A stretch of DNA of 32,145 nucleotides, from contig MFMT01000042.1 in assembly GCA_001783565.1 (NCBI GenBank), positions 29,408 to 61,552 of the forward strand, written 5' to 3'. Origin of the DNA: Candidatus Kaiserbacteria bacterium RIFOXYD1_FULL_42_15. Lineage in GTDB: Bacteria > Patescibacteriota > Minisyncoccia > Phycocordibacterales > UBA918. Below, one piece after another: positions 1 through 32,145 of this stretch (positions are counted from its first letter, which is position 1; every line of letters starts with the position of its first letter). Both the position numbers and the translations under genes were made by a program. The notes under the pieces are model-generated. The model was not told where the DNA came from. It did not search any database and saw nothing but the letters and a program-made list of their open reading frames with translations.

Positions 1-86
1 CAATAGGAGGACAATGAAATTGACCACGGATTAGAATCTGTAGTCAATCATTTCCATTAGAGTTAAGAACCATAAAGAAAGTAAAT

Positions 87-170
87 GCGTCGGTGGCAGA
101 GTGGTCAATTGCAACAGACTGTAAATCTGTCGGACATCGTCCTACGAAGGTTCAAATCCTTCCCGGCGCA
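87..170 (+). tRNA. tRNA-Tyr (GTA), class II with long variable arm
   Basis: Acceptor gcgtcgg/ccggcgc (one G-U), anticodon loop ctgtaaa, T-arm GGTTCAAATCC; CCA not encoded. Confidence 0.93.
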
Positions 171-828
171 CAGTAACAAAAATCAGCTCAACTTTTTAGT
201 TGGGCGATTTTTTGTCTGTGCGCCGGGAGTGAGTGATTTAATATCACTCACGTAAGGATTTGAAGCCCGATTGAGCTGGATTATGAGTGAAGCGAAATAA
301 TCCAGCCAATTGGGGTACTGAACATGTAATGTTCAAATCCTTCCCGACGCACCAAATACCAAAACTCAAGCGACAGCTTGAGTTTTGTTGTATTTGGTAG
401 CGCCGGGAAGGATTTGAAAGACGAAGCCGGGGCCCCTCTGGGCCGGCGAGTCGGGGTCGAGCGAATGAGATATTTTGTGAATGAAATGAAACAAAATATC
501 CATGAGAGTGACCAAATCCTTCCCGACGCACGCGTATAAAAATCAGCTCAAGCTTTTGCTTGGGCGATTTTTATTGCGTGCGCCGGGAGCAAGCAAATAG
601 TTTTGCTTGCGTAAGGATTTGAAAGCCACAGCGATGTAGCTTTGCTACGAGCGAGGCGGGTGAGAAGTGATTTGACATCACTTCGCAAGACCTTGCCCGC
701 TATCTTTGAAGCGAAGCGAAAAGTAACGACAAGGTGTACAGAATTCGTAGAATTCGCGAACACTTTGTAGAATTGAACGTAGTGAAAATTATACTTAGTG
801 ATTCGTGTTCAAATCCTTCCCGGCGCAC
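171..828 (+). repeat. Array of three tRNA-Tyr 3'-tail units (171-352, 353-531, 532-828)
   Basis: Each unit has a terminator-like hairpin, an inverted copy of the tRNA 3' end, a structured core, then a direct copy of the tRNA-Tyr 3' end (331-352, 513-531, 807-828). Confidence 0.85.
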
Positions 829-832
829 TCTT

Positions 833-864
833 GACATAAGTTTAACTTAAGTTAAACTTATGTC
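833..864. promoter_or_regulatory. Perfect 32-bp palindrome, likely TA autoregulatory operator overlapping the promoter
   Basis: gacataagtttaacttaagttaaacttatgtc immediately before ATG at 865; TTGACA at 831-836. Confidence 0.7.
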
Positions 865-1131
865 ATGAATACAAAAACAGACAAGGATATTGTCGGTCTT
901 AAAGAACTTCGTGAAAACATGGAGACTTATATAGAGCGCGTAAACAAAGGTGAATCAATCACCGTATTTCGTCGTTCTACTCCCCTGTTCCGTATCACTC
1001 CGATCGATGCTGAAGAAGGGGGTTGGGAAACTGTCATCGACTTCACCAAAGAATCAGGTCACGGAGTTCCGATAGAACAACTACTCGCCTCAATGAAAAA
1101 AATGCATGGACAGAAATCAAAAATTTCTTAA
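865..1131 (+). CDS. Type II antitoxin, Phd/YefM-like
   Basis: ORF: small protein with 'LKELRENMETYIERVNKGESITVFRRSTPLFRI' Phd/YefM-type N-terminus; overlaps the toxin ORF. Confidence 0.75.
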   Translation: MNTKTDKDIVGLKELRENMETYIERVNKGESITVFRRSTPLFRITPIDAEEGGWETVIDFTKESGHGVPIEQLLASMKKMHGQKSKIS

Positions 1132-1348
1132 AAGGCTCAGTAATAAAGAATTTGATGCCGTAGAGCATATTCTACGGAAGATTTTAGTCAGAGACACCTC
1201 TAGTCTTGATATTAAAAAACTATCTAGTTATAAAGATGTGTACCGAGTTCGAATAGGAAGCATTCGTATTATCTTTCTAGACACGGGAAATCATACTGAG
1301 GTTTTAGAAATCAGCAGAAGGAGTGAGAAGACGTATAAAGATTTTTAG
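1106..1348 (+). CDS. RelE/ParE-superfamily toxin
   Basis: 80 aa; 'LSSYKDVYRVRIGSIRIIFLDTGNHTEVLEISRRSEKTYK' RelE/ParE pattern; 26-bp overlap with antitoxin. Confidence 0.78.
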   Translation: MDRNQKFLKRLSNKEFDAVEHILRKILVRDTSSLDIKKLSSYKDVYRVRIGSIRIIFLDTGNHTEVLEISRRSEKTYKDF

Positions 1349-1737
1349 TCCTCCCCAAACAAAGTTGTCGAACCAACTCCAACCTCACTCTCACAAGTAA
1401 AACGAAAACACTATCATATATGTGTTTTCGTTTTAGAAATTTAACCGCTTCTGGTTTCGTAATTGAGTTTGATGTGGAATCAAATAGCAAAACGTGGATT
1501 GCTTCGTTGTGACTCGCAAAGACGGTAAAAAATAACAACAGTAACGCCAATATGAATTCTTTCCACATAACCTCAGATACATATCTGTATTCCTTAATGA
1601 TAAAAGAAAGTACTAAATGTGTTTAGACATTACAAAAAATATTTTTGGCAAATATTCCCTAAATCAACTGTAACTCAAAAACCTGTAGAATAATGTATAA
1701 TTAACAATAGATTTGAACCAACGCCAGGGAGGGCGCT

Positions 1738-2244
1738 ATGAGGAAAATGTTTGTTTTTATTGTCCTTGCCTGGTTGCTTATGACAAACGCCACGAGTGCA
1801 TTGACAATAACAGAAGCGCAGAAATGTGCCGACCGACTGCTCGAAGCATACAACAGTCGTAGTTACCCCGGGAAAATGCTCATGCTCGAAGCCATCACTC
1901 AACGCACCTTCGGTATGTTGTACCGTTCGATGACTAATCAAGAAAAAGCAGAGGCCACAAAGGCCACAAAGCGGGTACTGCGTGAATCGTTTGAACAGCC
2001 GACTGGACAGTACCAGTACAAAGACCTGGTGGTTGGTCCTGTCGAAACTACCAAACATGGCTTCCGTATTAATGGCACAGTTCATATTACTTCACCGAAA
2101 TATACTGGAACGGCCTCATTCATGGCACTAGTGTATCCTGGTTGCAAGGTTGAACAGGCCCGCATTGGCAACATTTACGCTCTTGATATCGCTTTGCGGG
2201 AAATGCTCAAGAAGGAATCAAAATGGAGAGATATCCTTGGCTAA
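1738..2244 (+). CDS. Hypothetical secreted protein with signal peptide
   Basis: ORF with N-terminal hydrophobic segment MRKMFVFIVLAWLLMTNATSA; RBS-like ggaggg upstream. Confidence 0.65.
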   Translation: MRKMFVFIVLAWLLMTNATSALTITEAQKCADRLLEAYNSRSYPGKMLMLEAITQRTFGMLYRSMTNQEKAEATKATKRVLRESFEQPTGQYQYKDLVVGPVETTKHGFRINGTVHITSPKYTGTASFMALVYPGCKVEQARIGNIYALDIALREMLKKESKWRDILG

Positions 2245-2258
2245 CAAAAGAACAAACC

Positions 2259-2281
2259 GGCCACGCCCAAAGGGCGCGGCC
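2259..2281. terminator. Hairpin between convergent genes
   Basis: ggccacgcccaaagggcgcggcc followed by AT-rich tract. Confidence 0.55.
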
Positions 2282-2300
2282 AATTTATTTATTATGCCAA

Positions 2301-5003
2301 TTAATTCACTATTACTTCTTTGGACTTTTTAATTACTTTCTTAGTTACCCCGTTCCCCGCTCGAGCGCGTTTTTTGACGTCAAAATCAAGCTCGCCTTTT
2401 TTCATATCAACCCTAACTGTACCACCACGCAACATCCCTTCGTTAATCATCAATGAAGCGACAGGTGTCAGAATCTTGCTTTGGATCACCCGCTTTAATG
2501 GCCTAGCGCCAAATTTTGGATCATAACCTTCCTTGGCTAAATAATCCATCACGGCATCGCTTACTGTCAAAGCAATTTCCTTACGGCGCAGACGTTCCAT
2601 TACCTCGGTAATTTGTAGACCAACTATACTGCGAATAGTTTCGGGAGAAAGGATGTCAAAGACAACAATCTCATCCAAGCGGTTGAGAAACTCCGGTCGG
2701 AAAAAATGTTTCAAACTTTCCAAAACCTTTTCCTTAGCTTGACTATATTGAGCCACTTCCCCATGTTCGACCGAGAAACCAAAATTTGACATCCGGTCAA
2801 TGTGTTCGGCCCCGATATTTGAAGTCATGATTATGACCGTGTTACGGAAATTAACTTTACGTCCCTTAGCATCAGTCAAATGACCGGAATCAAGCACCTG
2901 TAGTAAAATATTGAAGACTTCTGGATCGGCTTTTTCAATTTCATCTAGTAATATGACCGAGTAAGGACGGTGTCGGACACGCTCAGTAATATTGCCACTT
3001 TCTTCATGACCAACATACCCAGGTGGAGAACCAATAATTTTCGACACGGAGTGCTTTTCCATAAATTCAGACATATCAATCCGTATCAGTGCATCGGGGT
3101 CATTAAACATGAATTCCGCCACCGCCCGTGATAACTCTGTCTTTCCCACTCCGGTTGGTCCAAGGAATAAGAACGAACCAATCGGACGATTAGGGTCTGC
3201 AATACCAGCCCGTGACCGCTTGATAGCATTAGCGATTAAATTGATGGCGTTCTCTTGCCCAATCACTCGTTTCTTGAGTTCGTCTTCAATTCGAGAAAGC
3301 TTCTGCACCTCGGCTTCAAGCATGCGCGAGACTGGTATGCCCGTCCAACGCGACACCACGGTAGCAATGTCTTCTTCGGTCACCTCCTCTTTTAGTAATC
3401 GGCGACTACGCTGTAGCTTCTTCAACCTTTTCAGCTTAGTATCCAAGTCTCGTTCTAGGGAGGGAATGGTATCGTAGCGAATCTCAGCTGCTCGGGTTAA
3501 ATCAGCTCTCGCTTCGGCACTGTCGGACTCAAGACGCGTTTCCTCGAGCTCTTTCTTCAGCTTTCCAATTTCACCCAAGGCGTCTTTTTCGTTATTCCAT
3601 TTTGTTTCTAGGGCAGAAGTAGTCTCACGCAACTCACCGATTTCGTGATCAATTTCTTTGAGACGAACTTTAATACGTATTTTTTGTTCAGATATTTCTT
3701 TTTCTTTCTTAAGAGCTTCCCGCTCAATTTCCAAACGCCTAACTTGTCTGTCAGCATCAACTAATTCATCTGGTTTATTTTCCAGAGAAATACGTAAAGC
3801 GGCCGCCGCCTCGTCTATCAAGTCCACGGCCTTGTCGGGCAAAAATCTGTCGGTAATATAACGAGCCGATAAATTAACTGCCGCAATAATAGCGTCATCA
3901 GTTATTCTTACTCCATGGAATAATTCGTATTTTTCCGCAATACCACGCAAGATGGCTACAGTATCATCCTGACTTGGTTCATTAACAAACACCGGTTGAA
4001 ATCGTCTAGTGAGGGCCGGGTCACGTTCAATATGTTTTTGATACTCTTTTAACGTAGTGGCGCCAATGACTCGCATCTCTCCGCGCGCCAAAGCCGGCTT
4101 CAGCATATTAGAGGCGTCCATTGATCCCTCGGCTTGACCAGCACCAACAATAGTGTGAAGCTCATCAATAAAAAGAATTACCTGGCCGTGCGATCCTTCT
4201 ATTTCTTTCATAACGGCTTTTAGTCGTTCCTCAAATTCACCACGAAACTTTGTTCCAGCTATTAAGAGACCCAAGTCGAGTGATAAAATTTCCTTACCTT
4301 TGATTGACTCGGGGACTTGACCCTGGGCAATTTGTTGTGCCAAACCTTCGGCGATTGCTGTTTTACCAACACCCGCTTCCCCTATAAGGACGGGATTGTT
4401 TTTTGTACGGCGCGACAGAATTTGAATTACTCTTTGCACTTCCATGTCGCGACCAATGACTGGATCAAGTTTATTATCCTGAGCCAACTTTGTTAAATTT
4501 CTAGTGTACTTGGTTAGGGCTCTAAATTTCTTTGGTTGTTCGGCATCAGTGACTCGATGCTCACGAATTTCTTTAATGACCTCCAGCACTCTATTTTTAT
4601 CAAGACCAATCCGCAAGATCATTTCCGCCGCTGGACCAGGATGCTCAAGCACAGCCACAAATAGATGTTCGACTCCTACATACGAATCACCCAGTTGTTC
4701 CGCTAGATGCCCCGAATACTCTAATGATTTTGCCAGCTCTGGAGTTAGATATAGTTGGTATGATTGAGAAACATTAGAAGCAGATTCAGGATCCTCCAGT
4801 GCCTCAAGGAGTAAGTCGGTAAAAGCGATGACGTCAATATCAAGTTTATCGAGGACAGAAATTACCATACTCTCATCCTGCATGGAGAGTGAGGTTAGTA
4901 AATGAATCGGACTAACATGATTTTGACCACGTTCAATAGCGAGTTCATGGGCTTTCCTAATGGCCTCTTTAGCTTTAGTTGTAAAATTTTGAAAATTTGG
5001 CAT
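2301..5003 (-). CDS. clpB: AAA+ disaggregase/unfoldase ClpB (ClpB/ClpC family)
   Basis: Clp N domain, two Walker A motifs ([16 protein letters not shown]), long coiled-coil middle domain, C-terminal ClpB domain. Confidence 0.88.
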
Positions 5004-5208
5004 AGTCGAATTGTCTTATATTATTTTCACCTCTCTTCACTCAGTAATTATATTTCTTTCAGACACCAAGGGTGACGGTCTGTGACCGATTACTCTATAA
5101 TGCAATATATGGACGTCGCTGTCAAAAAATAGCTGGCCACCGTTGGTAATTAATATTTTATTAACTATAAGGTTCAGATTATTAGTAACTAATAGTGATG
5201 TTTAGAAA

Positions 5209-5640
5209 CGACATGGATTGCCACACTGCGGTTCGCAAAGACGGACGGTGACGTTCATCGTCTTTGCGAGGAGGGAGCCCGCAGGCGAGGGACGTGGCAA
5301 TCCAGGGTGACGGGGCGATGTGGACGGACGATGGCGGGCGTGGATTGCCATGCCTCGCAAAGACGGACGGTGGTGACGGACGTTCTTTGTCTTTGCGAGT
5401 GAGAAAAACATACTATGCTTTTCTCACTCGCAAAGACGCATTGGTGTATATACCAAAAATCAATATAGGTCGTCATTGCGAGCAAAGCGCGGCAATCCAG
5501 AGTTGGTGTGACGTCACAGATTGCTTCCCTACAGATGAACGAATGAGTGTCGTAAAAATAAGACGTAACGTAGTGTAGTTTTATTTTTACGACCGAGTGA
5601 GTGAAATCTGTATGTTAATACAGGGACTGTTCAGGTTGTA
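5209..5640. repeat. Mosaic intergenic repeat cluster (GTGGATTGC.../GCAATCC family with embedded hairpins)
   Basis: Repeated 'GTCTTTGCGAG', 'GTGGCAATCCAGG' and inverse; hairpins 5389-5437 and 5549-5593. Confidence 0.75.
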
Positions 5641-5642
5641 AG

Positions 5643-6863
5643 CTAAAGTTTCTTTAGCTCCTCAACATGTTTAGCCAAAATTGCCACAGTTTTATCAAGT
5701 TCCGCTTTGGTGGTGTCTTCACCTAAAGTAAACCTGAGGGTAGAAGTGGCCCGAATAGAATCTCCTGAAATCGCCTTCACTACCGTACTTTCCCCACCCC
5801 CAGCGGCACTACAAGCACTTCTAGTACTAGCCGAAACCCCATGAGTATCAAGCATCACTACCGCAAATTCACTATCAATACCCGGGATAGAAACATTGAC
5901 ATTGTTAGCCACCCTTTTTTCACCAACTGATCCATTTACGATACATCCTGAAATTTCATTTGTTAATTTTGCCATAAAATAATCTCGCAAGTTCCTAACT
6001 GATTCACTGCGTGATAAATATGATTGCTGGGCTATCTCTAGCGCTTTAACACCACCAACGATTTGAGCCAATGGCTCGGTTCCGGGGCGAAGACCGTTTT
6101 CTTGGCCACCACCAAAAGTGATAGCTTCTAATTTTATCCCTTTTCCGCATGCTAAAATCCCGACACCTTTAGGGCCACCAAATTTTCCAGCATCCAAAGA
6201 CATTAGATTAATCTTATGACGAGGTAATTCGCACGGTAACCACAATGGTGCCTGGGAAGCATCGATAAATAACAAAACGTGTTGCCCAAGCGCTTGCTCC
6301 TGCTCCAACACCCGACTTACTGCCCCGATATCCTCAATTGTGCCAATTTCACTATTCACGTACGATATGCAAACTAGAATAGTTTGTTCATTGATCAAAC
6401 CCCTAAGTTCCGAAAGGATGACCTGTCCTCCAGCATCGACAGAAACATAATGAATCTTGACTCCTTTCCTCGATAAATATACCAAGGTCTTCTCTGTAGC
6501 CGGGTGTTCAATTTTAGTGGTAATAATTTCCATTTGATTCATAGGTGTTCCATCTCTTCTTTTGGTGGACACAACTCCCCTGATGGCTAAATTATTACTT
6601 TCCGTTCCTCCACTAGTGAAGGTCACCCCGGCTGGTTGGATTTGCAAAATCTGTGCCACCTTGGAGCGGGCTTCATGAAGGGCATTCTTGGCTTCTTGAC
6701 CCTCAAGATGAATGGAGCTCGCATTGCCAAAATTATCAACCAGAAAAGGAGTCATGGCTTTAACAGCTTCTTTGTACATCGGCATAGCTGAAGCATAATC
6801 CAAATAGATTCTAGTAAGCTTAGATGTGGTTAAACCCTTTTTTATATTTTTCAAAAATGACAT
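5643..6863 (-). CDS. Cysteine desulfurase (NifS/IscS family, PLP-dependent)
   Basis: 'YLDYASAMPMYKEAV', 'TSGGTESNNLAIRG', 'SLDAGKFGGPKGVG' and 'RPGTEPLAQIVG' motifs. Confidence 0.9.
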   Translation of the reverse strand: MSFLKNIKKGLTTSKLTRIYLDYASAMPMYKEAVKAMTPFLVDNFGNASSIHLEGQEAKNALHEARSKVAQILQIQPAGVTFTSGGTESNNLAIRGVVSTKRRDGTPMNQMEIITTKIEHPATEKTLVYLSRKGVKIHYVSVDAGGQVILSELRGLINEQTILVCISYVNSEIGTIEDIGAVSRVLEQEQALGQHVLLFIDASQAPLWLPCELPRHKINLMSLDAGKFGGPKGVGILACGKGIKLEAITFGGGQENGLRPGTEPLAQIVGGVKALEIAQQSYLSRSESVRNLRDYFMAKLTNEISGCIVNGSVGEKRVANNVNVSIPGIDSEFAVVMLDTHGVSASTRSACSAAGGGESTVVKAISGDSIRATSTLRFTLGEDTTKAELDKTVAILAKHVEELKKL

Positions 6864-6965
6864 GCTGAAATCATGACATGGGGTGTAATATATGTAAATA
6901 TCTGCTATACTCGCAGGACTAATTTACCAACGTGGGCTGCCGTGGCATTTTTATATCAAATTACT

Positions 6966-8465
6966 ATGACAAAAAATACTAAAACCAACACTCCGAATAT
7001 GACCAAGCGACCACCAATTGTGGTGGTTATGGGTCATATTGACCATGGCAAATCAACTCTTTTAGACTTTATTCGAAAAAGCCATGTGGTTGATAGTGAG
7101 ACTGGAGGTATCACTCAACATCTTTCCGCCTATGTGGTACCACACACTACCAAAGATGGCACCAATGAATCAATCACCTTCCTAGACACTCCCGGACACG
7201 CCGCTTTCCAAAAAATGCGTCTTCGTGGTGCTGATGTGGCCGATATCGCCGTCTTAGTAGTGTCTGCCGAAGACGGAGTAAAACCCCAAACCCTTGAAGC
7301 CCTTGAATCTATTAAGCAGGCAGGCATTCCCTTTATTGTTGCCATTAATAAAATTGACAAACCAGGGGCTGACATTTCCAAAACCCAAGCCAGCCTAATT
7401 GAACACGAAATATATATTGAAGGTATGGGGGGAGATATTCCATGGGCCCCCATCTCAGCCAAGGTCGGTACTGGTGTCTCAGAATTGTTGGACTTAATTA
7501 TTCTAGCCGCCGATATGACCGAACTCAAAGGCGATCAGAATGCACCGGCCGAAGGGATTATCATTGAAGGAAAGCTGGACCAAAAAAGAGGCAGTACCGC
7601 CACTCTAATTATCACTAATGGGACCCTCAAGAGTGGTCAGTTCATTGTTTCTGGTACCAGTTTTGCTCCAGTGAGAATTATGGAAGATGCCACTGGCAAA
7701 ACTATAAAAGAAGCTACTCTTTCAACCCCAGTCGGGATTGTTGGTTGGAGTACTATCCCTAAAGCCGGAAGTCAGTTTTATACCGTAGGCAGTAAGAAAG
7801 AAGCCGAGGTGGCCATCTTAGCAACAATCGCTCCGATTGTAACAGACCATAAAAAAAGCGGACTTCCCACTATCCCAGTCCTTATCAAGGCGGACGTCCT
7901 CGGTACCCTAGACGCGATTGAGCATGAACTAAACGCCTTTAAGTCTGAGCGTATCAGTGTGCGCATTATTGATACTGGTGTCGGACCAATTTCCGAGAAT
8001 GACGTTCAGGCCGTCAGTGCCACAAAAGACGCCATCATTGTTGGATTTAATGTAAAAGTGGAAAGAGGAGCAGTTGACATGGCCGAACGTCTTGGGGTTG
8101 AAATAAATACTTTTGATATTATTTATGAACTGTCCGAGTGGCTCAATACCGCTCTTAAAAATCGCACCCCAAAAAAAGAAGAAAGTGTTATTACTGGTCA
8201 TGCTAAAGTATTGAAACATTTTAGCACCCAAAAATACATTCATGTTCTTGGTGGTCGGATTGAAGATGGCGTTCTCAAACTTGGGCAAAGTGTTCGTATT
8301 CTACGTCGCGAGATTGAAGTGGCTAAAGGCATGGTTAAGAATCTTCAACAACAAAAGTCTGATGTTAAGCAAGTGAACGATGGTGAATTTGGTATGCAGA
8401 TTTATTCTAAAAACGAAATCGCTCCCGGAGATATAGTTGAAGGTTTTGAAATTGTGGTTTCATAA
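6966..8465 (+). CDS. infB: Translation initiation factor IF-2 (short N-terminus)
   Basis: [20 protein letters not shown] and NKID GTPase motifs; ATG at 6966 preferred over upstream ORF start at 6873. Confidence 0.93.
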
Positions 8466-8466
8466 T

Positions 8467-8847
8467 ATGGAAATAAAACCCATTACTTTTGATAGACATG
8501 ACCGAGCGGCTTCTTTAATTAAAGAAATAGTAGCCACCTTCATTCAACAAGAGGCAAATCCCAATCCTCTTATTACCGTAACTCACGTTACTGTTTCTCC
8601 AGATTATCGAAAAGTGACAGTGTTTTTTACCACCATCCCTGACGGTCGCGAAGAAGATGCTTTAATTTTCCTCAAGCGCAGTGCTAATGAGATGCGCGGA
8701 TTTGTGAAGAAAAAAAGTAGTTTAAGAATTATTCCCCACTTGGAATTCTCAATAGACTACGGCGAACGACATCGCCAACACATCGATGAGATTGCCCACG
8801 AGATTGAGCACAGTGATGCCGACACCCCTACAGAACCAACCACCTAG
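8467..8847 (+). CDS. rbfA: Ribosome-binding factor A
   Basis: Position after infB; 'ITVTHVTVSPDYRKVTVFFT...RIIPHLEFSIDYGERHRQHIDEI'. Confidence 0.85.
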   Translation: MEIKPITFDRHDRAASLIKEIVATFIQQEANPNPLITVTHVTVSPDYRKVTVFFTTIPDGREEDALIFLKRSANEMRGFVKKKSSLRIIPHLEFSIDYGERHRQHIDEIAHEIEHSDADTPTEPTT

Positions 8848-8873
8848 GACATCCGATGTCCTAGGTGGTTGGT
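8835..8873. terminator. Near-perfect palindrome overlapping rbfA stop codon
   Basis: accaaccacctaggacat ccg atgtcctaggtggttggt, 18-bp stem; no strong T tract. Confidence 0.6.
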
Positions 8874-8932
8874 TGTACAGCTTGATATCTTTTGTCTATA
8901 GCGACCAAAAATGCTAAAGTAATACGCGACCA

Positions 8933-9005
8933 GTCCTGGTGGCGAAGTGGTTAACGCTACGGTTTGCAAAACCGTCATTCGTGGGTTCGACTCCCACCCA
9001 GGACT
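8933..9005 (+). tRNA. tRNA-Cys (GCA)
   Basis: gtcctgg/ccaggac acceptor, loop ttgcaaa, U73 discriminator. Confidence 0.94.
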
Positions 9006-9245
9006 CATTTATATAAAAACGTACATTCGTACGTTTTTATATAAATGAGTCCTGGGAGTTGTGTGCCTGCGCACACAACGTTGGGAATCGAACAGCGGAG
9101 TTATGTTTTCTCCTCTTCCCTAGAGGAGAAAACAGACGAGCTGCGTCCAGCGTTCTTATGAGCGTCAGCAAATTAGAAAAAGAGGGACGATTTCCACCAT
9201 AAAACAGAATCAAATTTGAAGTAAATCTAGAAAGGAGTTCCCCTT
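9006..9245 (+). repeat. Partial/decayed tRNA-tail element 3' of tRNA-Cys
   Basis: Terminator hairpin 9006-9047, then inverted tRNA-Cys 3' end split by hairpin TTGTGTGC/GCACACAA; no clear distal tail copy found. Confidence 0.6.
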
Positions 9246-9329
9246 GCCGGGATGGTGTAATCGGTAGCCACGCAAGACTTAAAATTTTGTGGGCGCAAGC
9301 CCGTGCGGGTTCAAGTCCCGCTCCCGGCA
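9246..9329 (+). tRNA. tRNA-Leu (TAA)
   Basis: gccggga/tcccggc acceptor, loop cttaaaa, long variable arm. Confidence 0.93.
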
Positions 9330-9674
9330 CAATGTAATAGTACGTCAGATTTTTATCTGGCGTACTATTACATTTGCCCCAGGGACTTGAAGAGGTTGCC
9401 TGCTAGATTATGAGCTAGCGAAATAATCTAGCGACAACCTGTACTGAACTCGTAGAGTTCAAGTCCCGCTCCCGGCACAAATTAAAAACTATCATTCTTG
9501 AGAGTTTTTAATTTGTGCCGGGAAGAAAGCAAACTGCTTTGCTTTCGGGCGGGACTTGAAAGGCGGAGCGACGTGAGTTTACGAACAAGCGAGCCAGGGT
9601 CGTGAGCGATATATTTTTAAGGAGTTCACGACTATAAAAATAATCGACTCCTGACCAAGTCCCGCTCCCGGCAC
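9330..9674 (+). repeat. Two tRNA-Leu(TAA) 3'-tail units
   Basis: Direct copies of tRNA 3' end at 9457-9478 and 9657-9674; inverted copies at about 9374-9391 and 9515-9560. Confidence 0.85.
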
Positions 9675-9751
9675 AAAGTATTATTAAGAATATATAGATA
9701 GGTTGTCTAATTTAAATTTATCTTGTACACTTTGCTCTACCAAATATATAT

Positions 9752-9824
9752 GCGCCCTTAGCTCAGTTGGTAGAGCAGCTCCCTCTTAAGGAGACGGTCC
9801 AAGGTTCGAATCCTTGAGGGCGCA
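9752..9824 (+). tRNA. tRNA-Lys (CTT)
   Basis: gcgccct/agggcgc acceptor, loop ctcttaa, T-arm ttcgaat. Confidence 0.92.
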
Positions 9825-10030
9825 CAAAGGTAAAGCAAAAACACTATCATAATATGATAGTGTTTTTGTTTTAAAAACTGAACTGCTTCAGTTTTGTGCC
9901 TGTGTGCGAGACGGAGCGATGTTTTTCTGCCCCCTTAGGCAGGAAAATAAGTGAGTCGGGGTAGCGAGTGCTTAGTAAAATAAAGACAAAGTATTTATTT
10001 TGGTTAGCAACTCGTGACCACACAGATACA
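9825..10030 (+). repeat. Structured element 3' of tRNA-Lys, type-2 core, no tRNA-tail copy
   Basis: Terminator hairpin then 'CTGTGTG..GACGGAGCGATG-hairpin-GTGAGTCGGGGT...CTCGTGACC..CACACAG'. Confidence 0.6.
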
Positions 10031-10107
10031 TCTATGTGCTATACATGACATGATTTTGTGACTAAATGATAATGTGTTACACTCTGTCCACACGATTTTG
10101 TGTATCC

Positions 10108-10189
10108 GCGCGAGTGGCGTAATTGGTAGCCGCGTTAGTCTTAGGAACTAATGGAGCAATCCGTGGAGGTTCAAGTCCTCTCTCGCGCA
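10108..10189 (+). tRNA. tRNA-Leu (TAG)
   Basis: gcgcgag/ctcgcgc acceptor, loop cttagga, long variable arm. Confidence 0.92.
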
Positions 10190-10340
10190 CAAAAGAAAAA
10201 CCGTCCCGCAAGGGCGGTTTTTTGACTGCGCGAGAAGTAGTGTGTGGGACACACTACGGGAGGACTTGAAGAGGTTGCCAGCTCTTTTGAAAAAAGAGCG
10301 ACAACCTGTACTGAACTCGTAGAGTTCAAGTCCTCTCTCC
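10190..10340 (+). repeat. tRNA-Leu(TAG) 3'-tail unit
   Basis: Terminator hairpin; tgcgcgagaag + hairpin TAGTGTGT/ACACACTA + gaggacttgaa (inverted tail); core; direct tail gttcaagtcctctctc. Confidence 0.82.
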
Positions 10341-10350
10341 ACATTTCCTA

Positions 10351-10356
10351 TATAAT
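10351..10356 (+). promoter_or_regulatory. Putative -10 TATAAT, 6 nt before ATG (leaderless)
   Basis: tataat at 10351-10356; ATG at 10363. Confidence 0.55.
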
Positions 10357-10362
10357 AAACAA

Positions 10363-10785
10363 ATGGCTCAACAAAATACCCAATTTGATTTCGGTGATGG
10401 AAAGCAACCAACTTCCTCATTCACCCTCTATGAATACATCATTAGTGACCGCGGTAGCCGGTATTCAGCCAGTATTGGTTTTGTCACCGGGCGAGAAGAT
10501 ATAAAAAATTTTCTATCCAAACTAAAGACACTAAAAAAATACGCTAGAGCAGATCATCACAGCTGGGCAGCTCGTCTTTCACATGAGGGTACCATTTACG
10601 AAACCAAAAGTGACGATGGTGAGACTGGTGCCGGCATGGTCATACTCCGGATTATGCAAAAAAGGAACGTCACCAACTGCATCATCTCTGTCACTCGCTG
10701 GTTCGGTGGCATTAAATTAGAAGGAGACCGTTTCAAGCATATTCAAGACGCCACCATCTACGCCATTGACCACCTTGATCAATAG
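10363..10785 (+). CDS. YigZ/IMPACT (UPF0029) family protein
   Basis: 'DDGETGAGMVILRIMQKRNVTNCIISVTRWFGGIKLEGDRF' IMPACT-domain signature. Confidence 0.75.
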   Translation: MAQQNTQFDFGDGKQPTSSFTLYEYIISDRGSRYSASIGFVTGREDIKNFLSKLKTLKKYARADHHSWAARLSHEGTIYETKSDDGETGAGMVILRIMQKRNVTNCIISVTRWFGGIKLEGDRFKHIQDATIYAIDHLDQ

Positions 10786-10817
10786 ATTTATATCGCGATT
10801 AATCGCGATATAAATCT
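10784..10817. terminator. Perfect 34-bp palindrome overlapping stop codon
   Basis: agatttatatcgcgatt|aatcgcgatataaatct. Confidence 0.55.
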
Positions 10818-10848
10818 TGATTCGTTGTTGTCACTTTTTTACAACACC

Positions 10849-11035
10849 ACGTCTTTGCGAGTGAGAAAGTCCAGTGGACTTTCGCAAGACCTTGCCAGCT
10901 CTTTTGTAAAAAGAGCGACAAGGTGTACAGTCCCTGTTAAGGGAAAGCGCGGCAATCCACGTCCATCATCGTGTTCGTCTTCGCGAGTCGCAACGTGGCG
11001 ATCCACTTCTTCACCTAAACCACAGCCGAGCGAAA
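10849..11035. repeat. Mosaic intergenic repeat with type-1 structured insert
   Basis: gtctttgcgag...gagaaagtccagtggactttcgcaagaccttgcc...gacaaggtgtacagtccctgttaaggg...gcggcaatccacg. Confidence 0.75.
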
Positions 11036-11263
11036 TCATAAATTGCTAAAATACCCTACAAAATAAGCCCAGAATACCGTCCTAAAACTTGACTTCTGTC
11101 GTGATTTGTGCTAATATAATAGATGGAATGGGCGGGTTGTACCCCACTTCTCCGTAGTCACACGAAAACGTGATGATTACCAGCAAGTTGGGCATCCCGC
11201 TCATAAATGAAACAGTCCGCGGGTGAGAAGCACATGCTTCCCCGCTTTGACATGGAGAGAAAA

Positions 11264-12424
11264 ATGAAACGTGTAATCATTCTGGTGTTGATTCTGGCAT
11301 CTTTCTATATCATCCCGAAGTTCTATATCATCCCGAAGGCAGTAGGGTTTGTGTTGGCATTCACCTTGGGACTCGCTGCTTCTGCAGCAATTCTTTTGGG
11401 TATCGGTGCGTATGCTTCGTTACTATTCAAGAACGTACTCACCCACAACCCAGACAAACCGCACTACTGGCAACTTTTCGTAAAGGTTGACAAAAACCGG
11501 GCAGTTGCCATCAGCCGCGGAGATAGAGAGATTAGGGTTTTGTTTGGAAACCAACCACCCCTACCCTCTGACGCCCTCTGGGGTTTTTGGATGAAGTACA
11601 AGAAGATGGTCATGGAAAAACTTGGTCTCCATGTGATTTTCCCGTACTTCTGGGAACCAAAAACTATCCCTCTTCCTAGGTACAAGATTGACGAGGTCGA
11701 CGGAAAGATAAACTACCGAACCATCAAGAATGGGGAGGAGGGATTCTTTACGAATCACGTTCGTGTCGCCGACGAGGGGACTCCCTGGTACTACATTATA
11801 TCCGGGGCAGACGTCCAGACTATACCAGTGACGACAAAGGAGGTCGTTACCTACCGCATCAAGAAAGACGAACTAAGCGTAATTACTTCGCTCTATGGTG
11901 CTGAAACCTGGAATGTCGTATTGAGCAACGCCATCGGGTCGATGACCAGAAAGGTCCTCAGTCGAGATGCCACGATCGACATGATCGTGGGGTCGATTGG
12001 AAACGAGGTGTGGCCCGTAACTGTCAAGACTTCTTCTTCACAGGATACTGTCTACAGTGCTTTGGCGCAGCAAATTGAGCTTGAGCTCCAGCGCTATAAG
12101 CTCAAGAATGGCAAGAAACTTGCAGACATGGGGATCGAAATCCTCAAAGTGGACATTCTTGACTTCGAGCCCGAACTTACACCAGAAGAAAAACTGAAGC
12201 TCCACTCTGCCGTCCTGGCCATCCAAAATGCCAGGAAGACTGTCATCGAAGGCACGGCTACTGCCAACGCCCAAAAGGCACTGAAAGATGTCCACGCCCT
12301 CGGTGGCGGCGCTTCACCAGAAATCATCATGGCCGATGTCATGAAGAAATTTGCTGACGGAAAGGGTGGGGTGCTTGATCTCATTCTCACCGGCCTCGCA
12401 GCAAACCAACTTAAGGGGAAATAA
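11264..12424 (+). CDS. SPFH/band-7-like membrane protein (tentative)
   Basis: N-terminal TM segments, then 'TKEVVTYRIKKDEL..' and Gln/Ala/Glu-rich C-terminal helix; ATG 11264 has ggagag RBS. Confidence 0.6.
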   Translation: MKRVIILVLILASFYIIPKFYIIPKAVGFVLAFTLGLAASAAILLGIGAYASLLFKNVLTHNPDKPHYWQLFVKVDKNRAVAISRGDREIRVLFGNQPPLPSDALWGFWMKYKKMVMEKLGLHVIFPYFWEPKTIPLPRYKIDEVDGKINYRTIKNGEEGFFTNHVRVADEGTPWYYIISGADVQTIPVTTKEVVTYRIKKDELSVITSLYGAETWNVVLSNAIGSMTRKVLSRDATIDMIVGSIGNEVWPVTVKTSSSQDTVYSALAQQIELELQRYKLKNGKKLADMGIEILKVDILDFEPELTPEEKLKLHSAVLAIQNARKTVIEGTATANAQKALKDVHALGGGASPEIIMADVMKKFADGKGGVLDLILTGLAANQLKGK

Positions 12425-12425
12425 G

Positions 12426-13226
12426 ATGATGTATCTGTATGCGGTGCTGGCAGGGTTTGCTTCCCTGCTGGTATTGACACCGTCTGTTCTTCTTCTCCTT
12501 TGGTTTTCTTACAAGGTAAAGTCCAAAAGAGCACCCACCCCAGTACCTGTTGGTGTGGCCGGGGCAAGTACGACCACAACCACAACAACACCCGTACCGG
12601 CCAGAAAGGTGTCGACGTGGGTGAAGGCGCTGCTGGCGACAGTGCTGATGATTATATTGTTCTTTTGGGGCGGAGAAATTCTTTCCGCCCTGAAGGGCTG
12701 GGATTGGTCAACCACCAGCACTGGCAAATTCATCGAAGACAACGCCGGCTCCGGCTGGTCAAATCTTCTGTGGCTCTTTCTACTGGTGCCGCTCTACTTT
12801 CTTGTCGGACTTCCCAAAGGTCTGGCGAAGAATGCGGGGACGGTACTGAGCTGGGGAGTGGCCATCATTGGGATGATTGGACTGGTATGGTTCTTCACCC
12901 AAGACCCGCTACGGTGGTGGCATAACGACAATATTGTCAGGGTTGACCTCAACAGGGTCAATTCAGACACTGTGTCGATAAAACCCGACCAGACACTGAT
13001 TATTCTGGTTCGGCAAGCCACAGTCTACGGACGTGACTGCACCGGATACTTCATGCCGGCGCCGAAGTGGCGGGAGATGTATGACATGCATCAACCTGAA
13101 GATGTTCTTATATCATACACCAACCAGGGCCTGACGACCTATGTGTCCATTAAGGAACCCTACCGCACCATGCTACGCGATAGGGGGATGACTATGGACA
13201 TCTGGGTCTACAACCAAGGTTGCTAG
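12426..13226 (+). CDS. Hypothetical multi-pass membrane protein
   Basis: Several hydrophobic segments; directly follows the SPFH-like gene. Confidence 0.65.
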   Translation: MMYLYAVLAGFASLLVLTPSVLLLLWFSYKVKSKRAPTPVPVGVAGASTTTTTTTPVPARKVSTWVKALLATVLMIILFFWGGEILSALKGWDWSTTSTGKFIEDNAGSGWSNLLWLFLLVPLYFLVGLPKGLAKNAGTVLSWGVAIIGMIGLVWFFTQDPLRWWHNDNIVRVDLNRVNSDTVSIKPDQTLIILVRQATVYGRDCTGYFMPAPKWREMYDMHQPEDVLISYTNQGLTTYVSIKEPYRTMLRDRGMTMDIWVYNQGC

Positions 13227-13258
13227 TCCCTTCGGTGGCCCGACACAGGACCACCAAC

Positions 13259-13297
13259 ACCCCCGGCGGCGCGCAAGCGTTCGGCGGGGGTTTATTT
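13259..13297 (+). terminator. GC-rich hairpin with T tract
   Basis: acccccggcggcgcgcaagcgttcggcgggggtttattttta. Confidence 0.65.
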
Positions 13298-13383
13298 TTA
13301 TAAAATATGATTCAGAATTTAGCCAGGTTTAACCAAATTAAGGAGATTGCCATAAAGTTTATCACGGGATTAATAATCTCTTT

Positions 13384-13782
13384 CTACTGTGGTCCAGATA
13401 CAGGTGTGGTATATGTTGGGGCGGTAGCCGGAAGTTCAAAAACTCGGTTATTACAACCAGAAGCTGTTGGGTCTTTAGCACAATCTAGGGTGTCCTTCAA
13501 ACCAAAGGTGTTAGCGGCCACGGATAAAATGGCAAAAGCAGTTAGCATCACCAGTAAGCCGATAATGCCCCACATAATATGTTTTTGACCATCGGCACGC
13601 CCAGTCGGATCATTTGAATTAGCAATGTATTGAAAACTGCCGTACATAAAAACTAGTACCGCTACCGCCGTCAGAAGGATGATTAAGGGATAAAGAATAA
13701 CTTCATTGAATTTGGCGACAAAGCTGGTAGCTTCGGTAACACCTGGTACTGACTCAACGGCATAAGCAATATTTGAAAACAT
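13384..13782 (-). CDS. Small membrane protein, TrbC/VirB2 pilin-like
   Basis: Two TM helices with 'FMYGSFQYIANSNDPTGRADGQKHIMWGIIGLLVMLTAFAIL' pattern. Confidence 0.65.
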   Translation of the reverse strand: MFSNIAYAVESVPGVTEATSFVAKFNEVILYPLIILLTAVAVLVFMYGSFQYIANSNDPTGRADGQKHIMWGIIGLLVMLTAFAILSVAANTFGLKDTLDCAKDPTASGCNNRVFELPATAPTYTTPVSGPQ

Positions 13783-13804
13783 ATGGCTAAATTATAGCAT
13801 CACA

Positions 13805-13842
13805 ACAATCAAAAAACCGCACTGAAGGTGCGGGTTTTTGTC
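13805..13842. terminator. Rho-independent terminator-like hairpin
   Basis: aaaaaaccgcactgaaggtgcgggtttttg. Confidence 0.6.
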
Positions 13843-13873
13843 GGTAAAGTATTACCACTATCATCTAAGCAAA

Positions 13874-14257
13874 TTATGGAGTAGGTAAACCGGGTATAGT
13901 TGGTACAGTCGTTTGATCACCACCGATTGAGCCGGTAAGAAAGTTAACGATTCCCCATAAACTAAAAATCAATGCAAAACCGATAATCGAATAGATAATT
14001 AAGTTTCTACCTTCTTTTCTTTTCTCAGGGTCGTCACCGCCAACAATAAACATTTTGAAAATACCCCAAACAAACATCAGAAATCCTGCTGCCAGTAGTA
14101 GGGGCAATAAATAGTTTTTAATGAAAGTAGTGGTTCCAGAAAATGGAGCACCTAACAAGGTAGGATTATTTTCCAAAAGCCCAGCTGCACTAACGGTGGA
14201 TGCACCTGCAATCAATAAAAACATGGCTGAAAAAATAAAGAAATAGACGTTTTTCAT
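13874..14257 (-). CDS. Small membrane protein, TrbC/VirB2 pilin-like
   Basis: Signal peptide plus two TMs; 'GGDDPEKRKEGRNLIIYSIIGFALIFSLWGIVNFL'. Confidence 0.65.
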   Translation of the reverse strand: MKNVYFFIFSAMFLLIAGASTVSAAGLLENNPTLLGAPFSGTTTFIKNYLLPLLLAAGFLMFVWGIFKMFIVGGDDPEKRKEGRNLIIYSIIGFALIFSLWGIVNFLTGSIGGDQTTVPTIPGLPTP

Positions 14258-14381
14258 AAAATTAAATTGTTAATACTATTAATGAGTATTAATGGTAATT
14301 ATACATGATAATTTGGGGATTGTATGCTTTCTGGGGTGGGGTGTGTATAAAAAAGCTGGTTACAGAAATGAGTCCTGTGAA

Positions 14382-14645
14382 GACGTGGATTGCTTCGCGC
14401 GACTCGCAAAGACGTTTCACTTTGTGTTCGTCTTCGCGAGGAGTGGAGTGGCAACGTGAAAAAGTGATTCAATATCACTTTGCAAGACTAGTTGAGCAGG
14501 TTTGTGAGTGAAACGAAACAAACTGGCCAACTAGTGGACAGTCCCTGTAAGGGAATGACGTGGCGATCCAGGGTGGCATGACGAACGATGTGGATTGCCA
14601 CGTTGCGACTCGCCTGTCTGCGCAGGCAGACAAAGACGGAGGGGT
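14382..14645. repeat. Mosaic intergenic repeat carrying a 99-bp type-1 insert (14457-14555)
   Basis: Near-identical to 17268-17428 apart from the insert. Confidence 0.88.
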
Positions 14646-14657
14646 TGAGACGGTGGG

Positions 14658-14924
14658 TTAAAAAATTGATGCCTTAAGAAAAGAAAGGATGCCCCAAATG
14701 CTGGCCATGATTACCATCACGATGACTGAAGTCAGTGCTATCATCTTACCCTCTTCGCGCTTGGTATCATTATCGGCATGGATAATCCAGGCATCAATAA
14801 TTTTCCACATCATCACAATGAAGGCCAGGGCAAAGATAACCACTATCAGGGAGTTGATGATGTCAACGAAAAAGACGACAAGCTCGGCGAAGGTGGTGGG
14901 CGTGACTGGTGTGGTTGGTGTCAT
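14658..14924 (-). CDS. Small membrane protein, VirB2-like
   Basis: Two TMs; 'ADNDTKREEGKMIALTSVIVMVIMASIWGIL'. Confidence 0.6.
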   Translation of the reverse strand: MTPTTPVTPTTFAELVVFFVDIINSLIVVIFALAFIVMMWKIIDAWIIHADNDTKREEGKMIALTSVIVMVIMASIWGILSFLKASIF

Positions 14925-14926
14925 AA

Positions 14927-15316
14927 CTAGAAACTTTCAACAGTTGATTGAATAATGTCACTAATGGCAACGGCGGCCAAAATCAAAACCCCACCAATAA
15001 TGGCATAAGTGAGGGCACGAGTCGCCTCCCCGACTTTGGTAGAATTACCACGAGCGGTGACGTATTTGAAACCAGCTAAAATAATAAAGAAGACGACGAC
15101 GGGTATCATCAGAATTTCCACGATATTGAGAATGGTCACCAAAAGACCTTCGATAGAACTGACATTTTTAAGAGGGTTTTCTAGGGTAACGGTGTCAATT
15201 TTACTTGTATTCGTCGGAGCAGCTTTGGTAAAAATTGGTAAAAGAAAAAGTAAACCAAGGATTAAATACAAACCGGCATTTTTTCTTATTTTCATTACTT
15301 GACAGTATTTTTTCAT
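14927..15316 (-). CDS. Small membrane protein, VirB2-like
   Basis: Signal peptide, 'AGFKYVTARGNSTKVGEATRALTYAIIGGVLILAAVAISDII'. Confidence 0.65.
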   Translation of the reverse strand: MKKYCQVMKIRKNAGLYLILGLLFLLPIFTKAAPTNTSKIDTVTLENPLKNVSSIEGLLVTILNIVEILMIPVVVFFIILAGFKYVTARGNSTKVGEATRALTYAIIGGVLILAAVAISDIIQSTVESF

Positions 15317-15324
15317 ATAAAGTA

Positions 15325-16626
15325 TTAATACACTTCCCTCAACCTCCCCACCGCATCATTAGCGGCTTCCCCGGGGCGGTGGCGGTTGGCGAGGACGTCC
15401 TCGACCATTTGGGTAAAGATGTCATTGGTAATGGTCGGCTTGGGACTGAGCCAACCACGCGCCACCGTGGCCGAACTGTAGATAATTCTACCATATTGGT
15501 CGTTACTACCGGTTGAGAGTGAAGAGCGATAAGTTGGTGCCATCTGCAAAGCATTAGCCAATGCCTCCACATTGGCCACACTGCCTAATTCCTGCATGAC
15601 AATCTGCGCGCCAGCACTATTACGAGATGATCGGAGAAGAGCATAGCCATAAAAGGTGCCGTAGGTTCGTCTGATGGTGGCTATAGCTCCCTGTGGTACC
15701 TCGGCCATGGCAAAATTAAGATTGGGATTTTGGGTTGCCAAACTGCTGGCTTCACTTCCTTTGCCAAAATACAGAACCAAGTCCTCACTCAAAAACTGCA
15801 GGCGGTCATTCGGCTGGGCTCGATTCCAACTATAAAGAGGGTTGCTCGGACTAGCAAAATTAGTATAGAAGGTCACGGCCGATTCAAAGGGTTGACCTGC
15901 CCCACTTCTAGATTGATTGAGATAAAGTTTGTAAGTGTCATTTTCCTCCATCACCAGCTTACTACCGCCTTGTAACAACAACATGGAAATGATCCCAAAA
16001 CCGTTGGTGACGTTGCGGTATTCACCAAAGGCCAGAGGACTGCGGATAATAGTTTTGTCAAAGTCGCGCTTAACTAAGGTCGGTACCGTTTCGTTTACCA
16101 CTGTTTCCCAAGTAGCAGGCGGAGTAATAAAATTGTAGGTGCTAAGAATATCACGATTCCAATACATCACCAGCGGATCAACTACGGCTGGAAAAGCATA
16201 GACGCCATCATTCATGGCAAAAATCTCTGTCCCATCAATGTAGCGGTTCTGAAAATCCGGTAACGGAAATTGGGTGTAGGAAAACGGCTGTATTTTTGTC
16301 CGATACTGAACTAATTGTTCATGTGATAAAAATAAAATGTCTGGACCAATTCCGTCAGCCAAGGCATTGAGTAATTCATCATCGAAGGTGCTGGGATCTT
16401 TTTGTTCATAACTAACCACACTATAAGCGGGAGTGGCTTCAACTAATGGGCGCAACATTTGCTGAAAAGCGTTTTTATCAACGGTGCCCCAAATAGTAAC
16501 TGAACTTCCCAGTGAGACAGCGGTGGTGTCGGGATTTGGTTTGTAGGTTGATAAAAGAGCCAAAGCAATCAAGCCCAAAGCACCAAAAATGGCAATCAAA
16601 GCTAATTCAAAAGGACGTAATTTCAT
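15325..16626 (-). CDS. Extracellular solute-binding protein-like (ABC family 1) lipid/TM-anchored
   Basis: N-terminal TM; 'GIGPDILFLSHEQL', 'YAFPAVVDPLVMYWNRDIL', 'PATWETVV' typical of family 1 SBPs. Confidence 0.75.
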   Translation of the reverse strand: MKLRPFELALIAIFGALGLIALALLSTYKPNPDTTAVSLGSSVTIWGTVDKNAFQQMLRPLVEATPAYSVVSYEQKDPSTFDDELLNALADGIGPDILFLSHEQLVQYRTKIQPFSYTQFPLPDFQNRYIDGTEIFAMNDGVYAFPAVVDPLVMYWNRDILSTYNFITPPATWETVVNETVPTLVKRDFDKTIIRSPLAFGEYRNVTNGFGIISMLLLQGGSKLVMEENDTYKLYLNQSRSGAGQPFESAVTFYTNFASPSNPLYSWNRAQPNDRLQFLSEDLVLYFGKGSEASSLATQNPNLNFAMAEVPQGAIATIRRTYGTFYGYALLRSSRNSAGAQIVMQELGSVANVEALANALQMAPTYRSSLSTGSNDQYGRIIYSSATVARGWLSPKPTITNDIFTQMVEDVLANRHRPGEAANDAVGRLREVY

Positions 16627-17177
16627 AATTTTCTAAAAGCTAAACCATAATGATGGTCTCCAGCTGGGTACTCACGCTCCAACATAAAACCATGTGATTC
16701 AAATAAAGCAATAGCGGCGAGTTTGGTAATCACACTGGCCGGAGCGGGGCCAAGACCAGCAAAAGATTCAGTCCAATCAATGACATGTAATACTCCTCCC
16801 TGACGCAAAGTGCGACCCATTTCAATCACAGCCGTGTCTTTATCTTCAAGCTGAAATAAGGTGTTAACTAAAATACCAGCATCCAACGAGTCATCGGCGA
16901 TTTTGATTCCACCGGCCACTTCAAGATCACACCATAAGGGATTAACATTTTGAAAGCCCTTTGAGCGGGCAAAGTTACCAAGTTTTTCTACCAATGGTCG
17001 CTGAATTTCACAAGCGAAAACTTTACCGGTCTGACCGACTGCTGAGGATAGGATAGGAATGAAGAAACCGCCACCGGCGCCAAAGTCTGCCACCTTATCA
17101 CCCTCTTCCAGTAAAAAATGTGTGCCGACCACTTCCGGCATCACAAACCGTCCCAAGGTTGGTAAATTCATTATCAA
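16623..17177 (-). CDS. Class I SAM-dependent methyltransferase
   Basis: 'KVADFGAGGGFFIPILSSAVGQTGKVFACEIQ' motif I/II; 4-bp overlap with downstream CDS. Confidence 0.8.
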   Translation of the reverse strand: MIMNLPTLGRFVMPEVVGTHFLLEEGDKVADFGAGGGFFIPILSSAVGQTGKVFACEIQRPLVEKLGNFARSKGFQNVNPLWCDLEVAGGIKIADDSLDAGILVNTLFQLEDKDTAVIEMGRTLRQGGVLHVIDWTESFAGLGPAPASVITKLAAIALFESHGFMLEREYPAGDHHYGLAFRKL

Positions 17178-17267
17178 TAGTATACCGCAAGGAAGTTAAA
17201 AAAAGTGTCGGTGGGGTGTAGAGAACCTGTTTATCCTTAAGACAAACGGTTACGTAACGGACGCAAA

Positions 17268-17428
17268 CGTGGATTGCTTCGTTGCGACTCGCAAAGACGT
17301 TTCACTTTGTGTTCGTCTTCGCGAGGAGCGGAGTGGCAACGGAGTGACGTGGCGATCCAGGGTGGCATGACGAACGATTTGGATTGCCACGTTGCGACTC
17401 GCCTGTCTGCGCAGGCAGGCAAAGACGA
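17268..17428. repeat. Mosaic intergenic repeat (empty-site counterpart of 14382-14645)
   Basis: acgtggattgcttcgttgcgactcgcaaagacg...gtggcaacggagtgacgtggcgatccag... Confidence 0.85.
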
Positions 17429-17468
17429 AACTTTTCCATCTTCAATCTTCTCTATTTTTGTTTTCTCT

Positions 17469-19952
17469 CTAGACAAACACGATACTGGCAATAGAGTCGC
17501 CGGCTCGCATCTTCATTACTCGCACACCCTGTGTCTGACGGCCAAGAGTCGGCACGTCCTTGAGAGGTAATTTAATCACCTGCCCTTTCTTGCTCATAAT
17601 TACCAATTCTCCTTCTGTTCTATCCTCGCCACCAATCACTACTCCGCCGACAATCAGGCCGGTCTTGTCAGTGACTTTGGCAGTTTTGATACCAGAGCCA
17701 CCACGTTTTTGCACTTTGTACTCCTTTACTGGAGTGGTCTTACCATAACCATGTTCGGTCACAATCAAGATTTCAAAATCCTTAGAATCTTTTTTAATAA
17801 CATCAGCCGAGACTATTAAATCTCCCTTACCGAGTTTCATGGCGGCCACACCGGCAGCGGTGCGTCCCATTTCTCGGACATCGCTTTCTTTAAATCGTAT
17901 CGCTTGACCCTTGTGTGTAACTAAGGAAACCTCATCCCCTTTACCAACAAATTTGGCGGCTATCAAAGCATCGTCTTCGCGCAAGGTAATAGCAATCAGT
18001 CCGCTACGACGCACATCTTTGAAGGCAGAAGCATCAGACTTTTTGGCTACCCCATTTTTGGTAACCATCATCAAGCTCCACTGCCCTTCCCAAGCTTCTT
18101 TGCGAACCGCCAGGACTGAAGTCACCCGTTCTTCGGCTGACATTGAAAGGAAGTTCATGATCGACTTGCCTTTGGTGGCGCGACGACCCTCTGGTATCTC
18201 GTACATCTTGCTCTGATAGACCTTACCATTATCGGTAAAGAATAGAAGGTCACTGTGAGCCGAAGTAGTAAGCAGTGTCGTCACCACGTCTTCTTCCTTG
18301 GTATTCAAGTCAATTACGCCCACTCCGCCACGCTTTTGGGTTTTGTATTCTTCGGGGTTAGTACGCTTGACGTAACCGCCAGCAGTGAGCACTAAGACGC
18401 TTTCGTCGTCCGGTATCAAGTCTTCTTGACTCATCATTTTGACACCACCCTTGACGATTTTGGTACGACGGTCATCGCCATATTTTTCAGCAATCTCCAT
18501 CAATTCGCTTTTGACCAAGGCCAGCATCTTTGCCTTACTCTTTAGAATTGCTTCCAGTTCCTTGATAAGTTTTTGAACCTCAGTCAGTTCATCTTCTATT
18601 TTCTTACGCTCGAGTCCAGCCAACTTTTGCAGACGCATGTCGAGAATGGCCTGGGCCTGAATACTGGAGAACTTGAATTCTTTCATCAAAGCAGCGTGGG
18701 CTGTCGGTACATCTTTGGCAGCTCGAATAAGCTTGATGATTTGGTCGATATGATCAAGGGCTTTTTTCAGGCCAAGTAAAATATGCTCGCGATCCTGGGC
18801 TTTGGTGAGGTCGTACTGAGTACGACGACGGACGACGTTGGACCGATGCTTCACATATTCTTCTAAGATAACCTTGAGTGACACTGTCTGCGGTACGCCG
18901 TCAACCAAAGCCACCATGTTGTAGTGGAAGGTGTCCTCCAGTTGAGTATGTTTGTATAATTTATTTAAAACGGTTTGTGGTTGGGCACCAGTTTTGAGAT
19001 CAATCACTACCCGAATGTCATTGGTAGACTCGTCACGCATTTCACGAATACCCTCAATCTTTTTGTCGCGCACCAAATCAGCAATCTTTTCCTGCATGTC
19101 GGCCTTGTTCACCCGAAATGGAATCGAAGTAATAATGATAGAGAAAGCCCCTTTTTTGTCCTCAACAATCTCAGCTTCACCACGCACTACCACCCCACCA
19201 CGACCATAGGTATAGGCATGGGTAATATCTTTTTGATTAAAGGCCACCGCACCAAGTGGAAAGTCTGGACCTTTAACAAATTTCAACAAGTCCTCTGTAG
19301 TGGCTCCTGGATTATCAATCAAATATTCAATCGCCACTGATAATTCGCGCAAATTGTGGGGTGGAATATTGGTTGCCATTCCCACTGCAATACCCAATGT
19401 ACCCATGAGGAGTAAATTTGGTACTGCTGCTGGTAAAACCACTGGCTCTTTTTTGGTACCATCAAAGTTGGGGCGCCAATCAACTGTGTCCTTTTCCAAA
19501 TCACGGAGCATTTCTTCTGCTAAGCGCGACATCTTGGCCTCAGTGTATCGATAGGCAGCCGCCGAGTCACCGTCAATTGAACCGAAGTTTCCTTGACCAA
19601 GAACAAGTGGGTAACGGGTAGCAAATGGCTGAGCCAACTTTACCATTGATTCGTACACTGCCGAGTCACCATGAGGATGAAAGCTACCAAGCACATCTCC
19701 CACTACCGTCGCTGATTTTTTGAACTTTGCACTCGCTGTTAAACCATTAAGACGCATCGAGTAGAGGATGCGACGGTGTACTGGCTTCAGCCCATCGCGA
19801 ATATCCGGCAAGGCACGCGAAGTAATGACCGACATCGCGTAGTCAAGGTAGGAAGTTTCCATTTCACCCGTGATACTTTGGGTGATAATTCCTCGTTGTG
19901 GAGCTGGAGTGGTATCATCTGGAATGGTCTTTTTCGGCATAACAGAAAACAA
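17469..19952 (-). CDS. gyrA: DNA gyrase subunit A
   Basis: '[33 protein letters not shown]', [30 protein letters not shown]-terminal beta-pinwheel repeats. Confidence 0.95.
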
Positions 19953-20047
19953 GAAATTTAATAATAATCTTCATATTATAGCATACTTGAGCTATGGTAC
20001 AGTGGTTTTTAAGAGTCCAACCACCAACCCTCTTACAAATCATAAAG

Positions 20048-20142
20048 TTTCAAATTTTGAGCGAAAAAGAATTAGATAGTTTGAGGAAGCATATAGATAT
20101 ATATTGATGAAAAATAACTAATTTGTAGCCAAATATTTGGAA
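20048..20142. repeat. Dispersed element family B, copy 1
   Basis: caaattttgagcgaaaa...gaagcatatagatatatattga...ttgtagccaaatatttgg. Confidence 0.6.
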
Positions 20143-20183
20143 TCTTTTGGTGGCATACGGGGTTATTGGATGGGTTCTAAATA

Positions 20184-20341
20184 ATACCATCCCCAATTAA
20201 CGCTTGGACATAAACGCCTTTCAAAATTTTGAGCGAAAAGCAAGCTGGAGTCCGAAGCATATTGGTATATGTTGAGGGCGAAGCGCGGTTTTGTAGCCAA
20301 AATTTGGGATTGCGTGTCCAATGGTTAATTGGAGATGGTAT
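20184..20341. repeat. Dispersed element family B, copy 2 with 18-bp terminal inverted repeats
   Basis: ataccatccccaattaac...gttaattggagatggtat (17/18) flanking ttttgagcgaaaa...ttgtagccaaaattt. Confidence 0.7.
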
Positions 20342-20798
20342 AAGGTAATCGCGATTCACTATTCACGGTTTCTCGTGGCTTAGTGGTCGTGCCAATCTGA
20401 ATGGTTTTAGTGGTGGTAGATTTGGCATTCATATTCGTTGAAGAACTAATCCTAATTTCAATCGGTGATTGATTCTGTTCTTCCCCTGATGATTTGGAGA
20501 CAGTAGTTGAGGTGGCAACGGAAGCAGAGAGGGTAGTGCTGGCAGATTGCCACACATTGGCCACAGATTTTTTTGCGCCCTCAAATTGGTTTTTTATTTG
20601 AGTTAAAAAACCAGAAAATGGAGCCGCCCCGACCGCTTCACTCTCCACCCCGCCAGAGATGTTTGAAAAACTTGCTGGTAAAGATACCAACCAAACCACT
20701 ACCAAAATAGCGGTAAAAACAAAAGCACTGCCAAAAGCATATCGCTCACGCACATGTTTTGGTTTTGTTCTTATTTTGTCTAGGGTTTCGAAGAACAT
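20325..20798 (-). CDS. Hypothetical membrane-anchored protein
   Basis: One TM near N-terminus, Ser/Thr-rich C-terminus; stop lies inside repeat element. Confidence 0.6.
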   Translation of the reverse strand: MFFETLDKIRTKPKHVRERYAFGSAFVFTAILVVVWLVSLPASFSNISGGVESEAVGAAPFSGFLTQIKNQFEGAKKSVANVWQSASTTLSASVATSTTVSKSSGEEQNQSPIEIRISSSTNMNAKSTTTKTIQIGTTTKPRETVNSESRLPYTISN

Positions 20799-20827
20799 AT
20801 TTTAATAAGCAACCCTGCGGGTAGTAG

Positions 20828-21466
20828 CTAGACGGAGAGGACAACGACATCACCCTCCATAACAACTACATCACGTTTCTTGATTGTCAGTTTATCGACT
20901 GGTTTAACGGTCTCTGCCCCCACCTCTTTCAAAAAGGTATTCAATGATGTTTTATCATAGTGCATCGGCAAAATAAGTCTTGCCTCCAACTTGGTTGCCA
21001 GCTTGGCAGCGGCTGGTACATCCAAAACATCTCCGCCACCAATCGGTACAAATAATATATCAATATCGCCTAACTCACCAAGAATTTTTGGGTCAATTTC
21101 CGCATCGCCAAGAGCCCCTAAAAACACTAAATTCATTTCTTCCAGACGTACCTGATAAATAGTATTGAAGTGCTCCACATTTTCATAAGTGGTTTTTACA
21201 CCAAAACCACGGACCGTCACTTCACCAATTTCATATTCGCCAGGACCCGACACTACAAATGGTTGCTTGTTGCCAAGGGCTACTTGGCTAGAACCGTTGA
21301 AGTTTGGATGGTTAAGTGAAATAAAGGCCACATCTGAACCAAACTTTACTGATGTTAATTTAGATTCCTTCGCAATCGGATCAAAAGCCAGAGTGGTGTT
21401 ACCAAACGATACCTTAAAACATTGCCCACCGTGATATGTAATAACCATAATGACAGTAGTATACAA
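20828..21466 (-). CDS. MBL-fold metal-dependent hydrolase-like protein
   Basis: 'ITYHGGQCFKVSFGNTTLAFDP', 'FISLNHPNFNGS', 'RLILPMHYD'. Confidence 0.75.
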   Translation of the reverse strand: MYTTVIMVITYHGGQCFKVSFGNTTLAFDPIAKESKLTSVKFGSDVAFISLNHPNFNGSSQVALGNKQPFVVSGPGEYEIGEVTVRGFGVKTTYENVEHFNTIYQVRLEEMNLVFLGALGDAEIDPKILGELGDIDILFVPIGGGDVLDVPAAAKLATKLEARLILPMHYDKTSLNTFLKEVGAETVKPVDKLTIKKRDVVVMEGDVVVLSV

Positions 21467-21554
21467 GAAGAGAGCGGAAATAGAAAATAGAATATGGAAA
21501 ATAGTTGAATAGTTTAATAGTTACAGTTGCATGGTTGTATGGTTGCAATTAATG

Positions 21555-21710
21555 CAACGTTGTCTTCGCGAGGAGCGAGCGCACGAGTGACGTGGCGATC
21601 CAGGGTGGCGACGATGACGAACGGTGTGGATTGCCGCGCTGTGGCTCGCCTGTCTGCCATGCCTGCCCTGCATACGCAGGCATGGCATGCAGGGCAGGCA
21701 GGCAAAGACG
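21555..21710. repeat. Mosaic intergenic repeat with expanded nested palindrome
   Basis: tcttcgcgaggagcgagcg...gtggcgatccaggg...tggattgccgcg...ggcaaagacg. Confidence 0.75.
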
Positions 21711-21920
21711 TGACTTTCCCATATTCAATATTCTATTTTCCCTTGCCATTTTTCATTTTCTTTGTTATATTTTTCCCACTTCGTAAGAAGATTATTAGTT
21801 TCTAGCGACACACGTTTAACCCCGCACTCACGGACAATGGCCGGTAGAAAAATTCAAAGAATTTTTCTACCTCGCGAAATGGTTGTGCGGACGCGTGTCG
21901 TCGGAAGTAAACATATATAT

Positions 21921-23039
21921 ATGTCAGATGTAACTACTCCAGTCGCTGATTCGACTGAAGCTAAAGGAGGTGTGATGCAGTTGTTGGCTGCCAACCTGCC
22001 GGACGCGCCAAAAGAAGGACAATTAATCGAGGGGACTGTTTCGGCTATTGGCCGAGCCCGACTGTATGTAGACCTACCACCATTTGGTACTGGTTTGATT
22101 TTTGGTCGTGAATATATGAACGCGCGCGATATTCTGCGTAAAGTTAGTGTTGGTGATACTATCGCCGCCAAAATTGTCGATACCGCCAACGAAGATGGTT
22201 ATATTGAATTATCTCTCAAGGAGGCTCGCCAAGCATTGATTTGGGCTGACGCTGACGAAGCGGTCAAACGAGGGACTGTTATGAGTTTGGAAGTTAAAGA
22301 GGCCAACAAAGGCGGTTTGATTATTGAGTGGCAGGGTATTCAAGGATTCCTTCCAGCTTCACAACTCGGATCTGACAATTATCCTCGAGTTGATAATGGC
22401 GACAAGGACAAAATCCTACACGCTCTTAATTCACTAGTAGGTAAACACCTCAGTGTGGTTATGATTACTGCTGATCAGAAGGAACATAAACTTATCTTCT
22501 CAGAAAAAGGACCCCAAGAAAAAGAAGAAAAAGAAGAAAAAGTTGGTAGGTATGAAGTTGGGGAGATTCTAAATGGTGAAGTAACCGGGGCTGTTGATTT
22601 CGGTATCTTTGTTAAGATTGAACAAGGACTGGAAGGACTGGTTCACATTTCTGAACTTGATTGGGGACTGGTAGAAGACACTCGCACCCTGTATAAAGTC
22701 GGAGATAAGGTTAAGGTTAAAGTCATTGAGGTAAAAGATGATAAGATTTCTCTATCCATCAAACAACTTCGTGATAACCCTTGGACTGAAGCTGCTAAAA
22801 AATATGCCAAGGATCAAGTAGTGCCTGGTGTTGTGATTAAATACAACAAGCACGGTGCTTTGGCCTCTATCCAAGAAGGAGTGGCTGGTTTAGTTCATAT
22901 TTCCGAATTTGAAACCGAACAAAATTTGAAAGCAAAACTTTCACTTGGTAATGTCTACCAATTCAAAATCACTCTTTTTGAACCGACTGAACAACGCATG
23001 ACATTATCATACAAGGAAGCAAATCAAGAAATAAAATAA
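21921..23039 (+). CDS. Multi-S1-domain RNA-binding protein (S1-like)
   Basis: Repeated S1 motifs 'GEVTGAVDFGIFVKIEQGLEGLVHISEL'; start chosen at ATG 21921. Confidence 0.85.
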   Translation: MSDVTTPVADSTEAKGGVMQLLAANLPDAPKEGQLIEGTVSAIGRARLYVDLPPFGTGLIFGREYMNARDILRKVSVGDTIAAKIVDTANEDGYIELSLKEARQALIWADADEAVKRGTVMSLEVKEANKGGLIIEWQGIQGFLPASQLGSDNYPRVDNGDKDKILHALNSLVGKHLSVVMITADQKEHKLIFSEKGPQEKEEKEEKVGRYEVGEILNGEVTGAVDFGIFVKIEQGLEGLVHISELDWGLVEDTRTLYKVGDKVKVKVIEVKDDKISLSIKQLRDNPWTEAAKKYAKDQVVPGVVIKYNKHGALASIQEGVAGLVHISEFETEQNLKAKLSLGNVYQFKITLFEPTEQRMTLSYKEANQEIK

Positions 23040-23050
23040 CAGTAAATAAA

Positions 23051-23085
23051 CAAAAAGACACGGGATCATGCTCGTGTCTTTTTTG
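23051..23085. terminator. Terminator between convergent genes
   Basis: aaaaagacacgggatcatgctcgtgtcttttttg. Confidence 0.75.
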
Positions 23086-23164
23086 TTATCAATCTGCGAG
23101 GTCAGACCCCACAGATTGGGTGATGTTGTGGCGAAAGGTAAAAAACTTAAGGGTAGGGCTTTTT

Positions 23165-23761
23165 TTAATTAAACTTATTCATCGCTACTGTATGGCCTTC
23201 TGTTACAATCATAGCGATGGCGGCACAGGCAGACTCTTTTGCTTCCTTAAGGGCATTCTGCTCACGCTTCCCAAAACCACCCAAGACAAACCTCTCTAGT
23301 ATGCCGCCTCCACCCGGCCTCTTTATAGTTCCTTGTTGCCATGGCCAGAAGCCACTCTTACCAATACCAATTCGTACTCGCACAAAGTCCTTGGTATTGA
23401 GCTTATCAATAATCGAGGCAATGCCGTTATGTCCCCCACTTCCTCGGCCGAATGACACCCTTACTTGTCCCAGTGGTAAATCAACATCGTCATGAAGAAC
23501 GACTAGATGATCTGTTTCGACACTTGGCACCAATTTTTTCACCGCCCTACCAGAATTATTCATGAAAGTATCAGGATATAGCACCATGACGTCTTGTTGC
23601 TCCAATTGACCCGCACTCACTTTCCCACTATACTGGGCGGATAAAACCGCTGGAGGCAATCCTGCCCCTGAGACTAAAATATCAAGCACCATCCACCCGA
23701 TATTATGTCGGGTGTTCTGATATTTTTCTCCCGGGTTTCCTAGACCCACGATGTAATACAT
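23165..23761 (-). CDS. pth: Peptidyl-tRNA hydrolase
   Basis: 'IVGLGNPGEKYQNTRHNIGWMVLD', 'DTFMNNSGRAV', 'VLHDDVDLPLGQVR..GSGGHNGI'. Confidence 0.93.
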   Translation of the reverse strand: MYYIVGLGNPGEKYQNTRHNIGWMVLDILVSGAGLPPAVLSAQYSGKVSAGQLEQQDVMVLYPDTFMNNSGRAVKKLVPSVETDHLVVLHDDVDLPLGQVRVSFGRGSGGHNGIASIIDKLNTKDFVRVRIGIGKSGFWPWQQGTIKRPGGGGILERFVLGGFGKREQNALKEAKESACAAIAMIVTEGHTVAMNKFN

Positions 23762-23908
23762 CCAAAAATCATACCACAGCGGAAGTCATTTAGACCAATT
23801 TATCGGTAATTAAAAATAAATCACAAACAAAAACCATTCAGAGTCACTTAAATTCAGTCATAGTAAATTACTAAAATCGCAAAATTTGCGAAGCTGATTT
23901 TTATCGCG

Positions 23909-23914
23909 TATAAT
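23909..23914 (+). promoter_or_regulatory. Putative -10 TATAAT upstream of lepB
   Basis: cgcgTATAATac, 17 nt before ATG 23932. Confidence 0.5.
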
Positions 23915-23931
23915 ACAATTACTTCACCACT

Positions 23932-24582
23932 ATGAACTTGTTCTCTACTAAAAAATCAACTTCGGAAGATACCACCATCATCACCGATAATGAAAATAAT
24001 TTTGCTCCGACCCAGGAAAAAAAAGAGCACCCGATTCTTGAAATTATTCGTTTTTCTCTCATTGCCCTTATAATTGTTATCCCAATTCGGATGTTTATTG
24101 CCCAGCCATTCATTGTTTCTGGCGCCTCAATGGAAAACACCTTCCACACCGGCGAATATTTAATCGTGGACCAATTGAGTTACCATTTTAATCAGCCCAG
24201 TCGGGGTGATGTAATTGTTTTTCGTTACCCTCGTGATCCTTCAAAGTTTTTTATTAAACGCGTTATTGGTTTGCCTGGTGAAACTATTGTAATTGAAGGA
24301 CCAACTATCCATATCAAAAATAAAAATAATCCAGAGGGTTTTGTTTTGGAAGAGCCATATATCAAAAGTATGAATAATAGCACCAATATGACTGAAGTAT
24401 TGGGTGATCGTGAATATTTTGTTATGGGTGATAACCGAGATCAAAGTTCCGACTCCAGGGCATGGGGAATCTTACAACAAGATCGGATTATCGGTCATGC
24501 TTTTATCCGACTTTTTCCACCACAGAAATTTAAGTACCTTCCCGGCGCCATTACTAACACAACTGTTACCAGTTCATCATAA
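23932..24582 (+). CDS. lepB: Signal peptidase I
   Basis: 'PFIVSGASMENTFHTGEYLIVDQL', 'RGDVIVFRYP..FIKRVIGLPGETI', 'YFVMGDNRDQSSDSR'. Confidence 0.93.
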   Translation: MNLFSTKKSTSEDTTIITDNENNFAPTQEKKEHPILEIIRFSLIALIIVIPIRMFIAQPFIVSGASMENTFHTGEYLIVDQLSYHFNQPSRGDVIVFRYPRDPSKFFIKRVIGLPGETIVIEGPTIHIKNKNNPEGFVLEEPYIKSMNNSTNMTEVLGDREYFVMGDNRDQSSDSRAWGILQQDRIIGHAFIRLFPPQKFKYLPGAITNTTVTSSS

Positions 24583-24593
24583 TTAAAATCAGT

Positions 24594-25766
24594 ATGCATA
24601 CAGAATGTAGTCCAACTGAGTTTTTGAAAATTGCTTCTCATACCGCCGAATATTTTGGGTTTAAAACAATAGAGGTGTTACGTAAAGATCCGATTTGTAA
24701 AAGTTGCGAAACTACCCTATCACATACAATTACTAAAGAAGATAGCCGACTCGATAATGCTAGCGGGTTAATTACTCGTGGGTTAGAGGTCTTCTGTAAC
24801 GAAAATCTACATGCTATTAATGGTCCAGTTTTGCTTTATACGATAGATACTACTGACACTAATGAAACAGCTGTTTCTTTTCATATTTTTAATGTTCAAA
24901 AAAGTATTGCCGAGGCCATATTGATTCAGCTTAGTCATGCTCTGACGGGAGAACTTGGCTACACAGACTATGTGGTTAAAATTAACTCCTTAGGTGACAG
25001 TGACTCAATGATTCGCTACAGTCGTGAAATAACCAATTTTTTGCGTAAACGTTTGGATTCAATGCCTCAAGAGGCCCGTGAACTAATGAAAGTACACGCT
25101 TTTACTGCTCTCCAATATCTAGTAGAACAAGGACATGAACTATCTCTTAAAAGTCCTAGTCCATTGGAATATTTAAGTGACCAGAGCCGTAAACACTTTC
25201 GCGACATTATTGAATATTTAGATATGAGTGCCACTCCTTATGAAATCGATCCAAAAATGCTTGCTCATCATGAGTATTATTCTGACACCCTATTTTCTAT
25301 CGACTTGCCGGCCATGACAGGAATGTCTACACCATCGCTCAGTTTGCGTGGTGGACGTTTTGATGAGTATGTTGAGCGTAAAACTCACCACCACACACCA
25401 GCCGTCGGTGCGGTCGCTATCCTACACGAAAAACCATCCCCTGCCCGTAATCCTCGTTTTAAGCTCCAGACACCAATTATTTATATAATTCAGCTTGGTT
25501 TTGGTCCCAAAATCAGAAGTTTGATGATAATCGATGAGTTACGTAAAGAAGGTATTTCAGTTTACCAAGACCTTGCCAACGATTCACTGTCAGCCCAACT
25601 TCGTAATGCTGAAGCGTGTGGTGTTAAATACGTTATTATTATCGGTCAAAAAGAATTCGTTGATGGTACAGTCATTTTGCGCGACATGGAAGCAAGAAGA
25701 CAGGAACCAATTCCGTGCGAAGCATTGCTACGAAAATTAAAACGAAATAATACCGTCACTGTCTAG
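24594..25766 (+). CDS. Degenerate class II aaRS-like (HisRS-like) protein with C-terminal anticodon-binding domain
   Basis: 'LSLRGGRFDEYVERKT..PAVGAVAIL' motif 3-like; 'ISVYQDLANDSLSAQLRNAEACGVKYVIIIGQKEFVDGTVILRDM' HGTP_anticodon-like. Confidence 0.7.
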   Translation: MHTECSPTEFLKIASHTAEYFGFKTIEVLRKDPICKSCETTLSHTITKEDSRLDNASGLITRGLEVFCNENLHAINGPVLLYTIDTTDTNETAVSFHIFNVQKSIAEAILIQLSHALTGELGYTDYVVKINSLGDSDSMIRYSREITNFLRKRLDSMPQEARELMKVHAFTALQYLVEQGHELSLKSPSPLEYLSDQSRKHFRDIIEYLDMSATPYEIDPKMLAHHEYYSDTLFSIDLPAMTGMSTPSLSLRGGRFDEYVERKTHHHTPAVGAVAILHEKPSPARNPRFKLQTPIIYIIQLGFGPKIRSLMIIDELRKEGISVYQDLANDSLSAQLRNAEACGVKYVIIIGQKEFVDGTVILRDMEARRQEPIPCEALLRKLKRNNTVTV

Positions 25767-25823
25767 GGCATTCGTGTTTATTAATTGCTCCACATTATTT
25801 AAGTAGATGATATCTAGACTTCT

Positions 25824-26605
25824 GGATTGCCTGCCTGCACATGTATAACACCTAACGAGCCAGCAGGTGGGCTTCATGACGACTTGCAAAAACGGTAGTC
25901 TTCGTCATTGCGAGAAGGGTGACCGCAGTCTAATGACGTGGCAAATCCATGACCGTACAGAAACGTGGATTGCTTCGTTGTGACTCGCAAAGACGGGTAC
26001 GAAGAACGACACCCCACCATCGTCTTTGCGAGGAATGAGCTGGCAAGCAAATGACGTGGCAATCCACACCATCACCGTCTTTGAGGAGGGAGCTGGCAAG
26101 CGTGAAAAAGTGACTCAATGTTGTGTAAAATAATAAGCGTAGCGACTATATTTTTCATACATAGAATTTTTTATCCTTAATAAAAATTCTTGCACTTTGC
26201 AGCCAACTTGAGCTGGTTTGTACCCACCTTTAGCTGCGAGCAAAGCGTGGCAGGAAATAAAATAGCCAATGAGTGGACAGTCCCTGTTAAGGTGAGAAAT
26301 GTCTGGGTGAGAAAGTCCAGTGGACTTTCTCAAGAGGTTGCCTACTATTTTGCAAAAATAGCGTCAACCTGAACAGCTTCTGTATAGAAGACATTTCGCA
26401 GCCACATTGAGCTAGTTTTACCCACCTTTAGCTGCGAGCGAAGCGTGGCAGGAAATAAAGTAGCCAATGAGTGGACAGTCCCTGTTAAGGTGAGAAAAGC
26501 ATGGGATGCTTTTCGCAAGACTCATTGAGGGATTTTGTGAGTGCAACTAAACAAAATACCCAATGAGTGGACAGTCCCTGTAAGGGAGCAACGTGGTGAT
26601 CCAGG
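25824..26605. repeat. Large compound block of nested/tandem mosaic repeats and type-1 elements
   Basis: At least three GCAATCC-type repeats followed by several type-1 cores ending 'GGACAGTCCCTGTtAAGG'; near-duplicate blocks about 26200-26293 and 26399-26492. Confidence 0.8.
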
Positions 26606-26740
26606 ATAATTACTGAGTGTATTGTTTCTTGAAACCTTTAGCTACCTCTTAAACGAAAGGTGGTTTTTGGGGTGGGGTACTAGGAAGTTTCTTTGGCCCA
26701 GAAATAGTCAAGAATTAATTAGTATGGGTAATTTGTTACC

Positions 26741-26769
26741 TTGCACTTTTTCTTCAGGAATGCTATGCT
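26741..26769 (+). promoter_or_regulatory. Promoter TTGCAC-17-TATGCT
   Basis: ttgcac 26741-26746, 17-nt spacer, tatgct 26764-26769; ATG at 26781. Confidence 0.6.
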
Positions 26770-26780
26770 CTTGCCCACAT

Positions 26781-27026
26781 ATGGCAACAAACGTTGAAGT
26801 AGAAAAAAATACCAATGAGAGTAGTGCGAACGTAATTCGTCGTTTTACTAAGCGTGTTCAGGGAGCTGGCATTGTTCCTAAGGTTCGTAGTGGTCGTTAT
26901 CATAACCGTATTAAGAGTCGCAATGTACAGAGATTTGCTCGTCTTAAAAAACTTGGCAAAAAAGAAGTTTACGAAAAATTACTTAAGCTTGGAAAAATTC
27001 AAGAACAACGTCGCGGCCACCGCTAG
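26781..27026 (+). CDS. rpsU: Ribosomal protein S21-like (bS21)
   Basis: 'NVIRRFTKRVQGAGIVPKVRSGRYHNRIKSRNVQRFARLKKLGK'. Confidence 0.72.
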   Translation: MATNVEVEKNTNESSANVIRRFTKRVQGAGIVPKVRSGRYHNRIKSRNVQRFARLKKLGKKEVYEKLLKLGKIQEQRRGHR

Positions 27027-27036
27027 AATAAAATAG

Positions 27037-27070
27037 GCAGATAACCCCACTCACATGAGTGGGGTTATCT
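27037..27070 (+). terminator. Rho-independent terminator-like hairpin
   Basis: gataaccccactcacatgagtggggttatctta. Confidence 0.75.
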
Positions 27071-27101
27071 TATTGAGTGAATCATGTCATACTAAGTAAA
27101 T

Positions 27102-27485
27102 ATGCCACCTTTTACACTTTCAACCACCATAAAAAATTACCCCAAACAAATTCCTTACGAAACAATCAAGAATGATATTCTTGGTAAGCGCTATTCTCTG
27201 TCTTTCACACTTGTAGGTAAAAACCGCGCTCAAAAAATAAATCAAACTACCCGCAAAAAGGATTACGCCCCAAACGTACTCTCGTTCCCTCTTGATATCA
27301 ATTGCGGTGAAATTGTCCTCTGTCCCGAAGTGGCCCGCCCTGAGGCCAAGGATTTTTCATTAACTAAAGACGGCTACATTGCTTTTCTATTTATCCACGG
27401 TTTACTTCATTTGAAAGGATACGACCATGGCGATACAATGGAGAAGCTGGAGAGACGATATGTTAGTAAATATAGCCTTGTTTAA
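27102..27485 (+). CDS. ybeY: rRNA maturation RNase YbeY
   Basis: 'PNVLSFPLD' and metal-binding 'FIHGLLHLKGYDHGD'. Confidence 0.88.
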   Translation: MPPFTLSTTIKNYPKQIPYETIKNDILGKRYSLSFTLVGKNRAQKINQTTRKKDYAPNVLSFPLDINCGEIVLCPEVARPEAKDFSLTKDGYIAFLFIHGLLHLKGYDHGDTMEKLERRYVSKYSLV

Positions 27486-27513
27486 ATTAGATTAATTCAC
27501 TACACATTATATT

Positions 27514-28686
27514 ATGTCAGAACATATCATTACTGGAATTGATGTCGGCACCTACCAAGTAAAGGTGGTGATTGTTCGTGTTTCTCACCAAAAAAATGAA
27601 CCCCATGGGTTACCACAGATAATAGGTACCGGCCATGCCGAAAGCAGAGGATTGCGTAATGGCTATATCATGAACGAATCCGATGTTATCCGTAGTATCA
27701 GAAGTGCCGTAACTCAAGCTGAAAAAACCGCAGGTGTCAGTGTAAAAAAGGCCTACCTATCTATCGGTAGTGTGGGGTTAGATGAAATTATTTCCACCGG
27801 TGAAGTCATCACTTCGCGAGCTGATTCAGAGATTACGACCATTGATATTGAGAAGGCCAGCCAAGATAGTGAGGATCGTATCACTGATCACATCCCCAAT
27901 CGGAAAATAATCCATGCCATACCCCTGCGCTTTCGGATTGATGGTGAACCGGTACTAGGAAAACCAGAAGGTATGCGTGGTACCAAACTTGAAGTCGACA
28001 CACTTTTTATCACTACTTTTGAACAACATCTTAATGATCTTATTGGCGCTGTCGAACGTACTGGTATTTATGTTGAAGATGTGATGGCTTCACCTCTAGC
28101 GGCTAGCTTTGTTATCTTAAACAAGGCCCAGCGCCGAGCAGGTTGCATTATGGCCAATATAGGCGCTGAGACAGTCTCCACGGTTGTTTTTGAGGACATG
28201 ACCCCAATTTCACTTAAGGTTTTCCCTATTGGCGCCAACGACATCACCAACGACATTGCTCTCGGATTAAAGATTACTTTAGAAGAGGCAGAGAAAGTTA
28301 AACGTGGTAGTATCACCACTACTAATTATCCAAAGAAAAGACTGGAGGAAATTATCAACGCTCGCCTTAGTGATATTTTTGAGCTAATTAATTTACACCT
28401 CAAGAAAATAAAAAAAGACGGTTTGCTTCCGGCTGGAATTATATTGACCGGTGGTGGCTCTATTACTCTTGGTATTCAGGAATTTGCCCGTAACACGCTA
28501 AACCTCCCGGCCAGAATCGCCACTTTGGAGTTTGATAAAAATACCAAAATACGCGACGCTTCTTGGGCTGTCGCTTATGGACTATGCATGATCGGAGCCA
28601 GTGACGGCGAAGAATCAACCACCATTGGCATCACTAAACAAGCCAAAAGAACTATTCTAGATTGGCTCAGTCAGTTCCTTCCATAA
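27514..28686 (+). CDS. ftsA: Cell division protein FtsA
   Basis: 'ITGIDVGTYQVKVVI', SHS2 subdomain region, 'ILTGGGSITLGIQEFA'; upstream of ftsZ. Confidence 0.92.
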   Translation: MSEHIITGIDVGTYQVKVVIVRVSHQKNEPHGLPQIIGTGHAESRGLRNGYIMNESDVIRSIRSAVTQAEKTAGVSVKKAYLSIGSVGLDEIISTGEVITSRADSEITTIDIEKASQDSEDRITDHIPNRKIIHAIPLRFRIDGEPVLGKPEGMRGTKLEVDTLFITTFEQHLNDLIGAVERTGIYVEDVMASPLAASFVILNKAQRRAGCIMANIGAETVSTVVFEDMTPISLKVFPIGANDITNDIALGLKITLEEAEKVKRGSITTTNYPKKRLEEIINARLSDIFELINLHLKKIKKDGLLPAGIILTGGGSITLGIQEFARNTLNLPARIATLEFDKNTKIRDASWAVAYGLCMIGASDGEESTTIGITKQAKRTILDWLSQFLP

Positions 28687-28829
28687 CATTTTTCTATATC
28701 CGTCAAACACACAAATCCGGTATTAGTCAATATCGTGACAGATGTTTTTAATACCTGTATGATATGGATACTTAGCAGACGGTAATAGCAACCCGGCTAG
28801 TGGAGGTAATCGGTATTAAATAATTATTT

Positions 28830-30062
28830 ATGGAACAAATAAAATCAGACGTTGAATCATTTGCACGTATCCGAGTAGTCGGCGCCGGAGGTTCTGGCAA
28901 CAATGCCGTGAACTACATGGTGTCATCAAAAGTCAAAGGAGTAGAATTTATTGCCGTCAACAGTGATGCTCAAGATTTACATCATTCACTTGCCAAGAAA
29001 AAAATTCACATTGGAAAAAATCTTACTCGTGGTCTTGGTGCTGGTGGTAATTCGGATATGGGACGCAGAGCAGCCGAAGAAACTCGTGAAGAAATTAATA
29101 ATGCCATCAAGGGTTCTGACATGATTTTTATCACTTGTGGTATGGGTGGTGGTACCGGTACTGGATCTGCTCCAGTAATCGCAAAAATTGCTCGTGACAG
29201 TGGAGCCCTAACTGTGGGTGTTGTCACCAAGCCATTTTTATTTGAAGGTCAAGAGCGAATGCGGGTTGCTATGCAAGGTATTGAAGAACTAAAGAAAGAA
29301 GTCGACGCTCTTATCACCATTCCTAATGATCGCCTTCTAGCTATTGTTGATAAAGAGACTTCAGTTCGCAGTGCTTTTGAACAATGTGATAATGTGCTCA
29401 AACAAGCAGTGGAGGGTATTTCTGACCTTATTACCATGCCTGGTATAATCAACGTTGACTTTGCCGACATCCGTAGTGTTATGGAAAATGCCGGCTCTGC
29501 TTTGATGGGAGTTGGGGTTTCTTCTGGAGAAAAACGGGCCGAGGAGGCGGCTCAATCAGCCATTAATTCCCCTCTACTTGAAGTATCTATCACGGGTGCC
29601 AAGGGAGTATTATTTGCCATTGCTGGCGGTGATGATTTGGGAATGTTGGAAATTCAAGATGCAGCTCGAGTCATTACTGAGTCAATTGACCCACAAGCAA
29701 AAGTAATCTTTGGCGCTATCAAGGATGACAAGCTAAAGAAAAATGAGGTCAAGGTTACCGTCATCGCTACCGGCTTTCCTGAAGAAACAGTTCACCAAAA
29801 CAGTATATCCAGGCGGGCACCTGTGGGTGCATCAATGGAAAATGGGGAGGAAAAAATGCCAGAAACTCGTGGTCGTATCTTTAATTCGCTTACCGCTCCG
29901 AGACGAATAGATCCAGAAGAAATGCCTATTCAGAAAAATGACTCAATTGAATCACATAAAGAATTACCCAGACGTGACCCAAAACCAGTTGATCCAGTAG
30001 ATGAGGAAGAGGACGACTGGGGCGCAGTACCTGCTTTTCTGAGAAGGTCAAAGTTGAAATAA
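28830..30062 (+). CDS. ftsZ: Cell division protein FtsZ
   Basis: 'VVGAGGSGNNAVNYM', 'GMGGGTGTGSAPVIAKIA', C-terminal 'DWGAVPAFLRRSKLK'. Confidence 0.97.
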   Translation: MEQIKSDVESFARIRVVGAGGSGNNAVNYMVSSKVKGVEFIAVNSDAQDLHHSLAKKKIHIGKNLTRGLGAGGNSDMGRRAAEETREEINNAIKGSDMIFITCGMGGGTGTGSAPVIAKIARDSGALTVGVVTKPFLFEGQERMRVAMQGIEELKKEVDALITIPNDRLLAIVDKETSVRSAFEQCDNVLKQAVEGISDLITMPGIINVDFADIRSVMENAGSALMGVGVSSGEKRAEEAAQSAINSPLLEVSITGAKGVLFAIAGGDDLGMLEIQDAARVITESIDPQAKVIFGAIKDDKLKKNEVKVTVIATGFPEETVHQNSISRRAPVGASMENGEEKMPETRGRIFNSLTAPRRIDPEEMPIQKNDSIESHKELPRRDPKPVDPVDEEEDDWGAVPAFLRRSKLK

Positions 30063-30114
30063 GACCGATTCTTCTACGGCAATGTCTTTTCTTCATATTA
30101 TTTAGTCGGAGGCA

Positions 30115-30245
30115 GGTGCTGCGAGGCGGAGCGATATGAGTCGCCCCTTCCTAGGGCGACGAAACAGCGAGCCGTGGTCAGAAGTACTTATTAGAATTTA
30201 TACAAAGTATAAATTATAGTTAGTAACTTGTGACCCGTACCGGCA
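30115..30245. repeat. Dispersed type-2 structured element
   Basis: gaggcggagcgatatgagtcgccccttcctagggcgacgaaacagcgagccgtggtc...acttgtgacc. Confidence 0.6.
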
Positions 30246-30289
30246 TTTTTGCGACGCTCAAAGCTTAAATAAGATTTGATCGGCAAAAC

Positions 30290-30470
30290 ACTGGTGCAGC
30301 GGGGCGTAGCGGAATGACACAGCAATCTAGAGTGGCGATGTGGATTACCGCATTGTGACTCGCCTGTCTGCGCAGGCAGGCAAAGACGCGGGGGGTGTAA
30401 TCCACCATCGTCTTCGCGAGGAATGAGCTGGCAAGCGAATGACGTGGCGATCCAGGACGACTACGTGACA
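30290..30470. repeat. Mosaic intergenic repeat
   Basis: gactcgcctgtctgcgcaggcaggcaaagacg...cgtcttcgcgaggaatgagctggcaagcgaatgacgtggcgatccagg. Confidence 0.75.
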
Positions 30471-30580
30471 ATCTATATTGACTACCGGTAGCATTAAAAG
30501 TGGCAAGGTCATACACCACCATTGTTTTTTATGTTATGCTGTTCCTTGTTAAATAAAAATAAGCAACCTTTTGAAATTTT

Positions 30581-31507
30581 ATGTACGACTTGATTATTAT
30601 TGGTGGTGGCCCAGCTGGTATTGCGGCTGGTGTCTATGCTGCCAGAAAGCGATTACGGACTCTTTTTGTTACTAAGGAATGGGGTGGACAAAGTATCGTC
30701 TCGCCCGATATTCAAAACTGGATTGGTACCCCATCAATTTCTGGAGACAAACTAGCCAAAGACCTTGAAAGTCACCTTGAGGCCTACGCCAAAGATATTG
30801 TTACTATCATGGCTGGAAGAACAGCAACCTCTCTAACTAAAGCAGACGATGGAACAAGTTTAGTAACGCTTGACGATGGTACTCAACACTCAGGCAAAGC
30901 TACACTGATTGCTAGTGGTTCAGGACGCAGGCAACTTAACGTACTGGGGGCAGATATTTTTGAACATAAAGGTCTCACCTATTGTGCCAGCTGTGACGGC
31001 CCGATGTTTTCTGGACAAGATGTCGTAGTGATTGGCGGAGGTAATGCTGGCTTTGAATCAGCCGCCCAACTTCTCGCCTATGCAAAAAGTGTTACACTCC
31101 TACACCGAAGCGCTTCATTCAAAGCAGACCCTATTACGGTAGAGAAGGTTTTGGCACATCCAAATATGACCGCTATCACAAACGCCACCCCGACCGAAGT
31201 TGTAGGAGACAAGTTTGTCAGTGGTATCAAGTACACTGATGCTGATGGTGTATCACACGACATGGCAGTGACTGGTATCTTTGTTGAGATTGGTATGATT
31301 CCAAATACAGAATATGTAAAAGATGTCGTAAAGCTGGACGAATACAATCGTATAGAAATAGACCCTTGGACCCAAAAGACAAGTGCCTCGGGTATCTGGG
31401 CGGCCGGTGATTGCACGAATGTGCGCTACCATCAAAACAACATTTCTGCTGGTGACGGGGTCAAAGCCCTTGAGGATATTTATGTCACCCTCAAGACCAA
31501 ATCCTAA
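30581..31507 (+). CDS. trxB: Thioredoxin reductase (FAD/NAD(P)-dependent)
   Basis: 'IIGGGPAGIAAGVYAARK', 'CASCDGP' redox centre (CxxC), 'GIWAAGDCTN'. Confidence 0.92.
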   Translation: MYDLIIIGGGPAGIAAGVYAARKRLRTLFVTKEWGGQSIVSPDIQNWIGTPSISGDKLAKDLESHLEAYAKDIVTIMAGRTATSLTKADDGTSLVTLDDGTQHSGKATLIASGSGRRQLNVLGADIFEHKGLTYCASCDGPMFSGQDVVVIGGGNAGFESAAQLLAYAKSVTLLHRSASFKADPITVEKVLAHPNMTAITNATPTEVVGDKFVSGIKYTDADGVSHDMAVTGIFVEIGMIPNTEYVKDVVKLDEYNRIEIDPWTQKTSASGIWAAGDCTNVRYHQNNISAGDGVKALEDIYVTLKTKS

Positions 31508-31532
31508 ATAAAAGTAAAAGCTGACTATCCAA

Positions 31533-31568
31533 ACAAACAAAAGGCGCCGATTGGCGCCTTTTGTTTGT
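31533..31568 (+). terminator. Rho-independent terminator
   Basis: acaaacaaaaggcgccgattggcgccttttgtttgt, 16-bp stem. Confidence 0.85.
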
Positions 31569-31864
31569 ACAACGTAGAGTTTTGGCCTGCGTGCTCCAAC
31601 CTAAAAGAGTTTTAGTTAGTATGGAGAAAATCACCATCACACAAACCTATAACAAGCTTCTCATACCAGCGATAAGTGTCAATAAATTAAAATATCCTTA
31701 TTTATGGCCAACTCTGTGAATAATCAGTGGAAAAGATGGTGTGTAACAAAGGTACAACTTTGTACATAAATAGATGTATAAACAACTCCCCCACCTTAGT
31801 GAAAATATAATCAAAAAGCTATCTGACAGAAAATTTCAGTGTTATACTTGATGACTGTTGTTTA

Positions 31865-31951
31865 GGAAGAGTCGCATAGTGGTCTAGTGCACCGGTTTCG
31901 AAAACCGGCATCGGGGAAACTCGATCGAGGGTTCAAATCCCTCCTCTTCCG
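31865..31951 (+). tRNA. tRNA-Ser (CGA)
   Basis: ggaagag/ctcttcc acceptor, loop ttcgaaa, long variable arm, G73. Confidence 0.93.
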
Positions 31952-32106
31952 CAGTGAATGAAATGAACGAAGGAAGAGGAGGTTGCAGCATTTTGAAAAA
32001 ATGCGTAGCAAGATTTGAAGCCCGATTGAGCTAGATTATGAGCTTGCGAAATAATCTAGCCAATTGGGGTACTGAACATGTAATGTTCAAATCCCTCCTC
32101 TTCCGC
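31952..32106 (+). repeat. tRNA-Ser 3'-tail unit
   Basis: Inverted tail ggaagaggagg + hairpin + gatttgaa, core nearly identical to tRNA-Tyr unit 1, direct tail gttcaaatccctcctcttccgc at 32085-32106. Confidence 0.85.
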
Positions 32107-32145
32107 AATGAAAAACTAGCTTTTTTTGACTTTTTTGGTATTATG

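Follow-up and report, generated by a model that had tools for sequence, protein, structure and literature searches.

The units that lie behind tRNA genes in the DNA considered here are likely to be small non-coding elements of Patescibacteria, mobile or mobilised by something else, that settle at the 3' ends of those genes. What is shown is that the direct and inverted tails within the units are local, that the units contain a body with a covarying fold, that such bodies are common to different tRNAs, that there are filled and empty sites, and that units stand in tandem. What is inferred is that the body moves and that, with each move, the target supplies the tail by copying or duplication. 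The window, by which I mean the whole stretch of 32,145 nucleotides that was analysed, is C42:29408-61552, part of a contig in a 757-kb genome of 43 contigs (G000).

Two tandem units are found 3' of tRNA-Leu(TAA) (Table 1), each with the same order of parts: first a hairpin like that of a terminator, next the inverted tail (in part or in full), then the structured body, and finally the tail in direct copy. The two differ in their inverted tails. That of unit 1 is mostly the T-arm half, with an acceptor part amounting only to a weak TGCC at 9375-9378. That of unit 2 is full-length and is interrupted by an inner hairpin with arms AGAAAGCAAA and TTTGCTTTCGG, not one base of the inverted tail being lost at the interruption. 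The same exact insertion of an inner hairpin recurs at Tyr, Ala, Phe, and Val. The body of unit 1 is the core of a three-way junction (P3 hairpin, GTACTG linker, GTA-loop hairpin), and in unit 2 the stem of T2 (arms 9470-9494 and 9499-9523) reaches beyond the hairpin, into the tail copy on one side and the inverted tail on the other. Folding is far more stable in the units than in shuffles: z is -10.6 for 9309-9478 and -6.4 for 9511-9674. A first-pass annotation, made from the sequence alone, had claimed that both units end in copies of the tRNA-Leu(TAA) tail and not of the Tyr tail, and that the second contains a full inverted tail split by a hairpin. All of this held. With all 37 tRNAs of the genome considered, other tails match at no more than 14/18 positions there.

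Table 1. Features of the tRNA-Leu(TAA) locus and of the other tRNA-flanking units in the window (window coordinates)
Feature	Position	Strand	Detail or basis
tRNA-Leu(TAA)	9246..9330	+	Tail (T-loop to position 74) = 9309-9330; ARAGORN, Rfam
Unit 1 hairpin T1, terminator-like	9331..9374	+	Two 20-nt arms, 95% complementary; inverted repeat I4
Unit 1 inverted tail, T-arm part, GGGACTTGAA	9382..9391	+	Sequence
Unit 1 body, type A/B	9392..9456	+	Model R1 match 9383-9466, 85.7 bits; covariation
Unit 1 direct tail copy, gttcaagtcccgctcccggcac	9457..9478	+	22/22 vs tRNA-Leu(TAA) tail 9309-9330
Unit 2 hairpin T2	9479..9514	+	Inverted repeat I2
Unit 2 inverted tail, acceptor part, GTGCCGGGA	9515..9523	+	Sequence
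Unit 2 inner hairpin, AGAAAGCAAACTGCTTTGCTTTCGG	9524..9548	+	25 nt, interrupts inverted tail
Unit 2 inverted tail, T-arm part, GCGGGACTTGAA	9549..9560	+	Sequence
Unit 2 body, type C (AGGCGGAGC ... GGTCG ... CTCCTGACC)	9561..9656	+	
Unit 2 direct tail copy, tRNA positions 57-74	9657..9674	+	18/18 vs 9313-9330
tRNA-Tyr array, same architecture, three tandem units	172..828	+	Tail copies 331-352, 514-531, 807-828
Unit behind tRNA-Leu(TAG)	10191..10339	+	R1 match 10262-10333; tail copy 10324-10339, truncated after CTCTCTC
Unit behind tRNA-Ser(CGA)	31953..32106	+	Tail copy 32085-32106, 22/22; R1 match 32011-32094

Local tails are found well beyond this locus, throughout the genus and the order. In the window's genome, 17 of the 37 tRNAs have their own tail downstream at 16-18 of 18 positions, and no other tail equals it there. 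Across five genomes of the same genus, 60 of 167 tRNAs have at least one tail copy. Position by position, the copies are identical to their own tRNA at a level of 0.89-1.00 from position 57, within the T-loop, to position 74, and at about 0.5 or less outside those bounds; other tRNAs show an identity to the copies of about 0.3 in the acceptor part. The first-pass annotation had proposed testing whether distal tails match the local tRNA better than other tRNAs, and so they do, the tRNA's own tail being the best match in 61 of 61 cases from the five genomes. These were copies found by their match to a tail. Indeed, several sets (61/61, 60/167, and those that yield the values of 31/34, 0/40, and encoded CCA given below) were collected by similarity to the local tail, so that locality is partly built in.

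Less dependent tests come from searches that leave out the acceptor half of the tail. The motif-based sets still select for the T-loop half, the search having joined the body motif to the universal T-loop. Applied to GTDB genomes, it yielded 58 stretches. Amongst the 52 occurrences with a recognised upstream tRNA, 46 copies match their own tRNA at 19 or more of 22 positions, and in a subset, 44 of 49 copies match it at 15 or more of 18, vs 1.0% for other isotypes. One unit in this set, and only one (L165), has the tail copy of another tRNA, along with an inverted tail that is local; it may be a rearrangement through the body. Then there are the units found by the body alone, located in 20 further genomes by means of a covariance model (R1). 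Seventeen of them have a recognised tRNA: the tail copy is 18/18 in 13 cases, 13/18 in one, and lost in three, and none of the 17 matches the tail of another tRNA beyond the level of chance. I consider the derivation of the tails from the target tRNA to be supported by these results.

Units without a recognised tRNA are mostly at contig ends or follow tRNAs that were missed or are interrupted. At two loci (L257 and L152) a group I intron (RF00028) lies directly upstream of the unit. At these and, judged by eye, at three more (L305, L306, and L261), the tRNA gene that bears the unit seems to be split by a group I intron, and such tRNAs are missed by ARAGORN because the introns interrupt them. 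At L270, the Gln tail alone remains, without the body of the tRNA.

The bodies show no allegiance to a particular tRNA. For 40 units in the five genomes, the nearest other body in no case lies behind the same tRNA in a different genome (0/40). It is at another tRNA of the same genome in 15 cases and at another tRNA of another genome in 25. A value of 0/40 is also what random choice would be expected to give, there being one or two candidates at the same tRNA among about 39; what it excludes is the descent of units together with their tRNA. There are also pairs of bodies that are nearly the same. In the window's genome the bodies behind Tyr and Leu-CAA are 100% identical, and in G002 those behind Lys-CTT and Leu-TAG are 99% identical, and within each pair the tails, terminators, and inner hairpins are entirely different. 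The shuffling of inner hairpins and of terminators is independent of the bodies they accompany. That bodies so alike have different tails implies that the terminal segment comes from the target. That it comes from there and not from the element was also claimed by the first-pass annotation, and the claim is supported both by these pairs and by the local tails.

The body has a structure of its own. When 49 type A/B bodies are aligned with the flanking pieces of T-arm, a common fold emerges, consisting in order of an inverted T-arm piece (which pairs with the tail copy), GAAR, the P3 hairpin (which contains an internal loop), GTACT, and finally a small GTA-loop hairpin. In the alignment of 49 loci, 95% of cells are paired, with 251 two-sided changes vs 86 in shuffles, and the covariation score is 0.539, vs at most 0.133 for slid partners. 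RNAalifold recovers the same helices unaided. Of the two strands, it is the + strand that folds better (p = 2e-4; true of 23 of 24 type C bodies), and so the selected form is either + strand RNA or a single strand of DNA. Bodies range in size from 65 to 110 nt, and no coding gene is found inside any unit. At the gathering score, Rfam 15 gave only tRNA matches in the window and no family for the body, and permissive Rfam searches gave just sub-threshold matches of a microRNA-type hairpin. The body is present in 38 of the 39 genomes of the genus. The 58 stretches with the body motif in GTDB genomes are, by their record titles, from Patescibacteria only, and the motif had no match in viral contigs.

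Some sites can be compared in their filled and empty states. The cluster of Leu-TAA, Lys, and Leu-TAG, with an adjoining gene, is kept across much of the genus. The spacer from Leu-TAA to Lys is 50-54 nt in four genomes (G018, G019, G021, and G022), 109-126 nt with a terminator in two (G006 and G043), and 421 nt with two units in the window, and in other genomes it holds one unit of a different type. In the case of Thr-GGT and prfB, G009 has the tRNA, a terminator, and prfB, while in G001 and G002 the tRNA is followed by a unit, a tail copy, a terminator, and prfB. The unit therefore sits between the tRNA and the tRNA's original downstream spacer. All such comparisons are between species, with one genome per species and flanks that are not identical DNA, and none catches an insertion within a species. 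The direct repeat may extend as far as the terminator, the longest such repeat being 45 nt (Leu-TAA of G012), and at one locus (L150) it is the whole tandem unit, which implies that tandem amplification also occurs.

Two loci on another contig of the window's genome are of a different sort. At tRNA-Leu(GAG) (G000:C5), a type C unit has been duplicated in tandem from the terminator, without a tail copy, and ends in GTGACC. At G000:C5:10340-10512, and at the matching place in G009 (L175), the 5' part of tRNA-Arg(TCT) occurs once more; in this duplicate, an inner hairpin and a type B body break directly into the T-arm, and the tail no longer fits. It is possible to see in this an insertion straight into the T-loop.

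The inverted tail requires an explanation of its own. Of 34 positions at which a tail copy departs from its tRNA, the inverted tail agrees with the tRNA at 31. This is moderate evidence, since many of the differences are at the ends of copies, where decay is easy. Plain target-site duplication is insufficient, because it does not yield an inverted tail that, like the direct copy, is local and follows the tRNA. The first-pass annotation had offered target-site duplication or templated copying as the origin of the tails; the choice between the two is undecided, except that duplication in its plain form fails for the inverted tail. Only 14 of 49 units from across the order have a clear inverted acceptor part, and in units without it the tail copy is still mostly 18/18. 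The idea that pairing with the inverted acceptor part keeps the copy local was rejected, because copies are full-length where that part is missing.

Several tail copies look as if they could be fossils. The Asp copy at L073 matches the Asp tail of another species (L072), its own tRNA having changed. In the window, Tyr copies 1 and 2 have CCGACGC, which pairs perfectly with the 5' strand of the tRNA, and tRNA-Tyr and all its inverted tails have CCGGCGC. At a contig end of G012 (L125), tRNA-Arg(TCG) and a terminator are followed by a long inverted copy of the tRNA that reaches back to the anticodon arm, with neither inner hairpin nor body. It may be a true inverted duplication or a fold-back of the assembly.

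I propose that the part that persists and spreads is the structured body of 65-110 nt. A new copy would be placed between the tRNA and the original downstream spacer, with a newly made 18-nt copy of the local tRNA (from position 57 in the T-loop to 74) on its right and an inverted piece of the same tail on its left. The ends of the body would be T-loop sequence common to all tRNAs, TYGAA on the left and GTTCRA on the right. The most likely mechanism, and it is an inference, is that a strand bearing the body pairs with the T-loop or is joined there. A host polymerase would then copy the local tail outward, and a fold-back at the terminator hairpin would produce the inverted tail. Alternatively, the direct copy may be an 18-nt duplication from a staggered cut made by an unknown enzyme. 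The position of the inner hairpin, at a single exact point within the inverted tail, is explained neither by copying with fold-back nor by a staggered cut. Other evidence goes against the mobile-element reading as a whole: no mobilising enzyme was found, insertion was not caught within one species, and the better folding of the + strand would also fit an RNA of the host.

Of the rival views, the first is that the units are RNA switches that serve the host. The inverted tail would have two possible partners: pairing with the tRNA's own tail would spoil the tRNA, and pairing with the tail copy would leave the tRNA free. The body would act as the sensor that decides between them. The covarying fold, the better folding of the + strand (in type C bodies among others), and the way the inverted tail follows that of the tRNA all speak for this view. 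It is nonetheless unlikely, weakened because the units are not conserved at orthologous tRNAs. Moreover, bodies do not follow tRNA identity, copies are 18/18 even where the inverted acceptor part is missing, and changes in the copy are unmatched by changes in the inverted tail.

Also improbable is the view that the units are ancient residents, their bodies homogenised by gene conversion within the genome and their tails local because they never moved. It would account for near-identical bodies with different tails, and the independent shuffling of inner hairpins and terminators is in its favor. It does not sit well with empty orthologous sites, with varying numbers of units, or with the nearest body being so often in another genome at another tRNA (25/40).

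There is still less to be said for integration of the att type, in which a tyrosine recombinase crosses over in the T-loop and the tail copy is the displaced original end. Such elements do cross over in the block from T-loop to gene end, and at prfB it is the distal copy that carries the terminator next to the gene. However, each of five genomes has one tyrosine recombinase (a PF00589 protein), which I take to be the expected Xer, and no unit has a coding gene. The view is weakened by this single Xer-like recombinase and by the many tails served by one body, something that att specificity rules out. Pure replication slippage at palindromes, producing a direct-inverted-direct triplication of the tail without any element, would fit the + - + order of tail pieces, the fold-back point at the hairpin, and the tRNA-Arg of G012 followed by its longer inverted self-copy (at a contig end), but it is very unlikely, as a conserved, covarying body across a bacterial order needs selection or propagation.

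Known systems resemble the units in part. REP/RAYT systems (Y1/TnpA-REP) are like them in that both are short, non-coding, hairpin-forming, dispersed, and strand-asymmetric, and there are RAYT-like genes in this genome, but the ends of a REP are not derived from its target. An origin from RAYT/REP was rejected: the flanks of 15 Y1/RAYT genes carry short palindromes of their own, not the bodies of units. No Y1 transposase was found at E<=0.001 in G002 (99% complete) or in G007 (97%), both of which bear units. In the window, the palindrome CCACCTAGGACATC/GATGTCCTAGGTGG at 8840-8868 is an ordinary REP belonging to a RAYT-like gene elsewhere in this genome (G000:C7, L208), whose flanking palindromes it matches.

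MITEs and other non-autonomous insertion sequences are likewise small and gene-less, with a direct duplication of the target at the flank, and on that criterion the units qualify (an 18-nt copy of positions 57-74, with filled and empty sites). They do not qualify on the criterion of element-specific terminal inverted repeats: those of a MITE are the element's own, whereas the inverted segments of units are those of the target tRNA and follow it locally. Islands and prophages that integrate at tRNA genes also duplicate the 3' end of the tRNA, from T-loop to gene end. They are characterised by a dedicated integrase and specificity for a single tRNA, and the units, which are non-coding and have one body behind many tRNAs, meet neither criterion. 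Casposons and Cas1 make a similarly long staggered duplication of the tRNA 3' end, but no casposon genes or terminal repeats were seen in units, and an origin driven by Cas1 was rejected, Cas1 being found in 0 of 11 genomes tested. The attC sites of integrons are structured, single-stranded, and arranged in tandem arrays; the units differ in that no integron integrase was found, the core GTTRRRY/RYYYAAC is absent by eye, and there is no cassette gene. Inverted triplications of the ODIRA type share the direct-inverted-direct order and the hairpins at junctions, but the units are on a scale of 18-22 nt and always have a conserved, covarying body in the second junction. Reverse transcription of the tRNA end was rejected too, as reverse transcriptase (PF00078) is absent from G000 (84% complete) and G002, both of which bear units. 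Encoded CCA is not enriched after final copies (14/114 vs 32/169 for tRNAs without a unit). Directly behind tRNA-Leu(CAA) in G001 (L090) and tRNA-Met at L072 and L073 begin ORFs that look, and this is by appearance only, like homing endonucleases of the LAGLIDADG type.

A mobile body whose ends are remade from the target is favored because the readings based on an RNA switch, att integration, reverse transcription, Cas1, and Y1 are each weakened. A bolder form of this reading is that the units represent a class of non-coding mobile element with no ends of its own, a core that spreads by way of the universal T-loop and each time rewrites its direct and inverted ends from the tail of the local tRNA. 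I would not go so far as to adopt it, the balance at present tipping slightly the other way. To my knowledge, no type of element takes its ends from the target at each site, and no description of such units or of target-derived inverted ends was found in the open-access literature searched (subscription journals and preprints were mostly outside the search). If the bolder reading were true, target recognition and the formation of ends would be separate from the element's own sequence. Any tRNA could be entered, because the landing pad would be the universal T-loop and the ends would be templated on the spot. It would also explain a sizeable share of the DNA flanking tRNA genes in very small genomes that are otherwise poor in non-coding DNA. 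The units would also provide a natural setting in which to study templated copying at palindromes, and their bodies would make up a new family of structured nucleic acids, with strong covariation and no assigned function.

Two other features of the window deserve mention. Behind the tRNA-Tyr array, at 866-1350, are two short ORFs that resemble a toxin-antitoxin pair, the second RelE-like, judged solely by appearance. Weaker copies of the body, not at tRNA tails, occur at 14484-14555, 26517-26588, and 10876-10933. They lie within dispersed palindromic repeats (GTCTTTGCGAG/GGCAATCCACG) and have a similar order of hairpin, body, and GTA loop, with arms that do not come from tRNA. Perhaps the units at tRNA genes are one branch of a broader family of palindromes.

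Follow-up and report, generated by a model that had tools for sequence, protein, structure and literature searches.

A gene-less three-hairpin element family of Patescibacteria whose 3' guide usually matches the adjoining host DNA

Integrative elements use the 3' ends of tRNA genes as attachment sites and restore that end, the old one being displaced downstream. Palindromes can also be targets, and IS1397 is said to enter REPs at their axis of symmetry. The same axis is used by ISPsy8 and others, which are full IS elements and make direct repeats (PMC1525189). IS608 picks its target by base pairing through a tetranucleotide guide; changing the guide by engineering redirects the element, and extended pairing adds specificity (PMC5934647). 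The repetitive and double hairpin elements of fungal and sponge mitochondria are described as gene-less and structured, with tandem insertions and a location in RNA genes (PMC2800124). Here we set beside these systems a family of gene-less, three-hairpin elements ("alpha", 80-200 nt) from Candidatus Kaiserbacteria bacterium RIFOXYD1_FULL_42_15. The DNA analysed (GCA_001783565.1, MFMT01000042.1:29,408-61,552, forward strand) is a stretch of 32,145 nt, referred to below as the window.

Positions 26102-26584 of the window are an array of four alpha copies, a to d (Table 1). Copies a, b (26292-26489) and d follow one another head to tail at a single site, which lies in a palindromic repeat common in this genome. 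By position, copy a is the oldest in the tandem array and copy d, which adjoins the target, is the youngest. Copy c is nested in copy b. The original prediction placed a complete unit in the loop of another element's hairpin, between GAAATGTC (26296-26303) and GACATTTC (26390-26397), and both the arrangement and these coordinates are borne out base by base. The inserted unit is exactly 26307-26387 and reads GTGAGAAAGTCC-AGT-GGACTTTCTC ... ACAG-CTTC-TGTATAG. It sits in a loop, because its removal leaves GAAATGTCT-GGA-AGACATTTC, in which a stem of 9 bp closes a loop of 3 nt. Uninterrupted relatives of this hairpin, GAAATGTCTGGGAGACATTTC, occur in the same genome at L011 and L028, one base off the predicted empty form.

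A second nest had been proposed at 26104-26197, where a hairpin of the type seen at 14463-14482 was thought to hold about 75 nt. The hairpin at approximately 14461-14481 reads AAAGTGAT-TCAAT-ATCACTTT, with a 5-nt loop, and its counterpart at 26107-26200 does contain 71 extra nt ("delta"). However, the junction (AATGT^CAC) is two bases into the 3' arm, past the loop position, and thus not strictly in the loop. Delta is found in about 11 copies in this genome, only ever in the first hairpin (HP1) of an alpha element; HP1s without it are at 14461-14481, L020 and L063:1734-. The region proved to hold more than had been predicted: a tandem of three with one copy nested, 3' hairpins that are half element and half host DNA, and, in other copies, further dolls. 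In alpha copies that differ in their guides, "gamma" (CATACAGATTTCACTCACTCGGTC...) is inserted in the terminal hairpin behind CTGTA, and most gamma copies contain a 54-nt hairpin that is missing from the copy at L003. The composite of a host HP1 with a copy of the c type is also present at L002, L008, L005, L014 and L015. Its outer flanks differ, so the composite moved as a unit and the nested copies represent few independent events.

Table 1. Positions of alpha copies and associated features in the window
Feature	Position	Strand	Remarks
tRNA-type alpha after tRNA-Tyr (87-170)	229..330	+	putative extended guide AAGGATTTGAA antisense to displaced T-arm GTTCAAATCCTTCCCGACGCA
alpha copy with long guide stem GAATTC-GTA-GAATTC	660..751	+	
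alpha copy with gamma in its 3' hairpin; the 54-nt hairpin interrupts gamma (three-level nest)	5541..5698	-	
tRNA-type alpha after tRNA-Leu (9246-9329)	9382..9456	+	displaced 3' end downstream
tRNA-type alpha after second tRNA-Leu (10108-10189)	10242..10323	+	displaced 3' end TTCAAGTCCTCTC downstream
simple alpha copy in palindromic repeat	10861..10941	+	TTTGCGA^GGAAAGCGCGGCAATCC
simple alpha copy	14456..14551	+	empty site in the window at 17330-17359: GGCAAC^GGAGTGACGTGG
alpha copy a	26102..26291	+	guide TCCC 26281-26284; HP1 interrupted by 26122-26192; model R1 match 26180-26287; copies elsewhere
delta, 71-nt insert	26122..26192	+	between AATGT and CAC of HP1 of copy a
alpha copy b, left part	26292..26306	+	GTGAG and HP1 5' arm GAAATGTCT 26296-26304
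alpha copy c, nested in HP1 loop of copy b	26307..26387	+	guide CTTC 26377-26380 pairs with GAAG 26387-26390
alpha copy b, right part	26388..26489	+	HP1 3' arm AGACATTTC 26389-26397, stem 2, guide TCCC 26479-26482
alpha copy d	26490..26584	+	guide TCCC 26575-26578 pairs with GGGA 26584-26587; DNA fold z = -6.5
host target, right part of interrupted palindromic repeat (GGAGCAACGTGGTGATCCAGG)	26585..26605	+	left part up to 26101; such repeats are also found as empty sites
tRNA-type alpha after tRNA gene 31865-31951	31993..32084	+	displaced 3' end downstream

A covariance model built from 14 copies detects 94 alpha matches in this 757-kb genome, and outside the window the analysis used stretches around such matches. 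Of the 59 genomes searched (this one and relatives), 47 have matches; alpha is present in 33 of the 34 congeners, and in 13 of the 24 genomes that represent other families in the order. A class-wide search with the model found alpha in at least 9 of 188 genomes (22 candidates per genome scored), and the family is sparser there than in the order. The named genomes with an exact-pattern match are Candidatus Nomurabacteria, Zambryskibacteria, Taylorbacteria, Kaiserbacteria and other Patescibacteria, including one Roizmanbacteria; all named matches are Patescibacteria. An Rfam 15 scan of the window gave no alpha family and no intron, ribozyme or HEARO/omega RNA model match, only tRNAs passing the gathering score, and our searches of the literature on Patescibacteria repeats, which covered it incompletely, found no description of alpha. 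Alpha is a large element family that is previously undescribed in the sources searched.

From 5' to 3', alpha consists of a GTGAG-hairpin (HP1) with a variable stem, the linker GCAAGA, a long and variable stem 2 with a conserved internal loop, and a 3' hairpin in which a guide of 3-4 nt lies between ACAG and CTGTA(A)G. HP1 and stem 2 are kept in all 97 aligned relatives, with 96.5% of cells paired. In this alignment there are 470 double compensatory cells (137 in shuffles), and the helix covariation score is 0.686, compared to 0.187 when shuffled and at most 0.12 for slid structures. Single strands of alpha fold with z-scores of -5.7 to -7.2, and structural conservation is far above chance. 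On the + strand, G-T wobbles outnumber A-C pairs by 37 to 4 after a single conserved C-A column in the internal loop is excluded (A-C pairs total 46 with this column), and by 26 to 7 when HP1 is scored separately. This excess indicates that one strand, probably the + strand, folds, either as DNA or as RNA. The + strand of alpha is the G-rich strand at 75 of 117 loci in relatives (p = 0.003), a weak GC-skew bias that bears on whether the active strand is on the lagging-strand template; this genome has no such bias.

The 4-nt guide near the 3' end is perfectly complementary to the first bases past the element in 63 of 83 copies in this genome and in 103 of 116 copies in relatives. When guides were paired with the flanks of other copies, the frequency was 18% and 14%, respectively, with maxima of 30% and 24% in 1000 trials. 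More than 35 different guides occur, and most mismatches between guide and flank in this genome are in copies whose neighbour was altered by a later insertion. Guide and host DNA together form a 4-bp terminal hairpin. We looked for pairing beyond 4 nt in simple alpha copies and found none, the match ending at exactly four bases. Because the element may itself supply the first G of this paired arm, two to three of the four paired bases are certainly target. In the array of the window, the guide is CTTC for GAAG in the nested copy c and TCCC for GGGA in the tandem copies, which reflect re-insertion at one target. The upstream element in tandem arrays ends in ...TCCCTGTTAAG and is followed directly by the GTGAG of the next, with GGGA present only after the last copy. 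The paired 3' arm is therefore mostly host DNA, since upstream tandem members do not have it.

Comparison of empty and filled sites agrees with this and shows that the element goes in precisely, leaving no target duplication and no more than one ambiguous G. This is the case for GGCAAC^GGAGTGACG (window 17330) and the alpha at 14456, for GCGA^GGAATGAGC (window 26028 and 30416) and the alpha at L018:1501, and for GCGCAC^GAAGCAATCC (L026 and L053) and the alpha at L014:123-. About 10 simple alpha copies at the 5' ends of genes are flanked by direct duplications of 30-52 nt, the left copy of which ends at the element.

Several other features of the sites were observed. The main target of alpha in this genome is a set of abundant palindromic repeats (TGGATTGCCAC...CTCGCAAAGACG and the inverse), present in the window at 5252-5540, 14380-14620, 17265-17430, 21567-21710, 25896-26066 and 30299-30454. 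At L181, L125, L138, L149, L140, L081 and L082, alpha is near the 5' end of a gene or tRNA, and 22-52 nt of the start of the next gene (e.g., MKKFPEGFYWG) recur as a direct duplication just before the element. At L082:1501+ and L155:428-, alpha follows the D-arm of a tRNA 5' half (GGTAGA^), and at L082 an intact copy of that tRNA start is 54 nt downstream.

Some alpha copies lie behind tRNA genes. In these, a stretch at the foot of stem 2 is antisense to the T-arm and acceptor of the tRNA, and a displaced second tRNA 3' end is found downstream. Judging from the sequence, the antisense stretch would be an extended guide. Runs of at least 10 nt between this stretch and the target are present in 14% of tRNA- and gene-end-type copies and in 0.9% of mispaired ones. 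At the tRNA-Tyr locus, the 5' acceptor strand of the gene (87-170) is GCGTCGG, with which the first displaced end (CCGACGC) makes no wobble and the present end (CCGGCGC) makes one. Some copies at gene 3' ends are similar: KDIEEEA-stop precedes and KDIETEE-stop follows the element at L292, and the corresponding ends at L324 are VDETEA-stop and TEETEA-stop. At four places in the window, the tRNA gene is followed in turn by a terminator, the tRNA 3' end in inverted copy, the element, and at least one displaced 3' end: 87-831 (tRNA-Tyr, with three displaced ends in succession), 9246-9676 and 10108-10340 (tRNA-Leu), and 31865-32105. A second repeat family, "beta" (GGCGGAGCGA...CGAGCC-GGGTC...GTGACC; window 421-512, 9562-9657, 9905-10020 and 30110-30236), likewise ends beside displaced copies of the tRNA T-arm.

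The search for a driver covered several kinds of genes. In 34 further loci and in the 72 named loci, we found no autonomous alpha, which would have a gene lying between its ends. There are five Y1 genes in this genome, which has an IS200-like TnpA and four RAYTs, and neither these nor the Y1 genes of related genomes have alpha ends. Eight genomes with at least seven alpha copies have no detectable Y1 gene. RAYT genes and alpha copy number show a weak association (p about 0.02, with kinship ignored), and no physical link between alpha and a RAYT gene was found. No relative of the IS200-like protein was found in viral contigs. We rejected the idea that alpha represents the ends of this genome's Y1 elements or its RAYT REPs, as the ends differ. 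A conventional RAYT REP of this genome is the palindrome CACCTAGGACATC-GGATGTCCTAGGTG, which is beside a RAYT gene at L033:1325-1352 and stands alone at 8840-8870 of the window. Two other RAYT genes have different palindromes of their own (GTGAATGAAGTCCGAC... and AACTTAGGGGTTTAACCCCTAAGTT; L034:1905-2025, and L035:1270-1310 and 1945-1975).

What, then, determines where alpha goes? The original prediction took the nests to mean that hairpin loops are preferred insertion sites. Elements do insert in the hairpins of other elements, but the preference for loops fails a census in which flanks were rejoined at 70 unique sites in this genome and 112 in relatives, and each junction was scored by the best stem that placed it in a 3-8 nt loop. 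A stem of at least 6 bp crosses the junction at 12.9% of sites in this genome and 9.8% in relatives, compared to 12.7% and 9.3% when flanks of different copies were mispaired and 14.5% and 13.8% when the junction was shifted. There is no enrichment among these 182 sites, and loops are therefore not generally preferred. An enzyme that recognizes or needs a loop would fit the location of copy c in a 9-bp hairpin, of L175 in an 11-bp hairpin, of L176 in a 9-bp hairpin, and of gamma in the 3' hairpin of alpha, and a few loops might be favored. As a general rule, however, this is refuted by the census, and the majority of copies are in guide-matching sites that are unstructured or in palindromic repeats, making loops as the preferred target very improbable. 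The guide rule better explains the choice of target and the pile-up of adjoining and nested copies. It is conceivable, at an even lower probability, that alpha does not move at all and that its copies are conserved RNAs with a regulatory or terminator role, which ordinary duplication and recombination have spread. Strand-specific folding and the many copies behind genes and tRNAs are consistent with such RNAs, whereas the precise empty and filled pairs in unrelated contexts, the target-matched 3' arms, and the nested composites at unrelated sites argue for movement.

We postulate, at roughly even probability, that alpha is a non-autonomous structured element whose guide selects the site by pairing in single-stranded DNA and whose enzyme acts in trans, with a logic like that of IS200/IS605 or RAYT. 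The guide would pick its site much as the guide GL picks the target CT in IS608, and the chemistry would most likely be that of an HUH Y1 transposase of the IS200/RAYT kind. Alpha would insert precisely and usually without target duplication, and its 3' end would then abut host DNA complementary to the guide. Nests and tandem arrays would form because the short complement of the guide occurs in other elements and persists at the end of each insertion, and not because loops attract. In some lineages, a longer stretch antisense to tRNA T-arm or acceptor DNA is accompanied by a copy of the tRNA 3' end, which would keep the tRNA whole. Besides the lack of an autonomous copy, the other ends of the Y1 genes and the eight alpha-rich genomes with no detectable Y1 gene, two observations speak against the Y1 route: the guide faces the 3' flank on the + strand, if that strand is active, whereas IS608 reads the 5' flank, and the direct duplications of 30-52 nt are of a kind that Y1 transposition does not make. 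We also entertain, tentatively, the possibility that alpha is a re-programmable, DNA- or RNA-guided transposable element of Patescibacteria in which the guide defines or records the target, some lineages have guides of 10-20 nt antisense to tRNA or gene 3' ends together with a replacement end, and the driver is not a known type of transposase. An alternative less likely than the main reading is that the guide arm is a product of insertion, with snap-back (quasi-palindrome) repair copying 4 nt of the target into the landed element. Guides diverge 3-4 times faster per base than bodies (14-27 independent pairs), so the target might be the source of the guide and not be selected by it, and there are pairs of copies with bodies that are 95-99% identical and different guides, each of which perfectly fits its own flank (L008:1376 and L095:530; L117 and L115; L173 and L183). 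Yet the pairing stops sharply at 4 nt with no outward extension, guides are shared by 57% of copies with closely similar bodies compared to 13% of dissimilar ones, and the guides of tandem members all fit a common target that the last member alone touches. Movement through RNA, by reverse splicing or target-primed reverse transcription with an RNA guide pairing to the target strand, is unlikely. The wobble bias is compatible with a + strand RNA, and some copies have long flanking duplications while others are precise and have none. However, no reverse transcriptase (RVT_1) was found in this genome (84% complete) and in 42 of the 59 genomes searched, and we rejected it as the driver since it is either absent or not associated with alpha copy number; the lack of Rfam intron or ribozyme matches also speaks against such a route.

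Compared with described systems, alpha shares parts with several. Like the REPs of RAYTs (TnpA-REP), it is an extragenic palindrome in high copy number whose hairpin is preceded on the 5' side by a GT-G tag (GTGAG-HP1 in alpha), and this genome and many related ones have RAYTs. In contrast to REPs, it has two more hairpins and a guide that matches the target, the RAYTs in this genome carry other, simple palindromes, and several alpha-rich genomes have no RAYT. The IS elements found at REPs and alpha both enter palindromes, but alpha is gene-less and is not enriched in loops. With the mitochondrial hairpin elements, alpha shares gene-less structure, tandem insertion and location in RNA genes, whereas the sequences and hosts are unrelated and no guide is reported in the portion of that source considered here. 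The mitochondrial elements have conserved stems and variable loops, the reverse of alpha, in which stems are highly variable and covary (PMC2800124). The tRNA-type copies have the same restored and displaced tRNA 3' ends as integrative elements, but these units are small (approximately 160 to 290 nt in the cases examined) and gene-less and have an antisense copy of the tRNA end.

Like the IS200/IS605 elements (IS608, ISDra2) and their MITEs, alpha has subterminal hairpins, a short target paired with a guide, and, at the three empty and filled pairs compared, no target duplication. Unlike them, it has no tnpA in or beside it, dozens of natural guides and not one fixed guide, a target on the 3' side of the folding strand, and, in some copies, long flanking duplications. 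We suggest that IS608 is the closest working analogue, and we do not claim membership. Alpha and IS608 are alike in principle: one end has a fixed tag, the other adjoins a target that fits the guide, and there is usually no duplication. Should the guide be what selects the target, alpha copies are natural experiments in base-pair-guided insertion with a cargo-free unit of about 90 nt; if the target writes the guide, they represent a new kind of insertion chemistry. Either way, alpha explains both a large class of unannotated Patescibacteria repeats and the displaced tRNA 3' ends behind the tRNA genes of these bacteria. The diversity of natural guides and the tRNA variants make base-pair-guided insertion testable. 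What was done with IS608 in the laboratory, by changing the guide and adding pairing, resembles what is seen with alpha in nature: dozens of guides that match their sites, and long antisense stretches to tRNA genes.

Follow-up and report, generated by a model that had tools for sequence, protein, structure and literature searches.

In one order of Patescibacteria, the only one in which the family has so far been found, intact tRNA genes of many isotypes are followed by short units that combine a core of conserved structure with two copies of the 3' tail of the tRNA gene they adjoin. The order of parts is constant: the intact tRNA with its own tail (A), one or more hairpins, an inverted tail copy (I), the core, and a direct tail copy (B). 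The boundaries are fixed, and the tail is that of the resident tRNA. The units are widely present within the order, their occupancy is specific to each species, and their cores and tails have separate histories. We tentatively favour the reading that they are a non-autonomous, REP-like family of nested hairpins that forms zig-zag units at tRNA 3' ends, with tail copies templated at insertion by the resident tRNA.

The genome analysed (G000) belongs to the ultra-small Patescibacteria and comprises 757 kb in 43 contigs, with 37 tRNA genes. Judged by thioredoxin reductase, its closest named relatives belong to the Patescibacteria, with several Candidatus Kaiserbacteria among them, at about 70% identity. 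The window is the whole stretch of 32,145 nucleotides to which the coordinates below refer, and it agrees exactly with C42:29408–61552 of the joined contig; features lie on the forward strand unless stated otherwise. Core scores are those of covariance model R1, given with the matching positions in loci L010 and L011.

Anatomy of the units

The gene for tRNA-Ser(cga), called by ARAGORN and by Rfam RF00005, is intact at 31865–31952, tail A being its 3' part (31932–31952), and its unit lies directly behind it (31953–32106). A short spacer or loop, lacking a strong terminator in this unit, leads from tail A to the inverted copy (31953–31971; sequence and fold), which comes in two parts. The first (31972–31982; sequence and fold) is the complement of the 3' strands of the acceptor and T stems, and in foldings it pairs either with tail A or with tail B; the second (32012–32019; sequence) reads gatttgaa, its last base being the complement of T54. 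Between them, near the boundary of T stem and T loop, folding places a small bulged hairpin (31983–32011). The preliminary description had missed this inverted copy between tRNA and core, split by another hairpin. The core itself, which we call alpha, occupies 32014–32091 (84.3 bits, E = 3.1e-16, together with covariation) and holds a hairpin (32021–32068), the tetranucleotide GTAC (32069–32072) and a small hairpin with a GTA loop (32074–32088). The direct copy B closes the unit at 32086–32106 and is identical at 20/20 positions over TTC...CCG.

At the other end of the window, the called tRNA-Tyr(gta) gene is likewise intact (87–171, tail A 151–171) and carries an array of three units. The first (172–352) begins directly behind the tRNA with a terminator-like hairpin and T run (172–218; sequence and fold). 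Its inverted copy (219–264; sequence and fold) is split at the junction of acceptor and T stem by a small hairpin (229–251) into an acceptor part (219–228) and a T-arm part (254–264). The alpha core (259–337; 84.1 bits, L010 9666–9744) and direct copy B1 (332–352) follow. B1 has one difference from tail A (cccgacgc versus cccggcgc), and there the inverted copy agrees with tail A. The second unit (353–532), read from the sequence and its own-tail copies, consists of a hairpin, the inverted tail agcgccgggaaggatttgaa, a core of a second type, beta, and the tail copy caaatccttcccgacgcac. The third (533–828; sequence) has a hairpin, an inverted tail, a beta-like core with an alpha core nested in it (682–758; 74.2 bits, L010 10089–10165), and a tail copy at about 808–828. 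Two small overlapping ORFs lie directly 3' of this last Tyr tail copy (865–1348): the first has a sub-threshold match to the Phd/YefM antitoxin, and the second, with no Pfam match, is placed as a toxin partner typically is.

Two further tRNA genes in the window carry units. Behind tRNA-Leu(taa), a hairpin, an inverted tail, an alpha core (9386–9463; 85.6 bits, L010 18793–18870) and a 20/20 tail copy make up a unit at 9331–9475, and a second unit with a beta core and tail copy follows at 9476–9676 (sequence). The tRNA-Leu(tag) unit (10191–10345) has a hairpin, an inverted tail, an alpha core (10265–10330; 73.6 bits, L010 19672–19737) and a truncated tail copy. Beta cores consist of two hairpins around GGAGCGATG...GAGTCGGGGTCGAGAGTACTTAGTA...TACTTAGTAACTCGTGACC; they occur at 353–532, 9476–9676 and 9826–10030 of the window and at several tRNA loci. 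They too are often bounded by tRNA tails, and an alpha core is sometimes nested inside them.

We compared 49 tRNA-linked alpha copies, again at tRNAs of many isotypes. In most, the last ~20 bases of the tRNA gene are repeated twice, once inverted and once direct. An inverted copy with a score of at least 7 lies between tRNA and core in 45/49, and a direct copy with a score of at least 12 lies behind the core in 35/49, the remaining 14/49 scoring below 12. T54 of the T loop and the tRNA 3' end serve as fixed turning points. The inverted copy ends on the complement of T54 in 45/49; the start of the direct copy falls between -2 and +3 of T54 in 36/39, and its end lies 0 to +3 from that annotated for the tRNA in 28/39. 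Since B is truncated or absent in several units, it is either not essential or decays. A small hairpin usually splits the inverted copy, by eye often at the acceptor/T-stem junction (Tyr, Leu-caa unit 2, Cys, Phe, Ala), and in other units near the T-stem/T-loop boundary (Ser-cga, His, Lys-ttt, Arg-tct, Ser-gct). In DNA folding, I pairs with A when A is included and with B when the unit is folded alone; the predicted foldings A:I and I:B are mutually exclusive. At positions where A and B differ, reading by eye showed I to agree with A in Tyr, Ser-gct and Lys-ttt.

The link to tRNA genes is far above expectation. Between 18 (nearest tRNA) and 19 (any tRNA) of the 76 alpha copies in the genome fall in the 700 nt that follow a tRNA gene, on its strand, where chance predicts about 1 for 37 tRNA genes in 757 kb. 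The gene's own 3' tail is copied downstream in 17/37 tRNA genes and upstream in 0/37. Only 7/1332 wrong combinations of tail and gene score as high, and six of these seven reflect the next tRNA gene; the copying of tails is therefore not a product of chance. Among relatives, 32/51 cores follow a detected tRNA at a distance of up to 450 nt, again with many isotypes represented, in 40 loci that were fetched around high-scoring matches and so do not form a random sample.

The alpha core family and a possible role as functional RNA

The alpha core is ~77 nt long and consists of a bulged hairpin, TAC.G, and a small hairpin with a GTA loop. In a BLAST search of its own genome the Ser core found itself (100%), the Tyr unit (93%), the Leu-caa unit (90%; at C42:24137, just beyond the window) and seven weaker matches. 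The preliminary description had proposed a common core for the Ser and Tyr units: both sequences that it quoted are present exactly as given, about 31.76 kb apart, and the G-C to A-T exchange that it reported does sit on opposing sides of one stem in the folds. It had also named an excess of compensatory over one-sided changes as its own test, and that excess is large. Across 26 aligned cores, 20 of the 21 pairs show double changes, with 160 pair cells changed on both sides and 9 on one side only; 97.4% of pair cells are paired against 63% after shuffling, and the covariation score is 0.81 against 0.20 when shuffled and at most 0.19 when slid. The contrasts in pairing and covariation with the shuffled alignment argue that the core pairing is not due to chance. 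TAC.G after the stem and the GTA loop of the second hairpin are the unpaired invariants, in part through selection, because the motif by which the 26 cores were chosen contained the TAC and GTA letters.

Such a pattern invites the explanation that the units are functional RNAs or terminators behind tRNA genes, acting in transcription stop or tRNA 3' maturation, spread by recombination and kept by selection. We consider this unlikely, though it deserves the most serious hearing among the rivals. The strong conservation of structure speaks for it, as do the terminator-like hairpins with which many units begin and the alternative folds A:I and I:B, which resemble an attenuator. On the tRNA-sense strand there are more G-T pairs than A-C mismatches (20:5 and 69:23, counted over related copies that are not independent), which also favours this explanation and suggests that the tRNA-sense strand is the folding strand. 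Yet only about half of the tRNAs have units, and the set that carries them differs from species to species. Many copies lie far from tRNAs, and among tandem genes they favour neither orientation (14 versus 12). The terminator-like hairpin, moreover, often precedes the core, which would then be little transcribed. No Rfam family supports the RNA reading: against Rfam 15 only tRNAs reach the gathering threshold, and weak miRNA/sRNA matches stay far below it. Nor do compensatory changes alone prove selection on RNA, since one-step template switching, an established type of mutation that makes hairpins, reverse-complement copies and multi-base compensatory changes, can yield them (PMC8794818).

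Model R1 finds the 76 alpha copies of this genome at E below 1e-4, among them variants in which GAAC or GGAC replaces GTAC, and 57 of the 76 are not linked to a tRNA. Many of these lie in palindromes like those of CGTC REPs, in which no 20-base target copies were seen. Within the window, the core at 10881–10948 (64.9 bits, L011 288–355) is nested in such a palindrome; other cores without a tRNA lie at 14479–14558 (60.2 bits, L011 3886–3965) and, as two neighbours spanning 26327–26591, at 26327–26393 and 26512–26591 (41.6 and 62.0 bits, L011 15734–15800 and 15919–15998). On the reverse strand at 13384–15316 we noted four successive small ORFs of 88–132 aa, membrane-protein-like and alike in layout. 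Alpha copies were present in 50/59 genomes searched from the genus and order. In an even sample of the phylum they were found in 6/287 genomes, all of the same order, under strict filters that may miss distant weak copies.

Separate histories of core and tail, and candidate movers

Cores and tails can be told apart by their relationships. Tyr and Leu-caa combine different tails with cores that are identical over the stretch compared; the three units of the Tyr array differ in hairpins and cores and share a matching tail. Every unit of an array matches the one tRNA, and from this we infer that the tail copies were made at insertion. Inheritance by descent at each tRNA was rejected: across genomes, similarity is no higher among cores at the same tRNA (0.623) than among cores at different tRNAs (0.647). 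The preliminary description held that one mobile core had acquired two different tRNA tails. A single core family with different tails is indeed what we found, but "acquired" is inadequate and understates the case, because the tails track the host tRNA. The term "mobile" agrees with the distribution of the cores, from which mobility itself is deduced. Alternatively, cores could shift between pre-existing tail frames by gene conversion.

Two related genomes, G018 and G019, offer a closer comparison. Their orthologous tRNA-Glu unit has kept tail A, and its small and GTA-loop hairpins are altered on both arms (GATCCTGTAAGGATC versus GATCATGTAATGATC). The adjacent tRNA-Ser(cga) gene is identical in the two, with a unit in G018 only; the downstream flanks in G018 and G019 do not align, and no clean pair of filled and empty insertion sites was found.

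No gene lies inside the units, and among RAYT/Y1 transposases, reverse transcriptases, TnpB and dedicated integrases none tracks alpha. A RAYT/REP system was rejected on gene flanks and co-occurrence. This reading, in which the units are REPs or BIMEs moved as single-stranded hairpins by Y1 transposases (RAYT, IS200-like) and the tails are a side effect, strikes us as improbable. The bulged stem beside a short conserved tag does resemble REPs, the opposite strand of the core reads CTGTAC followed by a hairpin, and the genome has five Y1_Tnp genes. However, the palindromes bordering the four RAYT-like genes (C7:6098, C41:39741, C23:31192 and C11:7804) are other sequences than alpha, no alpha copy in G000 lies within 1 kb of a Y1 gene, and Y1 genes are absent from many alpha-bearing genomes, including G002 (13 copies), G014 (15), G044 (17; 100% complete), G018, G019 and others. 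The tag is not GTAG and varies (GTAC, GAAC, GGAC), and alpha shows no strand bias against GC skew (27/57). The RAYT-like genes have flanking palindromes of their own, for example CCTAGGACATCGGATGTCCTAGG and CTTAGGGGTTAAACCCCTAAG; the palindrome CCTAGGACAT also occurs at about 8845–8870 of the window.

Less probable still is that the tails are attachment sites, with a tyrosine recombinase integrating small circles at the tRNA T loop, A and B as attL and attR, and an integron-like single-strand fold of I with B. The identity of A and B from T loop to 3' end behind an intact upstream tRNA is what such integrations leave, and tandem arrays exist, as at Tyr here and in locus L185 (G048:C3). There the whole unit behind tRNA-Leu(gag) is tandemly duplicated in near-identical copies joined at the tail copy, which is what recombination between tails would give. 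Against this, the units are gene-less, and only one Phage_integrase-type protein, presumably the chromosomal Xer, is present here and in most relatives, with no extra tyrosine recombinase. An island-type attachment site would also leave the inverted copy, and the association of one core with many tails, unexplained. As to integron attC sites, a look by eye at the core ends picked out no evident GTTRRRY boxes.

Spread of the core by reverse transcription or RNA-guided, TnpB-like copying, with the tail read as primer or guide, is very improbable: a structured RNA with a 20-nt target-matching stretch is superficially like TnpB guide RNAs, and the zig-zag path may recall the strand switching of reverse transcriptases, but this genome has neither a reverse transcriptase (17/59 genomes have one) nor a TnpB-type domain (2/59), and the inverted copies do not include the complement of CCA that a tRNA primer site should have. 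On their distributions, reverse transcriptase, TnpB and a dedicated integrase were each rejected as movers. A retrovirus-like tRNA primer-binding site was rejected as well, as the inverted copy matches the genomic flank and not CCA.

Proposed fold-back synthesis and relation to known systems

For the templating of tails by the resident tRNA, which we favour, fold-back (template-switching) DNA synthesis would be the simplest route. Insertion would take place at the 3' end of the tRNA, which would stay intact. After sense A, a hairpin close to that end would turn synthesis back, giving antisense I as far as T54; a second turn, at the core placed at T54, would then lead forward through sense B to the tRNA 3' end. 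The core may be the part recognised by a putative factor. Several results weigh against this reading: no clean pair of filled and empty sites and no mobilising gene turned up, B is truncated or missing in several units, and 57 of the 76 copies in this genome stand apart from tRNA genes. Template-switch mutations (PMC8794818) have in common with the units the reverse-complement copies and one-step compensatory changes, as in I and the hairpin arms. Alpha units differ in having fixed switch points, T54 and the end of the tRNA, which fall together with a conserved repeat.

Whether this amounts to a new class of mobile repeat is a bolder claim, which we regard as possible but doubtful: a gene-less hairpin that copies the tail of its target tRNA in inverted and direct form, with ends adapting to each tRNA, switch points set at T54 and at the 3' end of the tRNA, and recognition of the alpha hairpin by a dedicated putative host factor. 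In the open-access literature, which is no proof for the literature at large, we found no mobile element with inverted and direct copies of a resident tRNA tail, and tRNA-linked palindromes are not described there for Patescibacteria/Parcubacteria. If the favoured reading holds, a repeat family is spreading in some of the smallest bacterial genomes with no identifiable transposase, its ends templated by the site of entry. The units would then preserve in nature the traces of fold-back DNA synthesis at fixed points, would bear on how transposase-less REPs spread, and would caution against taking compensatory changes in bacterial hairpins as a sure sign of functional RNA. For annotation, they account for the fragments of tRNA tails and the spurious ORFs that follow tRNA genes in these Patescibacteria.

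Elements that integrate into tRNA genes use the T loop as attachment site and leave a block of identity from T loop to 3' end, a restored tRNA and, at times, tandem occupancy. The units share with them the direct repeat of the tRNA 3' part (A/B, T54 to 3' end) and the intact tRNA, but they have no integrase gene and no cargo, measure a few hundred bp at most, and add the inverted tail copy. The hairpin repeats of sponge and fungal mitochondria include double and triple hairpins in small genomes, with an uncertain mode of mobility; in contrast to alpha units, the passages searched in that account describe no tail copies of neighbouring tRNAs (PMC2800124).

Among bacterial repeats, GTAG REPs and REPINs with a RAYT (TnpA-REP) are tagged, in some cases bulged hairpins between genes, thought to move as single-stranded DNA (PMC3116915, PMC8266576). 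Alpha is likewise a tagged, partly bulged, dispersed intergenic hairpin, but it has no GTAG 5' of its hairpin, where the opposite strand reads CTGTAC, CTGTTC or CTGTCC, and no link to Y1 genes by position or occurrence. We know of no REP with copies of a target tail.

CGTC-tagged REPs, as set out in PMC3733652, are small palindromes with no associated transposase, and REP dimers are reported inside longer palindromes; the passages searched there mention tRNA solely for tRNA synthetase and pseudouridine synthase genes. Alpha resembles them as a small transposase-less palindrome, many of whose non-tRNA copies are nested in CGTC-type palindromes here. It differs in being longer, in its own bulged stem and second, GTA-loop hairpin, and in the tRNA-tail bounds behind tRNAs. 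Judged by the marks of CGTC REPs (CGTC tag, 8–9 bp stem, CCA tail, no transposase), the alpha core falls outside that class, as it has no such tag. The CGTC..TTGCGAG palindromes themselves number about 137–153 copies genome-wide and have other hairpins nested in their loops; the nesting of hairpins within hairpin loops looks general in this genome.
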